Source of the DNA: Desulfovibrio sp. UCD-KL4C
GTDB lineage: Bacteria > Desulfobacterota > Desulfovibrionia > Desulfovibrionales > Desulfovibrionaceae
Length of the DNA stretch: 64,000 nt
NCBI RefSeq assembly: GCF_006210265.1
Contig: NZ_VCNC01000003.1
Coordinates: forward strand, 434,001-498,000
Direction of reading: 5' to 3'
This document shows, one piece after another, positions 1 through 64,000 of this stretch. Position 1 is the stretch's first letter; every line of letters starts with the position of its first letter. The notes below the pieces were generated by a model. It worked only from the letters and a program-made list of their open reading frames with translations, ran no database searches and was not told the origin of the DNA. Position numbers and translations under genes: made by a program.

Positions 1-589
1 AAAAATAATAAGATCAGGCGGGGTACTTATATATCCTACCGAAACTTTGTTTGCCATAGGGGCGGATGCAAGTGATGAAGTTGCTGCAAATCGTGTTGCT
101 CTTGTTAAAGGACGGCCTGTTTCTAAGCCGTTACCACTTATTATAGGTAGCATGGAGCAACTCGACCTTGTTACCAAGTTTGCATCTTCTGATGTTCTTA
201 AACTTGCAGAGTTTTTCTGGCCCGGGCCTCTTTCTATTTTGGTTAAAGGTCGAGATGAATTGCCTTACGCAGTTAAAGATTCAGATGGATATACGTCTGT
301 GAGATGGACTGATCATCCTGTTGCTGCAAAAATCTGTCTTGCGGCTCGAACTCCGCTTATTGCAACCAGTGCAAATCTTAGCGGTAATAAAGCTGCGGAG
401 AAAATTGAAGATCTTGATGTAGAGTTAGTGAAGCTGGTCGAGGGGGTCTTTGACGGCAAGCCTGCTCCGCGCGGTGGAAGTCCTTCAACGGTGATTGAAC
501 CGCTTAGCGGTGGAAAAGTACGAGTCCTCAGGGATGGAGTAATATCCAAAGAATCTTTGATCCAAGCTGGATTTACTGTTGTAGATTAA
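1..589 (+). CDS. tsaC: L-threonylcarbamoyl-AMP synthase (YrdC/Sua5 family), 5' end outside window
   Basis: Family role: makes threonylcarbamoyl-AMP from Thr, bicarbonate and ATP, the first step of t6A formation at position 37 of ANN-decoding tRNAs; cytosolic. Seen: the reading frame is open to the left edge and already encodes the family's G-G-V-x-x-Y-P-T-E-T motif before the TTG at 47, so that TTG is internal and the true start lies upstream of base 1. The K-G-R-P-x-x-K-P-L stretch and the later T-S-A-N-x-S-G motif are the nucleotide-binding signatures of the YrdC fold. The C-terminus has the usual P-R-G-G-x-P-S-T-V segment. About 195 codons are visible, so only a few N-terminal residues are missing. 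YciO-type paralogues share the fold, so the exact subfamily is less sure than the fold. The gene ends just before an intrinsic terminator. Confidence 0.85.
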   Translation, partial: KIIRSGGVLIYPTETLFAIGADASDEVAANRVALVKGRPVSKPLPLIIGSMEQLDLVTKFASSDVLKLAEFFWPGPLSILVKGRDELPYAVKDSDGYTSVRWTDHPVAAKICLAARTPLIATSANLSGNKAAEKIEDLDVELVKLVEGVFDGKPAPRGGSPSTVIEPLSGGKVRVLRDGVISKESLIQAGFTVVD

Positions 590-630
590 TCACTTTAGAC
601 TGATTTTACTATTTACCAAGGTTCTTTTTT

Positions 631-661
631 AACCTGCTCTTTGTTTAAGAGCAGGTTTTTT
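631..661 (+). terminator. Intrinsic terminator after the YrdC-family gene
   Basis: An 11-bp perfect stem (arms 631-641 and 647-657) with a 5-nt loop, running directly into a run of T. It closes the transcript of the upstream tRNA-modification gene and separates it from the small-RNA region. Confidence 0.9.
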
Positions 662-818
662 AGTAAAAAAAATTAAACTCTAATTGGGATGAATAGTTGT
701 GATGTGATAGCTCAGTATAAAATATTGAACTTTTTGTATGATTTAAGAAAGTTTATTTTTTAAATAAAAATACATTTATTACATGGTGTTATGAGTAAAA
801 TGTATGTATTTTAAATTT

Positions 819-834
819 TGGCACGCGAGTTGCT
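819..834 (+). promoter_or_regulatory. Sigma-54 promoter of small RNA unit 1
   Basis: TGGCACGCGAGTTGCT matches every fixed position of the RpoN consensus (TGGCACG, four bases, TTGC followed by A or T), with GG at 820-821 and GC at 832-833 and exactly ten bases between them. The predicted start site is about 845. Sigma-54 promoters need an ATP-hydrolysing enhancer-binding protein; none is encoded in this window. Confidence 0.88.
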
Positions 835-844
835 ATATTTAAAT

Positions 845-919
845 TACCTTCATTCTTTTGCTGAGATTAAATCGAAAACAGGCCTCGCCGGATACCACCG
901 GCGGGGCCTTTTCGATTTT
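845..919 (+). ncRNA. Predicted sigma-54-dependent small RNA 1
   Basis: From the predicted start to the T-run is about 75 nt. The first 20 nt (ACCTTCATTCTTTTGCTGA region) are unstructured and identical in unit 2; their pyrimidine-rich, CCTT-containing character would suit pairing with a ribosome-binding region. The 3' half is one long hairpin: outer stem 872-878 with 909-915, a 2-nt bulge, and inner GC-rich stem 881-891 with 898-908 closed by a 6-nt ATACCA loop, then TTTT. There is no start codon with a ribosome site, so a peptide is unlikely. Layout (RpoN promoter, short RNA, strong terminator, multiple copies) recalls Qrr RNAs of vibrios, but the sequence is not theirs. Confidence 0.75.
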
Positions 920-1207
920 GTAGTAAAATATAATTTAATTGCGGGATAATTCTGAGTGAAGTTGTCGAGTGGGATTTAAATTTTGAAAAATCAGTTGAGC
1001 ATAAATCTTTAGTGATCAAATTGCGTGTCGCTTTATAATACAGCTTAATCGGTTCAAAAAATTTAACTTAGACCCCTTGTTAATGCTGTATAGTTTCGGA
1101 TTAGTATAAAAAATTTAACTTTCTGTTTATGTAGTAAAGTTTGTTGTTTTTGTATAAAATGCAAATATATTAGTACCTTAAAGTTTTATTTTTATTCTCT
1201 TAGATTT

Positions 1208-1223
1208 TGGCACGCGAGTTGCT
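1208..1223 (+). promoter_or_regulatory. Sigma-54 promoter of small RNA unit 2
   Basis: The same 16 bases as at 819-834, again a full RpoN consensus, with GG at 1209-1210 and GC at 1221-1222. Identity with unit 1 runs unbroken for about 48 bp through the start-site region, so both promoters should answer to the same activator unless distant upstream sites differ. Confidence 0.88.
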
Positions 1224-1233
1224 ATATTTAAAT

Positions 1234-1308
1234 TACCTTCATTCTTTTGCTGATATAAATATCGAAAACAGGCCTCGTCGGATACCACCGGCGGGGCCTT
1301 TTCGTTTG
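1234..1308 (+). ncRNA. Predicted sigma-54-dependent small RNA 2 (copy of unit 1)
   Basis: Near-identical to the RNA at 845-919. Differences cluster in the short linker before the hairpin (GATATAAATATC here, able to form its own small stem) and one C-to-T change in the inner stem that keeps pairing as a G-U wobble. The loop ATACCA, the bulge and the outer stem are conserved, which suggests selection on RNA structure. It ends about 220 bp before the Nudix gene, so it is a separate transcript rather than that gene's leader. Confidence 0.75.
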
Positions 1309-1528
1309 AAGCTTATACTCCATCAGGTAAATTCCTACTTAAGCGTTGCTACATATAAGTTCTTAAGCCTGTTTAATAATTTATACCTTAATTCCATTTG
1401 TCTTGTTTTCTTTCTCAAAAATAAATCGTATTATCTTGTCATAAAAAAACATATGCGTTAACAATCATAATGGAGTACTGATTGTAAGTACTCTTATTTT
1501 GTCTACTACATAATAAGGTTGTATTTAG

Positions 1529-2002
1529 ATGATTGGATCTAAACCATGTCCCCATTGCGGCAATGATATTGTCATTTATCGCAATCCAGTTCCCACTGTA
1601 GATATTGTCATTTATGACCCATGTCAGGGGGTTGTATTGATTAAGAGAAATAACCCTCCGCTTGGTTGGGCTTTACCCGGAGGGTTTGTTGATTATGGAG
1701 AAACTCTTGAACATGCAGCTGTACGCGAAGCAAAAGAAGAGACTAATCTTGATGTTGTGCTGACCGGACTTGTCGGAGTTTATTCAGTGCCGTGCCGTGA
1801 TGATAGACAGCATTCAATTAGTATCACTTATAGCGCTGTCGCATGTGATTCACAAATTATTAAAGCCGGTGATGATGCTGGAACCGCATGTTTTTTTCAG
1901 TTGGACGATCTTCCGGATTTAGTCTTTGACCATAGAGATATTTTGCATGATTTTTCGTCTAAAATTCTTTCGTTACAAACTTCGGCCTCGGTAGGGGCTT
2001 AG
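1529..2002 (+). CDS. Nudix hydrolase
   Basis: Hydrolyses nucleoside diphosphates linked to another group; the substrate cannot be told from sequence. The 157-residue protein has a complete Nudix box: G52, E58, R66-E67, E70-E71, with Asn at the position that is usually Gly (73). The N-terminus has a single C-P-H-C knuckle (C7, C10) and the [11 protein letters not shown] segment common in Nudix proteins described as ADP-ribose pyrophosphatase-like or NudC-like; with only one CxxC a full zinc ribbon is not present. It starts with ATG behind a weak AAGG. It lies 50 bp ahead of glgA on the same strand and may be co-transcribed, though no functional link to glycogen is obvious. Confidence 0.88.
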
Positions 2003-2052
2003 CTCTACCGTAATTTTGCTTAGCAGGTATAAAATAAAAGGGAGTTTGGCCA

Positions 2053-3501
2053 GTGCATGACGTTTTATACGTAACTTCGGAAATGTATCCTTTTTCTAAG
2101 ACAGGTGGGCTGGGTGACGTTATGGGAGCCTTGCCTCCTTGCGTTCATGATAAAGGAGTTAACTCCGCAGTGATTACTCCGTTTTATGGACGGATGAATC
2201 TGGACGGACATAAACTGAGACTAGTGTATTCTGACCTGCATGTTGGATACCCTTGGCCGTCTACCACTGCTGAAATATATCAGACAGACTACGACGGGAT
2301 GCCTGTTTATTTTGTAGCAAGGGGTGAATATTTTGACCGGCGCTACTACTACAATACCCATAACGGAGATTATTTTGATAACTGTGAAAGATTTATTTTC
2401 TTTTGCAAAGCTGTTTTAAAGTGGGCAAGACTGCTTCCCAGTCCTCCGGCTGTAATCCATTCACATGATTGGCAGTCTGCTCTTGTTCCTCCTTATTTAT
2501 ATTTTGAACGCGCCAAAGATTCTTTCTGGAAAAATACGAAATCAGTTGCAACGATTCATAATCTTGCCTTTCAGGGACGATTTTCTGAAAGACTTTTTCA
2601 TGAATCAGGACTGCCGACTGAAGCATGGTCCATGCACGGGGCTGAATTTTATGGTGACTTTAATATGTTGAAAGCAGGCATTGCCTACAGCGACGCTGTC
2701 ACTGCCGTTAGTCCTACTTATGCAGAAGAAATTTTAGGGCCTGAATTCGGGTGTGGTCTGGAAGGATTTTTGAGAAGTAATAAAAGCAAAATCGAAGGTA
2801 TTTTAAATGGCGCAGATTACAATGTTTGGGATCCTTCCGAAGATAAATTTTTACCATGCAGGTACACGGCTGAAGATATTACCGGTAAGCAGAAATGTAA
2901 GCTGAGTATGTTGCGTGAGTTCAACATATCAGATCAATTTGCAGACAACCCTGTTTTTGGATTCATAGGCCGCCTCAGAGATCAGAAGGGTGTTGACCTG
3001 CTGATTGACATTATTCCGAAGCTTATGAAAAGAGACATCGGTCTTATAGTGCTTGGTGAAGGAAATCTTGCCTACGAAGCTCAGCTTCTCGAACTGATGG
3101 AAGAGTATGCTGGAAAAATGAGTGTTCGGGTCGGATACACTGAAGATTTAGCACATTCAATTCAGGCAGGGTCGGATATCTTTTTAATGCCGTCCAGATA
3201 TGAGCCATGCGGTTTGACGCAGATTTATGCCTTGAGGTTTGGAACTCCTCCTGTTGCAACAGCTGTAGGCGGGTTATGTGATACTATCACTCCTTTCCCC
3301 GATAAATCTGCTACTGGATTTACTTTTGCAAAGCCGGACCCTGATTTGTTTTTCGAAGCAATCGAGCTTGCTATTGCTGCTTGGTACGATAGAAAAGAAT
3401 GGAAGGAAATGGTTAAACGGGCAATGCTGAAAGAGTTCACATGGGACTGTTCAGCTGATGAATATATTAAATTGTATCGCAAACTTGGTGCGAGAATTTA
3501 G
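2053..3501 (+). CDS. glgA: Glycogen synthase (ADP-glucose-dependent, GT5)
   Basis: Transfers glucose from ADP-glucose to the growing alpha-1,4-glucan chain. Length of 482 residues is normal for bacterial GlgA. The N-terminal K16-T-G-G-L ADP-glucose motif is present, and the C-terminal Rossmann domain carries S-R-Y-E-P-C-G-L (around residue 383), the acidic region that binds the donor in GT5 enzymes. Start is GTG, chosen because it follows GGGAG at good spacing and brings the family N-terminus (D-V-L-Y-V-T-S-E) directly into place. It is followed 8 bp later by a small Cys-rich gene and then glgB, so the three probably form a glycogen operon. glgC and glgP are not in the window. Confidence 0.96.
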
Positions 3502-3509
3502 GGAATAGT

Positions 3510-3713
3510 ATGTCACAAGAATTGATAGCGGATTTAGCTGGAAGGCTTAACGTGGACATTAAAGGTTTAAATTTTATTGAGTCGATTAGAATGCTTCAGA
3601 GAGTTGAAGATAATTTTGATTGTTTTGCAAGAGCTGAGAGCGGTTTTTGTAATCAGAACGAATGTTTATTTTATACTGAATGTCTTCAGAATTCTCAAAA
3701 AGCAAAGGATTAA
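3510..3713 (+). CDS. Small Cys-rich protein between glgA and glgB
   Basis: A 67-residue protein. Its C-terminal half has the pattern I-R-x-x-Q-R-x-E-x-N-x-x-C-F ... G-x-C-x-Q-x-x-C ... C-L, with four cysteines (about residues 38, 47, 52 and 58). I know this pattern from small proteins and protein tails in delta-proteobacteria (Geobacter, Desulfovibrio), where no function is established. Four Cys in about 21 residues suggest a metal or disulfide site, which is inference. It has its own AGGGA site and ATG, and sits tightly between glgA (8 bp) and glgB (6 bp), so it is very likely a real translated gene. Confidence 0.75.
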   Translation: MSQELIADLAGRLNVDIKGLNFIESIRMLQRVEDNFDCFARAESGFCNQNECLFYTECLQNSQKAKD

Positions 3714-3719
3714 TTCTTC

Positions 3720-5618
3720 ATGCCTGAAACTTTACCTGTCTACATAGCCCCTTTTGATTTGTTTATGTTTGGGAAAGGTGAGCACTGGGATCTTTATCGT
3801 ATTCTCGGCGCACATTTTGATGTGCAGGATAAAAGGGAAGGATATCGGTTTGCCGTGTGGGCTCCAAATGCACGCAATATTTATGTTGCCGGAGATTTCA
3901 ACAGTTGGGACAGCAGGGCCAATCCGCTGTATCCTGTAGGTGTGTCCGGCATCTGGGCAGGATTTGTTCCTGACGTTGTTCCCGGGCAGATGTATAAATT
4001 TCAGGTAATTCAAAGCGATGGTCGTGAAGTAACCAAAACAGATCCTTTCGCATTCAGGTCAGAAATGAGGCCAGGTCATGCCGCTGTTACTTGGGGGCTT
4101 GAGAATCATGAATGGGAAGATGAAGTATGGATGGCAGATCGTAGAAGTGGCGGCCTGCCTCTTAATAAGCCGATGTCCTGCTATGAAGTGCATTTAGGCT
4201 CATGGCGCAGGAATAACTGGGACTATCGTACTTATCGTCAACTGACTGAAGAACTTATCCCTTATGCAAAAGATATGGGGTTTACCCATATTGAACTTAT
4301 GCCTATTGCTGAACATCCTTTGGACGAATCGTGGGGATATCAGACCAGTCATTATTTTTCGCCGACATCGCGTCACGGCACGCCAGATGATCTAAGATAT
4401 TTTATTGATAAATGTCATCAGGAAGGACTTGGAGTTATTCTGGACTGGGTTCCCGGTCATTTCCCAAAAGATGAGTGGGGACTTGGGCGTTTTGACGGAA
4501 CTGCACTTTATGAGCATGCAGATCCTCGTAAAGGTGAGCATCCTGATTGGGGTACATATATTTTTAATTTCGGCCGCCATGAGGTTTGTAACTTTCTGCT
4601 GACCAATGCTCTTTACTGGCTTAAAGAATTTCACATTGACGGGCTTCGCATTGATGCTGTGGCTTCTATGCTTTATCTTGATTATTCAAGAGAAGAGGGC
4701 GAATGGGTTGCCAATGATCATGGCGGTAATGAGAATGTAGAAGCCATTGAAATGTTTAAACAGCTCAATACAGTTGTTCATGATCAGTTTCCCGGCGCAG
4801 TTATGGTTGCTGAAGAATCTACTTCATGGCCGGGAGTTTCACGCCCTGTTTATACCGGAGGGCTTGGATTTTCCTTCAAGTGGAATATGGGGTGGATGAA
4901 TGACACGCTTAGCTATGTAAGCAAAAGTCCGATTCATCGCGCATATCATCACAACAGTTTAACTTTTTCTATGATTTACGCTTTCAGCGAAAATTTTGTT
5001 CTTCCTATTTCGCACGATGAAGTAGTGCACGGAAAAGGGTCACTCTTATCAAAAATGCCCGGTGATACTTGGCAGCAGATGGCTAATTTACGTCTTCTTT
5101 TCAGTTATCAGTGGGCACATCCTGGCAAGAAATTATTATTTATGGGGTGCGAATTCGGACAGTGGAATGAGTGGGATTGCCGCAAAGAATTAGACTGGGT
5201 ATTGCTCGGCTTTCCTGCACATCAGGGATTGCGCAATACTGTCACTGACTTAAACAGAACACTGCGCGAAAATCCAGCCATGTACAAACAGGACAATGAT
5301 TGGTCCGGTTTTGAGTGGGTAGATTTCAGCGATTACAAATCTTCGACCATAAGTTTTTTACGCAAGAGTGATGGCGACAAGTCCATTCTCTGGGTTTTCA
5401 ACTTCACTCCGGTAGTGCGGACAGGTTATTGTTTGGGATGCCCGCAAGGGGGTACGTGGAAGGAAATATTTAATTCAGATGCAGAGATATACGGCGGATC
5501 AAATGTAGGTAATGTTGGTGAAGTAATTGCCAAGAAAGCCGGAGATATTGGGTCCTTTCCATATTATCTGGACCTTACCTTGCCTCCGCTTGCTGCTATA
5601 GCTTTGCGGCCTGAGTAA
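3720..5618 (+). CDS. glgB: 1,4-alpha-glucan branching enzyme (GH13)
   Basis: Cuts alpha-1,4 chains and re-attaches them by alpha-1,6 links to make glycogen branches. Domains in order: N-terminal CBM48 (F-A-V-W-A-P-N-A ... G-D-F-N-S-W), the catalytic TIM barrel, and a C-terminal beta domain. Catalytic residues are visible: the nucleophile in G-L-R-I-D-A-V (about residue 310), the acid in V-A-E-E-S-T (about 364) and the transition-state Asp in S-H-D-E-V-V-H-G-K (about 431). 632 residues fits the shorter branching-enzyme class lacking the extra N-terminal module. ATG 6 bp after the small Cys-rich gene indicates translational coupling. No strong terminator follows; a dispersed repeat lies just downstream. 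Confidence 0.96.
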   Translation: MPETLPVYIAPFDLFMFGKGEHWDLYRILGAHFDVQDKREGYRFAVWAPNARNIYVAGDFNSWDSRANPLYPVGVSGIWAGFVPDVVPGQMYKFQVIQSDGREVTKTDPFAFRSEMRPGHAAVTWGLENHEWEDEVWMADRRSGGLPLNKPMSCYEVHLGSWRRNNWDYRTYRQLTEELIPYAKDMGFTHIELMPIAEHPLDESWGYQTSHYFSPTSRHGTPDDLRYFIDKCHQEGLGVILDWVPGHFPKDEWGLGRFDGTALYEHADPRKGEHPDWGTYIFNFGRHEVCNFLLTNALYWLKEFHIDGLRIDAVASMLYLDYSREEGEWVANDHGGNENVEAIEMFKQLNTVVHDQFPGAVMVAEESTSWPGVSRPVYTGGLGFSFKWNMGWMNDTLSYVSKSPIHRAYHHNSLTFSMIYAFSENFVLPISHDEVVHGKGSLLSKMPGDTWQQMANLRLLFSYQWAHPGKKLLFMGCEFGQWNEWDCRKELDWVLLGFPAHQGLRNTVTDLNRTLRENPAMYKQDNDWSGFEWVDFSDYKSSTISFLRKSDGDKSILWVFNFTPVVRTGYCLGCPQGGTWKEIFNSDAEIYGGSNVGNVGEVIAKKAGDIGSFPYYLDLTLPPLAAIALRPE

Positions 5619-5624
5619 TTTTGT

Positions 5625-5692
5625 CTCCGACGGGCAGGGGCTTTGCCCCTTGCATCCCTACCAAAGGAGATAATCTCTTTTGGAGTCCTTAT
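5625..5692 (+). repeat. Dispersed intergenic repeat, copy A
   Basis: A GC-rich stretch with self-complementary blocks (GGGGCTTTGCCCC; a second arm pair around CCAAAGGAG / CTTTTGGAG). The same consensus occurs in reverse orientation at 6851-6912 beyond pdxA. It contrasts with the AT-rich surroundings and looks like a REP-like element of the kind scattered through Desulfovibrio genomes. In RNA it would form paired hairpins and might serve as a 3' end for glgB. Confidence 0.7.
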
Positions 5693-5826
5693 TAATAATT
5701 AGTTGGTTTATGGAGGGAGCTTTCTTTTTAGGAAGTTTCCCTTTTTTCTGTTCTTGCTAACGGTTTTGAAATAGTATTGGATAGCATCCGTTAAGCGATT
5801 TTTTATAGTCAAAAAAAGGTGATGAT

Positions 5827-6810
5827 ATGAAAAAAAATATATGTATAACTCTTGGTGATCCTAATGGGCTGGGACCTGAACTTGTGTGTAGGTTATTATC
5901 AGGTCGTAAGCCAGATCGTACTTTTTTAATGATAGGTCCAGTAAACAGTTTGGAATATCATTTGGAACGGCTTGGACTTGATCGTTTTTTTGAAGAGATT
6001 AGTGATCCCAAGCAAATTATTGGAGCGAAGGCGGGATATTATCTTTATTGTCCTGAGAAATTAAAAGATTTTAAGTTGAATATCGGTGTTGCGGAACCTG
6101 AAGGAGGGCGTGGTGCCGGAGAAGCCCTTGAAACAGCTGTTCAGTTGTTAAATGATAAAATTCTGTTCGGGCTTGTGACTTGTCCACTAAACAAAGCTAT
6201 GCTGCAACTGGCCGGCTTTGATTTTCCGGGACATACTGAATTTCTGGCAGAAAGGTCTGGAGTAGGGCGTGATAATGTGTGTATGCATCTTGGCGGACCA
6301 AAGCTTAAAGTTAGCCTTGTCAGCACTCATCCTGAGTTTAAAGATATTCCGAATTTTGTGACCAAAGAAAGAATTTTGCGTTGTCTTGATCTGACTGATC
6401 AACTCGTGAAATCACTTGGTCTAGAGCAGCCTATTGCTGTATGCGGTCTTAATCCTCACGCAGGTGAGTCTGGAAGAATCGGGCATGAAGAAATTGATAT
6501 TATTGAACCTGCGATTAAAGAAGCTAATGCGAAAGGCTTGAATGTTGAAGGTCCGTTCCCCGGTGATACTATTTTTTATTTTGCAGCGCAGGGCGAATAT
6601 AGCGCAGTCCTTGCTATGTATCATGACCAAGGGTTGGCTCCACTTAAACTTTTGCATTTCAGTGAAGCTGTAAATATTACGCTTGGATTGCCGTTTCCGA
6701 GAACTTCACCCGATCACGGTACCGGCTATGACATAACCGGCACAGGAAAAGCTTCATTAGAAAGCTTTAAAGCAGCACTTGAAACAGCCGAAAAAATGGT
6801 GGATGCGTAA
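5827..6810 (+). CDS. pdxA: 4-hydroxythreonine-4-phosphate dehydrogenase
   Basis: Oxidises 4-phosphohydroxy-L-threonine with NAD in pyridoxal-5'-phosphate synthesis (DXP-dependent route). The 327-residue protein shows the three metal-binding histidine motifs of the family: F-P-G-H-T-E-F (about 134), N-P-H-A-G-E (about 211) and Y-H-D-Q-G-L-A-P (about 267), plus the C-terminal S-P-D-H-G-T-x-Y-D/I segment. ATG follows a run of A with GGTGATG. The gene stands alone on its strand, bracketed by inverted copies of a dispersed repeat. Confidence 0.95.
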   Translation: MKKNICITLGDPNGLGPELVCRLLSGRKPDRTFLMIGPVNSLEYHLERLGLDRFFEEISDPKQIIGAKAGYYLYCPEKLKDFKLNIGVAEPEGGRGAGEALETAVQLLNDKILFGLVTCPLNKAMLQLAGFDFPGHTEFLAERSGVGRDNVCMHLGGPKLKVSLVSTHPEFKDIPNFVTKERILRCLDLTDQLVKSLGLEQPIAVCGLNPHAGESGRIGHEEIDIIEPAIKEANAKGLNVEGPFPGDTIFYFAAQGEYSAVLAMYHDQGLAPLKLLHFSEAVNITLGLPFPRTSPDHGTGYDITGTGKASLESFKAALETAEKMVDA

Positions 6811-6850
6811 TTATTTAAAATATTTTTCAATCTAATTATTTTTAATAAGT

Positions 6851-6912
6851 ATTCCAAAGGGAGTTCTCCCCTTTGGTGGGGATGCAAGGGGCAAAGCCCT
6901 TTGTCCGCCAGA
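6851..6912 (-). repeat. Dispersed intergenic repeat, copy B (inverted relative to copy A)
   Basis: Read on the minus strand it follows the same order as 5625-5692: GGCGGACAAAGGGC, then GCCCCTTGCATCCCC, then an ACCAAAGGGG arm pairing with CCCTTTGG. It sits in the gap where pdxA (plus) and gmhB (minus) converge, so its hairpins may end transcripts from both sides. Confidence 0.7.
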
Positions 6913-6929
6913 GGCATACTGTATATAGC

Positions 6930-7466
6930 TTACCTACTTATAATAAATTCAGCCGCAGCAAGTAGATCGTCAGCAATATATGTGGCTTTGTCTTTGCACT
7001 TTGGTTCTTCTTTCGCCCCTTTGCCTGTGCGGACTAGGATTGTGCTGGATCCTTTGGCTAAGCCAAGTTCTATGTCACACAGCTTGTCGCCGATTACGTA
7101 GCAATTTTTCGGATCTAATTTAAATTCTTTAATAGCTTTGTCGAACATTTCCGGTGCAGGTTTGCGGCAATTGCAATTTTGTTCCGGTGTATGTGGGCAG
7201 TGGTATATTGCGGATAATTTGATCCCGATTGGGGCTAACAGCTCTTCCATTCTGCTGTTTACAGCTTCCATATCATGAGTGGAATAATATCCGCGTCCTA
7301 TTCCTGATTGATTCGTAACAACTATCAGGCCGAACCCTGCATCCTGCATTTGTTTAAGCCCTTGTTCCGCATTGGGCAGAATTTCAACTCCGGCAGGGTC
7401 GCTTAGATAGTGTTTATCGGCGATTATTGTGCCGTCACGATCAAGAAGTATATAATCCCCCATCAT
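6930..7466 (-). CDS. gmhB: D-glycero-beta-D-manno-heptose-1,7-bisphosphate 7-phosphatase
   Basis: Removes the 7-phosphate in ADP-heptose synthesis for the LPS inner core. A compact HAD IIIA protein of 178 residues: motif I L-D-R-D-G-T with nucleophile D9 and acid/base D11, the V-V-T-N-Q-S-G motif, the zinc-loop cysteines and histidine in C-P-H-T-x4-C-N-C-R-K-P, and a late G-D-K-L-C-D motif. All GmhB hallmarks are present. Start is the first of two ATG codons, 5 bp after GGAGAA. It is the last gene of the minus-strand envelope operon but lies beyond a hairpin at 7481-7516. Confidence 0.92.
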   Translation of the reverse strand: MMGDYILLDRDGTIIADKHYLSDPAGVEILPNAEQGLKQMQDAGFGLIVVTNQSGIGRGYYSTHDMEAVNSRMEELLAPIGIKLSAIYHCPHTPEQNCNCRKPAPEMFDKAIKEFKLDPKNCYVIGDKLCDIELGLAKGSSTILVRTGKGAKEEPKCKDKATYIADDLLAAAEFIISR

Positions 7467-7480
7467 TCTTCTCCAAAAGA

Positions 7481-7516
7481 AAAGCTCAAATCTTCACGTA
7501 TGAAAATTTGAGCTTT
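7481..7516 (-). terminator. Intrinsic hairpin between the TPR gene and gmhB
   Basis: 11-bp stem (7481-7491 with 7506-7516) with T-rich flanks on both sides. It would end the carA-TPR transcript. Since gmhB starts only 15 bp later, gmhB expression must rely on read-through or on RNA processing here. Confidence 0.7.
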
Positions 7517-7598
7517 TTTAGTTTCATTTATAAGAATCCGAGCGGTTTAGTTACAGCTTCTGGACATTGGTAAGCTTAACTTGTTGCATAGCTCAGTC

Positions 7599-8399
7599 TT
7601 AGCCAATTTTTTTGTTGGCAAATTTAAGCATTTTTTCAGCTTCAGCAAAATTGGGATTAATTTTGATTGCTCTTTTGGCTGATTCAGCCATTTTATCCCA
7701 TTTTTTCCAGTCGTAATACAGACGCCCGCAGTTAAAGAAGAGATATTCATCTTTATCGTTTAACTGTAAGGCCTTGAGATAATACTTTTCTGCTGTTGCA
7801 AAATCCTGCATTTTGCGAAGAACGATTCCGATACGATTGTATAGGAATATTGCATTCGGATCATGTGCAAGTGCATCTTCAAGATAACTAAGAGCTTCTT
7901 CGTAAAGACCTGCCTTAATGAACTTGTCAGCAATTTCGGCGCGAAGTTCTGTGTCATCTTTGAATTCACGGATAAGCTGGTTAAATAGAATGTGAGCTTC
8001 TGGAACATCACCTTTTTCTATTAAGCTTTGTCCTTGATCAAGGCTTTCTCTTTTTCGTTTCTCCATTGCCTTCAGGAGATCCTGAGCATTAGCGCTGACT
8101 TTTTCCTGCAACTCTTTTAAGAGTTCCCGCAGAATTTCCATCAGAGCTTTTTCTTCACCGTGCGTATAATTGATGATCAGCGGGTAATCTTCCCGAAGTT
8201 TTTTATCACCATTTAAAATATGTACGGTGCTGTCGAGCAGTTCTTGAAACTCTTCACGTTCAGACTTCATAAGCGAACCACGGAGCATAATAACAACTGC
8301 ATCGTATACAGCCTGAACAGCAGGCATGGCCTTTTTTTGTTTTAAAAGGCTTGATACACCAGCCAGCTTTTTTCTGGCGTTAGTAAGTTCACCGGACAT
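7599..8399 (-). CDS. Tetratricopeptide-repeat protein
   Basis: 266 residues. The first 120 residues are helical and charged and not recognisable to me. From about 150 on there are at least three TPR-like units, e.g. A-H-I-L-F-N-Q-L..., G-L-Y-E-E-A-L-S-Y-L-E-D-A-L-A-H-D-P-N-A, D-F-A-T-A-E-K-Y-Y-L-K-A-L-Q-L-N-D and a final A-K-R-A-I-K-I-N-P-N-F-A-E-A. No signal peptide, so cytoplasmic; a scaffold or binding role is inferred from the fold only. ATG follows GGAGAAC. It sits 32 bp downstream of carA in the envelope operon. Confidence 0.85.
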   Translation of the reverse strand: MSGELTNARKKLAGVSSLLKQKKAMPAVQAVYDAVVIMLRGSLMKSEREEFQELLDSTVHILNGDKKLREDYPLIINYTHGEEKALMEILRELLKELQEKVSANAQDLLKAMEKRKRESLDQGQSLIEKGDVPEAHILFNQLIREFKDDTELRAEIADKFIKAGLYEEALSYLEDALAHDPNAIFLYNRIGIVLRKMQDFATAEKYYLKALQLNDKDEYLFFNCGRLYYDWKKWDKMAESAKRAIKINPNFAEAEKMLKFANKKIG

Positions 8400-8431
8400 A
8401 TTGTTCTCCGAAGTAATGTTTTAGGAGAGAG

Positions 8432-9556
8432 TTATTTACCGATAGCTTCTTTTACAAGATTGCGGAATCTTGCGAAGAAATACTCACTGTCACGAGGACC
8501 TGGAGCTGCTTCCGGGTGGAACTGGATTGCAATTATAGGTTTTGTCTTATGTGCAAATCCTTCCAAAGTCTCATCATTAAGGTTTTTGTGGGTCATCTGG
8601 AGGTCTGGACACTCAGAAATATCTACACAAAAACCATGGTTTTGAGAAGATATTTCGATTTTTTGTGATTCCATATCCAGCACAGGCTGGTTGCAGCCAT
8701 GGTGCCCGAATTTAAGTTTAAACGTTTTACCGCCAAGCGCAAGCCCAAGAAGTTGGTGCCCTAAACATATACCGGCTGTAGGTAAATCCTGACAAAGGCC
8801 GTGTACTGTTGTGATTGCGTTTTCAAGAACTCCTGGGTCACCAGGGCCGTTAGAAAGGAATATTGCTTCCGGACCGAGGTCGCGAATTTGTTTTTCGCTG
8901 TAGCTTGAAGGTACTGACAGGACTTCAAAACCCTGATCTTCAAGCAAGCGTAAAATATTCCATTTAACACCGTAGTCAATAAGTACCACTTTTGGTCCTT
9001 TGCCGCTCCATTTATAGCCGGATGATACATCTACAGGAACTGGTTTGTTCTCTCTCCAAGCATAGCATGAACTTGAAGTTACCTGATCGGCTAAATTGCA
9101 ACCTTCCATCAGTGGAAGTTTTTTTGCTTTTTCTACAAGTTTGGCTGGATCTGTTTCTTCGGTTGAGATTATGCCACGCATAGCTCCGTTAATACGCAGA
9201 TGGCGTGTCAGAGCACGAGTATCAATTCCTTCGATTCCCATAACTCCGGCTTCTTTCAGATAGTCCGGTAAAGATACTACTGAACGCCAGTTAGAGGGCT
9301 TTTTGCAACATTCTTTAACAATAAAAGCACTGACATGTACTTTGGAAGATTCGTTGTCTTCTTTTGTTATGCCGTAGTTGCCGATGAGCGGATAGGTCAT
9401 ACAGACCATTTGTCCGGTGTATGAAGGGTCTGTGAGAACTTCCTGATATCCGGTCATGCCGGTGTTGAAGATGGTCTCACCGCCTGATTCACCAGGACCT
9501 GTGAAGGATGTTCCTTCAAACCATGTTCCGTCTTCAAGTGCCAGAATGGCTTTCAT
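8432..9556 (-). CDS. carA: Carbamoyl-phosphate synthase small (glutaminase) subunit
   Basis: Hydrolyses glutamine and passes ammonia to CarB for carbamoyl phosphate, feeding pyrimidine and arginine synthesis. 374 residues is the usual length. The N-terminal CPSase domain has L-E-D-G-T-x-F-x-G and N-T-G-M-T-G-Y-Q-E. The class I amidotransferase domain shows the oxyanion loop S-N-G-P-G-D-P (about 235), nucleophile Cys in A-G-I-C-L-G-H-Q (about 260) and the H-P-E end of the triad (about 345). Its ATG overlaps the kdsB stop by 4 bp. carB is not in the window. Its place among LPS genes looks like operon packing rather than function. Confidence 0.96.
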
Positions 9557-10296
9557 ATTTGTTCCCTCTCAAGAATCTTTATGGCTGTATCCAAATCTTC
9601 GGGACGGTCAACGCCGTGGCAGGAGTGACTTGTAACCGTGACATGGATGGGTATTCCGTTATCCAGCAATCTGAGCTGTTCAAGCTTTTCTCTTTGTTCA
9701 AGCGGAGATGCAGGCAGACTGGAAAATGTTTCAAGGGTTTCCATGCGGAAACCGTATAGGCCGATGTGTAACAAATATTCTCCATCCCTATCGTGTGAGA
9801 AGGGTATTGGAGAACGGGAAAAATATAGTGCTCTGCTGTCTTTTGCAAGGGCTACTTTTACCCTGTCCGGACAAAGAGCTTCTGTTGCTGTTATAGGTGA
9901 GGCAAGGGTGGTCACTCTGACATTCTTATCGGTAAAGGGGGTTACCAGTTCAGAAAGCATTTCCGGAGCGAGGCAAGGTTCGTCACCTTGAATATTCACT
10001 ACTACCGAATCTTTCGGAATATTTAATTTTCTAGCTGCTTCCAATACTCGGTCTGTCCCGCTGGTATGTGTTTTTGCAGTCATAACTGCGGGAACACCCA
10101 GTTTCTCTGCCGCATCCATTATGATACTATTGTCAGTTGCTAAAACGACCTTTGCCATTTCAGGGCATTTATTTGCCCGGTTCCATACATGCCAGAACAT
10201 AGGTTTGCCGCAGATTTCTGCAAGCGGCTTACCAGGAAAACGACTGGACTCATAACGTGCCGGAATAATCCCGAAACATTCCGATGTTGTACTCAT
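9553..10296 (-). CDS. kdsB: 3-deoxy-manno-octulosonate cytidylyltransferase
   Basis: Activates Kdo to CMP-Kdo for lipid A-core assembly. 247 residues with the nucleotidyltransferase N-terminus I-P-A-R-Y[10 protein letters not shown] (residues about 11-24) and the Mg-binding Q-G-D-E-P motif (about 104). V-D-R-P-E-D-L near the end is typical of KdsB. Lies directly after waaA (12 bp), the enzyme that uses its product, and overlaps carA by 4 bp, showing tight coupling. Confidence 0.95.
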
Positions 10297-10308
10297 TTAT
10301 TCAAAGCC

Positions 10309-11586
10309 TTAGGGTAAATAACGTTTTATGGCTTCGCATGCCATTTTAGTTCCACCACGCATATCTTTAAGAAATGTTTCAAATTCTTTTTTCACTTTTT
10401 CTGGCTTAACTGTTCTTTTGCTTATCTTTAGTAGTTCTTGCAAAACTCCTTTCCAGTCTCCAGCCTGTCTGGCAATGTTGTTCTCAAATATTTCATTACC
10501 GATCCATGCAAAATTTGACCAGAACGGGCCGATTACAGGAGTTACTCCGTTAGCCAGTGGTTCCATGAAATTTTGTCCACCAAGTGGTGCAAGACTTCCT
10601 CCGATAAAAGCTGCCCGTGCCAGCGCAAAGGCCGGTATCATTTCACCGAAGATATCCCAGAGCACAATGTGTCCAAAAGGAACAGTTGATGTTACTTCTG
10701 AGCGTAGAGTCCATGGTAGTTCTTTATCAGTAAGCATTTTTTTCCATGATTCGATGCGGTGCATGTGGCGCGGGAAAAGTCCTATAACTGTTTTAGGTCG
10801 TTCTTTTTTTAGAGCAACAGCAATATTTAATACCTGAGATTCTTCTTCTTTTCTGACAGAGCCTAAGATTATAAATGGTGTCTTTGGTCTGAAAATGCAG
10901 GAAAGAGGATTGGAGGTATATGGAATTGTTTCCGCTGTGGCAGTGCTGTCAAATTTAATATTAGGCATTAAACTGACTTTGTCCATTTCAAACAAAGTTT
11001 TAAATCTGTTTGCATCATCAGGAGAAATCGCAAGAACTTCTTCGGGGCTAATTTTTCTGAAAAAAGATGGGCATGACATATAGCCTGCGAGGCTTTTTGT
11101 GGTCATTCTTGCATTTATGAAAATAACTTTTATTCCGAGTTTTTTACATGCCATGAGAAACCCGGGCCATATTTCTGTTTCTAAAAGTACCACTACTTTA
11201 GGATTAACCGCTTTTAATGCTTTGGTTGCCAGACTTGGCATGTCAAAAGGAAAATATGTTGCTTTTGCAGAAACTTTGCGAGAATTAGGCGTTAATCTGT
11301 ATACAGTCTGTTCCAGCTCTGCAAGTCCTTGTGATGTGTTGGTTGTTAAGAGAAATTTAGTTGGTTTGTCTGGAGAAATCTTATCCATAATCTTTGTTGC
11401 AAGCTTAGCTTCTCCTGCTGAGGCCGCTTGAATCCATACGTCTGCCTGTGGAGGAAGGCTGTGGTTCAATGTTCTGCGGTCAAAACCTTCACGTAGCCTT
11501 TCATTGCGGTGGAGAAAAGGTAAAGCTGCTTTCCAGCCGAGATTATAGACAAACGAGGCTGTCTTAAGCTTAAGCGATTGTGGCAT
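10309..11586 (-). CDS. waaA: 3-deoxy-D-manno-octulosonic acid transferase (GT30)
   Basis: Adds Kdo from CMP-Kdo to lipid IVA at the inner face of the inner membrane. 425 residues. Seen: a hydrophobic N-terminal stretch (Y-N-L-G-W-K-A-A-L-P-F-L), the W-I-Q-A-A-S-A-G-E segment, E-T-E-I-W-P-G-F, and the late sugar-nucleotide motif G-G-S-L-A-P-L-G-G-Q-N-F-M-E-P with G-P. It cannot be told from sequence whether one or two Kdo are transferred. Confidence 0.94.
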   Translation of the reverse strand: MPQSLKLKTASFVYNLGWKAALPFLHRNERLREGFDRRTLNHSLPPQADVWIQAASAGEAKLATKIMDKISPDKPTKFLLTTNTSQGLAELEQTVYRLTPNSRKVSAKATYFPFDMPSLATKALKAVNPKVVVLLETEIWPGFLMACKKLGIKVIFINARMTTKSLAGYMSCPSFFRKISPEEVLAISPDDANRFKTLFEMDKVSLMPNIKFDSTATAETIPYTSNPLSCIFRPKTPFIILGSVRKEEESQVLNIAVALKKERPKTVIGLFPRHMHRIESWKKMLTDKELPWTLRSEVTSTVPFGHIVLWDIFGEMIPAFALARAAFIGGSLAPLGGQNFMEPLANGVTPVIGPFWSNFAWIGNEIFENNIARQAGDWKGVLQELLKISKRTVKPEKVKKEFETFLKDMRGGTKMACEAIKRYLP

Positions 11587-11656
11587 GTGGTAATCCTGAC
11601 TTTTCTTTTCCTGAGTTTACCGTGAGGGCGTACATGTTGAAATAAATTGCTTTTAC

Positions 11657-12556
11657 CTATTTTTTCCCAAGTTCAATAAGCTTTTCAATCAGCATGTTAA
11701 ATGAGTAACCAGCCGTTTTAGCAGCTCTCGGGACAAGACTTGTCGGAGTCATACCCGGAAGTGTGTTTACTTCAAGGATATAAGGAACTCCTTCTGAAAT
11801 TATAAAATCTGCTCTGCTGTATCCTGAAAGTCCCAGAAGTTTATGTGCTTTCAGTGTAATTTCCTGAATTTGCTTTGTAAGTCTTTCTTCAATCGGTGCA
11901 GGGCATATTTCCTCCGCTCCGTCGAGGGCATACTTGCTGTTGTAGTCAAAGAACTGTGCTTTTTCAGGAGGAGTAATTAGGATAAGCGGTAAAGGTTCCT
12001 CTCCGAGAATTCCGCATGTGACTTCAATTCCTTTAGTGTATTCTTCCACTAAAGCACTATCGCCCATGCTGAAGACTTTTTCGATTCCGTATTGCATTTC
12101 CTGATTATTTTGCGCAAAAGTCATGCCTAGACTTGATCCGCCTGAATTAGGTTTAATGAAAACTGGTGGTTTCAGATTTTGGATTCCTTTGCATCCGTCT
12201 ACGGAGCAAATTAATTCCCATTTTGGAGTAAGGATCGAGTTTTGATCAAAAATTGTTTTGGTGGCTGCTTTGTTCAGAGATAAAAAAGAGCTTTCCGGTC
12301 CAGATCCCTGATAGGGGCAGGATGTGCGGTTCAGTATTGCCTGAATAAGTCCGTCTTCTCCCGGTGAACCGTGAAGATTAATAAACGCAAAGTCAGCTTG
12401 ACTTGCGCGGTTCATCAAGTTGCTGAAGTCTTGCGCAGGGTCAAGCATGTCGACTTCATGCCCGAGTTCAAGCAGAGCTGAATGAATTCCTTTTGCTCCG
12501 CTAAGAGACACTTCCCGTTCGTCAGACCAGCCGCCCGCTATCAAAAGAACACGCAT
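11657..12556 (-). CDS. ddl: D-alanine--D-alanine ligase
   Basis: Joins two D-Ala with ATP for the peptidoglycan stem peptide. A 299-residue ATP-grasp enzyme with the N-terminal G-G-x-S-x-E-R-E-V-S-L-S motif, F-I-N-L-H-G-S-P-G-E-D-G (catalytic loop), and the Mg-binding E-V-N-T-L-P-G-M-T end. ATG follows GGAG. Its 5' end overlaps the HD gene by 35 bp, so the two are translated in a coupled way or one boundary is slightly off. Confidence 0.95.
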   Translation of the reverse strand: MRVLLIAGGWSDEREVSLSGAKGIHSALLELGHEVDMLDPAQDFSNLMNRASQADFAFINLHGSPGEDGLIQAILNRTSCPYQGSGPESSFLSLNKAATKTIFDQNSILTPKWELICSVDGCKGIQNLKPPVFIKPNSGGSSLGMTFAQNNQEMQYGIEKVFSMGDSALVEEYTKGIEVTCGILGEEPLPLILITPPEKAQFFDYNSKYALDGAEEICPAPIEERLTKQIQEITLKAHKLLGLSGYSRADFIISEGVPYILEVNTLPGMTPTSLVPRAAKTAGYSFNMLIEKLIELGKK

Positions 12557-13181
12557 TTAGATCAACTCCAAGTAAGTTTTCAAGCCGTTGTTCAAGTACT
12601 AAGGCTTGCTCAAAGGTTTTTTGAATTCTTTGTTTTATTTTTTCTGTTTTACCATATCTGACAGCTAAATCATTAAATCTTTTTTCAAGAGATGTCAGGG
12701 TATCATGCATAACTCGTTTGTCGCTGTAGCTTATAACGAGCGGAAGGAAATATTTTTCAGCATCCGGTTCAAACGGCCAGAAGACATGATGCAATACTCC
12801 CATGGCAATAACCGGATTACCGGTAAGTCGCAGGGTCCACGCAGCCCCAAGCTGACTGTGATTGCCACCGTGCTTGATTGAGTATGTTTTAGCAATATCA
12901 TGCATCAGTGCTGACGCCTGAATGGTTGGAACATGTACCGGGATTTGTGCCTGCTCAGCTATCAAAGCAATGGATACAGCTACTTTTGCGACCTGTGTAC
13001 TGTGTGCTTTGATATTATCAAGCATTTTAAAATCGTCCCAATGTTGCATACATTCTGAAGCTGTCGGAACATACCATGAAGGGTCGGATTTTACAGGCAA
13101 TGGCGGTATTAAGCATGATTCCATTGGCGGATATCCGGGAGATGATTTTTTTGGTGATTTTATCTTACTGATATTATTCAT
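12522..13181 (-). CDS. HD-domain phosphohydrolase
   Basis: 219 residues with a metal-dependent HD fold: H-S-x-Q-V-A (first His), A-L-M-H-D-I-A-K (HD pair, about residue 93), H-G-G-N-H-S-Q-L-G and a late D. This is the arrangement of small bacterial HDIG proteins acting on nucleotides; the substrate is unknown. It is the first gene of the minus-strand envelope operon. The first 30 residues are rich in Lys, Ser and Pro and may be an over-extended start; no strong ribosome site lies ahead of the chosen ATG. Confidence 0.8.
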   Translation of the reverse strand: MNNISKIKSPKKSSPGYPPMESCLIPPLPVKSDPSWYVPTASECMQHWDDFKMLDNIKAHSTQVAKVAVSIALIAEQAQIPVHVPTIQASALMHDIAKTYSIKHGGNHSQLGAAWTLRLTGNPVIAMGVLHHVFWPFEPDAEKYFLPLVISYSDKRVMHDTLTSLEKRFNDLAVRYGKTEKIKQRIQKTFEQALVLEQRLENLLGVDLNACSFDSGRLV

Positions 13182-13237
13182 TGAATTTGTCTATGACCGT
13201 TTAAAGGCTGAAACTTCCCTCCATTACCATTTTGCAT

Positions 13238-13282
13238 TAAAAAAGGCAAAGCCCAGTTTTGCAGTAAATTGGGGCTTTGCCT
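13238..13282 (-). terminator. Intrinsic terminator below the small gene at 13404-13691
   Basis: An 11-bp perfect GC-rich stem (13244-13254 with 13272-13282) followed on the minus strand by six T. It isolates the small unknown gene from the envelope operon that begins at 13181. Confidence 0.85.
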
Positions 13283-13403
13283 GAAAATATTCTATATTAA
13301 GACATAAAAAGTCAGTACTTATGCGGGAAAAAAAGTTCAAGCGATCATGTATATTTTTGGTCGCTTGGTTTAGAAATTATTTTTAGTTGAGGAGTTTTGT
13401 TAG

Positions 13404-13691
13404 CTAAATGTCGTTCTGAAGCAAAGGGTCAGAAAGAAGTTTCATCACTCTTGCAAGGTCAAAATCATGAGCATCATTTATTTCTGTGCCATGTGCGTTT
13501 GTCTCAACAGTTTGTTCAAGCAGCTTTCCCGGATTGATATCCTGAGCTTTAATACCGGATTTTATATTTGAAGAAATGGTATCACCATTTTGCTCACGTG
13601 TTTTAATTTGAGATGAATTACTGCTTTTAGGAGTAATGTTTTCATTTTTAAGTGGTGCTCTTAAGGATTCTGTTTCAAAACTGATTTCCAT
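13404..13691 (-). CDS. Hypothetical small protein (95 residues)
   Basis: Not recognised. A hydrophilic, Asn/Ser/Thr/Lys-rich protein without signal peptide or cysteine; likely mostly disordered, with a short amphipathic end (D-F-D-L-A-R-V-M-K-L-L-S-D-P-L-L). The strong AGGAGGGT before the ATG and the dedicated terminator below support a real gene. The composition and the short helix at the end recall small flagellar or secretion regulators, but nothing specific supports that. Confidence 0.65.
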   Translation of the reverse strand: MEISFETESLRAPLKNENITPKSSNSSQIKTREQNGDTISSNIKSGIKAQDINPGKLLEQTVETNAHGTEINDAHDFDLARVMKLLSDPLLQNDI

Positions 13692-14012
13692 TTTTTTACC
13701 CTCCTGATTATATTTTTTAGTATAAGCAAATTTTGATCCTTTTATTATATAGACTTTTATTACAGCGTGTTAAGTTTTCTGTGTAGGGGATATTTTTTCC
13801 ACTTCAAATAACTTGCTAGGAAAAAAAGAGTTAATTTTGATAGAAAGAGGAACTCTTATGAAATTTCTCTTGAATTTTTTATTCCTAGGTTTTATTTGGT
13901 AGACAGGTACTTGATGCAGGGGCTGCAAATTTTTAAATTTGAAGAAGTGCATTATATCCTGAAAGTTTAAGCAATTCTCTGCTTTTACTACTTAATTTTT
14001 ATGGAGGTATAC
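13692..14012. other. AT-rich divergent promoter region upstream of dsrC
   Basis: About 320 bp between divergent genes. A possible sigma-70-like pair for dsrC is TTGATG (13911-13916) and TAAATT (13934-13939) with 17 bp between, a weak match. No other clear structure seen. Confidence 0.35.
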
Positions 14013-14330
14013 ATGGCAAACGTTGAGTTCGAAGGAAAAAGTTTTGAAGTCGATGAAGATGGTTTTCTGCTTAAGTTTGAAGAGTGGGCTCCTGAATGGG
14101 TAGACTATTGTAAAGCTGGCGAAGGCATTAAAGAATTGAATGAAGAACATCAGAAGGTTCTTGATTTCTTGCAGGATTACTACAAGAAAAACGGAATTGC
14201 CCCTATGGTTCGCATTCTTTCAAAAGTCACTGGTTATAAACTTAAACACATTTATGAATTGTTTCCTTCCGGTCCTGGTAAGGGAGCTTGTAAAATGGCT
14301 GGCCTTCCAAAGCCGACTGGTTGCGTTTAG
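14013..14330 (+). CDS. dsrC: DsrC, sulfur-carrier partner of dissimilatory sulfite reductase
   Basis: Carries sulfite-derived sulfur as a trisulfide between its two C-terminal cysteines and passes it to the membrane DsrMKJOP complex; central to sulfate respiration. From the ATG at 14013 the protein has 105 residues. The C-terminal arm holds both conserved cysteines spaced ten residues apart (G-A-C-K-M-A-G ... G-C-V), so it is a true DsrC rather than TusE, which keeps only the last Cys. The earlier in-frame ATG at 14001 is part of the GGAGG ribosome site, so 14013 is the start. dsrAB are not nearby; a separate dsrC is normal in Desulfovibrio. Confidence 0.97.
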   Translation: MANVEFEGKSFEVDEDGFLLKFEEWAPEWVDYCKAGEGIKELNEEHQKVLDFLQDYYKKNGIAPMVRILSKVTGYKLKHIYELFPSGPGKGACKMAGLPKPTGCV

Positions 14331-14400
14331 TACAACAGTAAATTTGGTTTGTGAGTTGCGAAGCAGTCATGTTGATTGTTTCGCGTTGTTCCAAAGTCAG

Positions 14401-14435
14401 AAAACCCCTCGGACACTGGGTCCGAGGGGTTTTTT
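14401..14435 (+). terminator. Intrinsic terminator of dsrC
   Basis: A 13-bp GC-rich perfect stem with a 5-nt loop and six T, about 70 bp after the dsrC stop. Such a strong terminator fits a very highly expressed single-gene transcript. Confidence 0.93.
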
Positions 14436-14455
14436 ATTTGGGGATGGGAAAGGTT

Positions 14456-15583
14456 TTAGAGGGAGTTCAAATCCTCTTGAATTATTTGAGCAGCTCTGTC
14501 CGCAACACCCGGTTTTCCTATCATTTTACGTAAATCGTTTAAATTATGTCTGACAGATTCAGCTGAAGCTGGATTTTTAATCCATTCATGTAGATATGGG
14601 TAAAAAAACTTAGCAGAAGCTTTTTCAAGAATACATTCTGGGAGAAGAGGTTTGTCAGGGATCAGATTTGCAAGACTAATATATTTTACCGATATAATTC
14701 TACGTGCAAGGAACGCAGAAAAAGCTGACATTTTGTATGCAACAAGTGTCGGCGTACCGATGAGAGCACATTCAAGTGTTGCCGTTCCTGATGCGGCCAT
14801 AATGACGTTTGAGTTGCGCATTAAGCGGTAACGGTTTTCCGGTTGATTGATAGTAACAGGAATATTTACAGGCCAGAAGCTACGCAGTTTTTCTTCTGTC
14901 ACTCCTGGCGCTCTGGCAATTGAAAATTTAAGATCAGGAAAATCTGCAAGCAGCATTTCTGCTGTCTTAGCAAATTCCGGTAAGAGTGAAGATATTTCTT
15001 TGCTTCTGCTGCCCGGAAGAATCCCTACGAGATTCGGATCAGGAGTTATAGAATCAAGTTCTGCAAGCGGCATGAGGTCGAGCAGTGGGTGGCCTACATA
15101 CTTGGCGTCGACGCCATGCTCTTTAAAAAATTGCTGTTCGAAGGGGAGAATACATAATATTTTACGTACATATTTTTGCAAGAATTTAGCTCGTCCCTGA
15201 CGCCATGCCCAAATTTGCGGAGTAATGTAATAATATACCGGAATACCAAGTTTGTGTGCAATTTTAGCTATTCTGAAATTAAAATCAGGGCAGTCAATCA
15301 ACACTACTGCTTTTGGTCGTTCCGCTTTTAAAATATCACCGATTTGTCCGAATAATTTTAGCAGGCGCGGCAGTTTGGGAAAGACTTCCGTAAAACCTAC
15401 AAGAGAAATCAGTTGCATAGGGTAGCGGATATCACAACCCGCTTTCTGCATAGCAGATCCTCCCATGCCTAAAATTTTAAGCTCAGGGTCTGTATTCATC
15501 AATTTGGAAGCAAGCAATGCACCGTGCATATCTCCGGAAGCTTCGCCTGCGTTAATCCAAATACTGTTGTTTATTTTATTCAT
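14456..15583 (-). CDS. lpxB: Lipid-A-disaccharide synthase
   Basis: Condenses UDP-2,3-diacylglucosamine with lipid X to the lipid A disaccharide; peripheral membrane GT19 enzyme. 375 residues. The N-terminal A-G-E-A-S-G-D family signature is at residues 12-18, followed by G-M-G-G, D-C-P-D-F-N, and the late S-G-T-A-T-L-E segment. No clear Shine-Dalgarno precedes the ATG; the upstream bases are an A/T run. It stands apart from the waaA/kdsB operon and faces dsrC. Confidence 0.95.
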   Translation of the reverse strand: MNKINNSIWINAGEASGDMHGALLASKLMNTDPELKILGMGGSAMQKAGCDIRYPMQLISLVGFTEVFPKLPRLLKLFGQIGDILKAERPKAVVLIDCPDFNFRIAKIAHKLGIPVYYYITPQIWAWRQGRAKFLQKYVRKILCILPFEQQFFKEHGVDAKYVGHPLLDLMPLAELDSITPDPNLVGILPGSRSKEISSLLPEFAKTAEMLLADFPDLKFSIARAPGVTEEKLRSFWPVNIPVTINQPENRYRLMRNSNVIMAASGTATLECALIGTPTLVAYKMSAFSAFLARRIISVKYISLANLIPDKPLLPECILEKASAKFFYPYLHEWIKNPASAESVRHNLNDLRKMIGKPGVADRAAQIIQEDLNSL

Positions 15584-15788
15584 ATATATATTTATTTAAT
15601 AAGTTATAAAAAAAGATAATACGTTTGCTGATGAAAAAAGGCAACGGTTGCTCCGCACTGTCAGTGGTAGAGTGATTACGTGTTATTTTATTACGGTTTT
15701 AAGCTGAATTACTTGCAATTATGAGTAAAATAGTGTTATTTCTATATCGCTAACAAGGGGTTTATTAACTTTTTTTAAGGAGTGCGAG

Positions 15789-16049
15789 ATGGCTCAGAAG
15801 AACGTAAAAAAGATGATGGGCGTATTGTCCGGAGTCTTTGTCCATACCGGGAATCTTACCAAAGAAGAAGCTATGAAGATGTCAGGCATGGATGAAGCAG
15901 AATTTAAAACTGCATATGAAAAAGCAGCTAATGTTGTTAAAAAGCTTGAAAGCTATGATACCGCTGCTGAGAAATATGACAAATTTTCTGAACACCTTTG
16001 GGAAGAACTTCAGGAATATGTTAAAAAGTTCGGTCCCTTCGGAGTTTAA
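15789..16049 (+). CDS. Hypothetical small helical protein (86 residues)
   Basis: Not recognised. Lys/Glu-rich and predicted almost wholly alpha-helical (E-E-A-M-K-M-S-G-M-D-E-A-E-F... W-E-E-L-Q-E-Y-V-K-K-F), no signal peptide, no Cys. TAAGGAG lies 7 bp before the ATG and a strong terminator follows, so it is a well-defined single-gene transcript, probably well expressed. Confidence 0.75.
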   Translation: MAQKNVKKMMGVLSGVFVHTGNLTKEEAMKMSGMDEAEFKTAYEKAANVVKKLESYDTAAEKYDKFSEHLWEELQEYVKKFGPFGV

Positions 16050-16067
16050 TTTATTTATTAGATTTTA

Positions 16068-16097
16068 AAAGAGGAAGCCTGTGTAGGCTTCCTCTTT
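16068..16097. terminator. Bidirectional intrinsic terminator
   Basis: 13-bp stem (16068-16080 with 16085-16097), 4-nt loop, A and T runs at the two ends so it can act in both directions. It separates the converging small gene and the prepilin peptidase gene. Confidence 0.88.
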
Positions 16098-16114
16098 CAT
16101 AAAATTTGCTGCAT

Positions 16115-16915
16115 TTATCCTCGCAAATACCATATCCAGAATGTATCTGAGTATAGGATACTTAGCATTGCCCCAAGAGCAAGAAAAGGTCCGAAAGGAA
16201 TCATACTTCCGTATTCTATTTTTTTATCAACTATCATCATGACAGCACTTGCAATTAGCCCTGAAAAAGCCGCAACAGTAATTACAAGCGGAAGATTCTG
16301 CGGTCCGGACAATGCTCCGATCATGAACATAATTTTTACGTCACCAAGTCCTAATCCTTCGACTCCTCTGAGCCCGCGGTAAAGAAGTCTCAGCGACCAG
16401 AATAGACCTCCACCAAGTCCCGCGCCGATCAGTGCCCCTTGCCAGCCTGTATTGGTAAGCATCGCTGCGCATGGAATAGCTGCTATTGAGCCGGGAATGG
16501 TTATTATATCAGGTAAAATAAATGTCTTAAGATCAATAAAAGACGCTACAATCAAAAGTCCACCGAAAAACATATACATAAGCCATAGCGTAGATGGCCC
16601 GTATATAACCATCAACAGCACAGCCCACAGTACAGAAATGGATTCTATTAGCGGATACATTGGACTGATAGGTTTATGGCAGGATGAACATTTTCCTCTA
16701 AGAAGCAGATAACTCAACAACGGAATATTTTCATACCACACGATAATGTGTCCGCATTCCGGACACATGGAACGCGGTGGATCTGTAAGAGTTTGTCCTG
16801 CTATGTAGCGGTATACAGCACAGGCATAAAAACTGCCGAGAACTGCTCCGATTATAGCTGCGGATCCAATGGCAATCGGTGATATATTTATAAAATTTAT
16901 TGTAGATAGCGGCAT
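16115..16915 (-). CDS. pilD: Prepilin peptidase / N-methyltransferase (PilD/GspO)
   Basis: Inner-membrane aspartyl protease that cleaves and N-methylates type IV prepilins or type II secretion pseudopilins. 266 residues. Seen: the first membrane helix with G-x-x-x-G-S-F, the cytoplasmic zinc loop with two CxxC pairs (C-P-E-C and C-S-S-C) linked to methylation, and the two catalytic aspartates, one in F-I-D-L-K-T-x-x-L-P-D and one in the G-L-G-D-V-K motif. About seven or eight hydrophobic helices. No pilus genes are nearby, so its substrates are encoded elsewhere. Confidence 0.93.
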   Translation of the reverse strand: MPLSTINFINISPIAIGSAAIIGAVLGSFYACAVYRYIAGQTLTDPPRSMCPECGHIIVWYENIPLLSYLLLRGKCSSCHKPISPMYPLIESISVLWAVLLMVIYGPSTLWLMYMFFGGLLIVASFIDLKTFILPDIITIPGSIAAIPCAAMLTNTGWQGALIGAGLGGGLFWSLRLLYRGLRGVEGLGLGDVKIMFMIGALSGPQNLPLVITVAAFSGLIASAVMMIVDKKIEYGSMIPFGPFLALGAMLSILYSDTFWIWYLRG

Positions 16916-17034
16916 ATTGATTTGGTTTTACACATAGGTTTATAGTTTTCCTGCAAAAAAAATTAGTTTAACAAAGTCATGCAAATGTGATTACGACAGT
17001 TATCGGGATAGAACAAGTTTTCAAGGAGACTCCA

Positions 17035-18324
17035 ATGAGCGGCAAATATAGATTTATTCCAGAGCTTGAACCTGAAGAAATAGCGCAGAAACAACTTAAT
17101 GGTCTTAAGTGGACGGTTTCTCATACTGCGGAAAATAGTCCTTTCTATGGACTCAGGTACAAAGAAAAATCTATTGAACCCGGAGATATTAAATCTTTGG
17201 ATGATATCCGGAAGCTTCCTTTTACAACTGCTGATGATTTGAAAGACGGTTATCCATTACCGCTTTTGTCTGTTCCTGAAGAGCAGGTTGTCAGAATTCA
17301 TGGTTCAAGCGGGACAACCGGTAAGCGCAAAATTTTATCATATACCCAAAAAGATATTGATACTTGGAAAAATATGTTTGCCCGTTGTTATGAATTGACA
17401 GGCATGACAACGCTTGATCGCGTTCAGGTCTGTGTCGGATATGGTCTTTGGACTGCCGGAGCATGATTTCAGCTTGGCTCTGAACATTTCGGAGCAATGA
17501 CTTTGCCTGTCGGACCTGGAATGTTGGAAATTCAGCTTCAAATTCTTGTTGACCTTGAGGCGACCTGTCTTTGTTCGACAGCGTCTATGGCCCTTTTGCT
17601 TGGGGAAGAAGCCCATAAAGCAGGGCTGACAGATAAGCTTAAACTCAAACGGTGTATTTTTGGAGGAGAGGCTCATACTCCTAAGATGCGTAAACACTTT
17701 GAAGAAGCGCTTGGACTTGAATCAAGTCATGATATTTCAGGTATGACGGAATTATATGGTCCTGGAGCAGGTATTGAATGTAAAGCTAAAGATGGAATTC
17801 ATTACTGGGGTGATGAATATATTGCTGAAATTATCGACCCCGTTACTCTTGAACCTGTGGCGGACGGAGAAATTGGTGAGCTGGTTGTAACCACTCTCAA
17901 TAAAGAGGCTTCACCGCTGGTTCGCTATCGTACCCGTGATTTGACACGAATTATTCCCGGAAAATGCTCCTGTGGGTGTTCGATGCCGCGTCATGATCAT
18001 ATTTTAGGTCGAAGTGATGATATGTTCATCTTCCGTGGAGTGAATGTTTATCCGGGGCAGATTGGGTCTGTACTTGAATTTTTCCCGGAATCCAGCTCGG
18101 AGTATCAGATCTTTCTTGAAAGGCGCGAGGGACTCGACCACATGGAGGTCAAAGTGGAGCGTAAACTCGGTGTCAGTGCGGATAATGATGCAAATCTTGC
18201 TGAGGCAATTGCCGACAGGATTCGTAAATTTATTTTAGTCAGAGTAAAAGTTGAAATTTTGAAGCCAGGTTATCTGCCTAGAAGTTTTGCAAAAACAAAA
18301 CGTGTTTTTGATGAAAGATCGTGA
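17035..18324 (+). pseudogene. Phenylacetate-CoA-ligase-like gene interrupted by one in-frame TGA
   Basis: Would activate an aryl or related acid to its CoA thioester through an acyl-AMP. The frame is continuous from ATG 17035 (AAGGAG 7 bp before) to 18324 except for TGA at 17464-17466 (codon 144). Total length of about 429 residues equals an intact PaaK-like protein. The AMP motif H-G-S-S-G-T-T-G-K lies before the stop; G-M-T-E-L-Y-G-P-G, Y-R-T-R-D and G-R-S-D-D-M-x-x-x-R-G-V-N-V-Y lie after it. From family memory the stop falls where homologues have Gly, so GGA to TGA is the simplest explanation. Selenocysteine read-through or a sequencing error are alternatives. Both halves keep normal coding character, so any inactivation is recent. 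Confidence 0.75.
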
Positions 18325-18404
18325 TCAGATATTAGTTAATCTTTTAAAAAATTAAGGCTGTAAGCTTTTTGCTTAGGCTTGCTGATTGTTTTTTTCTGCT
18401 AAAA

Positions 18405-18439
18405 AAAGGCCGCCGGACTGTTCCTGTCCTGCGGCCTTT
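18405..18439 (-). terminator. Intrinsic terminator of pnp
   Basis: A stem of about 13 bp with one internal mismatch (18405-18418 with 18426-18439), followed on the minus strand by a run of T. It ends the long rimP-to-pnp transcription unit. Confidence 0.9.
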
Positions 18440-18463
18440 AACATTCAATTTAAGGCTAATTCA

Positions 18464-20653
18464 TTATCTACGACGTCCGCCTCTTGGTCCACTAGGACGT
18501 CCACCGCTAGGCATTTTGAATCTATCAAGATCAACTTCCTGTCCAGCCTGCTCCATGAGCCATGCTTTACGGGAAAGTCTGATGCGTCCGTTAGGCTGTA
18601 CTTCAACAACTTTAACGGTGATTTCCTGACCGAGTTGAACAACGTCAGTTACATTTTCGATACGTTCAACATCAATCTGTGAAACATGCAGAAGTCCTTC
18701 GAGTCCTGGCAGAATTTCAACAATTGCGCCGATTTCGAGGATCTTTTTAACGGTACCAACGTAGTTTTTACCGAGTTCAGCAGTCTGGTCATAGTATTGA
18801 ACCATTTCCACAGTTTTCTTGAGGGATTCAAGAGTCGGTGCGAAGATGGAAACTTTACCTGAATCTTCGATGTCGATATCAGCTGAAGTTTCAGCAGTGA
18901 TAGCTTTGATATTTTTACCGCCGGGTCCGATAAGATCTCTGATCTTTTCAGGGTTGATCTGCAGAACTTCCATCTGAGGAGCACGGTTTGAAAGCTGAGC
19001 TCTTGGAGCTTCAATTACTTTCTTCATGTCATCAAGGATAAGCATTCTTGCTTCTTTAGCCTGAGAAAGAGCTTTGCGAAGAACGTCAGCAGGAATACCG
19101 CTGATTTTGATATCCATCTGGATAGCAGTGATACCTTCAGCAGTTCCGGCAACTTTAAAGTCCATATCGCCGAGAGCATCTTCGTCGCCGAGAATATCGG
19201 TCAGTACGAAGTATTCATCGCCTTCTTTACAAAGACCCATTGCAATACCTGCAACAGGGGCTGAGATAGGAACTCCGGCGTCCATGAGAGAGAGAGTTGT
19301 TCCGCAAACGGAAGCCATTGAAGATGAACCGTTTGAGTCCATAACTTCAGATACAACACGCATGGTGAACGGGAATGATTCCTGAGAAGGCAGAACTGGA
19401 GTAAGAGCGCGTTCTGCAAGAGTTCCATGTCCGATTTCACGACGTGAAGGTGCACGAAGGAATCTGGCTTCACCTACACAATATGGAGGGAAGTTGTAGT
19501 GGAGCATGAAACGTTTCGAGTCTTCACCTGTTAAGGTTTCAAATCTCTGTTCGTCGCGTGAACTACCCAAAGTACAAACTGCCAGAGCTGAAGTTTCACC
19601 TCTGCGGAACAGAGCTGAACCATGTGTCATAGGCAGGGTGCTTACTTCCATGGAAAGGTTACGGACTGTAGTAAGGTCACGTCCGTCAATACGGATACCT
19701 TTTTCTACAATGCGGTTACGAACGATTTTCTTTTCGAGTACAGCCATGGCATCGCTGACGGCTTTAGCTCTTTTAGGATCTTCAGGGAATTTTTCTTCAA
19801 TAAATTTAACAGCCTGACCTTTAATTTCAGACTTAGCATTTTTGCGAGTCAGTTTTTCAGGAATAGTCAGTGCTTTATCAAGATCAGCAGCGAAGTTGTC
19901 AGTGACAAGAGTAATAACTTCTTCATCTTTGACAGCTTCAATTACTTCAACTTTTGGCTTGCCAACTTTAGCTCTGAGTTCATCCTGAAGATCGAACATT
20001 GGAGCAAGCTGTTCATGTCCCCATTCAAGTGCTTCAGCAATTGTGTTTTCAGAAAGGAATTGTGAGCTACCTTCAACCATGATTACTGCGTCGCGAGTTG
20101 CTGCAAAAACAAGGTTGAGGTCACTGCCTTCGTTTATACCTTTATAAGTAGGGTAAAGAACAAACTGGTTGTTTACCATTCCGATTCTTGCAGCAGCAAC
20201 AGGGCCGTTAAAAGGCATGTTGGAAATGTGAAGTGCTGCGGATGCTCCGGTCATAGCCAGAACATCAGGGTTGGTATGTTCGTCAGCTGAAAGTACGGTT
20301 GCGATAACCTGAACTTCGTCGCAGAAAGATTTAGGGAACATAGGGCGGATAGGACGGTCCATAAGGCGGGAAACAAGAGTTTCACGGTCTGAGGGACGAC
20401 CTACTTCGCGGCGGAAGTAACCACCGGGAATGCGGCCTGCTGCGTATGTTCTTTCAAGGTAGTTACAAGTAAGAGGGAAAAAGTCTCTAGGCTCGCTTGT
20501 TGCCATGCTTACAGCAGTTACGAGAACAACGGTTCCACCGGACTGAATCCATACGGTACCGTTGGTTTGATTAGCCATGCGGCCTGTTTCTAATTTGATA
20601 TCAAGTGCGCCGACTTGACCTTTAACTTCGATTTTATCGAGTGGTACTAACAT
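18464..20653 (-). CDS. pnp: Polyribonucleotide nucleotidyltransferase (PNPase)
   Basis: Phosphorolytic 3'-5' exoribonuclease and degradosome component. 729 residues with two RNase PH domains (second one holding the F-x-x-R-R-E-I-G-H-G region), then KH (I-G-P-G-G-K-N-I-K-A-I) and S1 (G-x-V-x-x-I-L-E-I-G-A-I-V-E-I-L-P-G) domains and a short basic Gly/Arg-rich tail. ATG follows AAGGAG. It is the last gene of the operon and, as in many bacteria, follows rpsO. Confidence 0.97.
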   Translation of the reverse strand: MLVPLDKIEVKGQVGALDIKLETGRMANQTNGTVWIQSGGTVVLVTAVSMATSEPRDFFPLTCNYLERTYAAGRIPGGYFRREVGRPSDRETLVSRLMDRPIRPMFPKSFCDEVQVIATVLSADEHTNPDVLAMTGASAALHISNMPFNGPVAAARIGMVNNQFVLYPTYKGINEGSDLNLVFAATRDAVIMVEGSSQFLSENTIAEALEWGHEQLAPMFDLQDELRAKVGKPKVEVIEAVKDEEVITLVTDNFAADLDKALTIPEKLTRKNAKSEIKGQAVKFIEEKFPEDPKRAKAVSDAMAVLEKKIVRNRIVEKGIRIDGRDLTTVRNLSMEVSTLPMTHGSALFRRGETSALAVCTLGSSRDEQRFETLTGEDSKRFMLHYNFPPYCVGEARFLRAPSRREIGHGTLAERALTPVLPSQESFPFTMRVVSEVMDSNGSSSMASVCGTTLSLMDAGVPISAPVAGIAMGLCKEGDEYFVLTDILGDEDALGDMDFKVAGTAEGITAIQMDIKISGIPADVLRKALSQAKEARMLILDDMKKVIEAPRAQLSNRAPQMEVLQINPEKIRDLIGPGGKNIKAITAETSADIDIEDSGKVSIFAPTLESLKKTVEMVQYYDQTAELGKNYVGTVKKILEIGAIVEILPGLEGLLHVSQIDVERIENVTDVVQLGQEITVKVVEVQPNGRIRLSRKAWLMEQAGQEVDLDRFKMPSGGRPSGPRGGRRR

Positions 20654-20921
20654 TTAAACTCCTTATGAGTTCGGTTTTAAAACCATTTTATACTTGCGAA
20701 TTTCGAAGCATTCCGAATTTTCTAGCCGGCTGAGGGAAGATTTCAGCGTCAATATCTGAACGCCTTCCTTAGCCAACTAAAAATCCATAGTGGTATGCTT
20801 TAAGTCCGCCAACCTCCAGCTAATCAGGAGGATGTTTGCAAATTGCACCTTGTTTTATAAATGATCAGATTGAACACTATAAAATGCATTAAGGTGCGGG
20901 AAAAAAGTAAAGCTTTGAATA
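20654..20921 (-). promoter_or_regulatory. pnp leader region
   Basis: About 270 bp between the rpsO terminator and pnp. It contains a CCTCC/GGAGG inverted pair near 20812-20833 and another imperfect hairpin (AAGGAAGGCG / CGCC region near 20735-20780). In E. coli the pnp leader is folded and cut by RNase III for autoregulation; a similar role here is inference only. Confidence 0.4.
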
Positions 20922-20947
20922 TAAAAAAGGGGAGGTAAAACCTCCCC
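20922..20947 (-). terminator. Intrinsic terminator of rpsO
   Basis: 7-bp perfect G/C stem (20929-20935 with 20941-20947), 5-nt loop and six T on the minus strand, 10 bp below the rpsO stop. Gives rpsO its own 3' end; pnp needs read-through or its own promoter. Confidence 0.85.
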
Positions 20948-20956
20948 AAAAACTGC

Positions 20957-21226
20957 CTATTTGCGAAGACCAAGCTTTGCAATAAGATCACGATAACGCT
21001 GAATGTCTTTAGCCTTCAGGTATTTAAGGATGTTTCTGCGCTGTCCTACCATTTTCAGTAGGCCTGTACGGGAATGAAAGTCCTTTTTGTGAGTCTTGAA
21101 GTGGTCAGTAAGATACAAAATCCTTGCAGTAAGGAGAGCTACCTGTACTTCTGGGGAACCGGTGTCACCAGGTGTTGTCTGATATTCCTCAATTACTTTT
21201 GCCTTATCTTGTGCGTCCATTACCAC
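20957..21226 (-). CDS. rpsO: 30S ribosomal protein S15
   Basis: Binds 16S rRNA in the platform. 89 residues with the family's [17 protein letters not shown]-x-G-L-L and V-G-Q-R-R-x-I-L-K-Y-L blocks. GTG at 21226 is preferred because AGGAGG sits 8 bp ahead; an ATG two codons later is the alternative. A CGCGC-rich hairpin lies just upstream, between truB and rpsO. Confidence 0.97.
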
Positions 21227-21293
21227 AGCGATACCCTCCTACGCGCCCGTGCGCGTGTTCTGTTTGTGCCGGAAGTATAATTCCCACAGGGAA

Positions 21294-22232
21294 TCAACCC
21301 CACAAGCCGCGAAGAACAGTCCAGTGCATACGATTATCAATAATCTTGGTTTCCGCTAAAGATAACGGAGTTCCGTTTGGATCAAGGAACATAGCCTTGT
21401 CTCCTTCGATTAAAGTAATGCCTGCAGAACCGGGCACATTTTCGACCGGGATTCGTGTTCCGTTCTTGATATCGGCCGCCATCTGTTCACCCACAGTGAA
21501 CTTTGGCCAGTGAGGGAGTGCTTTCGCAATCGGAATAACACGTTCCTCAAAGCCGTCAGGATCGTTAAGAACCTCGTCTAAATCATGTGCATCAGCCAAC
21601 CGGAAAGGTCGACTTTCTTCACGCTTAAGTGATTCCATTACTGCGCCGCATTCAAGCCGCATCCCCAAGCTGTGGACGAGGGAGCGAATATAGGTGCCGG
21701 CAGAGCACCCAACTCGAAAACGGGCCGTTGGCAGACTCACTTCCAGCGGTTTAGCTTCAAAAATATTTATACTCTTTATTTTGACGGGGATTTCCTCGCC
21801 ATTTCGAGCAAGCTCATAGAGCGGTCTGCCCTTGTGCTTAGCTGCCGAATATGCGGGAACCTCCTGACTAGTCAAGTCATTCCACGCTAAAATTTCATTT
21901 TCGACCATTTTTTCTGTAATATCGGAAATGTCATGGCTCGAAGTTTCTTGGCCTTGAATGTCGTAAGTATCTGTAGTCCTTCCGATAATCAGACTTCCTG
22001 AGTAAACTTTCTCATTTTCAGTTAAATACGGGCCAAGTTTGGTAGCTTGCCCCAGCATTACCAGCAGAACTCCCTCCGCAAGTGGGTCCAATGTTCCGGC
22101 GTGGCCTATCTTAGGTTGCTGCAATTCACGTTTTATTGAATTTAGACAATCTGCTGAAGTTGGTCCTGAAGGTTTGTTCAGAACGAGTACTCCATGTTTT
22201 TGATGAGGGTTTGTACGAGGTTTTCTTCCCAC
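21294..22232 (-). CDS. truB: tRNA pseudouridine-55 synthase
   Basis: Isomerises U55 in the T-loop of tRNAs. Catalytic Asp lies in the H-A-G-T-L-D-P-L-A-E-G-V-L motif; G-V-L-V-L-N-K-P-S-G-P-T-S opens the domain; R-V-x-C-S-x-G-T-Y-I-R-S-L follows later. A longer open frame reaches 22313, but that would overlap nrnA by 71 bp. GTG at 22232 lies 7 bp after AAGGA and 10 bp beyond the nrnA stop, so I use it, giving 312 residues. Confidence 0.93.
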   Translation of the reverse strand: MGRKPRTNPHQKHGVLVLNKPSGPTSADCLNSIKRELQQPKIGHAGTLDPLAEGVLLVMLGQATKLGPYLTENEKVYSGSLIIGRTTDTYDIQGQETSSHDISDITEKMVENEILAWNDLTSQEVPAYSAAKHKGRPLYELARNGEEIPVKIKSINIFEAKPLEVSLPTARFRVGCSAGTYIRSLVHSLGMRLECGAVMESLKREESRPFRLADAHDLDEVLNDPDGFEERVIPIAKALPHWPKFTVGEQMAADIKNGTRIPVENVPGSAGITLIEGDKAMFLDPNGTPLSLAETKIIDNRMHWTVLRGLWG

Positions 22233-22242
22233 CGGAATATCC

Positions 22243-23211
22243 TTATAAATTATATAGCTTTTCAGCGAGAGCTGAAATGAGTCTTGTGCGAACATTTTCA
22301 GCAGAGCTTTCAATCATGCCGCCGCTGGCGTTTTTGTGTCCACCGCCTCCAAACATAGAGGCGATTATCTGAACATTGTCAGATCCGGATGAACGCAAGC
22401 TGAACTTAAATCTGTGTTGGGAGTCTTCACGAACAACAATTGCAACCCGTACTTTTCGGATTCTGCTAATGAAATTAACTAATCCCTCACAATCAGGTCC
22501 ACCAGTATTGGTCTCAGCCAGCATTTCCTGAGTCACAAAAATCATGGCTGTCTGTTCATTATGGTACAGTTGGATTTTGTCTAAAGCAAGAGTCCACAAT
22601 TTAATTCTTTTCATAGTCCACTGATTGCGGATTTTTGGAACGAATTCTCCAAGCTGTAAGCCGTGTCTAATGATATCTGCTATTATTTCAAGAGTTTCTG
22701 GCTTAGTGTTGCCGTATGTGAAAAATCCTGTGTCAGTAGCGATTGACAAATATAATGCTTCACCAAGAGGGCCTGAAAGAGAAATTTTAAATTCACGCGC
22801 AATAAGCGTAATCATTTCGCCAACAGCAGGTCGATTTGTATCTACCCAGTTTATGGTGGCAAAATCAGTATTACCCATGTGGTGATCAATATTAATTGAT
22901 TTTTCAGGGTCCATAGCATTCATGAGATTTTCGCCCATGCGCGCAGCATCACCGCAGTCAAGAATTAAGTACCAGCCATCGAAATTTTTAGGAATTTCTG
23001 TCAGCATAGGTGCGGGAAATTCAAGCCATTGCATAGCCTCAGGAACTCCGCTCTGATTATAGATGCGAAACCTTTTACCTAATGCTTTTAAAATGAAACC
23101 AAGTGCAGCTGTAGAACCTAGTGCATCACCATCAGGATGGTAATGTGCTGCAATTAGGAAATCATCTTCTCCCTTAAGAATCTGGCAGATTTCTTTCAAG
23201 TGGTTTTCCAT
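22243..23211 (-). CDS. nrnA: DHH-family phosphoesterase, NrnA-like oligoribonuclease/pAp phosphatase
   Basis: Degrades nano-RNA and usually 3'-phosphoadenosine 5'-phosphate; the latter would matter in a sulfate-metabolising cell, though the APS-based dissimilatory route does not make pAp. Seen: H-x-x-P-D-G-D-A-L-G-S (metal site), D-C-G-D, the N-I-D-H-H motif and the C-terminal DHHA1 motif G-G-G-G-H-K-N-A-S-G. Start ATG 23211 follows GAGGAG; a TTG five codons earlier is less likely. Overlaps rbfA by about 38 bp. Confidence 0.92.
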   Translation of the reverse strand: MENHLKEICQILKGEDDFLIAAHYHPDGDALGSTAALGFILKALGKRFRIYNQSGVPEAMQWLEFPAPMLTEIPKNFDGWYLILDCGDAARMGENLMNAMDPEKSINIDHHMGNTDFATINWVDTNRPAVGEMITLIAREFKISLSGPLGEALYLSIATDTGFFTYGNTKPETLEIIADIIRHGLQLGEFVPKIRNQWTMKRIKLWTLALDKIQLYHNEQTAMIFVTQEMLAETNTGGPDCEGLVNFISRIRKVRVAIVVREDSQHRFKFSLRSSGSDNVQIIASMFGGGGHKNASGGMIESSAENVRTRLISALAEKLYNL

Positions 23212-23527
23212 ATACCATCTCCTCAAGGAAATTATCGTGAATAAATGTGAGCTGTGGAACTTGTCTGACTTTCATACGTTTGCTCAAAGTGCTGCGAATA
23301 TAACCAGCAGCTTTTTGAAGAGCTTGTGCCGCAGAAGCAATTCGTTCTTTATCTCCTGAAAGAGTAAAAAGAACTTCAGCAAATTTTAGATCTTTATTGA
23401 GCCTAACTCCGCTAATTGAAACAAGTTCAAGGCGTGGATCAGCTATATCTTCAATAAGCATTGTAGCGATTTCTCGCATGATCATGTCACCCATTTTTAC
23501 TGAGCGACGTGATGTGGACGTTTTCAT
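23174..23527 (-). CDS. rbfA: Ribosome-binding factor A
   Basis: Small KH-like factor for late 30S maturation and cold growth. 117 residues with the typical S-R-R-S-x-K-M-G-D-x-x-x-R-E-I-A start and the V-S-I-S-G-V-R-L-N-K-D-L region. ATG follows AAGG. Its place between ylxP and nrnA is the standard order in this operon. Confidence 0.94.
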   Translation of the reverse strand: MKTSTSRRSVKMGDMIMREIATMLIEDIADPRLELVSISGVRLNKDLKFAEVLFTLSGDKERIASAAQALQKAAGYIRSTLSKRMKVRQVPQLTFIHDNFLEEMVYGKPLERNLPDS

Positions 23528-23542
23528 ATCTAACTACCTTTA

Positions 23543-23572
23543 AAAAATGTCCTGACCATTATGATCAGGAAC
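23543..23572 (-). terminator. Weak hairpin between ylxP and rbfA
   Basis: Six-bp TCCTGA/TCAGGA stem with a 9-nt loop followed on the minus strand by CATTTTTT. It may weaken transcription into rbfA; it is too short to be sure. Confidence 0.4.
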
Positions 23573-23852
23573 TAAAAATTTCGGTTTTACAGTTAACCAG
23601 CTCTGCCGGGGAAATCGATTCAATCATGGAGAGGGCTTTTGATAATCTACTTTCGACTTTACGTGTTTCACCGGCAACTGTCACTACAGCTAAAACCAGT
23701 TTTTCATGGGAATCTTGCGCTTCTATTTCAGATACTGAGACATTAAATTTATTGCGCAGCTTTTGCTTTAGGCTAAGTGCTATTTTTCGTTTGCCTTTTA
23801 GAGACCTGTTTCCATGAAGTCTGAATTCCAGAGAGAGTACGCCGATTATCAT
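23565..23852 (-). CDS. ylxP: DUF503 (YlxP-like) protein
   Basis: 95 residues with the DUF503 pattern M-x-I-G-x-L-x-x-E-F-x-L-x-x-x-x-S-L-K-x-K-R and V-S-E-I-E-A-Q-D. Commonly encoded between infB and rbfA; linked by position to ribosome assembly, molecular function not settled. No good Shine-Dalgarno; the start lies just past the hairpin at 23873-23902. Confidence 0.88.
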   Translation of the reverse strand: MIIGVLSLEFRLHGNRSLKGKRKIALSLKQKLRNKFNVSVSEIEAQDSHEKLVLAVVTVAGETRKVESRLSKALSMIESISPAELVNCKTEIFSS

Positions 23853-23872
23853 TGGTGTGCCGGAAATTTAAA

Positions 23873-23902
23873 ATAGTGGGGTGACATTCGTCACCCCACT
23901 AT
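23873..23902 (-). terminator. Strong hairpin between infB and ylxP
   Basis: Perfect 13-bp stem (23873-23885 with 23890-23902) with a 4-nt loop; T-rich on the minus side (TTTTAAATTT) and also followed by ACTTTTTT on the plus side. It probably splits the operon into an infB-distal part by partial termination. Confidence 0.8.
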
Positions 23903-23908
23903 ACTTTT

Positions 23909-26827
23909 TTATGCGAGGGTTCTTGCTACTTCGATTTCTTCAAAGGCTTCAATTGCGTCGCCTTCTTTAATATCGTTGTATTTTTCAAGTCCAACACCAC
24001 ATTCGTAGCCCTTAGCTACTTCTTTAGCATCGTCTTTGAAACGTTTGAGTGAAGTCAGTGTGCCAGTATAGATTACAACTCCGTCACGCAAAAGTCTTAC
24101 TTTCGCATTTCTTGTGAGTTTACCGTCTATGACTTTACAACCTGCAACTGTTCCGACTTTCGGTACAGTAAAGACCTGCTGAACATCAGCCTGACCTAAG
24201 TAGTTCTCCTTAATATCAGGGGAGAGCATACCGGCCATTGCATCTTTAATTTCGCTGACCAACTTGTAGATGATGTCGTAGAAACGGATTTCCACTTCTT
24301 CACGTTCAGCCACTTCTTTGATTTTAACAGTAGGTCTTACGTTAAAACCGATGATGATGGCCTGACTTGCTGATGCGAGTAGAATATCTGATTCTGTGAT
24401 TGCACCGGCTCCGCCGTGAATGACTTCAACTTTAATTTCGTCAGTGGCCAGTTTTGCAAGTGCTTCACCAATGGCTTCAAGTGATCCCTGTACGTCGGCC
24501 TTAAGAACAACGTTGAGGGTCTGTATTTCCTGATCAGGTTTTGAAGCAAGGAATGATTCAAGAGTAACCTTGGATTTTCCTGCAAGTTCACGTTCGCGAT
24601 GTTTCAGCTTACGTTCCTGAGCAATTTTACGAGCAATTTTATCGTCAGCTACACAGATGAATTCATCACCTGCGAGAGGTATTCCGTCAAACCCTTGAAT
24701 TTCTACAGGGAAAGCAGGACCTGCTGTTTTTATATTTTGTCCACGGTCATTGAACATAGCTCTTACTCGTCCGTGGTAAAGTCCGCAGACGAAAGGATCA
24801 CCCTGATTAATAGTTCCTTCCTGAATCAGGACGGTTCCAAGTGGGCCACGTCCTTTGTCGAGTTTTGCCTCAACAATGTTACCGCGAGCAGCTTTGTCCG
24901 GGTTGGCTTTAAGTTCAAGAACTTCAGCCTGAAGCTGTACAATTTCAAGCAACTGATCGAGCCCTGTACGCTGTTTAGCTGATACTTCAACAAACATTGT
25001 GTCCCCGCCCCATGCCTCTGGTACGAGGTCGAAATCAGCCAGTTCGCGCAGAACTCTTTCGGGGTTGGCACCTTCTTTATCCATTTTGTTGACTGCGACA
25101 ACAATTGGAACTCCGGCTGCCTTGGAATGGCTTATTGCTTCACGAGTCTGATCCATAACTCCGTCATCAGCTGCGACAACAAGAATTACTATGTCAGTGA
25201 CTTGTGCTCCGCGTGCTCTCATTGTTGTGAAAGCTTCATGACCTGGAGTATCGAGGAAAACAATATCACCGCGAGCGGTGCTTACATGGTATGCGCCTAT
25301 ATGCTGAGTGATACCTCCAGCTTCTCCATCGGTAACTGCACTGTGACGGATTGCGTCAAGGAGTGAGGTTTTACCATGGTCAACATGCCCCATGATAGTA
25401 ACAATGGGAGGACGGGGAAGAAGTTGTTTTTCAGTATCAGCTACGAGTTCAGGAACTAGCAATTCTTCTTCTGAGAATGAAACGTTTTCAATTCCGTATT
25501 CAAATTCAGCTGCAAGCAGAGTTGCTGTATCAATGTCAAGAGACTGGTTTATAGTCGCCATGACACCCATAGCAAAAAGAGTTTTAATAAGCTCTTGCGC
25601 TTTAAGTCCCATCTGATGTGCCATATCAGCAAGTCTGATGGCTTCATTAAATTTAACTTTACGTTTTGCTGCTTTCAAAGGCTTCTGCTGTACTGGTTCC
25701 AGCTCTTTTTGTTTGCCTCTTTTGCCTTTTTTCTTGTGACGGAACTTACTGTCCATATCACGTTCTTGATTGGTCTTTTTGCTATCTTTACCAAATTCAA
25801 CAACGCGTTTATCTTTTTTAAATTTCTTCTTTTTACTCTGACCATCTTCTGCGCCAGGCTGAGGAGATCCAGGAACAGGTCTTCCTGCTGATGCTGGTCT
25901 TCCACCAGGAGCAGGTCTACCACCTGCTGGCCTACCACCTCCAGGTCTACCGCCTGCTGGTCTAGCCGCATGTCTGCGTTGAGGAAGTCCTCTATCTTCC
26001 GCAGTTCTTGCGCCGGAAGGACCTTCTGCCGCACGCTGTGCAGCTTGCAGGTTAGGATCAGGCCTTGAAATAATCTTTACCTTAGGTGGTTCTATTTCTT
26101 TCTTTTTTTTGCGTTTTTTCTTTTTAGGCTCAGAATCCTTTGTCTTAGCTTCTTTTTTAGCCGTAGCAGGCTGTTCTTTCTTTTCTTCGCCAGATTTTTT
26201 TTCTACAGGTGGAGCCGACGCAGCAACTTTTTCAGAAGCTTTTTTTACGGCTGAATCTGCAGATGGGGGAGTTTCCGCTTTTTCAGCAGGTGCGGTTTCT
26301 ACCTTAACAGGTGCTTCTTCTTGCTTCTTCTGCTCAAGATCTTCAGGCTTGATAATCTTGGCAACAGGAGTGGCATTTTTAAAAGACTCTTTCTTTTTAG
26401 CTTTTTTCTTTTTAGCAGGGGCAGCTTCGCCGGGTGCGTCTTTAGTTTTTGCAGTCGGAGTTTTAATGTCCTTCTTCGCAGGTTTTTCAGCTGAATCATT
26501 TTCAGATTTAGCTGACTTAACAGATTTAGCTTTCTTCGCAGGTTTAGCTGCTTTAGCTTCAGGCTTAGCAGCGTCCTTGCTGTCAGCTTCATCTTTAGTT
26601 GCTCCGGCTTTACGACGGCGCACTATAACTCCAGGCTGAACTTCTCTTTGGACAACGTTTGAGGTTGCTCCGGCAAGCTCTTTACGGACAGTCTGAGCGG
26701 AATCCTCATCAATGTCAGTAACAGTGCTTTTCGCCTGCACACCCAAATCTCGCAACTTTTGAAGAATATCCTTGGGATTGACGCCTAACTCGGCGGCCAA
26801 TTCCTTTACTTTTATCTTTGCAGCCAT
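23909..26827 (-). CDS. infB: Translation initiation factor IF-2
   Basis: GTPase that brings fMet-tRNA to the 30S subunit and drives subunit joining. 972 residues: an N-terminal IF2-N module ([10 protein letters not shown]), a roughly 330-residue disordered linker of Lys/Ala/Pro/Glu with a Gly-Arg-Pro-Ala repeat tract (about residues 280-320), a second IF2-N module, and the G domain from about residue 475 ([20 protein letters not shown]), then domains II-IV. The linker creates long spurious antisense frames. Six-bp gap from ylxR. Confidence 0.97.
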
Positions 26828-26833
26828 ATAATA

Positions 26834-27073
26834 CTACCCCCTGAATTTCTTCTTGCGCGGCTTAAAAAATTTAATTTTTTCCAGACAGCGTTCATTGTTG
26901 CAGACGTAATACCCACGTCCATGCATTATTTTCTTGTTGTCCGGAATAAGCTCGTTGTCGGAAGCTTCCTTGCCGATAACAAACCTGAATAGGTTTTTTT
27001 TGGCAAATCGCTGCCTGCAAATCACGCACGATCTGACTGGATCATTTCCGTCAGTGCTATCCATTCCGGTCAA
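26834..27073 (-). CDS. ylxR: YlxR-family (DUF448) protein
   Basis: 79 residues with the family pattern R-x-C-V-I-C-R-x-R-F ... G-R-G-Y-Y-V-C-x-x-x-x-C. The cysteines suggest a metal or nucleic-acid site. Known only by its fixed place between nusA and infB; implicated in RNA binding and RNase P in some bacteria. The start is uncertain: TTG 27073 has AGG at usable distance, ATG 27064 does not. Confidence 0.88.
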   Translation of the reverse strand: MTGMDSTDGNDPVRSCVICRQRFAKKNLFRFVIGKEASDNELIPDNKKIMHGRGYYVCNNERCLEKIKFFKPRKKKFRG

Positions 27074-27090
27074 AAAACATTACCTACTTA

Positions 27091-28491
27091 TTATTTGTCA
27101 GTATCCGAAACTTCGTCTTCTTCGGATATATTTTCTTCTTGAGCTTCTTCAACAACAGTTTCTTCGGTTTCTACTTTAGGATTATTTGCAAGTCCTTCAG
27201 CTTCTTCCAGAGATTCTTTTTTGAGTTTCAGAGATTCATCTTCGTAATCAGATTCAGTTTCACCCATGCCAAGCAGCATAATCGCTGATTTGATATCGGA
27301 AACTTTTGAAGGAGTCATATTCTCAATGGTCATGAGAATTTCTTCTGAAGCACTTGCAACCTGATTTACAGTTTCAAATCCTGCAGCAAAGAATTTTTCA
27401 AGGCTTATTTCAGCAACGCTTGCAAGCTGGTCCATTCCTTTGCTTGATGCGTTCATTTCGCCGTAGCGGCTTTCGGTGAATATATCAATTTTCCAACCGA
27501 GAAGTCGTGATGCCAGTTTAACGTTCTGTCCTTTGCGTCCGATTGCAACAGTAAGCTGATCGTCCGGAACAACAACTTCAAGAACTTTTTCTTCATCATC
27601 TACGGTAATTCTTGCTATAACAGCAGGTGAAAGAGCATTCTGGGCATAGACAGCAATGTCCTGACTCCAGACTACGATATCAATTCTTTCACCACGGAGT
27701 TCCTGAACAATGTTCTGGATGCGGGAACCGCGAATACCTACGCAAGCTCCTACAGGATCAACATCTCTGTCGAGCGAATTTACAGCAACTTTTGCGCGCA
27801 GACCAGGATCACGGGCTACTCCCATAATTTTTACTGTATCATCGTCAACTTCAGGGACTTCTCTTTTGAAAAGTGCGGTCATATAGTCAGGATGTGAGCG
27901 GGACACAGTAATCTGAGGTCCGCGAGCTTCTTTTTGGACATCAATCAGGAAAGCCTGAACTCTATCTCCGCGTTTATATCTTTCACGGGGAATCTGTTCG
28001 TTTTTAGGCAGAACAGCTTCAGTACGTCCTAGGTTGATAATCCAGCCTGAACGGTCTCTACGTTGAATAATACCACTAACGATTTCGTTCGTGCGGCTTT
28101 TATATTCATCATAGATAATTTCCTGCTCAGCATCACGCATGCGCTGAATAATTACCTGTTTTGCGGATTGGGCAGCGATTCTTCCGAGGTCTTCAATTTT
28201 TAGCTTAAAGCCCATTTCATCATCGACTTGAACATTAGGATCATGTTCTTTAGCTTCTGAAAGGACGATTTCGCTTATCTCGTCAGTTACTTCTTCAGCA
28301 ACTACTTTAAACTGGTAAACTTCGATTTCACCGATTTCTTCGTTGTAGTTGACCTCGATATCCATGGCATCGCCATACTTGCGAGCCACAGAAGAACGAA
28401 CAGCTTCTTCAAGTGTGTCTATCAGAAGATCTTTGTCGATCCCACGGTCTTTGCTGATCTGGTCGATCGCTTTTTTGAGTTCAGAACCCAT
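27091..28491 (-). CDS. nusA: Transcription termination/antitermination protein NusA
   Basis: RNA-polymerase-bound factor for pausing, termination and antitermination. From ATG 28491 (GGAGGAG 5 bp before) it has 466 residues: N-terminal RNAP-binding domain, S1 domain (about 130-200), two KH domains (G-A-C-V-G-I-R-G-S-R-I and A-I-G-R-K-G-Q-N-V), then a short helix-hairpin region and an acidic Glu-rich tail. The first ten codons of the longer frame upstream are not needed. Confidence 0.97.
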   Translation of the reverse strand: MGSELKKAIDQISKDRGIDKDLLIDTLEEAVRSSVARKYGDAMDIEVNYNEEIGEIEVYQFKVVAEEVTDEISEIVLSEAKEHDPNVQVDDEMGFKLKIEDLGRIAAQSAKQVIIQRMRDAEQEIIYDEYKSRTNEIVSGIIQRRDRSGWIINLGRTEAVLPKNEQIPRERYKRGDRVQAFLIDVQKEARGPQITVSRSHPDYMTALFKREVPEVDDDTVKIMGVARDPGLRAKVAVNSLDRDVDPVGACVGIRGSRIQNIVQELRGERIDIVVWSQDIAVYAQNALSPAVIARITVDDEEKVLEVVVPDDQLTVAIGRKGQNVKLASRLLGWKIDIFTESRYGEMNASSKGMDQLASVAEISLEKFFAAGFETVNQVASASEEILMTIENMTPSKVSDIKSAIMLLGMGETESDYEDESLKLKKESLEEAEGLANNPKVETEETVVEEAQEENISEEDEVSDTDK

Positions 28492-28566
28492 GTCGCTCCT
28501 CCGCTTCGGTACAATGTTCAAGGTATATAGCTAGTACCGGCAAGCCAAATAATTGCCTGATTTGTA

Positions 28567-29034
28567 TTATTTAAACTCGTGAATGAGTTTTGCTTTTCTA
28601 ATTCTGTCCCAATCCAGCTTGACCGGTTCTTCTTGGTCTTCAAGCTGGAGCACGAGGCCTTCATCGTCAGTTTCGGTTAAAGTACCGCGAAAGTTTTTGC
28701 GCCCTTCAATTGGAATGGTGAGTGCAACTTCCAGTTTTTTGCCGATGTTGGCTGTAACCTGTTCAGGTTTGAAAAATTTACGTTCTAAGCCGGGGGAAGA
28801 AACCTCTAAAACATATGCACTACTTATAATTTCTTCAACTTCAAGCATAAGTCCTACTTCTCTGCTGACCTTCGCGCATTGGTCAATGCTGACCCCTGAC
28901 TCGCTATCAATATATATGATTACGGTCGGACGGTTTGCGGAGGTCACTTCAACACCCCAAAGTGAAAGTCCCATGTCCCCGATTGCAGGTTTCACGAAGT
29001 CACTTATTTTTTTGGCTAATGAGCCTTGCTCCAC
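28567..29034 (-). CDS. rimP: Ribosome maturation factor RimP
   Basis: Needed for 30S assembly. The conserved core includes L-W-G-V-E-V, Y-I-D-x-x-x-G-V-S-I-D-x-C-x-x-V-S-R-E-V and Y-x-L-E-V-S-S-P-G-L-E-R. GTG 29034 is taken as start because GAGG lies 7 bp before; the longer frame to 29100 would run through a terminator hairpin. It is the first gene of the nusA-infB operon. Confidence 0.93.
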   Translation of the reverse strand: MEQGSLAKKISDFVKPAIGDMGLSLWGVEVTSANRPTVIIYIDSESGVSIDQCAKVSREVGLMLEVEEIISSAYVLEVSSPGLERKFFKPEQVTANIGKKLEVALTIPIEGRKNFRGTLTETDDEGLVLQLEDQEEPVKLDWDRIRKAKLIHEFK

Positions 29035-29072
29035 GATAATCCTCGTTTTTATTGTCGCTTTGCGACCCAAAT

Positions 29073-29100
29073 AAAAAAAGTGGACCCGAAAAAGGCCCAC
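29073..29100 (-). terminator. Attenuator-like terminator ahead of rimP
   Basis: GTGGGCC pairs with GGGTCCAC across a T-rich loop and is followed by seven T on the minus strand, about 40 bp before the rimP start. Either it ends an upstream leader RNA or it attenuates the rimP-nusA-infB operon. The operon promoter probably lies just upstream; a TTGACA hexamer is visible on the minus strand near 29192, with no convincing -10. Confidence 0.7.
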
Positions 29101-29491
29101 CTCAGCATCTTAAACCCATCAAAAAAGGTTACAATATGAGGCCTGATGCGGAGTAAAGAGGTGGGTTAAGCTTCTTGTATGAATACGATTGTCAACCCAA
29201 AATAAGCACTGAGATATACCCGCACCGAGGACAGCAACTTATGCGTATAGGTTTGCAATGTCAAGTCTTGTAATTTTTAAGTAGAGAGACCATCGGTGCA
29301 CCAAAAAAAATTTCATATTCAGTTTTAGTATTCGAAATTACTATCATATAAGATAGGATAACAGCAAATTTATTTGTAAATTCAAATTATGCGTAATTAA
29401 TACATTTTTTGAAATCGTTTTGTAAATTTGACTTGTTCGGATCATGTGTTATTTAAGTAGTAAGTAATCATAAATAACTAGCGGGTGAATT
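29101..29491. other. Divergent intergenic region between rimP and the repeat-protein gene
   Basis: About 390 bp, AT-rich. On the minus side it should contain the rimP promoter and leader. On the plus side a sigma-70-like promoter is seen: TTGACT (29428-29433), 16 bp, TATTTA (29450-29455), 36 bp ahead of the small gene at 29492. Nothing else recognised. Confidence 0.5.
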
Positions 29492-29737
29492 ATGCCGATG
29501 CTCACAGATAATATAGTAGCTGGACCAGCAGGTCATATTACAGCCGGACCAGCAGGCAGTTTTACTGCCGGTGGTCCCGGAGAAACTACAGCCGGACCGG
29601 CAGGGTATGTTCAAATTTATCCTGCGACCCAAGGGATAATTACAGTTGGCGCTACAATGGGATTTGAAGTTATAGGTGCCACGAATGGGTTTTCCCCTGA
29701 AACAACTGTTGGCGCTGTTATTAATTATATTACCTGA
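29492..29737 (+). CDS. Small Gly/Ala/Pro octapeptide-repeat protein (81 residues)
   Basis: Not recognised. After ten residues come four 8-residue units starting A-G: A-G-P-A-G-H-I-T, A-G-P-A-G-S-F-T, A-G-G-P-G-E-T-T, A-G-P-A-G-Y-V-Q, encoded by 24-bp near-repeats in the DNA. A more diverged Gly/Thr-rich part follows (I-T-V-G-A-T-M-G ... V-I-G-A-T-N-G). No signal peptide, no Cys, almost no charge. A ribosome site (AGCGGGTGA), a sigma-70-like promoter and a perfect terminator frame it, so it is probably a real single-gene unit. The repeats suggest an extended beta structure or a structural/adhesive peptide; function unknown. Confidence 0.6.
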   Translation: MPMLTDNIVAGPAGHITAGPAGSFTAGGPGETTAGPAGYVQIYPATQGIITVGATMGFEVIGATNGFSPETTVGAVINYIT

Positions 29738-29767
29738 TAAGAACTTTCGTAAATATGTTTTGAACCG

Positions 29768-29800
29768 TCCCGATTGAGTTTAAACTCAATCGGGATTTTT
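29768..29800 (+). terminator. Intrinsic terminator of the repeat-protein gene
   Basis: A 28-bp perfect palindrome (29768-29795) centred on TTTAAA, followed by seven T. It insulates the small gene from the flagellar operon. Confidence 0.92.
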
Positions 29801-29876
29801 TTGTCGTAAGTATCATTTCTTTTCTGCTCTTTTTCTCCCGCTTTCTCCCTTCTTTTAATTTCTCTTCTGCGCGCAT

Positions 29877-29892
29877 TGGCCTGCTGTTTGCA
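29877..29892 (+). promoter_or_regulatory. Sigma-54 promoter of the flgF operon
   Basis: TGGCCTGCTGTTTGCA has GG (29878-29879) and GC (29890-29891) with exactly ten bases between and the TTGCA -12 element; it deviates from consensus only at the CA/CT positions after TGGC. Start site would be near 29903, 30 bp before the flgF ATG. Class-II-type flagellar genes in polar flagellates are usually RpoN-dependent. Confidence 0.75.
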
Positions 29893-29932
29893 AGTACTTT
29901 TGCAAGCAATCCCCTTTTTTAGGAGAAAAGAT

Positions 29933-30697
29933 ATGCAAACCAGTACATTTAGTGCCCTTTTTGGGGCCATGTCCAACGAGCACAGGGTTAATATCAGTGC
30001 CAATAATTTGGCTAACGTAAATACAACAGGGTTTAAGCGTGACACCTGCGCGTTTGAAGATACTTTTGTTAAATTTGCGCATGACTATGTCGTGGATGCA
30101 AAGCCGTTTATCCGGGATAAAAATTTGTTCCCTGAGCCAAAAATCATGGCTCGACCAAGGTTGGCTGAAGAAGTCATTGATATGTCTCAAGGCGCTTTTC
30201 AAAAAACTGGCAACTCCTTTGATTTAGCTATCAGAGGGGACGGTTTTTTCACTGTCCAGAAAGACGGGGGACAGTTTTACACTCGTAACGGAGTTTTCAC
30301 TCTTTCGCCTGAAGGAAATCTTGTTACTGAGCAAGGTTACCCCGTAATGGCTAGCGGAGGAGTTGTTTCGATTCCTCCAAGGTCGGAAGTCACCATTGAT
30401 GCTACCGGAGTCATTCGTGCTGACGGGCAGGAGCTCGCTCAGCTCGACTTTGTTGAGGCAGCTGATCCGCGGACAGTTAAGAAAGAAGGTGAAAATCTAT
30501 ACACAGTCGGAGGAGACGTTGTTCCCGCAACGGGTGATGTTGTCCAAGGATTCATAGAAAAATCTAATGTTGAAGTTGTTTCTGAAATGGTCTCAATGAT
30601 TGAGTGCCAGCGCAGTTTTGAAATGTATCAGAAAATGATTTCCGGCACGGATGAACTTGATAAAAAGGTTATCCAGCAAGTCGGTCAGGCTACATAA
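29933..30697 (+). CDS. flgF: Flagellar basal-body rod protein FlgF
   Basis: Proximal rod subunit exported by the flagellar type III apparatus. The ATG at 29933 follows AGGAGAA; upstream codons of the open frame lie in the sigma-54 promoter. N-terminal N-x-A-N-N-L-A-N-V-N-T-x-G-F-K-R is the rod/hook family signature; the D-L-A-I-R-G-D-G-F-F and C-terminal S-N-V-x-V-x-x-E-M-V-x-M-I-x-x-Q-R-x-F-E segments complete it. Located directly before flgG, which decides FlgF over other rod paralogues. First gene of an eleven-gene operon. Confidence 0.93.
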   Translation: MQTSTFSALFGAMSNEHRVNISANNLANVNTTGFKRDTCAFEDTFVKFAHDYVVDAKPFIRDKNLFPEPKIMARPRLAEEVIDMSQGAFQKTGNSFDLAIRGDGFFTVQKDGGQFYTRNGVFTLSPEGNLVTEQGYPVMASGGVVSIPPRSEVTIDATGVIRADGQELAQLDFVEAADPRTVKKEGENLYTVGGDVVPATGDVVQGFIEKSNVEVVSEMVSMIECQRSFEMYQKMISGTDELDKKVIQQVGQAT

Positions 30698-30714
30698 CAT
30701 AGGAGGATAGGATT

Positions 30715-31497
30715 ATGATGCGTTCCCTTTGGACTGCCGCGACAGGTATGGTCGCACAGCAGACACACATAGACGTTCTTTCGAATAACCTTGCTAACGT
30801 AAATACGCAGGGTTTCAAAAAGAGCAGGGTGGAATTTGAAGATCTAATGTATCAGACCATGCAAATTGCCGGAACTCAGGCTCAGGGTGGCAATAGGTTA
30901 CCCACAGGTATGCAGATAGGTATGGGGGTTAAAGAAGTAAGTATCCATAAATTCTTTAGCGAAGGGTCACTGGAAACAACTGGAAATCCCTTGGATTTGG
31001 CTATTGAAGGACGTGGTTTTTTTCGCGTAGATCGCAACGGAGAGGATAGCTACACCCGTTCCGGAGCATTCAAACTTGATAACGAAGGGCGTGTTGTTAC
31101 ATCTAATGGTTATGCGCTCCAGCCTGAATTTGTTGTCCCCCCGGAATCTGTGAATATTGTTGTCTCGGAAAATGGGCATATGGCTGCTCTTGATAAAAAC
31201 GGTATTGAGCTGGCTGCGGCTGATATCCCTGTTTATGATTTTATCAACCCTGCCGGACTTAATGCAATAGGTAAAAACCTTTATGTTGAAACTGAGGGCT
31301 CAGGAGCACCGATTGAAGGTATTCCCGGAGATGACCGTTTCGGAACTATCTCTCAGGGATATCTTGAAGGTTCAAACGTAGAACTGGTTGATGAAATGGT
31401 CGGACTTATTGTCGGGCAAAGAGCTTATGAAACGAACTCTAAAGCTTTGACTACTTCAGATTCCATGCTTCAGACCGCGATTAATGTAAAACGATAA
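30715..31497 (+). CDS. flgG: Flagellar distal rod protein FlgG
   Basis: Forms the distal rod that passes through the P and L rings. 260 residues, M-x-R-S-L-W-T-A-A-T-G-M start, N-N-L-A-N-V-N-T-Q-G-F-K-K, the F-S-x-G-x-L-x-x-T-G-N-P-L-D-L-A-I-E-G-x-G-F-F block and the C-terminal Q-R-A-Y-E-x-N-S-K motif. Two ATG codons in tandem; either may be used after AGGAGG. Confidence 0.96.
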   Translation: MMRSLWTAATGMVAQQTHIDVLSNNLANVNTQGFKKSRVEFEDLMYQTMQIAGTQAQGGNRLPTGMQIGMGVKEVSIHKFFSEGSLETTGNPLDLAIEGRGFFRVDRNGEDSYTRSGAFKLDNEGRVVTSNGYALQPEFVVPPESVNIVVSENGHMAALDKNGIELAAADIPVYDFINPAGLNAIGKNLYVETEGSGAPIEGIPGDDRFGTISQGYLEGSNVELVDEMVGLIVGQRAYETNSKALTTSDSMLQTAINVKR

Positions 31498-31566
31498 ACT
31501 TGTATTTAGTAATGTTACTTCGAATCTGATTACTCGATTTATTAAGTTCAGAATAGGGTGGTGCTT

Positions 31567-32574
31567 ATGACTTTTGCAGAAAGATATATAAACCTTAGCA
31601 GAGCGTCTGTCGCGTTTCTGGTTGTAGCAGCTATGATTCTTATGGTTATAACTTCTGTTGATGCTGCAACGAAGGCAAATAATGATTGGCGTATAGTCAT
31701 TAAATCTGCTGCAACCGTTAACGGGCCTAGAGTCTTACTGGGAGATATTGCTGAATTTTATGGAGAACTCCCCGATAAAACAAAGGAAAATTTAGCTAAA
31801 GTTGAATTGTGGAATGCTCCGACTCGTGGACGTAAACATATAAATGTTAACCGTGTTGAACTTAGAACGGTTTTGAAACATTACCTCGGCGACATGATTT
31901 CAAACTGTGTTCTTCCTGCTACGCTTGCTATCCAGGCCGACGGTAAAGTTATAAGCGGCGAAGAGCTTCAGAGAATTGTTGTCAAAGTCTTGACTCCACA
32001 AGCCAGAGTTTTGGAAGGCTCTTACAAATTCAGAGACTTTAAGTTGCCTGATTATCTTTTTTTTGCAGATAAAATGGATAGCTTGAAGGTTAATATGCCT
32101 CAGGCATTGAAGCCTGGAAATAATGTTTTCAGGCTGGAGATCGTAAGTATCGACGGACAGGTTTTAAGGACTTTGTCCGGCGGTGTTTTTATGGATTTGT
32201 GGCAGCCTGTTCCATGTCCAGTTCGTCCTTTGAATCGAAGAGAAACAATCACACCGGACCTGATTACTTGGAAAAATCAGAATATGGCTTACATGGGGAA
32301 CAGAGCCTGGGATGGTAAAGGCGGCCCGTGGATTATCAAGTCCCCAGTCGGAAAGGGCCAGCCTATCATGAAGTCTTCTATTGAGCCCGCTCCTGTTATT
32401 GCTCGTGGAGATAGGGTTGATCTCGTTTTTCAAAGCCCTCACATGCGTTTAAGTGTTTTAGCCGAGTCTTTAGAAGATGGCGGAGTAGGGGAAAGTATAA
32501 CGGTACGTAATTTGCAAAGTAAAAGAAAAATCGTTGCTAAAGTTATCGATGCTCAGACTGTTTCAGTCAGGTAA
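31567..32574 (+). CDS. flgA: P-ring assembly chaperone FlgA
   Basis: Periplasmic chaperone for FlgI. An N-terminal membrane segment ending at V-D-A-A (cleavable signal) is followed by the FlgA core and a C-terminal SAF-like domain (R-G-D-x-V-D-L-V-F ... I-x-V-R-N). About 335 residues, longer than E. coli FlgA as usual in this group. Start uncertain between two GTGs (31558, 31561) and ATG 31567; the ATG leads most directly into the signal peptide. Confidence 0.9.
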   Translation: MTFAERYINLSRASVAFLVVAAMILMVITSVDAATKANNDWRIVIKSAATVNGPRVLLGDIAEFYGELPDKTKENLAKVELWNAPTRGRKHINVNRVELRTVLKHYLGDMISNCVLPATLAIQADGKVISGEELQRIVVKVLTPQARVLEGSYKFRDFKLPDYLFFADKMDSLKVNMPQALKPGNNVFRLEIVSIDGQVLRTLSGGVFMDLWQPVPCPVRPLNRRETITPDLITWKNQNMAYMGNRAWDGKGGPWIIKSPVGKGQPIMKSSIEPAPVIARGDRVDLVFQSPHMRLSVLAESLEDGGVGESITVRNLQSKRKIVAKVIDAQTVSVR

Positions 32575-32595
32575 GTCACCGTGGAGGAAGGAAAA

Positions 32596-33294
32596 ATGAA
32601 AAAATCAGTAATGGCAGTTTCACTATTAATTGTTTTAAGTGCCGGATGCACTCCTGCCAAACAAACTCCAACGCCTATGCCCGTTATGACTCCTCCCGTG
32701 TCCTATGAACCGGAGACTTTGAGTAATCCAGGTTCTCTATTTTTACCCTCAGATTCAGATTATCTTTTTGATGATAATAGAGCTCGCCGGATTGGTGACA
32801 TCGTCGTTGTTACTGTTACTGAAACAAGTAAAGGCAAGCATACTTCAAACTCAAAAGCTGAGCGCGAAAATAAAACCGGTATGAGCATAACAAGTTTTTA
32901 CGGTGGACCTTTAGCCGCAGTCGATCCTTTTGATCTTAAATCAAATTCAGGGGAGGATCCGCTTATCGGATCTGATACTTCCAACAAATTTAAGAGTACC
33001 GGCGAAACCAAAAATGAATCAACACTGACAGCCTCTGTCGCATGCCGAATTGTCAGAATTCTTCCTGGAAACGTTATGCAGGTTGAGGGAGCACGGCAAG
33101 TCAGAATTAATGAAGAAACTCAGGTGTTGGTTGTTCGCGGGTTGCTCAGACAACGTGATATCGGGCCAGGTAATACTGTGCAGTCAAGTTATCTTGCTGA
33201 TGCACAAATTGAAGTCTACGGGCGCGGTATTCTTGCAGATAAGCAAAGACCCGGATGGCTTTCAAGAATTCTTGATAACGTATGGCCTTTCTAA
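32596..33294 (+). CDS. flgH: Flagellar L-ring protein FlgH
   Basis: Outer-membrane lipoprotein forming the L ring. ATG 32596 follows GGAGGAAGG and opens a lipoprotein signal with lipobox L-S-A-G-C (Cys about residue 18). The core has the R-R-I-G-D-I-V-V-V-x-V-x-E region and the G-x-R-Q-V-x-I-N-E-E-T-Q segment common in FlgH, and a W-L at the end. Confidence 0.94.
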   Translation: MKKSVMAVSLLIVLSAGCTPAKQTPTPMPVMTPPVSYEPETLSNPGSLFLPSDSDYLFDDNRARRIGDIVVVTVTETSKGKHTSNSKAERENKTGMSITSFYGGPLAAVDPFDLKSNSGEDPLIGSDTSNKFKSTGETKNESTLTASVACRIVRILPGNVMQVEGARQVRINEETQVLVVRGLLRQRDIGPGNTVQSSYLADAQIEVYGRGILADKQRPGWLSRILDNVWPF

Positions 33295-33351
33295 TCAGTA
33301 AAAAAATAAGAAGTTTAATTTCGAGTCAAAGTGATCAAACCGGAGGATAAG

Positions 33352-34485
33352 ATGAAACGTGGCAATAGGATGAACAATATCTCAGCAGGGGTAACGGCAA
33401 CCATACTGCTTTTGTTCGTCATATTTATGAACGTACAGTCAGCGGAAGCTGTTCGACTGAAGGATATTTCTTCTTTCAGCGGTGTGCGTGACAATGCTCT
33501 CGTCGGGTACGGGCTTGTAGTCGGTCTTTCAGGAACCGGTGACGGAACGAACTCGGCATTCACAATTACCTCTATGGTTAACATGCTCGAAAAGATGGGT
33601 GTGCAGGTCGATCGCAACTCTATAAAGCCGAAAAACGTTGCTGCGGTTATGGTAACGGCTAAAATGCCTGTTTCCGCAAAGCCTGGAGCTCCTCTTGATG
33701 TAACTCTTTCCTCTATAGGTGACTCTAAAAGTCTGTTCGGCGGAGTTCTTTTGTTAACACCTCTTAAAGGTATAGATGGAAATGTTTATGCCTTGGCACA
33801 AGGTGCGCTTACTGTCGGTGGTTTTTCCACTTCTGGTGAAGCTGCTTCTGCCTCAAAGAACGTCGTAACTGTTGCACGAATTCCTAACGGAGCAACAATT
33901 GAAAGGTCCGTTCCATTTGCTTTTAACAATCAGCGAAAAATTACCATCAACCTCGGAATGTCAGACTTCGGCACAGTTATGCAGGTTGTAAAAAGAATTA
34001 ATAATGCTGTCGGTGGAAGTTACGCTTCTGCCATTGATGCTTCAACTGTAGATCTTGCTATTCCTGATGATTTCAGAGGGAATATGGTTCCACTCATGGC
34101 TTCACTTGAAAATCTTGAAATTAGTCCGGATGGAAAAGCTAAGGTTGTGGTTGATGAAAAAACTGGAACAATTGTTCTAGGACGTAACGTTCGCCTGACC
34201 AAGGTGGCTATTGCTCATGGTAACTTACAGGTTGTTGTTGCCGAAAGTGCAGATGTCAGCCAGCCGGGACCATTTGCTCCTGCGGGTGCTGAAACCGTCA
34301 CTACTCCGCAAACGGATGTACAGGTTAAAGAAGATAACAACAGACTGATGCTTGTTGAAGGTGCCACTTTGCAAGAGCTTGTAGACGGATTGAATGCTAT
34401 CGGCGCAACTCCGCGTGACCTGATTTCTATCCTTAGGACGATGAAGGTTGCAGGAGCACTGCACGCAGAACTGGAGGTTATATAA
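33352..34485 (+). CDS. flgI: Flagellar P-ring protein FlgI
   Basis: Periplasmic P-ring subunit. ATG 33352 follows CGGAGG at good spacing; the GTG further upstream is not needed. Signal peptide with hydrophobic core ending near S-A-E-A. Core motifs: V-R-L-K-D-I-S[24 protein letters not shown] and the C-terminal [16 protein letters not shown]-x-I-L-x-x-x-K-x-A-G-A-L. Full length. Confidence 0.96.
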
Positions 34486-34486
34486 C

Positions 34487-35239
34487 ATGATCATCACCGC
34501 AAAAGATGCTGCCACAGCGCAAGCAAGTGCTGAAGGGCAAGAGCTGATCGGTTTCAAAAATAAACTGACATCACTCAATGATAAGATTTCAAGCGGAAAA
34601 GATGTAGACAAGGGACTCCGGTCCGCCTGCAAGAAGTTTGAAGCCGTCTTTATGGGGAAAATCTGGAAGCAGATGCGTAAAGGTGTTCAAAAATCTGAAT
34701 ATCTTAGTAGTAAATATGAAGATCAGTATACTTCAATGTTTGATAAGGATTTCTCAGAAAAACTGGCTGACGGTGGAGGAATCGGGCTGGCAGATATGCT
34801 GTATCAGCAGCTTAGAGCAAAACTTGATGACGCCAGCAAAGAAACTCTGCCCGGAACTGGAAACTCTACAGCTCTTAAAACTCTTGATGAAGTTGGACGT
34901 AAAGGAACAAGAGAAGGAAGCCATGTCAAAAAACATGAAAATGTTATGACTAACGGCATCCCCGGGATCCCAATTCCTAAGCCTGGGATTGCACTTAGAG
35001 ATTCAGATTTTACGTATGCTAATCAAATTGAAAGAAAATTAACTCAAAATATAGAAAGCACGAGGGTAAAATCTCAGCTAGAAAATGGTGCAGTGAAGGA
35101 GGTTTCCTATCTGAGCAGGCCCGAAGCAATGGCACGAATTGAAAATTTAGCCCGTCAAATTGAAATGGCGCATGACAAAAAAGTATACGGGGAAGGTGTG
35201 ACTGCTGAAGAAATTGGCAAGAAACTTGCTGGTATATAA
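34487..35239 (+). CDS. flgJ: Rod-binding protein FlgJ (no muramidase domain)
   Basis: The N-terminal part matches the FlgJ rod-capping/chaperone domain: C-K-K-F-E-A-V-F-M-G-x-x-x-K-x-M-R and the I-G-L-A-D-M-L-Y-Q-Q-L end (about residues 42-110). The enteric C-terminal glucosaminidase domain is absent; instead there is a 140-residue hydrophilic tail ending in a helical segment (A-R-I-E-N-L-A-R-Q-I ... A-E-E-I-G-K-K-L). That tail resembles FlgM-like helices, a weak similarity only. A separate muramidase must open the wall. Start ATG 34487 lies one base after the flgI stop, with GGAGG 9 bp before. Confidence 0.88.
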   Translation: MIITAKDAATAQASAEGQELIGFKNKLTSLNDKISSGKDVDKGLRSACKKFEAVFMGKIWKQMRKGVQKSEYLSSKYEDQYTSMFDKDFSEKLADGGGIGLADMLYQQLRAKLDDASKETLPGTGNSTALKTLDEVGRKGTREGSHVKKHENVMTNGIPGIPIPKPGIALRDSDFTYANQIERKLTQNIESTRVKSQLENGAVKEVSYLSRPEAMARIENLARQIEMAHDKKVYGEGVTAEEIGKKLAGI

Positions 35240-35316
35240 ATATAAGATTTATAAATCTAAGGTTAGAATTAATTTATCTTAATTAAGTTATACCGTTAGC
35301 ACGTTAGGGGGCAAAA

Positions 35317-35796
35317 ATGATTAGACTTATACAGGAAAATATCGACAGGCAGTCAAAGGCTATGTTGTTACTTTCCATGCTCCTTAAGGAAGAATTTTCC
35401 TTACTGATGAACAAAGATCCTCAAGGTGTGACCGGGGTTGAGATGGTAATTCAGGAGCTTATGCGACAGATTGCCTCTGAACGGATGTCTCTTAGAGGTG
35501 CAGTTCAGAAAATTGACCCTGCTGCTAAGAGGATAATAGATATTTTGCCGGCTCTTGCTGATGAGCATAGAGATAAGGTTGAAGTTTTGCTTGCTCTAAT
35601 GGATACCCGCGAACAGGAATGCGCTGTTCAGGCAACTAAGAATCAGCAGCTTGCTCAGGCCTTGCTGGATCAATCTTCTTCCATGCTGGATTTCCTACAC
35701 CGTGAAATAACACCTAAAACTAATAATGTTTATTCTGCTCGTGGAAAATATCAGAACGCAGCCCCCCCAGCAACGTTGATTGACGGGAGGTTGTAA
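35317..35796 (+). CDS. flgN: FlgN-type export chaperone
   Basis: 159 residues, all helical, with Gln/Leu/Met-rich heptads, in the position of FlgN right before its clients flgK and flgL. FlgN binds the C-termini of hook-filament junction proteins and delivers them to the export gate. Sequence conservation in this family is low, so the call rests on length, helicity and position. Its TAA overlaps the flgK ATG by one base. Confidence 0.8.
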   Translation: MIRLIQENIDRQSKAMLLLSMLLKEEFSLLMNKDPQGVTGVEMVIQELMRQIASERMSLRGAVQKIDPAAKRIIDILPALADEHRDKVEVLLALMDTREQECAVQATKNQQLAQALLDQSSSMLDFLHREITPKTNNVYSARGKYQNAAPPATLIDGRL

Positions 35797-37934
35797 TGCC
35801 CGGCGTCAATTCTCTTTTTAATCTAGGTAATGGGGCTTTATTCGCCTCTCAGTCCGCCATCCAAGTTACCGGTGAAAACCTCGCAAATGTTAATACTCCT
35901 GGGTATTCACGTCGTAATGTCCGCCTTGAAGAAGGTATCAGTATTAACTGGAAACCAGGACAGATTGGCACAGGTGTTAGAGCTGCTGAAGTTTACCGCA
36001 ATTTTGATCAGTTTATTGAGAACAGTTACAATGATAAAGCTTCCGAACGCGAACGCTGGAATTCTTTGTATCAATCCTTGGGCAGTGTAGAGAGTCTTTT
36101 CAATGAATCGCGCGGTTATGGTATTAACTCAAGTTTGACGACTTTTTTCAATAACTGGCAGGATTTAAGCCAGCGTGCAGATAATCCGGATGCCAGACAG
36201 CAGTTGCTTAAAAATTCAAAGAATCTGGTCAGCAGTATAAACAATCTGCAAAATGATCTTGATCGCTACCAGAAGCAGGTTGAAGATTATATTAAGCAAG
36301 ATGTAGATAGAGCCAATGATATTATGAGCCGCATTGCGGAGATTAATAGCCAGATAAACGTAGAGCAGGTTGACGGTCAGAATAACCCGAATGCTTTATA
36401 TGATGAAAGAGCCAGTTTAGTTCGCGATCTATCCAGCATAATGGATACGCAGACGATTGATAACGGTAAAGGTGATATGGTCATTCTTACCAAGGCTGGT
36501 CAGACTTTGGTAGAAGGTGACAAGCATTTTAGTATTTCATACGATGGTCCCCGCAGTCAGAATAATCTAACTCCTAATTCTGCTTTTGATGGAAAAGCAT
36601 ACTTCGACGGTTCAAGCGACTTTGAATATACACTCGAGGTCGTTGATTCGGGTAAGGCCGTCGGTTCAGGTGCCGGAGCAGCACAGTTTAGAGTGTCTCT
36701 TGACGGTGGAAATACTTGGCTCAAGGATGACAACGGTAACATAAGAACTTTTTATGCCAGAGGTTCAGATAAAGCCATACAGGTTGATGATCTGAAGATA
36801 TGGTTTGGTACTCCTGACGATTCAGATGCTACACCAGTAAATGATTTCAGCAAGGGTGATAAGTTCACAATTGTTCCAAAGAGTGCTCTCTACTGGGTGC
36901 AAAATACTTCCACCAGAGAAAATATTACTCCGCAGGCTTCTTTTACCGGGCAGGATAATAGCAGAAGGCTTACTGGTGGAACTTTGTCAGGTAATTTTTC
37001 TTTTAGAGATCAGCATGTAGGTAAATATAAGGCCCGCATGGATGCTCTGGCAAATGAACTTATCTGGCAGACAAATAGAATCCACTCACAGGGAGCAGGG
37101 CTCCAGCCACATACAACAATGTCAGGAACTTATTCTGTCACATCTGATGATACTGCTCTCGGAAGCGGGTCTTCCGGGCTTGCTTTTGCTGATAAGTTGG
37201 AATCAGGAAGTTCAATGATGTATTTCTATAATTCAACGACTGGAGAACTTGCATCTTCCGCATCTTTCGGCCCTCTTGATTTTAGCGGAATTGTTCCTCC
37301 TGGAATTACAAATTTTGATCCTAATCAGCATTCAATCAATGATGTTGCATCCGCTATAAATAATACTTTCGGAACTTATGTGGACGCTACGGTTATTAAT
37401 CATAAGCTGCAGCTTAATTCAAAACCAGGTTATGAGTTCCAGATGGGAACAGACACCTCTGGTATGTATGCCGCTCTTGGGCTTAATACATATTTCGAAG
37501 GCTCAGGAGCTAGTGATATAAATATTAATGCTAAAATAAGTGAAGACGTAAGTTATATAAACGCCGGGCATGTAAACGGAGCAGGGGAAGCAAACTCTGG
37601 AGACAATGGAACTGCTTTGAAAATTAAAGAAATGTCTCAGTCTAAGACTCGAATCGGAACTTCTTTTGATGGAGCTACTGATCAGACTATTATTGAATAT
37701 TATGACTCTACAGTTAGTACCGTTGGTGCAGATACTGCAACTGCAAAATTTAATTATAATTTTCAGGACACATTGGCTTCCGACCTTGATCAGAAACAGC
37801 AGGAAATTTCAGGCGTGAATATGGATGAAGAAATGAGTAACCTAATTAAGTTTCAGCATTCATATACCGCCGCAGCAAAGCTTATTACAACTGCTGATGA
37901 GATGCTTCAGACCATACTTGGGCTGAAAAATTAG
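35796..37934 (+). CDS. flgK: Hook-filament junction protein FlgK (HAP1)
   Basis: 712 residues. The N-terminal rod-family helix contains G-E-N-L-A-N-V-N-T-P-G-Y-S-R-R-N-V, and the C-terminal helix contains G-V-N-M-D-E-E-M-S-N-L-I-K-F-Q-x-S-Y-x-A-A-A-K-L-I, both diagnostic. The middle holds an inserted Gly/Asp-rich domain (about residues 240-390) that makes it longer than the enteric protein; the paired flgL carries a related-looking insert (F-R-V-S-L-D-G-G-x-T-W versus Y-S-L-D-G-G-x-N-W). Confidence 0.95.
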   Translation: MPGVNSLFNLGNGALFASQSAIQVTGENLANVNTPGYSRRNVRLEEGISINWKPGQIGTGVRAAEVYRNFDQFIENSYNDKASERERWNSLYQSLGSVESLFNESRGYGINSSLTTFFNNWQDLSQRADNPDARQQLLKNSKNLVSSINNLQNDLDRYQKQVEDYIKQDVDRANDIMSRIAEINSQINVEQVDGQNNPNALYDERASLVRDLSSIMDTQTIDNGKGDMVILTKAGQTLVEGDKHFSISYDGPRSQNNLTPNSAFDGKAYFDGSSDFEYTLEVVDSGKAVGSGAGAAQFRVSLDGGNTWLKDDNGNIRTFYARGSDKAIQVDDLKIWFGTPDDSDATPVNDFSKGDKFTIVPKSALYWVQNTSTRENITPQASFTGQDNSRRLTGGTLSGNFSFRDQHVGKYKARMDALANELIWQTNRIHSQGAGLQPHTTMSGTYSVTSDDTALGSGSSGLAFADKLESGSSMMYFYNSTTGELASSASFGPLDFSGIVPPGITNFDPNQHSINDVASAINNTFGTYVDATVINHKLQLNSKPGYEFQMGTDTSGMYAALGLNTYFEGSGASDININAKISEDVSYINAGHVNGAGEANSGDNGTALKIKEMSQSKTRIGTSFDGATDQTIIEYYDSTVSTVGADTATAKFNYNFQDTLASDLDQKQQEISGVNMDEEMSNLIKFQHSYTAAAKLITTADEMLQTILGLKN

Positions 37935-37973
37935 AACTGCAGGAATAATAAAGAAGGTCAATGGAGAAAGGTT

Positions 37974-39539
37974 ATGAGAGTTTCGCAGCAAATGCTTTTC
38001 AAAACTTATGTGTCTAATATGAACAGATCCCTTACGGATCTGGTAGAAAGCAATATTCAGGCACAGACTCAGAAGAAAGTTAATAAACCTTCGGATGATC
38101 CAGTTGGTATGGCGCGTATTCTTGACCATCGCGAAACTCTTGCTACAGTAGAACAATACCGAAATAATATTGATACAGCTACAGGTTGGCTTACTCTTTC
38201 AGATTCAACTTTGAATCAGGCTTCAACAATTGTTACCAGAGCTAGAGGAATTGCTCAGCAGGCTGCAACCGGCTCTATTACCGCAGAGAACAGAGAACAA
38301 ATCAGTTACGAAGCTCGTCAGCTTTTTCAGCAGTTAATCTCTCTTGCCAATACTGAGTACGAGGGAAAGAGTATTTATGCAGGTCATAAAGTTGACAACA
38401 ATGCGTTCAAAGAAACTTTGTGGATGACAACAAATGATTCTAACGTTTCATCACAACAGTTCAGCATTGAGGGAAATACTGATAAAAGTATTGTTGTTCA
38501 GTTCCTTGATTCAGGAGATATTGGAGCGACAGATCTTGACTATCGTTTTTCAAAAGACGGCGGTAAAACCTTTACTACAAAGACATTAGCTTCCGGAGAT
38601 AATACTTTGGACTTCGACGGAGTTAACATGTCTCTTGAAGCGGGAACGACCGTTAAGGCTAACTCCGCTACAGATACTAATGATTCAACCGGAACATGGA
38701 TGTGGGTTAGACCTACCGCTCAATATATGGGCGATGATCAAGATGCTATAAATGTTGTGGGGATGAATACAGATCTTGCCGGTGGAAGAACCAAAGCCGA
38801 AGGTGTTTTTACTGAGGATGTTGTTGTTAGAATTGATTCTGCGACAACCCTTCAATCTAATATCACTTATTCATATAGCCTTGACGGTGGTATTAACTGG
38901 GTTGAAGGTAATGTTAAAGAAGCTGATGGTATCTCATCAAATGCCGTTTTAAGTATTCCTGGCGGGATTTTGACAATTTATTCAAATGCCGGAGCCTCTG
39001 GAACAAACATTCTTTCATCTAATTCTCAGTTTGTAGTCAGACCTGATCTCGCAGCTATTAATTTTCAGATTCAGGAAAATGAATATGTAAGAGTCAATGA
39101 TGTCGGTAAAGATATTTTTGGCGGAGTATATAAAGCTCCGGGGCAGTCTGGGGCAGGGGTTGTTTTTAACAATAACAGCATGCTAACTGGAAGTAATACC
39201 AGCACTACTCAAAATTTGCTTGAAACAATGGGGAATCTTGTTGCATTTCTTGAAACCAACAATCAGTCAGGTGTTCAGGAATGTCTGGAGAGTTTGAAAA
39301 CGTCTCAGCAGCATCTTCTTACTCAGGTGGCGGATGTCGGTGGTAGAGAAAACAGACTTTCCGTTGCTGATAATGTGCTTTCAAGTCTTGAACTTAATGA
39401 AAAAGACAGAATCTCTCATATCGAAGATATTGACGTGGGAGAACTTATGACTCAGATTTCGCAGCAGCAAATTGTCTACGAAGCAGTACTGAAAAGTTCT
39501 TCAATGATTATGAATATGAATCTTTTGAATTATATATAG
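37974..39539 (+). CDS. flgL: Hook-filament junction protein FlgL (HAP3)
   Basis: 521 residues, much longer than the 317-residue enteric form. Ends are typical: M-R-V-S-Q-Q-M-x-F ... N-K-P-S-D-D-P-V-G-M-A-R at the N-terminus and I-x-D-V-D-x-G-x-L-M-T-Q-I-S-Q-Q-Q-x-x-Y-E-A-V-L-like heptads at the C-terminus. The central part has extra domains with Y-R-F-S-K-D-G-G-K-T-F and Y-S-L-D-G-G-x-N-W repeats, likely surface-exposed at the junction. Confidence 0.93.
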   Translation: MRVSQQMLFKTYVSNMNRSLTDLVESNIQAQTQKKVNKPSDDPVGMARILDHRETLATVEQYRNNIDTATGWLTLSDSTLNQASTIVTRARGIAQQAATGSITAENREQISYEARQLFQQLISLANTEYEGKSIYAGHKVDNNAFKETLWMTTNDSNVSSQQFSIEGNTDKSIVVQFLDSGDIGATDLDYRFSKDGGKTFTTKTLASGDNTLDFDGVNMSLEAGTTVKANSATDTNDSTGTWMWVRPTAQYMGDDQDAINVVGMNTDLAGGRTKAEGVFTEDVVVRIDSATTLQSNITYSYSLDGGINWVEGNVKEADGISSNAVLSIPGGILTIYSNAGASGTNILSSNSQFVVRPDLAAINFQIQENEYVRVNDVGKDIFGGVYKAPGQSGAGVVFNNNSMLTGSNTSTTQNLLETMGNLVAFLETNNQSGVQECLESLKTSQQHLLTQVADVGGRENRLSVADNVLSSLELNEKDRISHIEDIDVGELMTQISQQQIVYEAVLKSSSMIMNMNLLNYI

Positions 39540-39692
39540 TTATTTTTTTTCAGATTAGGATCGTATTATGCTTGCCCGTATGGGGGGTATTGCTGTAAAA
39601 GGTTTTTTAGTGATCTGAAAATATTTCCACAGTGGCGAATGTTTTACTGAAAGCAAAAACGATCCAACAGGATTACTTACACACAAGAGAAT

Positions 39693-39932
39693 ATGCTGAT
39701 TCTGACTCGGAGACCAGGCGAAGCTCTTTATCTGGATGACAATATAAAGATTACGGTATTGAGCGTTCAAGGCCGGCAGGTTAAGCTGGGCCTAGAAATA
39801 CCGGAAGAAACTACTGTCTACAGGGAAGAAGTTTACCTCAAAATTAAAGAACAGAACCGTATGGCGCTTGAAAACAGACAGCAGGACCTTTTTGCTGCGA
39901 CCGAATTATGGCAAAAGAAAGAAAAAAACTAA
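39693..39932 (+). CDS. csrA: Carbon storage/flagellar translational regulator CsrA
   Basis: RNA-binding dimer that blocks ribosome access at A-N-G-G-A sites, including flagellin mRNA. 79 residues: M-L-I-L-T-R-R-x-[12 protein letters not shown]-x-Q-V-K-L-G-L-x-x-P and Y-R-E-E-V-Y are the conserved elements, with a slightly long C-terminus. It overlaps fliW by 25 bp, the usual partner-switch arrangement. Confidence 0.97.
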
Positions 39933-40357
39933 TCAGGACTCGTCTTGGAGAAAGAGAGATACTAGAGGACGGGATTATCTACTTTTCCCGTGGTCTGATC
40001 GGCTTTGACGATAAAAGAGATTTTACTCTGATTCAGATTAGAGAAGATTCTCCTTTTCTTTTGTTGCAAAGCGTTGAGGATCATAACTTAGGTCTGCTTG
40101 TTGTTGACCCATACAGTTTTATGGATGAATATGAAGTCAAGTTGAGTGATGCTGAAAAAAGAATTTTAAGGCTGGAAAATATTCGTCAGCTTGGCATACT
40201 AGTCACTGTGACAATCCCTCCTGGAAGACCAGAGGAGACAACCCTCAATCTTGGCGGGCCTATAGTGATTAATTCCGAAGCCCGTCGCGGGATGCAGATT
40301 CCACAGGTGGATTCAAAATATCCAACACACTACCGCCCGCAAAAGGATGAATTGTAA
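39908..40357 (+). CDS. fliW: Flagellar assembly factor FliW
   Basis: Binds flagellin or CsrA; when flagellin is exported, freed FliW sequesters CsrA and flagellin translation resumes. 149 residues with the family blocks F-x-x-G-L-I-G-F-D-x-x-x-x-F-x-L-I, [11 protein letters not shown] and L-N-L-x-G-P-I-V-I-N. Follows csrA with a 25-bp overlap in another frame, so the two are probably made in a fixed ratio. Confidence 0.95.
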
Positions 40358-40418
40358 TATAATAATTTGTCGAGTATTCATAATGTATACTCGATTAGGT
40401 AAAACAGACTTGATTTAT

Positions 40419-40450
40419 GGTGAGACTTTTCATGAGTTTCACCATTTTTT
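40419..40450 (+). terminator. Intrinsic terminator of the flagellar operon
   Basis: GGTGA-G-ACT pairs with AGT-T-TCACC over a 7-nt loop, then ATTTTTT. It ends the flgF-fliW unit and lies between it and the converging flgM. Confidence 0.8.
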
Positions 40451-40469
40451 ATTTAATGTAAAAGAGAAA

Positions 40470-40769
40470 TTAACTTAAAAAATCTATGTCCTCTCGTACA
40501 AGATTCAGAGCTGTCTTACGAATATCCGGCTTGTATGTCCCTGCGCGCACCTGTTCTCTCAAATCTTTAACTTTCTGATCTCGAGTGTCAGGACTTTCTG
40601 CCGCCACTTGCCGCGCTGTTCCGAGTAATTTTGCCTGTGATGAGACATTTACAACGTCACGAGTCGCTGTAGAACTTGTACTTTGTGATTGAGCCTTATC
40701 TGCCGGGTTCTTGACCTTGTTATCAGAATAGGCCTTGAGGGGGGTATTGTTAAATTGATTGATCTTCAT
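40470..40769 (-). CDS. flgM: Anti-sigma-28 factor FlgM
   Basis: Holds FliA inactive until hook completion, then is exported. From ATG 40769 (AGGAGGGGATC before it) the protein is 99 residues: an Asn/Ser/Thr-rich disordered N-terminus, D-V-V-N-V-S-S-Q-A-K in the middle and the C-terminal sigma-binding helices (K-V-K-D-L-R-E-Q-V-R-x-G-T-Y-K-P-D ... T-A-L-N-L-V-R-E-D). Transcribed convergently to fliW. Confidence 0.93.
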   Translation of the reverse strand: MKINQFNNTPLKAYSDNKVKNPADKAQSQSTSSTATRDVVNVSSQAKLLGTARQVAAESPDTRDQKVKDLREQVRAGTYKPDIRKTALNLVREDIDFLS

Positions 40770-40829
40770 GATCCCCTCCTGGGTTGCCATGGTTCATTCA
40801 TTTTGCAGTTAATTTTTTGCTGATATAAA

Positions 40830-41246
40830 TCAGAGCATCGTTCGATCGACTTTGTCTAAAGTTATTTCCCATAGCCGATTCATAACTTCAGACATTTCAT
40901 CAGGAGAAAGAAGAACGACCCCTTGATCGTTTTCCTTAAGAACTTGCACATCGCTTCCATCAAGAGGGTACTCAAATAAGTGCTTTTCTCCAAAATCTAA
41001 TTCCAACTGTTCTAGTATATCGGACACAACTGGATTTTCATTACCCGAAACAATGAGATTTTCGATAATTTCTCTTGAAATTTTTTCTACCAGCTCGCGA
41101 CGCCTTGCCTGCCGTGAAATACTGACAACGTCAACAGGCTCGCTCATCTTCAGGGCACGCCTGAATCTGGCCAGTCTCTTAGCGTTGGTTAACTGCTTAC
41201 CGTAGGTTTGCAGCATATTTCTTATTTCAGCAGGGGTGTTTGTCAT
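40830..41246 (-). CDS. FlgM-associated hypothetical protein
   Basis: 138 residues, charged, helical, with P-V-D-V-V-S-I-S-R-Q-A-R-R-R in its first third, a segment like the V-x-V-S-S-Q-A motif of FlgM. The same pair occurs in other Desulfovibrio genomes, where I recall the family as DVU0524-type FlgM-associated proteins. No transmembrane or signal sequence. It lies 60 bp upstream of flgM on the same strand, so both are probably co-expressed; a role in sigma-28 control is inferred from position. Confidence 0.7.
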   Translation of the reverse strand: MTNTPAEIRNMLQTYGKQLTNAKRLARFRRALKMSEPVDVVSISRQARRRELVEKISREIIENLIVSGNENPVVSDILEQLELDFGEKHLFEYPLDGSDVQVLKENDQGVVLLSPDEMSEVMNRLWEITLDKVDRTML

Positions 41247-41653
41247 AGTACATATTCCTTCTCATTAACCTTATCGGCAGGTTTCTATGTATCCTTTAGG
41301 GTGAAAGATGGAAAAAAAATATTTTAATAAGCTTTAAATTCAATTTGTTATAAAGTTAAAAGTGAGCGTGCACTCTTTTTTGTGTTGTTAATTCTATTTA
41401 ACATTTTTCTCTATAAAAAAAATATAGCACTTCTAACATATAAATATATCTGTTGCCAGTAGCTCTGGAGCCATTCGCGAAAAATTTTGTTATTCGTGAT
41501 TAGCAATTTTATGTCTATTACTTTTTTAAAAGAGATGTACATTGTACAGTTTCGTTGCAGGTTTATTTTTTTAGTAGGGTTTTAAGTTCATTTAAAGTAA
41601 TTTAGCAGAAGCTTAAGGTTGAATCTTAAGCTTCTTTCTAATAGGTAGTCTCT
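41247..41653. other. AT-rich divergent intergenic region
   Basis: About 400 bp between the FlgM-associated gene (minus) and nadK (plus). Runs of A and T; an AAGCTTAAG-type inverted pair near 41610-41632 just before nadK. No RNA gene or clear promoter recognised. Confidence 0.4.
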
Positions 41654-42505
41654 ATGTCTGATTGTAAAGATTTTGTGCTGATAGTTACGAAGGCTGGAGG
41701 GGGCACTGCTGCAAAGCTGGGAACAATCATTTCCAAGTGGCTTTCTGCTCGTGGTGTAAATTCTCACGTAATTGAACATCCTGCTCCTCCTGCTCATGTT
41801 GAAGTCAGTGAATATAGAGAAGGTTGTTCACTTGTGCTTGTTCTTGGCGGTGATGGTACTTTTATAAGTACAGCCGGGGTTGTTATAGAATGGAAAATTC
41901 CTGTTCTTGGTATTAATCACGGCAGAGTCGGGTTTTTAGCTGAGGTTATGCCTGATGATTGGGAAATTGCACTTGAAAATTATTTGAGCCATGAACTTGA
42001 TATCTCCAGAAGGCTTGCGCTTCATTATGAAATTCAGCGTGGTACCGGAATTATTGGCCGTGGAGTCGCGGTTAATGATTTGGTTCTTTCCCGTGGTTCA
42101 GTAGCCCGGATTATTTCCTTAGATATAGGACAGAGCGGGCAGTGGATTAAAAATATTCGTGCTGACGGGGTTATTATTTCCACTCCTACCGGATCAACAG
42201 CCTATAATGTTTCTGCTGGAGGGCCTCTTGTTCATCCGGAACTTCCGGTTATGTGTATTACGCCAGTATGTCCGTTTTTAAATGGAGTTAGACCAATGGT
42301 TCTTCCGGCAGAGATGCCTTTAACCATAGATATTTCTGAATCTAGTGGTGATGTCTTTATCACTGAAGACGGTAGAGTTCCCTATCCTTTGAAAACCGGA
42401 GACAGGATAATTATTACAAGGCATGAAAATGATTTGTTACTGGCCCGCATTCGTAGCAATACTTTTTTTGAAAAACTTAAAAGTAAAGGTTTCCTTTCGG
42501 AGTAA
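41654..42505 (+). CDS. nadK: NAD kinase
   Basis: Phosphorylates NAD to NADP. 283 residues. Seen: G-G-D-G-T-F-I-S (catalytic Asp and nucleotide loop, about residue 73), G-I-N-H-G-R-V-G-F-L, the N-D-L-V-L-S-R-G segment, and S-T-P-T-G-S-T-A-Y-N-V-S-A-G-G-P-L-V-H-P, all family signatures. Starts an apparently co-directional group with the next gene 6 bp away. Confidence 0.95.
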   Translation: MSDCKDFVLIVTKAGGGTAAKLGTIISKWLSARGVNSHVIEHPAPPAHVEVSEYREGCSLVLVLGGDGTFISTAGVVIEWKIPVLGINHGRVGFLAEVMPDDWEIALENYLSHELDISRRLALHYEIQRGTGIIGRGVAVNDLVLSRGSVARIISLDIGQSGQWIKNIRADGVIISTPTGSTAYNVSAGGPLVHPELPVMCITPVCPFLNGVRPMVLPAEMPLTIDISESSGDVFITEDGRVPYPLKTGDRIIITRHENDLLLARIRSNTFFEKLKSKGFLSE

Positions 42506-42511
42506 TATACA

Positions 42512-44263
42512 TTGAGAGCTCTGCTTGATTTTACCTCTATTGAAGACGTTCGTTACGGAAAAGATCCTGTGTCAGATGCTTGGCTTCTCCATTTTATGAC
42601 GGCGAATCATCTTGAAAACTTTATGGACCCGATTAAGAACGCTTCACCTGAACAACTACGCTTTATGGTTGCACTTGATGCAAATCAGGTGTTTGCACCT
42701 TGTTCAGACTGGCTGTTCAAACGTTTGGTCACACCCGGACTTGCTGCTGATTTGCTGCAGCAATATATTAATGTTTGGAAGACATTGGTCAAACTGGTCA
42801 GAACTCATGTCTCAGATAAGTATCAGCGTAGATTAATTTTAAATCTTTGCCGCCACAAATTTAAGCAGGCCCTTGATGCATCTATTCTCATCCCTTGGCG
42901 GTTGCTGAAAGGGATGATTACAATATTTCTTTCCAGAAGTGGTCTTGATGACCCTTACCGTAATCGTAAGAGTATTTTAGTAAGCAGAGGGCGGGCATAT
43001 CTTGAGAGTGATTTTTTCAAGCGGTCAATGGAGTCTTGTCCTTATCCACCGCTTGAATGCAGCTGTCTTGAAGATATGCGTTTTGAGCTTGATATGATCG
43101 AGCTTGAAAGACTTTTCAGATTGTCGACTCTTCCCGATACATGGAGCGCAGATTTATTTTCAGAAGATTTTTCTCGTTATTCTTCCTGTTTTTCTAAAGA
43201 TAAGGTTGATTTTACAGGGATGAGAGATATTTTTTGCAAAAACAGATCAGGACTTAAAATTTTGTATCTCCCTGATGATTCCGGTGGGCTGCCGTCAGAT
43301 TTGCTAATGGTAAAGTCGCTGCTTCGGCAGGGGCATAGCGTAATCATGGCCCTTAAAGAAGGTTTCTGTTTCGACTGTCCGACTATTTGGGACAATGGAA
43401 ATGATCCAGCGCTTACCGAAATTCTTAAGGGTGCATATTTTATAACGGAGAGCAGAATTTCTAAAAATGAACTTTTGGACACACTCCGCAAAAATCCTTT
43501 TGTAATTATTTCTGATGGAACACGAGAACGTCTTAATCTCATTCGTTGCAGCGTTACTTTTTCCAGAGCATGGAAAGAGTCTGATCTGATTCTTGCAAAG
43601 GGGTGGGCTAACAGGCGTAGATTGATTAAAAACACACATCAATTTACTCGTGATGTGATGTGCTTCCATAGAAATCGTAACGGCAGGTTTAAGCTCGAGT
43701 TTAAGGCAAAATCTCATAGAACCCATAAATTCAGTGAGCTTGATATTACCGCCAAAGCTGATGAAATTATTTCTGAAATGCAGCAGGCCCGTTCAGAAAG
43801 GAAAGCTGTAATGTTTTACAGCGGAATCGTGGGTAGTATTCCGGGGCAGGTTGATGTTGCCATTAGTCTTTTGAAAACTTTTGTTTCAGATCTTCGCAGT
43901 AGACTTGAAGATACATATATAATTAATCCTGCTGAACACTTTGTAGAAGGCATGGATGCGGACGATTTGATGTTTATGTGGGAAAAAGTTCAGCGTAGCG
44001 GATTAATTTCTATCTGGAGATTTCAGACTTACGCCGATATTGAAAGAAGCTTTGAATTGATGGATAAAAAGGTTCCTAATGTATGGGTTGGAAAGGATGC
44101 GACTTACTCTACTGGCTGCACTAAGGAAAGGTATATAGCTAAGGATGTTCAAAGGCAGCATCGTGAGTTGCAGATTTTAGGCCCCGGTCCTGATAGGTTC
44201 TTGCGCAGACGTGAGTACGGTGTAGGAAGATTTAGCGACGTAGTGATTGAGCCTTCAAATTAA
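42512..44263 (+). CDS. Large protein with a DUF89/ARMT1-like domain
   Basis: 583 residues, starting with TTG 8 bp after CGGAG. The middle (about residues 245-370) has the layout of DUF89/ARMT1 metal-dependent phosphatases: L-K-I-L-Y-L-P-D-D-S-G-G-L-P-S-D-L-L-M at the place of the usual D-N-A-G-E motif, and later S-D-G-T-R-E-R ... E-S-D-L-I-L-A-K-G-W-A-N. These enzymes remove phosphate from damaged sugar or cofactor metabolites. The N-terminal 230 and C-terminal 170 residues are not recognised. One-base stop/start overlap with mltA and 6-bp gap from nadK indicate an operon. Function unproven; the altered D-D-S-G-G motif leaves activity in doubt. Confidence 0.65.
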   Translation: MRALLDFTSIEDVRYGKDPVSDAWLLHFMTANHLENFMDPIKNASPEQLRFMVALDANQVFAPCSDWLFKRLVTPGLAADLLQQYINVWKTLVKLVRTHVSDKYQRRLILNLCRHKFKQALDASILIPWRLLKGMITIFLSRSGLDDPYRNRKSILVSRGRAYLESDFFKRSMESCPYPPLECSCLEDMRFELDMIELERLFRLSTLPDTWSADLFSEDFSRYSSCFSKDKVDFTGMRDIFCKNRSGLKILYLPDDSGGLPSDLLMVKSLLRQGHSVIMALKEGFCFDCPTIWDNGNDPALTEILKGAYFITESRISKNELLDTLRKNPFVIISDGTRERLNLIRCSVTFSRAWKESDLILAKGWANRRRLIKNTHQFTRDVMCFHRNRNGRFKLEFKAKSHRTHKFSELDITAKADEIISEMQQARSERKAVMFYSGIVGSIPGQVDVAISLLKTFVSDLRSRLEDTYIINPAEHFVEGMDADDLMFMWEKVQRSGLISIWRFQTYADIERSFELMDKKVPNVWVGKDATYSTGCTKERYIAKDVQRQHRELQILGPGPDRFLRRREYGVGRFSDVVIEPSN

Positions 44264-45540
44264 TGTTTAAATCAATCACTTTTATCAAGGCGTTGTTAGG
44301 CGTTTGTCTGCTATCACTGTTTCTTAGTGGATGTGCGACAAAAATTCATAGTGTAGGCAAAACTTCGTATAGAATAGTTAAATCAAAGGCTTGGAAAAGT
44401 AAGCGTGCTAGGTCTGAAACCGTAGTTTCTGGTCCTGTAAAATATTCTGCTCTTCCATTTTCTTCTTCTGAAAGTGCCGCCCGCAGGATTGATATACAAT
44501 CACAAAATATTTCTTCGTGGAAAAATCTCGGACCTCAGATTAGAAAGTCTATTGAGTATGCAGGGCGTAATCCTGCCGGTGGTATGGCTCTTAAAAGAAA
44601 AGATTTACGTCTTACATGGGGGCAGCTTCGCAAATCTCTTGAAGACCTTGAAAGGTTATTGCCTCGGTTAGACCGTAACCCGGAGTTGCTTGGAAAGTCC
44701 TTTGTCTGGTACGAGCTTCAGTCCGGTGCAGAGATGACAGGATATTATACTCCGGTTATTGAGGCTAGTCTTACGAAAAGAGGTCCGTATAAGTACCCTG
44801 TTTATAGAGTGCCTCCTGACTTACGTAAGGCTCGACCTGGGCAGACACATCCATGGTCGGAACAATTGCGCAAAGGGTACCGGGTTGAAAATGGAAGAAT
44901 TCTTCCGTATCATTCCCGCCGGGCTATTGATATTGATAAAGTGCTTTCTGGCCGCGGCTTAGAAGTCGCGTGGCTAAAAGATCCAGTAGATTTATTTTAT
45001 ATGCATGTTCAGGGAGGCGGAGTACTTCGCTTGCCTGATGGTCGGCTTAGAACAGCTGTGTTCAGCGGTACCAATGGTCTTTCTTTTAAAGGGCTTGGCC
45101 AAATAATGCTTAATAAAAGAATTCTCAAAAGGAGCCAACTCTCGCGTGAAAAGATTAAAGAATATCTTCTTAGCCATCCAAAACAAATGTGGGAGTTGAT
45201 GGCTGAAAATAATAGTTATATCTTTTTTCAGATAACTCGCGGACGTCCGCTCGGGGCTAACGGTAAGCCTTTAAAGTCTATGGTCAGTCTTGCCACTGAT
45301 CCTTCACTTATACCGCTTGGAGCAATAGTCGCGTTCCGTACAGATATTTTCCCTCGAAAAGGTCGCCCTTCACAGAGGGTAAATGGTCTTGGACTTGCTC
45401 AGGATACTGGGAAAGCTATCAGAGGAGCAAGGCTTGATTATTACCTGGGGACTGGGAATGAATTTAAATATCCAGCGCATCATTTGAAAAAAAGAGTTCC
45501 GGTTTATTTGTTGATCAGCCGGGCTGCATTAAGAAGATAA
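44263..45540 (+). CDS. mltA: Membrane-bound lytic murein transglycosylase A
   Basis: Outer-membrane lipoprotein that cleaves glycan strands to 1,6-anhydromuropeptides. 425 residues; lipobox L-S-G-C near residue 24. Family motifs: G-Y-Y-T-P-V-I-E-A-S, Y-P-V-Y-R-V-P-P-D-L, the D-P-V-D-L-F-Y-M-H-V-Q-G-G-G barrel segment and the catalytic G-L-A-Q-D-T-G-x-A-I-x-G-x-R-x-D region near the C-terminus. ATG overlaps the preceding stop by one base. Confidence 0.93.
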   Translation: MFKSITFIKALLGVCLLSLFLSGCATKIHSVGKTSYRIVKSKAWKSKRARSETVVSGPVKYSALPFSSSESAARRIDIQSQNISSWKNLGPQIRKSIEYAGRNPAGGMALKRKDLRLTWGQLRKSLEDLERLLPRLDRNPELLGKSFVWYELQSGAEMTGYYTPVIEASLTKRGPYKYPVYRVPPDLRKARPGQTHPWSEQLRKGYRVENGRILPYHSRRAIDIDKVLSGRGLEVAWLKDPVDLFYMHVQGGGVLRLPDGRLRTAVFSGTNGLSFKGLGQIMLNKRILKRSQLSREKIKEYLLSHPKQMWELMAENNSYIFFQITRGRPLGANGKPLKSMVSLATDPSLIPLGAIVAFRTDIFPRKGRPSQRVNGLGLAQDTGKAIRGARLDYYLGTGNEFKYPAHHLKKRVPVYLLISRAALRR

Positions 45541-45584
45541 TATCAGGCTAAAACCTGTTTAATAAGAATTGCAAGGAGCGATAT

Positions 45585-47030
45585 ATGGTCCAGTTTGAAA
45601 CAGTCATCGGGCTTGAGGTTCATGCTCAGCTTAAGACTAAGACAAAAATATTTTGCGGATGCTCAACTGAATTTGGAAAAGATCCTAACGAGAACGTCTG
45701 TGAGATTTGTTCGGGCATGCCGGGCGTGCTCCCCGTACTTAACGAAAAGGTAATGGAATATGCTTCTAAAATGGGGCTGGCCACTAATTGTATAATTAAT
45801 CAGAAATCAATTTTTGCACGCAAAAACTATTTCTATCCGGATCTTCCCAAAGGATACCAGATTTCTCAGTTTGAATTGCCTATCTGCGAGCATGGGCATC
45901 TTGATATTTCTTACGAAAATAAAACCGGTGAACCATGTAAAAAACGTATCGGTATTACTCGTATCCATATGGAAGAGGATGCAGGGAAAAATATTCATTC
46001 CGCTGCTGAAAATGCTAGTTTTGTCGATTTAAACCGCACTGGTGTCCCGCTTATCGAAATAGTCAGCGAGCCGGATATGCGTAGCGCAGAAGAAGCTGTT
46101 GCTTACCTTAAGTCTTTACGTAGCATTCTCCTTTACCTGGGCATTTGTGATGGAAACCTTGAAGAAGGCTCTTTCCGCTGTGATGCGAATATTTCTGTGC
46201 GCCCGGTTGGTCAGAAAGAGTTCGGAACACGTGCTGAACTTAAAAATATCAACTCATTCAGGAATGTTCATAAAGCCATCCAGTATGAGGTCAGCCGTCA
46301 GATTGATCTTATTGAAGACGGTGAGGAAGTTATTCAGGAAACACGGCTTTATGATGCTGATAAGGGCACAACCCATTCCATGCGCGGAAAAGCTGATGCT
46401 CATGATTATCGTTATTTTCCAGATCCTGACCTTGTTCCGCTTGTCATAGCTGATGAGTGGCTTGCAGAGTGGCAGGCTTCATTGCCTGAACTTCCGGCAG
46501 AGCGTAAAGCACGTTTTGAAAGTGATTTCAAAATAAGCGAGCAGGATGCTGATCTTCTTACTTCTGAAAAAGAGGTTGCTGATTACTTTGAAGCTGTTCT
46601 TGGATCATACAATGAACCGCTTAAAGTTGTTAACTGGATTAAAGGTGAGTTCTTGAGGGAACTTAATCAGACTGGTTGCGCTGTTTCAGAGTGCAAATTT
46701 ACACCTGAAATGATGGCCAAGCTTGTAGATCTTGTTGATAAAGAAGTTATCAGTATCAAGATCGGTAAAGATATTTTTAATGAAATTTTTGCCGGAGGAC
46801 TTGATCCTGTCAAATATGTTAAAGATAAAGGTCTTGAACAGAATTCTGATACTTCCAGTTTGGAAGTCGTTGTAGATAAAGTTTTGGCAGACAATCCTGC
46901 CGAGGTTGAAGCATACAAGGGCGGGAAGACCAAACTTGTCAGCTTTTTCATGGGACAGGTTATGAGAGAGACTAAAGGACAGGCCAACCCCGGTATCGTA
47001 AGTAAAATGATTCAGGAAAAACTTTCTTAG
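45585..47030 (+). CDS. gatB: Asp-tRNA(Asn)/Glu-tRNA(Gln) amidotransferase subunit B
   Basis: Kinase/transamidase subunit of GatCAB that converts mischarged Glu-tRNA(Gln) and Asp-tRNA(Asn). 481 residues: [12 protein letters not shown] start, C-x-C-S ... C-E-I-C zinc site (about 24-46), [12 protein letters not shown], and the C-terminal tRNA-binding YqeY-like domain ending [14 protein letters not shown] precedes the ATG. Partner genes gatA and gatC are elsewhere. Confidence 0.96.
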
Positions 47031-47044
47031 TAAGGATCAATTCA

Positions 47045-48079
47045 ATGACCGAACATATTCAGTTCTCTGCGGAAAAAGATGCACTTGTTCTACTAGATCA
47101 GCGTTATCTGCCTAACCGTGAAGATTGGTTTTACTGCAAAACTACCGATGATATCGTCGAGGCTCTTGTTGTTATGGTCGTCCGCGGTGCTCCAGCTATA
47201 GGCGTTACTGCTGCCTATGGTTGCTATCTTGCTGCACGTGAAGTTGCAGGTAGTGCTGATTGGAAAAAAAATCTCGAAATTAATCTTGATAAAATTGAAA
47301 ATGCCCGTCCTACAGCTGTAAATCTTCGCTGGGCCGTCCGTGAAATGAGAAGAATCTGGCAGGAAGCTGGAGATATTTCATTGGATGAACTTTGTTCTAT
47401 CTGGCTTGAAAGAGCAAAAGTGATTCACGTTGATGATATCCGTATGTGTGAAGATATCGGGCGTTTCGGTGGCGAGCTGATTGATGATGGTGATACCATC
47501 ATGACCCATTGCAATGCCGGAGCTCTTGCTACAGCAGGTTACGGAACCGCGCTTGGAGTTATAAGAGGGGCTGTTGATCAGGGTAAAAAAGTTCAAGTCA
47601 TTGCCAACGAAACCCGTCCATTTTTACAGGGGGCAAGACTTACAGCATATGAGCTTCACCGTGATGGTATTTCTGTAAAAGTGGCCTGTGACAATGCATG
47701 TGCTTTGCTAATGAAGAAAGGTCTGGTGCAGAAAGTTGTTGTAGGTGCTGACAGAATTGCTGCAAACGGTGACGTTGTAAATAAAATCGGAACCTACGGG
47801 GTTGCATTGCTTGCCCGCGAATTTGGGATTCCTTTTTATGTGGCAGCTCCCGTGTATACAATTGATCCTGAAACTCCTACAGGTGATGATGTCCCGATTG
47901 AAAATCGCATTTCGCGTGAGGTTACCCATATCGGTGATCACAGAATTACTCCCGAAGGAGTTGAAGTTTTCAATTTTGCTTTTGATCCGACCCCTAATGA
48001 GCTTATCGCAGGGATTATTACAGAGAAGGGCGTGCTTAGACCTCCTTATTCCGCAGCTATTAAAAAACTCTTTAGTTAG
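47045..48079 (+). CDS. mtnA: S-methyl-5-thioribose-1-phosphate isomerase
   Basis: Converts methylthioribose-1-phosphate to methylthioribulose-1-phosphate in methionine salvage. 344 residues with [24 protein letters not shown] (catalytic Cys), [11 protein letters not shown]-x-N-K-I-G-T (catalytic Asp) and [16 protein letters not shown]-type segments. Fifteen bp after gatB, so probably co-transcribed. Confidence 0.95.
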
Positions 48080-48212
48080 TCCGGAACATATGGTTATATA
48101 AGTTATTCATAAGCGAAAAATATTATTGTCCGCTTTTTTTGTTATGGCTAAATGCAGTTGAGGCTTTACAGAGTGGCTCACCTTGTGCCATATGCCGCTA
48201 TTGGACATCATG

Positions 48213-48245
48213 GACGGGAAGATTGATGTCTTCCCGTCTTTTTTC
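48213..48245 (+). terminator. Intrinsic terminator upstream of der
   Basis: A 10-bp GACGGGAAGA/TCTTCCCGTC perfect stem with a 6-nt loop, followed by six T. It ends the nadK-to-mtnA unit; der then needs a promoter within the next 75 bp. Confidence 0.9.
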
Positions 48246-48319
48246 AGTTAGAGTATTTTTCGTAACACGCTTCATCCACGGTTTACGGTTTACACGTTAT
48301 ATTTTTCAGGAGGCTGGCC

Positions 48320-49663
48320 ATGCTGCCGACCATAGCACTTGTAGGACGTCCTAATGTTGGAAAGTCCACTATATTTAATAGGTTGTTACGAAAAAAGAGA
48401 GCTCTGACTCATGATATGCCCGGCATTACCCGCGATCGTATCTATGATGAAGGTCACTATGACGGCGTTAAATACGCTCTTGTAGATACCGGTGGTCTCG
48501 TAATGGAGAGCGCCAATGACTCAGAAGAATTTCAAGGTGATATCTTCGAACAGGCTAGAGAAGCCATTGAAGAATCTCACGCTCTTATATTAGTAGTAGA
48601 CGGGCGTATGGGGATTACTCCTCTTGATGAGCAGGTCGCCAGCTTTATCCGTCAGAGTAATAAGCCGATTCTATTATTGGTAAATAAAGTTGACGGGTCA
48701 GAGATTGAAGCTCAGTGCCTGTCCGAATTCCACGGACTCGGGTTTGAAATGATGCCTGTTTCAGCAGAGCATGGTTACAACCTTGAAGCTTTGCGTTCAA
48801 AGGTAGCAGCGCTTGCTGACAATACCGGAATTGTTCCTGAAGAGGAAGAGCCTGATAAAGTAGGTCTTAAGATTGCCATGCTTGGACGGCCGAATGCAGG
48901 TAAGTCATCAATGGTAAATGCTTTGACCGGAGAAGAAAGAGTAATCGTAAGCGATATTGCTGGTACAACCCGTGACAGTGTTAACGTTACTTTTCAGTCA
49001 GGCGGAAAGCTTTTTACTTTTGTAGATACTGCTGGAGTTCGACGCAGAACAAATATTTCAAATACAATCGAAAGGTATAGCGTTCTTCGTGCGCTAAAAA
49101 GTAGTAAGATTGCAGATGTAACCATAATGGTTGTTGATGCTATCGGCGGGCTTACCAAGCAGGATAAACGGTTGCTTGATTTTCTTGCAAAAGAAGCCAC
49201 TCCATTTATCATTGCTGTTAATAAAATTGATCTGGTTTCACAAAAAGAACGTGAAGCACTTAAGCAAGGTTTTGAAATGGCTCTTAGAATGGCAAATCAT
49301 GTTCCTGTTATTTATACTTCATGTATATCTAAATCAGGGCTTGGAGGAATTCTACCTTTGGCCGCAAAGCTTAAGGCAGAGTGCTCGATAAGAGTTTCCA
49401 CAGGGCAGCTCAATAGAATCATGAAAGACGTTATTGAGAAGCATCAGCCGCCTGTTGTTAAACGCAGAAGAGCTAAGTTTAAATACCTGACTCAGGCTGA
49501 TGAAGAGCCTCCAACATTTATTTTCTTTATTAACGATGAAAGGTTGATCAGACCGACGTATCATCGTTTTCTTGAAAATAAACTTAGAAAGATTTTGAAT
49601 ATTAAGATTGCCCCTTTGAATATTTACTTTAGATCCACGGCAAGAGATAAAGAAACAAGATAA
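48320..49663 (+). CDS. der: Ribosome biogenesis GTPase Der (EngA)
   Basis: Double-Era GTPase for 50S assembly. 447 residues with two G domains: G-R-P-N-V-G-K-S-T (residues 8-16) and G-R-P-N-A-G-K-S-S (about 190-198), each followed by D-T-G/A-G and N-K-V/I-D, then a C-terminal KH-like domain (Y-x-T-Q-A-x-x-x-P-P-T-F-I-F-F). CAGGAGG precedes the ATG. Confidence 0.96.
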   Translation: MLPTIALVGRPNVGKSTIFNRLLRKKRALTHDMPGITRDRIYDEGHYDGVKYALVDTGGLVMESANDSEEFQGDIFEQAREAIEESHALILVVDGRMGITPLDEQVASFIRQSNKPILLLVNKVDGSEIEAQCLSEFHGLGFEMMPVSAEHGYNLEALRSKVAALADNTGIVPEEEEPDKVGLKIAMLGRPNAGKSSMVNALTGEERVIVSDIAGTTRDSVNVTFQSGGKLFTFVDTAGVRRRTNISNTIERYSVLRALKSSKIADVTIMVVDAIGGLTKQDKRLLDFLAKEATPFIIAVNKIDLVSQKEREALKQGFEMALRMANHVPVIYTSCISKSGLGGILPLAAKLKAECSIRVSTGQLNRIMKDVIEKHQPPVVKRRRAKFKYLTQADEEPPTFIFFINDERLIRPTYHRFLENKLRKILNIKIAPLNIYFRSTARDKETR

Positions 49664-49687
49664 TTTAATAAAATATTAAAATTGTTG

Positions 49688-49716
49688 TTGACAACTGAGC
49701 GTAGAACACATATTTA
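49688..49716 (+). promoter_or_regulatory. Sigma-70 promoter of tRNA-Ser(GCT)
   Basis: TTGACA (49688-49693), exactly 17 bp, TATTTA (49711-49716), about 48 bp before the tRNA 5' end. A near-consensus arrangement suited to a stable RNA. Confidence 0.8.
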
Positions 49717-49764
49717 AACGCTCCGAGCGGGTGAAGCGCAATGCGCATAACCGGTTCAATTAAT

Positions 49765-49859
49765 GGAGAGGTGGCCGAGCATGGCTGAAGGCGCTCGCCT
49801 GCTAAGCGAGTATAGGGCTTAAAACTCTATCCGGGGTTCAAATCCCCGCCTCTCCGCCA
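49765..49859 (+). tRNA. tRNA-Ser (anticodon GCT)
   Basis: A 7-bp acceptor stem (GGAGAGG / CCTCTCC), discriminator G and encoded CCA. Anticodon GCT at 49801-49803 in a CTCGC/GCGAG stem reads AGC and AGU. The long variable arm (TATAGGGC...) identifies a class II tRNA. T-loop GGTTCAAAT is canonical. Confidence 0.97.
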
Positions 49860-49869
49860 GAGAATGATT

Positions 49870-49905
49870 AAAGGCAGTTGAAATTAATTCAACTGCCTTT
49901 TTGTT
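49870..49905 (+). terminator. Intrinsic terminator of tRNA-Ser(GCT)
   Basis: A 13-bp stem (49870-49882 with 49888-49900) followed by TTGTTTTT, 10 bp after the tRNA CCA end. Confidence 0.9.
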
Positions 49906-50079
49906 TTTATAATATGTCTTCCTAAGCATATAATTAATTAGTTTTTAATATTGTTTTCTTATAAAGCTGTATGGTACATGTATTCTTAGATTAATTTTTA
50001 TGAAGACTTTCACATTTGATTTGTGTCTTTCCGCTTAATTTTAACATCTATTGGCTGTCTATATTTTTTTAGAGGATAA

Positions 50080-50739
50080 ATGCCTAATCCAGTTGGAATA
50101 ATAATTGTTGATGACCACGCATTGGTAAGGGAAGGGCTTAAGAATATTCTTAAGGCTCAAAGTGACATCAATGTCTTGGGAATGGCAGAAAATGGGCTTG
50201 AGGCTGTCAGGTTGTGCAAAAGGCTTAATCCTGATGTTGTCCTTATGGATTTATCGATGCCCGTTAAAAGTGGCGTGCAGGCTATACAGGAGCTTGCAAA
50301 AGATGGCGTACGCATTAAATTATTGGCCCTTACAGCTCATGTTGATGCAGAGCACGTTTTCCTAGCTTTAGATGCTGGCGCAAGTGGGTATGTTCTTAAA
50401 AATTCAACCAGTGAAGAACTGGTTATGGCTATTCGCACTGTGATGGAAGGTAAAGTTTACCTTGCCCCGGGAATTTCTGCAGAAGTAGCGAAAGGTTTTT
50501 TAAAAAAGATGCATACGGACGGTTGTGAGAAACTCGATACATTGACCAATCGTGAAAGAGAAATTCTCAAGAATATTCTAGCCGGCTATAAAAACCGTGA
50601 AATCGGCGACATTTTGAATATAAGTGTTAAAACCGTAGAAAAGCATCGCGCAAATTTAATGAAAAAATTGGGTCTTAAATCCATTGCTGAACTTAAAGCG
50701 TATGGAGAAGAGCTTACTGCCAGAGAAATATTTTTATAA
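50080..50739 (+). CDS. NarL/FixJ-family response regulator
   Basis: 219 residues. Receiver domain with acidic pair D11-D12, phospho-acceptor D57 in V-V-L-M-D-L-S-M-P, a Thr in L-T-A-H and Lys in Y-V-L-K; LuxR-type helix-turn-helix from about 150 (L-T-N-R-E-R-E-I-L ... I-S-V-K-T-V-E-K-H-R-A-N-L-M-K-K-L). It lies alone between two tRNA-Ser genes, and no sensor kinase is adjacent, so its partner and targets are unknown. An ATG with AGAGGA upstream is used. Confidence 0.92.
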   Translation: MPNPVGIIIVDDHALVREGLKNILKAQSDINVLGMAENGLEAVRLCKRLNPDVVLMDLSMPVKSGVQAIQELAKDGVRIKLLALTAHVDAEHVFLALDAGASGYVLKNSTSEELVMAIRTVMEGKVYLAPGISAEVAKGFLKKMHTDGCEKLDTLTNREREILKNILAGYKNREIGDILNISVKTVEKHRANLMKKLGLKSIAELKAYGEELTAREIFL

Positions 50740-50880
50740 AAGATATTCTTAAGTTTACGCCTGTTTTTAAATGATTTTTCATATATGTAGCCGAATTTAG
50801 GCAATAAGTAAAAAAAATAGCTATTTTTGATAAAAGTAGTTGACATTCAGAGCGATTTCGACAAGGTTCATTTTGCGTTT

Positions 50881-50972
50881 GGAGAGGTGGCAGAGTCCGG
50901 TTGAACGCGGTAGTCTTGAAAACTATTGAGGGTGTGAGCCCTCCGGGGGTTCGAATCCCTCCCTCTCCGCCA
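50881..50972 (+). tRNA. tRNA-Ser (anticodon TGA)
   Basis: Acceptor stem GGAGAGG / CCTCTCC identical to the other tRNA-Ser, discriminator G, encoded CCA (50970-50972). Anticodon TGA at 50917-50919 in the loop CTTGAAA reads UCN codons. Long variable arm (GAGGGTGTGAGCCCTC) as expected for serine. A TTGACA hexamer at 50840-50845 may be its -35; the -10 is unclear. Confidence 0.97.
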
Positions 50973-51004
50973 TATTTCATTAGCACTTCATTTACGGAAG
51001 TGTA

Positions 51005-51034
51005 AAAAGCCCTGCAATTGCAGGGCTTTTTTTG
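51005..51034 (+). terminator. Intrinsic terminator of tRNA-Ser(TGA)
   Basis: A palindromic stem with arms AAAGCCCTGCAA and TTGCAGGGCTTT, no real spacer, followed by further T. Located 33 bp after the tRNA. Confidence 0.92.
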
Positions 51035-51114
51035 TTTATGTGGTTTCCAAATAATCCAAAAGATCCATAGACGTGCTCATATTAAAGTCTTTCTGCATCC
51101 AATAAGGAGTTTTC

Positions 51115-52461
51115 ATGCTGGTTCATATATCAAAGGATTTAACCCTTACCGACACACCTGCCGAATTGGTGAAAAAGATTAAAGAATCTTTGACACTGCG
51201 CAATCCTGAGTATGTTAATGCAATGAAGTACGGTCGTAGAGCTGTACGCATTGCGAAGTATATAAAGATGTTTTCAGGAGGCCGCAGCGGTAGGCTGCAT
51301 TGTCCGCGTGGTTATGGGGTTGAGTTGCATCGGCTTGCTAAAGCAGCAGGCGAAGAAATTACATATGAAGACAATAGGCGTGAATTAGAACCTGTGGAGT
51401 TTGCTTTCAGCGGAGAGCTTAGACCATATCAGTTAGCAGCACTGGAATCTTTTTCTAAGCCTTCACAGGGGATTTTGGAAGCAGGAACCGGGGCAGGTAA
51501 AACAGTTATGGCACTATCTTTGATAGCTGAGCGTAAGCAACCTTGTCTTGTGCTTGTTCATACTAAAGAATTACTTCTCCAATGGGTTGATAGGGCAGAG
51601 CAGTTTTTGGGTGTTAAGGCCGGACAGGTCGGTAATGGAAAATTTAATATACAGCCTTTTACTGTAGCAACCATCCAGACAGCTCGTAACCGTTTGGATA
51701 AAATGGTGCATGCTTTCGGGCATATTGTAGTTGATGAGTGTCATAGAGCCCCTGCAAGCACATTTCAGGATGTTGTCACTAGTTTTGATGCAAAGTATCT
51801 GACTGGTCTTTCTGCAACCCCTTACCGCAATGATGGGCTTGATCGGATAATAAATTTAACTCTCGGCGATGTTGTTCATCGTGTTGATCCGGATTTGCTT
51901 CGTGATACCGGAGCCATACTTAAACCGGAAGTCATCACTGTGGAAACAGAGTTTTCCTTTGCAGGCGATGCTTCAAATGAATATCCACTTATGATGACAG
52001 CTGTTGCTGAGGACCGGGGGCGCAATACCCTCATCGCCGAATGTGTGCAGGGAGAACTTGAGCAGAATTCAGGTACTCTACTGCTTGTGGCAGACAGGAC
52101 CGCACACCTCTTTGCTCTGGCTGAAATATTAGAGGCACAGGGCGTGGACGTAGCCGTGCTTACCGGAAAGACTCCGACAGCAGAACGTGAGCTTCTTGTT
52201 GGAGATTTAAATGCTGGAAAGATAAAAGTTTTGGCAAGCACAGCTTCGCTTATAGGTGAAGGATTTGATTGTCCGGGGCTATCCACTCTTTTCCTTTGTT
52301 CCCCTATCAAATCTAAGGGAAGACTAGTGCAGATTATCGGGCGTATTCTAAGACCTGCTGACGGCAAAAGACCAAGACTTTATGATTTTATTGATATCAA
52401 AGTAGGGGTGTTAGAGAACAGTGCCGGAATACGGCAACGTATTTATGATGAAATAGCGTAG
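51115..52461 (+). CDS. SF2 DNA helicase, XPB/SSL2-like
   Basis: 448 residues. After an N-terminal 100-residue domain: L-R-P-Y-Q (Q motif), E-A-G-T-G-A-G-K-T Walker A (about 122), V-V-D-E-C-H-R-A (about 207), L-S-A-T-P-Y-R-N-D-G, and motif VI Q-I-I-G-R-I-L-R-P. This is the XPB-type layout found in many stand-alone bacterial DEAD/DEAH helicases, some in repair and some in defence or mobile settings. AAGGAG precedes the ATG. Its last 60 codons and about 23 bp beyond are duplicated at 54910-55111, on the far side of the acyltransferase gene. Confidence 0.9.
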   Translation: MLVHISKDLTLTDTPAELVKKIKESLTLRNPEYVNAMKYGRRAVRIAKYIKMFSGGRSGRLHCPRGYGVELHRLAKAAGEEITYEDNRRELEPVEFAFSGELRPYQLAALESFSKPSQGILEAGTGAGKTVMALSLIAERKQPCLVLVHTKELLLQWVDRAEQFLGVKAGQVGNGKFNIQPFTVATIQTARNRLDKMVHAFGHIVVDECHRAPASTFQDVVTSFDAKYLTGLSATPYRNDGLDRIINLTLGDVVHRVDPDLLRDTGAILKPEVITVETEFSFAGDASNEYPLMMTAVAEDRGRNTLIAECVQGELEQNSGTLLLVADRTAHLFALAEILEAQGVDVAVLTGKTPTAERELLVGDLNAGKIKVLASTASLIGEGFDCPGLSTLFLCSPIKSKGRLVQIIGRILRPADGKRPRLYDFIDIKVGVLENSAGIRQRIYDEIA

Positions 52462-52484
52462 ATGGTAATTTGATAATTTATAAG
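52282..52484 (+). repeat. Direct repeat, left copy (3' end of the helicase gene)
   Basis: About 203 bp covering the last 60 codons of the helicase, its stop and some 23 bp beyond. It matches 54910-55111 with about six substitutions in the coding part, a short divergent patch after the stop, and a final matching GATAATTTATAAG. Confidence 0.9.
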
Positions 52485-52654
52485 ATTATGGCAACTCATA
52501 AGAACTATTAAAGGTGGTAGTGTTACCTTTTTTAATTTCGTAGTCTTAGTCTTTTACAGTTATTAGAGAAGAATCTCCTATAAATCTTAATCCTCTTTTA
52601 GTTTGTGAAGATTAGAAAAAAGAAGATAGCCTATACTAGATAGTTAATGACTAT

Positions 52655-54550
52655 CTATTGGTGTTGCATGCTTTCAAAGAAAGGACGAAACACTTCTTTT
52701 ATTGCATATGCTCCATCAACGCTAAGGTGATTTGTATCTTCATATAATAAATGACCATCTTGTACAGAGATTATATTTCCATTCTCAATTAAATATGGAG
52801 TAGGAGATAATATATAAATATTTGGTATACTTTCGTTTTCTAAAGCTCGTTGTATAAAATTAAAGTTTATAAGGGGTGATTCTTTTTCTATATATGGCTT
52901 ATTCAGTAGTCTAGAAATAACGACAGGATTATTCTTTAAAACTGGAACACTTTTCATAACCCATACCGTTGCTCCTTGTTCTGTAAGTAGTTTTAGCATC
53001 GTGATGAGTTCTTTTTTTGCTATGGAGAATGCTTCTTCTTGTCGAATTTTTTCATCATTATATTTTAACGTAGTGGCATCAAAAAGTTTATTCCAATTTG
53101 CAACTAAAAGTACATTTTTGATTTTATTCTTTTTAATATATTTGATCCATTCTGCTTCATACGGAATATTATCATCCTCACTGTTATAGATATTAAATAA
53201 AGGAGGTGTACCTGTAATTGAAGCTTCTTTTCCATTAATTCCATATTCTTGGTCTAATAAATTTAAAGCTGGTGCGATAGCACGTGCATGACTGTCGCCT
53301 ACGACAAAAAACTGTGGTGAACTTTGTTTGTTTCCAAAAGAATAGTATTTTTCATTTTTAAAATCATTAAAGCTTAAGTTCGTTTTTAGTTTATTTTGAT
53401 TTAGTTTATAGTGACTCTTTCCAGTACTAAGAGCACTTATACCAATTATGGCTAAAATAAAGGCAATGGTAATAAATGGACTAAGTGGTTTAAGACAGTC
53501 AGACCATGTAGTCTTTTTTCGGAATGGTTTTTCTATAAATTTCCAAGATAGATAAGAGATGTAAAGAGTCGATATTATAATGCAAACTTTAATTAAAATA
53601 CTATTATTGATGTCAAAGCGTATTGTAAGCAAATAAGTGATCACAATAATTGGCCAGTGCCACAAGTAAGTGGAGTAGGAGATGTTACCAACAAAACGTA
53701 TTGGGCGAAGGCTCATCAATTTTCCGGTAATTGAGTTTTCTGTCGTAGTTACAATAAAAATGCATGTTGCCAATACTGCAAATAGAGAGTTTTCAGTAAA
53801 ATTAGAATTTCCGATAAAAGAGATAAATATGAAACACAGAAAACAGATACTTATACCGCTCAGAAGCTCTGTATAAACGTTCCGTGTATTGAGTTGAGGG
53901 AAGTTTTTCAAAAGTAGAGCAATAAATAGGCCTGCAAAAAGTTCCCACATACGTGTTGGTAACATATAAAATCTAAAATCTGTGCTAACCAAGTTATGCC
54001 CATATCTACAGGCAAGGAAAGATAAGATTGTAGCTATAAAAACAAATATCCATAATGTATTTTGTTTTTTCTTCGTAAAATAGGGCAATATAACGAAAAT
54101 TGCCGGTATAATAAGGTAGAATTGCTCTTCTATTCCTAGGGTCCATGTATGCAATAAAGGGCACAAGTCAGCCTTAATAGCGAAATATCCTGCATGCTTC
54201 CAGAAAAAAATATTAGAAATTGAGAAAACTGCTGTAAGTATAGATTGGGAAAATTCAGAAAAAGCCGGAGTATAAGATAGCAATAACGCAAAAGGGATGA
54301 ATGTTATTATGATACACACCAACAGCGCTGGCATAATTCTTCTGATTCTACGTAAATAAAAGTTTGAGGCAGAAATTTTTCCTGTAGACTCGAACTCTTT
54401 AAAGAGATTGGAAGAAATTAAGAAACCTGAAATAACAAAAAAAATATCAACCCCAAGCCAGCCGCCTGTGTTTAACTTAAGATGAAATAATAGTACTCCA
54501 AGTACAGCAATAGCTCGTAGTCCGTCGATTTCAGTTCTATACTGTCTCAT
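52655..54550 (-). CDS. OafA/YrhL-type O-acyltransferase with C-terminal SGNH domain
   Basis: Inner-membrane acyltransferase 3 fused to a periplasmic SGNH domain; homologues O-acetylate O-antigen, peptidoglycan or exopolysaccharide. 631 residues: Y-R-x-E-I-D-G-L-R-A-I-A-V at the start, F-F-V-I-S-G-F-L-I, about ten membrane helices, then from about 395 the SGNH domain with V-G-D-S-H-A (nucleophile Ser) and D-T-N-H-L-S (Asp and His of the triad). Opposite strand to the flanking helicase, visibly AT-richer in codon use (many AAA, ATA, TTA), and bracketed by direct repeats of the helicase 3' end, so it is very likely acquired cargo. Confidence 0.93.
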   Translation of the reverse strand: MRQYRTEIDGLRAIAVLGVLLFHLKLNTGGWLGVDIFFVISGFLISSNLFKEFESTGKISASNFYLRRIRRIMPALLVCIIITFIPFALLLSYTPAFSEFSQSILTAVFSISNIFFWKHAGYFAIKADLCPLLHTWTLGIEEQFYLIIPAIFVILPYFTKKKQNTLWIFVFIATILSFLACRYGHNLVSTDFRFYMLPTRMWELFAGLFIALLLKNFPQLNTRNVYTELLSGISICFLCFIFISFIGNSNFTENSLFAVLATCIFIVTTTENSITGKLMSLRPIRFVGNISYSTYLWHWPIIVITYLLTIRFDINNSILIKVCIIISTLYISYLSWKFIEKPFRKKTTWSDCLKPLSPFITIAFILAIIGISALSTGKSHYKLNQNKLKTNLSFNDFKNEKYYSFGNKQSSPQFFVVGDSHARAIAPALNLLDQEYGINGKEASITGTPPLFNIYNSEDDNIPYEAEWIKYIKKNKIKNVLLVANWNKLFDATTLKYNDEKIRQEEAFSIAKKELITMLKLLTEQGATVWVMKSVPVLKNNPVVISRLLNKPYIEKESPLINFNFIQRALENESIPNIYILSPTPYLIENGNIISVQDGHLLYEDTNHLSVDGAYAIKEVFRPFFESMQHQ

Positions 54551-54909
54551 TTAAGAACTTTTCTCCTAGGCAAAGGCCTGCCCCCAAGATCCATTCAACA
54601 CATTGATATATATCAAATATTGAAATAATTTATTAACTAATTATAAAGTTTGCAAATGAACTTTATTTTTACGGATAAGAGTTTCACAATCGATAATAAA
54701 AGGTGGGGAGTAATTTATTTGTTTGGCGGAATAAATATATTTGAGATTAAATAACTCTGTAATTTTTAAATGGCACGGCTCATCTATATGACATATCTAT
54801 TTATTTTGAAAAGTTAATTATTCTTATCTTTGTGCATTGTCAAGTATTCAAAATATCATAACTAAATAAAGGCTACAGTCTAAGAGGATAATGAAAAAAT
54901 AACTTAAAT
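54551..54909. other. AT-rich gap upstream of the acyltransferase gene
   Basis: About 360 bp with no gene. It should hold the acyltransferase promoter (minus). It contains TGGCACG at 54771 without a -12 partner, so not an RpoN promoter. No transposase remnant or terminal inverted repeat recognised. Confidence 0.5.
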
Positions 54910-55111
54910 TCCACTCTTTTCCTTTGTTCCCCTATCAAATCTAAGGGAAGACTAGTGCAGATTATCGGGCGAATTCTAAGACATGCTGACGGCAAAAGAC
55001 CAAGACTTTATGATTTTATTGATATCAAAGTAGGGGTGCTAGAGGACAGTGCTGGAATACGGCAACGTATTTATGATGAAATGGCGTAGACATAGCTCGA
55101 TAATTTATAAG
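54910..55111 (+). pseudogene. Duplicated helicase 3' end (right copy of the direct repeat)
   Basis: Encodes the last 59 residues of the helicase in frame, S-T-L-F-L-C-S-P to D-E-M-A and stop, without start or upstream domains. Changes include Pro to His in motif VI (R-I-L-R-H) and Asn to Asp later. The helicase-type terminator lies immediately below this copy rather than below the intact gene, suggesting this is the original gene end and the intact gene got a new 3' end when the acyltransferase segment entered. Confidence 0.88.
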
Positions 55112-55139
55112 CCCCCTTGAATTTCAAGGGGGCTTTGTT
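55109..55139 (+). terminator. Intrinsic terminator below the duplicated helicase end
   Basis: 13-bp perfect stem (55109-55121 with 55123-55135) then TTGTTTTTG. Similar in sequence to the hairpin at 58754-58782. Confidence 0.88.
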
Positions 55140-55174
55140 TTTGCGCTTGAAGAATATATTCTGTCTAATTTATA

Positions 55175-55864
55175 TCATTCACTTGAAGATAAGTCTGCAT
55201 TTTCTGAAATTTCGTCAGAATCTTTGGGTGTAGTCGTTAGTAAAGGCCAAAAGAGTCTTACCGCTTTGGCTATCCTGTAATCCATCGGCATTGCATGAGG
55301 TTCTCCAAGGGCCAGCTCTCTTAGCGGTTCGGCAATTACCATAGACAACATTAGATTGCTGATCTCCAAAGCATCGCACTTGCCGATCAACTGCTTATCC
55401 GTTTGTCGCTGAAGCCAGTCTGCTAAAATCTGTCTACCGCGCATCACACCGTTTTCACGATAAATATCCGTCAAATGGTTTTTGCCCGGAAAATCTGCCT
55501 GTAACAGTTTGAACATTGCTACGGCTGTAGAGCTGAGCACCTGCGTCGCTATTTCAGCGAGACCATGTTGCAGGAGTTCAGTTACCTGTTCTTGATTATT
55601 TGCATCATTAATGAATGCCGTTTTGAAGGCCGCGCTCCAGTTCCCCAGCGCCTGCTCAATCAAAGCATCCCGATTTTCTGCAAAGCGATAAATGGTTTTT
55701 TTAGCAACTTTGGATTCTTTGGCAATACGGTCCATAGTGGTCTTAGCATAGCCTTCTGCCAGCAGCAGTTCCAGTGTCGCTGTAATGATTTTTTGTTTTA
55801 GTTCATCAGAAGATGCTGGTGGTCTTCCGCGAGAACGGGTTTTTGAGTCAGGTAGTTTATCCAT
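55175..55864 (-). CDS. TetR-family transcriptional repressor
   Basis: The ATG at 55864 gives 229 residues; the longer open frame up to 55942 would run through the palindromic operator. N-terminal basic R-G-R-P-P is followed by the helix-turn-helix (T-L-E-L-L-L-A-E-G-Y-A-K-T-T-M-D-R-I-A-K-E-S-K-V-A-K-K-T-I-Y) typical of TetR. The ligand-binding part (A-T-Q-V-L-S-S-T ... ) resembles AcrR-type regulators. Divergent from the PhlG-like hydrolase gene and separated from it by a perfect palindrome, so it likely represses that gene and itself. Confidence 0.92.
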   Translation of the reverse strand: MDKLPDSKTRSRGRPPASSDELKQKIITATLELLLAEGYAKTTMDRIAKESKVAKKTIYRFAENRDALIEQALGNWSAAFKTAFINDANNQEQVTELLQHGLAEIATQVLSSTAVAMFKLLQADFPGKNHLTDIYRENGVMRGRQILADWLQRQTDKQLIGKCDALEISNLMLSMVIAEPLRELALGEPHAMPMDYRIAKAVRLFWPLLTTTPKDSDEISENADLSSSE

Positions 55865-55884
55865 AAGATTCCTGTAAATTAATA

Positions 55885-55913
55885 TTGACAACTTCGCCAT
55901 TCTTATCCTAATT
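55885..55913 (+). promoter_or_regulatory. Possible promoter of the PhlG-like hydrolase gene
   Basis: TTGACA (55885-55890), 17 bp, CTAATT (55908-55913). The perfect palindrome begins 4 bp downstream, so a bound repressor would cover the transcription start. Confidence 0.55.
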
Positions 55914-55916
55914 CCC

Positions 55917-55945
55917 AATTTGGAAACGATATTCGTTTCCAAATT
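55917..55945. promoter_or_regulatory. Palindromic TetR-type operator
   Basis: Arms AATTTGGAAACGA (55917-55929) and TCGTTTCCAAATT (55933-55945) are perfectly complementary around a TAT spacer. The core GGAAACG...CGTTTCC is typical of TetR-family sites. It lies between divergent tetR and hydrolase genes, 53 bp ahead of the first and 31 bp ahead of the second. Confidence 0.88.
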
Positions 55946-55975
55946 GTGTAATAACTTTTATATAGGAATTCTATT

Positions 55976-56662
55976 ATGAAGCGTTGCTGTAATCAAAATC
56001 ATGCATGGGGCGTGGAAAATATAAAACAACTCTTATCACCTGCTCCTTTAAAAGTTGAAATGGGCGTTATTGATGGCCCTGAGCCCCTTATAACCGTGGC
56101 CGTAAGGACCGATTTACACGGCTGCAGTGGTAAAATGTTGGATTGGTGGTTTAAATTTTTCGAAACTACTGAACATATAAAGTGGTGGCATCCGCTGGAT
56201 CATGTTGCCCACTATGGGTGGGACGAAAATTGGCATAAAGGGAAAAGCTATATTGGTGCAACCGTTTCAGCAAAGGAAAAACTTGCAGATCTTCCGGCTG
56301 TTGCAGCTAAACTTAAATTTCACGCAGCGGAAGATTTTTTTGCTCCTGCCGACTTGGAAGAGGCATATAGCAATAACTGGCTGTCTGCAGCTATTTGTTC
56401 TTCAATCGGCTTCGGCGATGATATTATACTCGATGAGGACGGTGATCCGATGGACGGTGAAATGATGCACCTTGCCAGAGACACAGATTTTGGATGTGTT
56501 TTGCGTAGTCGTTTCTTACTGGGGAAACAACATCCGGTACCGCTTGAAATTTCCCTGAATTTGATGCGCCACTGCTATAATGAATTCACATACTTGTCTA
56601 ACTTCTTACCGTCTCTTTACCATGCAGATAATCCGGGAGTAGAAATTCCACGTCCTTGGTAA
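55976..56662 (+). CDS. PhlG-like (2,4-diacetylphloroglucinol hydrolase family) protein
   Basis: 228 residues resembling the PhiG-type hydrolase domain that cleaves a C-C bond to remove an acetyl group from acylated phloroglucinols. Seen: H-G-C-x-G-K-M-L-D-W-W-F-K-F-F-x-T-T-E-H-I-K-W-W-H-P-x-D-H-V-A-H and, near the end, the H-C-Y-N-E zinc motif (HxxxE). Substrate is unproven; homologues in anaerobes are often only called DAPG hydrolase family. Controlled, by inference, by the divergent TetR. No acylphloroglucinol synthesis genes are present, so a detoxifying role is more likely than a biosynthetic one. Confidence 0.82.
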   Translation: MKRCCNQNHAWGVENIKQLLSPAPLKVEMGVIDGPEPLITVAVRTDLHGCSGKMLDWWFKFFETTEHIKWWHPLDHVAHYGWDENWHKGKSYIGATVSAKEKLADLPAVAAKLKFHAAEDFFAPADLEEAYSNNWLSAAICSSIGFGDDIILDEDGDPMDGEMMHLARDTDFGCVLRSRFLLGKQHPVPLEISLNLMRHCYNEFTYLSNFLPSLYHADNPGVEIPRPW

Positions 56663-56689
56663 ATCTGTTGATTGAAAGTCAAATGTTAC

Positions 56690-56727
56690 AAAGGCCATTC
56701 CATGCATGTTCGTATGGAATGGCCTTT
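56690..56727. terminator. Hairpin between converging hydrolase and efflux genes
   Basis: 14-bp perfect stem AAAGGCCATTCCAT / ATGGAATGGCCTTT with a 10-nt loop. T-tracts on both sides are poor, but the position between two converging stops suggests a bidirectional terminator. Confidence 0.7.
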
Positions 56728-56785
56728 ACAATAATTTCAAATTGATTTTTGCGTTATTGGACTTTTTTTCGCGGTTAATTAAAAG

Positions 56786-57973
56786 TTATGAGCGGATAAA
56801 TGATCTATGTCTGACCATAAGCCACGCGATGCCGCATATAGTTCCAACAAGTATCTGCATGATGCCTAGGGTAGAGATAAGGGCGTCTGTTTCCAGTGAT
56901 ATGAGGAACATGCCTACGCTACCCATGAACAGGGCCGTGAAGTTAATTAGGGAAGCTGCGGAGCCAGTATCTCCGTCTTGTTGGGAAAGCAGCATATTCG
57001 CTGAAGGAGGACGCATCATGCTTACTCCAATGGTGCTTGCGAACATCGTCAAAGCAAATATATTTGGCGATGATGTTCCAAAAAATTCAAGTACGATACC
57101 ACTGATTGTCAGAATGCTATAGCTGACTGTGATGATAGTCCGACTGTTGATCCACTTTGAAAGGCGCATGAACAGCAGGGGGCCGATCAGTGAACCTAGT
57201 GCATTGAAGCCGAAGTACAGCCCATACATCTGCTCGCTCATGCCGAATCCGTTGATGTAGATAAAGGCGGATGCGGCAATGAAAGCCATTAGAGGCAGTG
57301 GGGCCATAGAAAATACTCCCAGAAGGGAGGAAAAACCCGGATTTTTCAGAACCACGCCAAGTCTCCCTATGGAACGTAGAACATGTCCATCATACCGTTC
57401 CTCAAGAGTCTCATCCAGCTGTGTGGATAAGCAAAAAGTTATAATGGCAAATCCGGTAAGGGTCCAAAAGATGACCCTCCAGCTCATAAATTTTAGGATA
57501 ATTGCGCCAAGTATCGGTGCAACCACCGGGGCGACTACAACCATGGCCATAACCAAAGCCAGAACAGATTCGCGTTTGCGCCCAGTGAACATGTCTTTGA
57601 CCATGGCGGTCGCAACAGCTTCGGCTGCTCCTCCGCCGAATGCTTGAAATACTCTAGATAGGATAAGCATTGTTACGTTGGTGGACAGAGCGCACCCCGC
57701 ACTACCTATAATGTACAGTACAAGCCCTGTCAGTAGGACAGGTTTTCGCCCGAATTTTTCGCTTACAGGTCCCCAGAACAGTATGCCCAGAGCAAAAAAG
57801 ATTAGAAAAAGACTGAGGCTCAGGTTTACCGCACTCTGGCTTGCGTTGAGAATTTTCATCATGTGTGGCAGTGCCGGAAGATACAGGTCCGTTGACAGGG
57901 GAGGGAAGGCACTGAGTACTGCCAGCATGGCGATCATGGTTTTTTTGCCGAAAAAATGTTGTTTATTTTCCAA
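56786..57973 (-). CDS. Bcr/CflA-type multidrug efflux MFS transporter
   Basis: Proton-driven drug exporter of the DHA1 group. 395 residues, twelve predicted helices; N-terminal P-P-L-S-T-D-L-Y-L-P-A-L-P, motif A-like F-W-G-P-V-S-E-K-F-G-R-K-P-V-L, and R-V-F-Q-A-F-G-G-G ... A-M-V-K-D. TTG start 7 bp after AGGAG. Downstream of a marR gene, 21 bp away, so both form a drug-response operon. Confidence 0.93.
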   Translation of the reverse strand: MENKQHFFGKKTMIAMLAVLSAFPPLSTDLYLPALPHMMKILNASQSAVNLSLSLFLIFFALGILFWGPVSEKFGRKPVLLTGLVLYIIGSAGCALSTNVTMLILSRVFQAFGGGAAEAVATAMVKDMFTGRKRESVLALVMAMVVVAPVVAPILGAIILKFMSWRVIFWTLTGFAIITFCLSTQLDETLEERYDGHVLRSIGRLGVVLKNPGFSSLLGVFSMAPLPLMAFIAASAFIYINGFGMSEQMYGLYFGFNALGSLIGPLLFMRLSKWINSRTIITVSYSILTISGIVLEFFGTSSPNIFALTMFASTIGVSMMRPPSANMLLSQQDGDTGSAASLINFTALFMGSVGMFLISLETDALISTLGIMQILVGTICGIAWLMVRHRSFIRS

Positions 57974-57994
57974 TTTATTACTCCTGAAAACAGT

Positions 57995-58480
57995 CTAATA
58001 AGGAACGTTTCCGGTTTTTATTCTCTTACTGATCACTTCATTCAGGGTGGTCATTACTTCATACCACTTTTCAAATGTCTCCATCCCAAGTTGTTCTGTG
58101 ATGGATGCGAACCAGTTGGTCACCTCTGTATGGACATGGTTTATATGTTCTTCAAAAGCTAAACTTACTGTCAGTACCACCTCGCGTCGGTTCTCCGAGT
58201 TAACTTCACGTTGAACCATTCCTGTCTTGACCATGCGTTCTACTTGGGAGGAGGCCGCGGCTTTGGACAGCCGCATCACCGTTGCAAATTCTTTAAGCGA
58301 ACAAGGAGCGATATTCATCAACATCAATGCTGCGTGAATGTGGCTGGAACTCATTTTTTTGAATATGTCATCAGGCATTTCGGCCTTTATCTTATTAACC
58401 ACGACGGTTTCGATGTAATCCTTCATGAGTCCGTCAGTCCTGACTATGAAATCGACCTTATCGTTAAATGTGTTCGGCAT
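57995..58480 (-). CDS. MarR-family transcriptional regulator
   Basis: ATG 58480 gives about 161 residues. Winged helix: S-L-K-E-F-A-T-V-M-R-L-S-K-A-A-A-S-S-Q-V-E-R-M-V-K-T-G-M-V followed by the wing (S-E-N-R-R-E-V-V-L-T-V-S). Likely controls the adjacent efflux gene in response to a small phenolic or toxic compound, by family analogy. The last 127 bp of the gene are duplicated at 59020-59146. Confidence 0.9.
   Translation of the reverse strand: MPNTFNDKVDFIVRTDGLMKDYIETVVVNKIKAEMPDDIFKKMSSSHIHAALMLMNIAPCSLKEFATVMRLSKAAASSQVERMVKTGMVQREVNSENRREVVLTVSLAFEEHINHVHTEVTNWFASITEQLGMETFEKWYEVMTTLNEVISKRIKTGNVPY
57999..58125 (-). repeat. Direct repeat, left copy (3' end of marR)
   Basis: 127 bp within the intact marR gene that recur at 59020-59146 in the same orientation with about four mismatches. 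Confidence 0.9.
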
Positions 58481-58753
58481 TTTTTCGTATCTCCAACTAT
58501 TGGGCAAGTGTTTCTTCGGCGCAGGGGTGTCCTAAAGAGGGATGATCTAGAATATTAAAACAATACTGTCAATAAATTTGACTGTTATGTTTGTTGACTG
58601 TTTTTTGGGGGGATGGTTAGTTGAATTTTATGAATATGCGAGAGTGACTGGTTTTTCGATCAGAAGGGTGCGTTGTAATGTGATATTTTATGAGAATACA
58701 ATAAATATTAATTCTTAAAAGATGTTAAATTTGTTTAAAGACAATAAACAACA
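58481..58753. other. Intergenic region upstream of marR
   Basis: About 270 bp, AT-rich; should carry the marR-efflux promoter. TTGACTGTTATG/TTTGTTGACTG stretches near 58575-58600 look like partial direct repeats of TTGACTGT and may be operator sequence. No gene. Confidence 0.4.
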
Positions 58754-58782
58754 AAGCCCCCCTTGAATCTCAAGGAGGGCTT
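58754..58782 (-). terminator. Intrinsic terminator of the truncated gene at 58803
   Basis: Stem AAGCCCTCCTTGA / TCAAGGGGGGCTT (minus-strand reading, one mismatch) followed by TGTTGTTT. It belongs to the minus-strand gene fragment 20 bp above. Confidence 0.75.
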
Positions 58783-58802
58783 AATTTTGCTAATGCCGAA
58801 AA

Positions 58803-58994
58803 CTACATGCTATCAATTTTGAGGGCATTCTTAGCGAGTTTGATTTTTTCGTTCTTCTCCATTTCGAGAAGTCCTTGAAAAACATCACTAACTTCATCAG
58901 AAATTTCATTTTGGAGGATTCCTTCGTAGGTATCTAAGAGGCATTGGTCAAAATCAACGGCAATCTTAATTCCTGCGGGTCTGTCATACCCGGG
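58803..58994 (-). pseudogene. 3' fragment of a ferritin-like gene
   Basis: On the minus strand a 63-codon open segment (P-G-Y-D-R-P-A-G ... A-K-N-A-L-K-I-D-S-M, stop) with its own terminator but a stop codon immediately upstream and no start in frame. Pattern A-V-D-F-D-x-x-L-L-D-x-Y-E-G-I-L ... V-F-Q-G-L-L-E-M-E-K looks like the last two helices of a rubrerythrin/ferritin-like protein; this identity is inferred from pattern only. It abuts the duplicated marR end. Confidence 0.55.
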
Positions 58995-59019
58995 TTAGTA
59001 GTTGCGGAGAAAAAAGGGC

Positions 59020-59146
59020 TAAGGAACGTTTCCGGTTTTTATTCTCTTACTGATCACTTGATTCAGGGTGGTCATTACTTCATACCATTTTTCAAATGTC
59101 TCCATCCCAAGTTGTTCTGTGATGGATGCGAATCCGTTGGTCACCT
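59020..59146 (-). pseudogene. Duplicated marR 3' end (right copy of the direct repeat)
   Basis: About 97% identical to 57999-58125. The first base of the match differs so that the terminal Tyr codon becomes a stop. No upstream marR sequence follows it; identity stops abruptly after CACCT on the far side. A non-functional remnant. Confidence 0.88.
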
Positions 59147-59693
59147 GTCTTTGTGTATTGCCTTGTTTGAGTGGTGTAGTGTTCTTATTAGTTAACATTT
59201 ATTGATGAGTTGTGGCTAATCATTATAGGGTTGAATGTCTAGAGTTATATGTTTGTTATCATCTGATACTTTTTAAAATATTATAGGTTTTATAATATAA
59301 TAAACTGTATTAATTGCTAAAAAAATCTGCTGTCTTTCGCTTGGATTGATCTTACAAATCTTTTATCTGTTTCGTAGCCATATTGTTTTGTGAGATATTT
59401 TAAAGAGTTATGTGTAAAATTGAGTTGTTGTATTATTTAGTTGCAATTGATTCTCTTTTTCACTAGGGTTTGTCGTCACAAGTATAGAGCTATTTTTTTA
59501 CTATAAAGACATGTAGTATTTATAAAGTAATAAGTTGTTTTTAAGGTTCTGCGTTTTAATTTTATTTAAGATAAATTTTTTTAATAAAATATATTATTGT
59601 AAAGATTCTTTTAGTATAAAATATTTTTTTTTAGTGAATAGTTCTTTAAATTATTGCGTTGTAAATTCTTATTTATTTGTAGCAATATTACGT

Positions 59694-59739
59694 TTGCATC
59701 AAATTAAAACTTAATTGTTAATATTAAAATTTGATGCAA
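59694..59739. promoter_or_regulatory. 12-bp perfect inverted repeat upstream of the receptor gene
   Basis: TTGCATCAAATT (59694-59705) and AATTTGATGCAA (59728-59739) are exact reverse complements 22 bp apart, and GCAATATTA occurs next to both arms as a direct repeat. Spacing and place suit a regulator dimer or pair, for example an AraC-type activator of siderophore genes; the regulator is not in the window. Confidence 0.6.
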
Positions 59740-59755
59740 TATTAGCACACTTATT

Positions 59756-59774
59756 GATAATGAAAATTGGAATC
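59756..59774. promoter_or_regulatory. Fur-like box
   Basis: GATAATGAAAATTGGAATC agrees with the classical 19-bp Fur consensus at 14 of 19 positions by my count. It lies 205 bp before the receptor ATG, so a long leader or a second site is implied. Confidence 0.5.
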
Positions 59775-59978
59775 AAAACCATTAAGACCGTTGCTGTTTG
59801 ATCATTCCGAGTTTCTGCGAGTTTGCGAAATTATAGTCTTGAGCCTGTACACGACAAATAAATAGTAGCGAATAGTGTGGATAAATATAGGCAGGTCGTT
59901 ACATGTAAAAAAGCTTAATTCTTAGTTCTATGCGTCAAGGAATGGATTTAATCGTTATTATTTCGAATGGAGGTTCGA

Positions 59979-62111
59979 ATGGTGTTTGTAAAAGAAATAA
60001 GCATAACTGCGGTTGCTGTGTTGTGCTGCTTTGCCTTTGGATCAGCTGCAGTCGCTTCTGATACTGATGGCGTTAAGAAAAGTACTGCTTTGTCGGTGCA
60101 GAATAGAACAACTTCTTCGTCGAAAGAAGGTTCTTCTGACATACTGTTGAATCAGTACCTTGTAACAGCAGATAAAATGAACACAGACGTTCAGTCATTG
60201 CCGTCAAGTGTTAATGTTTTATCTGCTGAAGATATGGAGGATTATAATATTACCTCAACAAAGGATATTTTTGCTACCGCACCTAACATGTTTTATACAA
60301 AGTCTGGGAACGATGCTTACGTTGGTGACTCTTTTGTCTCAGTACGAGGTATTACTTCTTTCATGTCCGGATCTCCTGTTCTTGGGGTATATGTAGATGA
60401 TGTCTATATACCAGGGTACGAAATTCCTCTTTTCGATATTGAGAAAACCGAAGTCCTGCGCGGCCCTCAAGCCACACTCTATGGACGCAACAGCCAGGGT
60501 GGGATTATCAGTATCTACACCAAACAGCCTAACTCCGTTGAGTGGGAAGGTAAGTTGTCCCAGACTCTTGGGAATTATAACACAGCCATAACAACAGGTA
60601 TTCTTTCAGGGCCTATTAATGACGATTGGTCTGTGCGTGCAGCTGGACAATATGAGTATACTGATGGGTTCTCCGAAAACTATGATGGCTCAAACGATGT
60701 GAACCAGCATAGAAACTGGAGTGCCCAGGGAACTGCAGATTGGCATCCCCGTGACGACTTGAAATTAACGTTGAATGTAGATGGTCAGGATTATGACGGA
60801 AAGAATGCTGAATATATAAAATATTCTGACCTGAAATCAGACCCGCATGATGTCAGCGTTGATTGGCCCGGTAAGGCTACTAAATTGGCTGGCGGTATGT
60901 CGGGCAAGCTGGAATATAAGTTTAACGACATGAAACTGCTGTCAATATCAGCATTACGTCATACCAACTCAGAAAGTGATATGGATATGGACTTCACTAA
61001 TCAAGATATAACCCGCTATTTTATAGCTGATTCAAATAATTTGATTACACAGGAGTTCAGGCTTCAATCAGATGACGGAAATGAGAGCAATTTGCAATGG
61101 CTGGTCGGGTCTTTTCTGTTCAATGAGAAAGATGATCTTAGCTTCAGGTATTTAGCCGGTGCAGATGATCCCTACGGAATGGCCGGTGAAAGCTATAGGC
61201 AGAAAGGCGAAACTGATAGTAAGGGGTTCGCATTCTTCGGGCAGGGAGTATACACCTTGGGGCAGGTCGATATTACACTCGGTTTGCGTTACGATTATGA
61301 AAGTAAAAGTTTCGACTATGATCAGGAAGCTTCCAAAGGGATGGGAATGGATAATTTTTCGGGAAGTTCCAGTTCATCTTCTGGCACCTTTCTGCCTAAG
61401 GCCGCGGTCGGCTGGCATATTAATGATAATATTATGCCTTATTTTAGTGTTTCCAGAGGGTATCGAGGCGGTGGGTTCAACCTTTCGCAGTCTGCCGGTA
61501 AAGCTTACGACCCGGAATATACCTGGAACTATGAAGCCGGTGTAAAAACCACTTGGCTTGATAAAACCCTTAAACTAAATTTAGCCGCTTTTTATATTGA
61601 CTGGACTGATATTCAGGTCCTGCAGCCCTCCTTTCCTGAATTTAGCATTAATAACGGAGGTAACGCAGTCAGTGAGGGTTTTGAAATAGATGCTGCATGG
61701 CGTCCTATCGAAAGCTTGGAATTGTTTGCTAACGCTGGTTATACTCATGCTTATTTTACCAAATATTCAGATGCTAGCGGAGATTATAGCAATAAGAACG
61801 TGACTAATGTGCCTGAATATACAGCATCTACCGGTGCTACTTATCGTTTTCTTGATCATTTCATGGTTAGTGCTGACTATACTGCAGTAGGTCCTCTCTA
61901 TTATGATACTGAAAATACTGTACGTCAAAGTATGTATAACTTGGTTAATGCAAAAATCGGTTATGAAAGTGAATATTTTGAAGCTTACATATGGGGTAAA
62001 AACTTGTTGGACGAAAAATATTCAACAAGAGCGTTTGATATGGGTGGTGAATGGTACGCACGTGCCGGTGATCCATTGACCGTAGGAACAACACTTACTT
62101 GTAAATTCTAA
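59979..62111 (+). CDS. TonB-dependent outer-membrane receptor, siderophore type
   Basis: Imports an iron chelate through the outer membrane with TonB energy. ATG 59979 has GGAGG 6 bp before (an ATG at 59967 overlaps that site). Signal peptide ending near V-A-S. Plug domain: L-V-T-A-D-K-M (possible TonB box), L-P-S-S-V-N-V-L, S-V-R-G-I-T, V-Y-V-D-D-V-Y, and V-L-R-G-P-Q-A-T-L-Y-G-R-N-S-Q-G-G-I-I. The rest is a 22-strand barrel ending in aromatic/Phe (L-T-C-K-F). The R-G-I-x-S-F-x-x-G-S-P plug wording recalls FyuA-type yersiniabactin receptors. Followed by tailoring and PKS genes, so it probably takes up the product of this locus. Confidence 0.93.
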   Translation: MVFVKEISITAVAVLCCFAFGSAAVASDTDGVKKSTALSVQNRTTSSSKEGSSDILLNQYLVTADKMNTDVQSLPSSVNVLSAEDMEDYNITSTKDIFATAPNMFYTKSGNDAYVGDSFVSVRGITSFMSGSPVLGVYVDDVYIPGYEIPLFDIEKTEVLRGPQATLYGRNSQGGIISIYTKQPNSVEWEGKLSQTLGNYNTAITTGILSGPINDDWSVRAAGQYEYTDGFSENYDGSNDVNQHRNWSAQGTADWHPRDDLKLTLNVDGQDYDGKNAEYIKYSDLKSDPHDVSVDWPGKATKLAGGMSGKLEYKFNDMKLLSISALRHTNSESDMDMDFTNQDITRYFIADSNNLITQEFRLQSDDGNESNLQWLVGSFLFNEKDDLSFRYLAGADDPYGMAGESYRQKGETDSKGFAFFGQGVYTLGQVDITLGLRYDYESKSFDYDQEASKGMGMDNFSGSSSSSSGTFLPKAAVGWHINDNIMPYFSVSRGYRGGGFNLSQSAGKAYDPEYTWNYEAGVKTTWLDKTLKLNLAAFYIDWTDIQVLQPSFPEFSINNGGNAVSEGFEIDAAWRPIESLELFANAGYTHAYFTKYSDASGDYSNKNVTNVPEYTASTGATYRFLDHFMVSADYTAVGPLYYDTENTVRQSMYNLVNAKIGYESEYFEAYIWGKNLLDEKYSTRAFDMGGEWYARAGDPLTVGTTLTCKF

Positions 62112-62129
62112 GTTCGTTATTATAGCGGT

Positions 62130-62181
62130 GTATGGTTCTTTACTATGTGAACTTGTCTGTCTGCATAGTAAAGAACCATAC
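62130..62181 (+). other. 18-bp perfect hairpin between receptor and methyltransferase genes
   Basis: Arms 62130-62147 and 62164-62181 are exact complements with a 16-nt loop. No T-run follows, so it is not a standard terminator. It could protect the receptor mRNA 3' end or reduce read-through into the biosynthetic genes. Confidence 0.7.
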
Positions 62182-62214
62182 GTAAACATGTTAAAATAAA
62201 GATGGCAGATTAAT

Positions 62215-62952
62215 ATGCAAAAAGAAATGTATGCTGAAGCAGGTGAGTTCTATGATGTTGTATCGGATGAACAATGGCGGCTGCGCAAGGGGGCTTTTCA
62301 GCAGGTTTTGTCGGGGCTGAGTGATTTTGAGGGCGCGGTTCTGGATATTGGGTCAGGAACCGGGCACGGAGTTGTTGCTGCTGCTGAGATCCTTCCCGGT
62401 GCGGATATTTTTGCTGTTGAACCATCACCTACTATGCGTACAGCACTCTTATCCCGCATTATGCAGACAGGTGATCTGCGGAAAAGGGTAACGGTAGTGC
62501 CATCTACTTGTGAGTCCATAGAGCTTCCCCAATCCTTGCGAGCAGTACTTTTTTTGGGGTGCATAGGGTTCATGGACGATGAGGCAAGACATAATTTTTG
62601 GCCGAAACTTGCAACACGTATGTCTCCCGGTAGTTTGATTCTCTTTGATGTAATGATGATCAGCAGTCCGCAATATGTTGAAAAGATGCATCTTGCAGAA
62701 ATACCTGTTGGATACAATACCTATCATGTTTGGATTGAAGGTGTTCCTGAGGGAGAACTTTTTGAAAAATGGTTGCTTACATATCAGATGATGAAAGGTG
62801 ATGAGATCATTTTAGAGCGTAAAGTGGATTTTTTGTGGCGGACGCTGAGTCTTGAAGATGTCGCACGGGAGGCGGAGCCGCATGGTTTTTCCTTTGAGCC
62901 TTTAACTGAGACTCTTATTCCTTCGGGAGTGTTGCGAAAAATAGCTTCCTGA
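62215..62952 (+). CDS. Class I SAM-dependent methyltransferase
   Basis: 245 residues. SAM motif I V-L-D-I-G-S-G-T-G-H-G (about residues 42-52), acidic end of beta-2 in A-V-E-P-S, and an L-F-L-G-C-I-G-F motif IV region. Substrate unknown; its place between a siderophore-type receptor and a phosphopantetheinyl transferase suggests tailoring of the product, or removal of an inhibitory intermediate. No strong ribosome site. Stop and next start share ATGA. Confidence 0.88.
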   Translation: MQKEMYAEAGEFYDVVSDEQWRLRKGAFQQVLSGLSDFEGAVLDIGSGTGHGVVAAAEILPGADIFAVEPSPTMRTALLSRIMQTGDLRKRVTVVPSTCESIELPQSLRAVLFLGCIGFMDDEARHNFWPKLATRMSPGSLILFDVMMISSPQYVEKMHLAEIPVGYNTYHVWIEGVPEGELFEKWLLTYQMMKGDEIILERKVDFLWRTLSLEDVAREAEPHGFSFEPLTETLIPSGVLRKIAS

Positions 62953-63644
62953 TGAGGTCCACAGGCATAAGGCAGTTTCGGTTTTATCCAGTAGGTAATG
63001 CATGTATTGATATTTTATTTTTTCGGCTCAAAGATGATTTGAAAAAACATGAATTATCTTCGTTTTTTCAGTCTCTTGACGCTACAGAACAGCATGAGGC
63101 CTCGCTCAGAAAAGGGAAGATTAGAAACCGTTACATTCAATCTCATGGATTGCTCAGGCAGATACTGGGCCGGAGCCTTCAAAAGTCTCCGGAAGAGATT
63201 GCTTATGTTCGAAACAGCTACGGTAAACCTGCACTGAAAGAGGGCGAAGTTTTATTTAATATGTCACATTCGGAAAATCTCACTATGATAGGTCTTTCCG
63301 ATAGACTGAGTATAGGGATAGATGTCCAGCGGCATATTCCCATTGATAATATTGAAGCAATAGCTGATGAAATTTTTTCTAATGATGAAAGATTGTTATT
63401 GAAAAGTTTCCCCGCGGAACTGCGTAATGATGAGTTTTTTAATATTTGGGTTCGAAAAGAAGCTTTGCTGAAATGCCTAGGAGTCGGGTTGGCAAGTAAT
63501 CCCCAGTCGTTGGGTGTTCTCCCTCAGGGGGGAAGGTTTGCCGTTGCTATGACTACTAACCATGTGAGGCTTCCCTATAGAATCTACTACGGTGTTGTTA
63601 GAGGTTTTTTTTCATGGAGCGTTGTTTTTACTTCGTATCAATAG
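62952..63644 (+). CDS. Sfp-type 4'-phosphopantetheinyl transferase
   Basis: Converts apo carrier proteins to holo form with CoA. 230 residues with the family motifs G-K-P-x-L (substrate loop), F-N-x-S-H-S, I-G-I-D-V-Q (Mg-binding Asp) and W-V-R-K-E-A-L-L-K (Glu/Lys). The full Sfp length, twice that of AcpS, indicates a natural-product or siderophore role. ATGA overlap with the methyltransferase shows coupling; the carrier protein it would modify begins 31 bp downstream. Confidence 0.92.
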   Translation: MRSTGIRQFRFYPVGNACIDILFFRLKDDLKKHELSSFFQSLDATEQHEASLRKGKIRNRYIQSHGLLRQILGRSLQKSPEEIAYVRNSYGKPALKEGEVLFNMSHSENLTMIGLSDRLSIGIDVQRHIPIDNIEAIADEIFSNDERLLLKSFPAELRNDEFFNIWVRKEALLKCLGVGLASNPQSLGVLPQGGRFAVAMTTNHVRLPYRIYYGVVRGFFSWSVVFTSYQ

Positions 63645-63674
63645 CGTTTTGTAGGAAAACTTTAGGAGCTTACA

Positions 63675-64000
63675 GTGATAAAGTACGATAATGTTTTGAA
63701 GAGTATTTTAAAAAAGATGGATGTTGGCGGTGATTCCGAACATCCATACGGTGCTGAAACTTCTTTTCTCTCGAAAGGGTTTTCTTCTTTAAAATTAGTG
63801 AAACTGTTGAATGAGGTGAAGCAGGAAACACAGTTGTCGTTTAAAGTCGTTGAAGCTTTTTCCTGCACAACACCAGCTCATTTGGCAGAGTGGATTTGCT
63901 ATCAAGTTAATGATAATGAAAGCCGCTTTCATTGTCATGATAAAAAGGTTTCGGCTCACAGTACTGCGAATAAAGATGTTGCCATTATTGGGGCGAGTTG
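63675..64000 (+). CDS. Start of a carrier-protein/ketosynthase megasynthase (3' end outside window)
   Basis: GTG 63675 follows TAGGAG 6 bp before. The first 75 residues look like an acyl/peptidyl carrier domain: F-L-S-K-G-F-S-S-L-K-L-V-K-L-L-N-E-V, where the Ser of G-F-S-S-L would carry phosphopantetheine. After a short linker the last visible residues are D-V-A-I-I-G-A-S, the N-terminal signature of polyketide ketosynthase domains. So this is probably a PKS or PKS/NRPS starting with a loading carrier domain. Only 108 codons are visible; module content and product cannot be told. Confidence 0.75.
   Translation, partial: MIKYDNVLKSILKKMDVGGDSEHPYGAETSFLSKGFSSLKLVKLLNEVKQETQLSFKVVEAFSCTTPAHLAEWICYQVNDNESRFHCHDKKVSAHSTANKDVAIIGAS

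Follow-up and report, generated by a model that had tools for sequence, protein, structure and literature searches.

Tandem units in a Desulfovibrio genome probably encode sigma-54-dependent small RNAs directed against a porin mRNA

The window analysed here, a stretch of 64,000 nucleotides from Desulfovibrio sp. UCD-KL4C (G000:C3:434001-498000, G000 being the window's own genome), carries two units 389 bp apart, which share the same 5' end and each have a perfect -24/-12 promoter and a strong terminator hairpin. With a probability that we put at roughly 0.8, each unit independently encodes a trans-acting RNA, about 75 nt long, that would be driven by sigma-54 and an activator protein (EBP) and would silence a porin by pairing with the ribosome-binding site of its mRNA. 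The reading rests on the promoters, a conserved operator, a covarying hairpin and a co-changing complementarity to porin starts, all read from sequence, and from these we infer that the units are transcribed and depend on sigma-54 in the cell, that the activator is an EBP, and that the RNA represses the porin, does not activate it, and works without Hfq. In the mechanism proposed, sigma-54 RNA polymerase would wait at the promoter of each unit until an EBP on a palindrome about 100 bp upstream fired it on some signal. The resulting RNA would have its 5' end mostly unpaired and close with a stable terminator hairpin; the free end would cover the porin ribosome-binding site, thereby blocking translation and lowering porin, and the two or three gene copies would raise the RNA dose.

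Both units had been picked out in an earlier note on this DNA as a tandem pair of sigma-54-driven small RNAs, and its description of them held up in nearly every detail. TGGCAC-N5-TTGCT, with the GG and GC elements at fixed spacing, sits precisely at 819-834 and 1208-1223 and is an exact consensus in both copies. The 5' ends are alike (816-864 equals 1205-1253; common end AUUACCUUCAUUCUUUUGCUGA) and near-identity continues onward through the hairpin that closes each unit, where the sole stem difference, C888 against T1278, gives a G-U pair and keeps the pairing. Transcripts would start near 845 and 1234, counted 12 nt from the C of the -12 element, in agreement with the earlier note. The placement in a Desulfovibrio-like genome with sigma-54 promoters and intrinsic terminators is likewise supported by the sequence, and the units match no Rfam family at gathering thresholds. 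The loop ATACCA, reported as conserved, is common to both copies and to close relatives and is not kept across the genus. The predicted features, all on the forward strand, are as follows.

1..589, +, 3' part of sua5/ywlC, upstream neighbour, running off the window; orthologous cluster in 17/17 loci
715..730, +, probable activator (EBP) site of copy 1, GTATAAAATATTGAAC; palindrome conserved in the genus
819..834, +, sigma-54 promoter of copy 1 (TGGCAC-N5-TTGCT); exact consensus, conserved in the genus
845..920, +, predicted small RNA copy 1; start inferred from the promoter and end from the terminator; conservation
846..852, +, ACCUUCA block of copy 1, anti-Shine-Dalgarno-like; in 39/39 genus copies
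853..864, +, copy 1 segment predicted to pair with the target, UUCUUUUGCUGA; complements the porin ribosome-binding site without mismatch
881..919, +, copy 1 terminator, a hairpin and U-rich tail; stem 881-891/898-908 plus an outer stem
1104..1119, +, probable activator (EBP) site of copy 2, GTATAAAAAATTTAAC; palindrome conserved in the genus
1208..1223, +, sigma-54 promoter of copy 2; exact consensus, conserved in the genus
1234..1308, +, predicted small RNA copy 2, ends likewise inferred; fold z -4.2; conservation
1242..1253, +, copy 2 segment predicted to pair with the target, UUCUUUUGCUGA; same letters and target as in copy 1
1271..1305, +, copy 2 terminator hairpin; stem 1271-1281/1288-1298; fold and genus covariation
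1529..2002, +, NUDIX hydrolase, downstream neighbour; cluster in 16/17 loci

Folded alone, 843-921 reached -35.6 kcal/mol (z -7.0 against dinucleotide shuffles) and 1232-1310 reached -27.0 kcal/mol (z -4.2), with the 5' end mostly free in both folds. The promoter word is not rarer than chance in the window (four matches at up to one mismatch, 2.4 expected); the signal above chance is the duplicated unit and its conservation. At gathering thresholds, Rfam models gave no match in the window except two distant tRNAs, and none, the Qrr family included, in 20 related loci.

When copy 2 was used to query 58 genomes, matches were found in all 17 genomes of the genus (the window's own included) and in G028 from another genus, as well as a weak one in G042 (E 0.008), which was dropped as its locus lacks a promoter of the right type. 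Reading of the loci gave 39 copies over the 17 genus genomes, with two copies in 12 genomes and three in five. Clustering of the neighbouring genes placed sua5, glgA and glgB in 17/17 loci and nudix in 16/17 (homologues of the sua5/ywlC and NUDIX neighbours at locus L257 match PF01300 and PF00293, respectively). These four genes look like bystanders. A role in quorum sensing and the nitrogen, flagellar or community signals suggested in the earlier note found no supporting neighbour or target and were rejected, the most recurrent target found being a porin mRNA. The place between the same genes is fixed across the genus, which argues against a mobile repeat. Genome G012 has one gene between its two copies, a reading frame of about 540 aa (L044:5903-7522) that forms a cluster of its own among the compared loci, and G003 has one copy by nudix and two by sua5 about 12 kb off, as after a rearrangement.

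When the 39 copies were profiled without gaps, the promoter and the RNA 5' end stood out as strongly conserved, with a weaker AT-rich operator upstream. The promoter persists across the genus, a few copies having the variants TGGCAT or ATGC, and the first 20 nt of the RNA have a mean unpaired probability of 0.7 over the 39 copies (lowest 0.4, in one copy). In the hairpin, the pairing is kept while the letters change. This was tested on 22 sequences chosen from the 39 copies, with duplicates excluded along with the three copies of G002, whose hairpins are too different to align. In this set 98.3% of cells were paired, the covariation score exceeded all 500 shuffles, and 7 of 11 pairs had changed on both sides, a value reached by 2 of 500 shuffles; slid controls gave much lower values. 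One of the five measures, the number of further pair types, showed no excess over shuffles (387/500 as high).

All 39 genus copies have, 102-105 bp upstream of the -24 box, a palindrome that fits the skeleton GTnnAAnnnnTTnnAC at up to one mismatch; 37 are exact, compared to 12 exact and 238 at up to one mismatch among 3900 shuffles of the same stretches. We consider it a probable site for the activator, on the strength of its position and conservation, and such a predicted upstream activator site thus accompanies the promoter of both units. The palindrome presumably resembles a TyrR box; such sites are used by many EBPs. In the window's own genome the exact operator pattern occurs at four places (the two sRNAs, one porin and one other) against five for the reversed control, so this count alone proves nothing. 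For none of the 28 PF00158 matches of that genome did an operator within about 1.5 kb reach the 25th-percentile score of true sites, and a tblastn search with 26 EBP domains (threshold 1e-5) found an EBP domain in 0/26 sRNA loci, with a positive control of 26/26; most loci extend about 6-8 kb either way, L035 and L041 being shorter at one or both ends. Elsewhere in the same genome, an exact operator match (G000:C3:87770-87785, locus L052) stands right before the gene for a 356-aa protein, which looks WbsX-like, and no sigma-54 box was found by motif near that operator.

The target came to light by chance through the operator search of the window's own genome, which led to a porin gene (NCBIfam DESULF_POR1, 537.5 bits). 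The ribosome-binding site of the porin mRNA complements the RNA 5' end (ACCUUCA..CUUUUGCUGA), and the leader sequence UCAGCAAAAGAAGGA just before the AUG is a 12-nt perfect complement of 853-864 and 1242-1253 (G000:C2:275571-275582, 11 nt ahead of the ATG). The 12-mer occurs at 12 exact places in this genome, namely the two sRNAs, the porin and nine others, and of the ten places outside the sRNA genes only that of the porin is then followed by a GGA-type ribosome-binding site and an ATG, as judged by eye. A porin orthologue is present in 17/17 genus genomes. Its best-scoring copy has UCAGCAA at the pairing spot in 15 of them (G011 and G002 being the exceptions), such that the complementarity to the start region of the porin mRNA is conserved. 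In 16 of 18 genomes the porin start ranked within the top 5% of 1041-1562 windows; it stood at 5.2% in G016 and 12.5% in G009. The two porins tested in G027 differ, with one pairing at -27.9 and the other at only -7.4, and G003 has a short porin-like reading frame without the full site.

Outside the genus, UCAGCAA was absent from all 13 printed porin leaders. GCAAAAG precedes the start codon in 5/13 leaders of genomes in which the sRNA was not found (G034, G038, G041, G042, G045), and the RNA may therefore have adapted to an older porin leader. A second match lies near the 5' end of the porin leader, where the ACCUUCA block also matches TGAAGGT; TGAAGG is found there in 18 of 21 leaders of the genus and G028, and the block reads TGAAGGC in G011. 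In G028 this second match and the RNA change together, the RNA reading TATCCTTCA and the leader of one of its porins TGAAGGATA. A separate block, GGYGTCAGG, was noticed near porin mRNA 5' ends (e.g. L085, about 1441-1452, on G000:C2) and is shared by porin leaders from several families of the order, including genomes in which the sRNA was not found.

Where the RNA differs between lineages, the porin site tends to differ with it. G011 combines the RNA CUUUUGUUGA (GUUGA) with the porin site UCAACAAAAG, and G002 combines UUUUGCUA (GCUA) with UAGCAAAA, its best-scoring porin copy reading UUAGCAAAAG at the pairing spot. Likewise, the RNA CCUUCUUUCUUU of G191 goes with the porin site AAAGAAAGAAGG, while its relative G197 has CCUUCUUUUUUU with AAAAAAAGAAGG; G280 has GAUUUUG in the RNA and CAAAAUC in the porin, and a 17-nt duplex with one G-U was read by eye in G070. 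The co-change test used 47 porin leaders, which represent 40 genomes and were sorted into 16 lineage groups. Beyond the genus and G028 it drew on 30 of the many porin loci listed; 28 of these were usable and 26 entered the permutation test, G027 and G065 being left out (the two porin loci of G065 are cut by contig ends); outside the genus the test covered the best-scoring porin copies and a part of the sRNA copies. With row and column effects removed, the pairing of each sRNA with its own porin was favoured by -70.5 against a permutation standard deviation of 10.5. Permutations did as well in 0/20,000 cases with the 16 lineages, 0/20,000 with one group per genus (nine groups) and 26/7200 within the window's genus (six groups). 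In raw energy, the own sRNA ranked first in 7 of 16 groups and second to tenth in the rest; a common core and the strong pairing of certain sRNAs with many leaders account for this. Taken together, the data suggest that the porin site tends to change to match the letters of the RNA between lineages.

The pairing includes Shine-Dalgarno-like letters common to many mRNAs. A general anti-Shine-Dalgarno sRNA, whose ACCUUC end would hit many GAAGG-type mRNAs with the porin as one member of a broad regulon, is a somewhat unlikely but serious alternative: the class was found by its constant CCUUC, and TGAAGG also occurs near the 5' end of the porin leaders. Against it, the part that co-changes within the genus (CUUUUGCUGA with UCAGCAAAAG) lies outside the Shine-Dalgarno letters, and just 2 of 200 control gene starts from the same loci, each set at the first start codon of its ORF, match the porin start in binding strength. 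Non-porin start-site matches of similar look, judged by eye among the matches listed, recur in two to three genomes. For the porin-directed RNA, Hfq (PF17209) was found in 0/17 genus genomes, one of which is 84% complete, with a control search positive in 5 of 14 named genomes, including E. coli and B. subtilis; pairing may therefore be unaided or make use of another chaperone.

The units appear to belong to a class that extends through the family. The pattern TTGGCAC-N5-TTGC-N6..18-CCTTC was found in 86 of 288 family genomes and 17 of 44 genera, chance hits included, at 120 listed places compared to six for the reversed pattern. Among the family loci read, 59/70 have the operator at up to one mismatch (shuffles 142/7400), against 0/4 in the wider order. 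Outside the genus, the operator offsets form clusters at 89-91, 102-104 and 112-116 bp with a spread at 123-135 bp, in steps of about one helical turn as expected for a protein on one face of the DNA; offsets are common within genera and hence not independent. Further genera with the operator number ten, that of G028 counted (g5, g10, g11, g13, g34, g36, g41, g43, g50 and g51), and look-alike RNAs without operator occur in g8 and g12. Typical RNA sequences are GUACCUUCCUUUCUUUUGCUGACAG (g41), AUCCUUCUUUCUUUUGC (G070) and AUCCUUCCUCCG (g51). The hairpin letters turn over fast between genera, and the pattern together with the operator separated members well. Members in g5, g34, g36 and G241 also adjoin sua5 and/or nudix, which argues for common descent, and 5 of 8 g36 genomes have two pattern matches. 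In g51, loci L233, L238 and L240 hold a second, divergent sRNA subtype with the operator GTACAAGATCCTGTAC, coexisting with the main subtype in G283, G286 and G288.

Of the 11 family loci without operator, L155, L156 and L249 look like members by their RNA and hairpin and the other eight look like chance, while L175 has an operator-like site and no clear hairpin by eye. The promoter pattern matched in 4 of 60 order genomes outside the family; these were rejected, as the spacing differs and none has the operator. A scan of genome contigs gave two matches: L150 (Lysinibacillus), taken as chance, and L151, a contig of a Desulfovibrio sp. MAG that is probably identical with G007:C4.

Among known systems, the Qrr RNAs of vibrios share a sigma-54 promoter and several near-identical copies with the present units. 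Their activator is LuxO and their targets are luxR/hapR. The likeness drawn in the earlier note extends to the layout only; no Rfam match to Qrr was obtained. GlmY (QseF/sigma-54) is a sigma-54- and EBP-dependent sRNA, as proposed here, but acts via RapZ and GlmZ and has its EBP gene close by; no Rfam match was obtained for the present RNAs. On the side of the target, MicF, MicC, RybB, MicA and VrrA are trans-acting RNAs on the starts of outer-membrane protein mRNAs, as here (PMC1804206, PMC2628432, in the available text). Their control by sigma-E, OmpR or other factors and their mostly Hfq-dependent action contrast with the sigma-54 promoters and the lack of detected Hfq in 17/17 genomes, and the porin family here differs from that of the enterobacterial and vibrio porin-repressing sRNAs. 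NcS25 of Burkholderia cenocepacia is likewise short and conserved and matches the Shine-Dalgarno region of a porin mRNA perfectly over 7 nt. According to the available part of the paper, no sigma-54 motif was found upstream of ncS25, the porin promoter being the one that resembles such a motif, and an operator of the present kind is not mentioned (PMC10117139).

Dv_sRNA2 and three other RNAs of D. vulgaris Hildenborough come from the same bacterial family and are under sigma-54/EBP control (PMC3333781, PMC4641369, in part). That the present family is one of these sigma-54 ncRNAs (near DVU0653, DVU0679, DVU2357 and DVU3282) extended to other genera is possible though we hold it doubtful. It would fit the shared bacterial family and promoter type, and Kazakov 2015 lists four such ncRNAs, with no target given in the text available (PMC4641369). 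However, three of the four adjoin or lie near their regulator (EBP) gene in that account, compared here by description only (PMC4641369), whereas an EBP domain was found in 0/26 sRNA loci. The present family may nevertheless have a member among the four. The literature compared also comprised Rajeev 2011 (PMC3333781) and a paper on O. alaskensis ncRNAs (PMC11124144), both in part, and the D. vulgaris porin DVU0799 (PMC5686591, in part) presumably belongs to DESULF_POR1. No report of porin control by an sRNA in Desulfovibrio was among the matches listed in the open-licence literature. Sigma-54-dependent sRNAs and porin-silencing sRNAs are each of a known kind; their combination, the family and the porin target were not met in the literature searched.

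As to the effect of the pairing, the RNA could instead activate the porin, or abundant porin mRNA could titrate the RNA as a sponge. The direction is not legible from the sequence, but the pairing sits on the ribosome-binding site right before the start codon, the classic blocking position, and we regard either alternative as improbable. Least credible by far is a reading with no regulatory RNA at all, in which the units are repeated terminators or the remains of a mobile element. This would suit the near-identical neighbouring copies and the copy number of two to three, but not the retention of promoter, operator and 5' end while the hairpin letters change with the pairing, nor the same neighbours in 17 genomes and the adjoining sua5 or nudix in four more genera.

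A possible common regulator of the RNA and its predicted target is suggested by the DNA upstream of the porin genes. The palindrome skeleton GTnnAAnnnnTTnnAC occurs in exact form 95-260 bp upstream of 44 of the 53 porin genes examined, against 30/5300 shuffles and 4/236 upstream regions of control genes. Many porins of the genus have the AT-rich palindrome twice ahead of the porin promoter, with starts 17 bp apart, and the porin-upstream palindrome is also found in order mates where the sRNA was not found. Either one EBP may serve both the sRNA and the porin, or two proteins may have like sites. We tentatively propose, at somewhat less than even odds, a two-tier switch in which one EBP would act on GTAAA-N6-TTTAC-like palindromes both at the porin promoter and at the sigma-54 promoter of an Hfq-free anti-porin RNA, forming a feed-forward loop.

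Porin control by sRNAs is textbook knowledge in enteric bacteria, where it operates via the sigma-E envelope-stress system, and an unrelated lineage appears to reach the same design with sigma-54. As sigma-54 needs an ATP-driven activator, such a system can be fully off until signalled. The analysis assigns a predicted target to a family of sRNAs in sulfate reducers, and both the gating of solute entry in anaerobes and sRNA action where Hfq is not found become directly testable. If the two-tier feed-forward loop proves true, it would close the outer membrane of sulfate reducers fast, and would do so family-wide.
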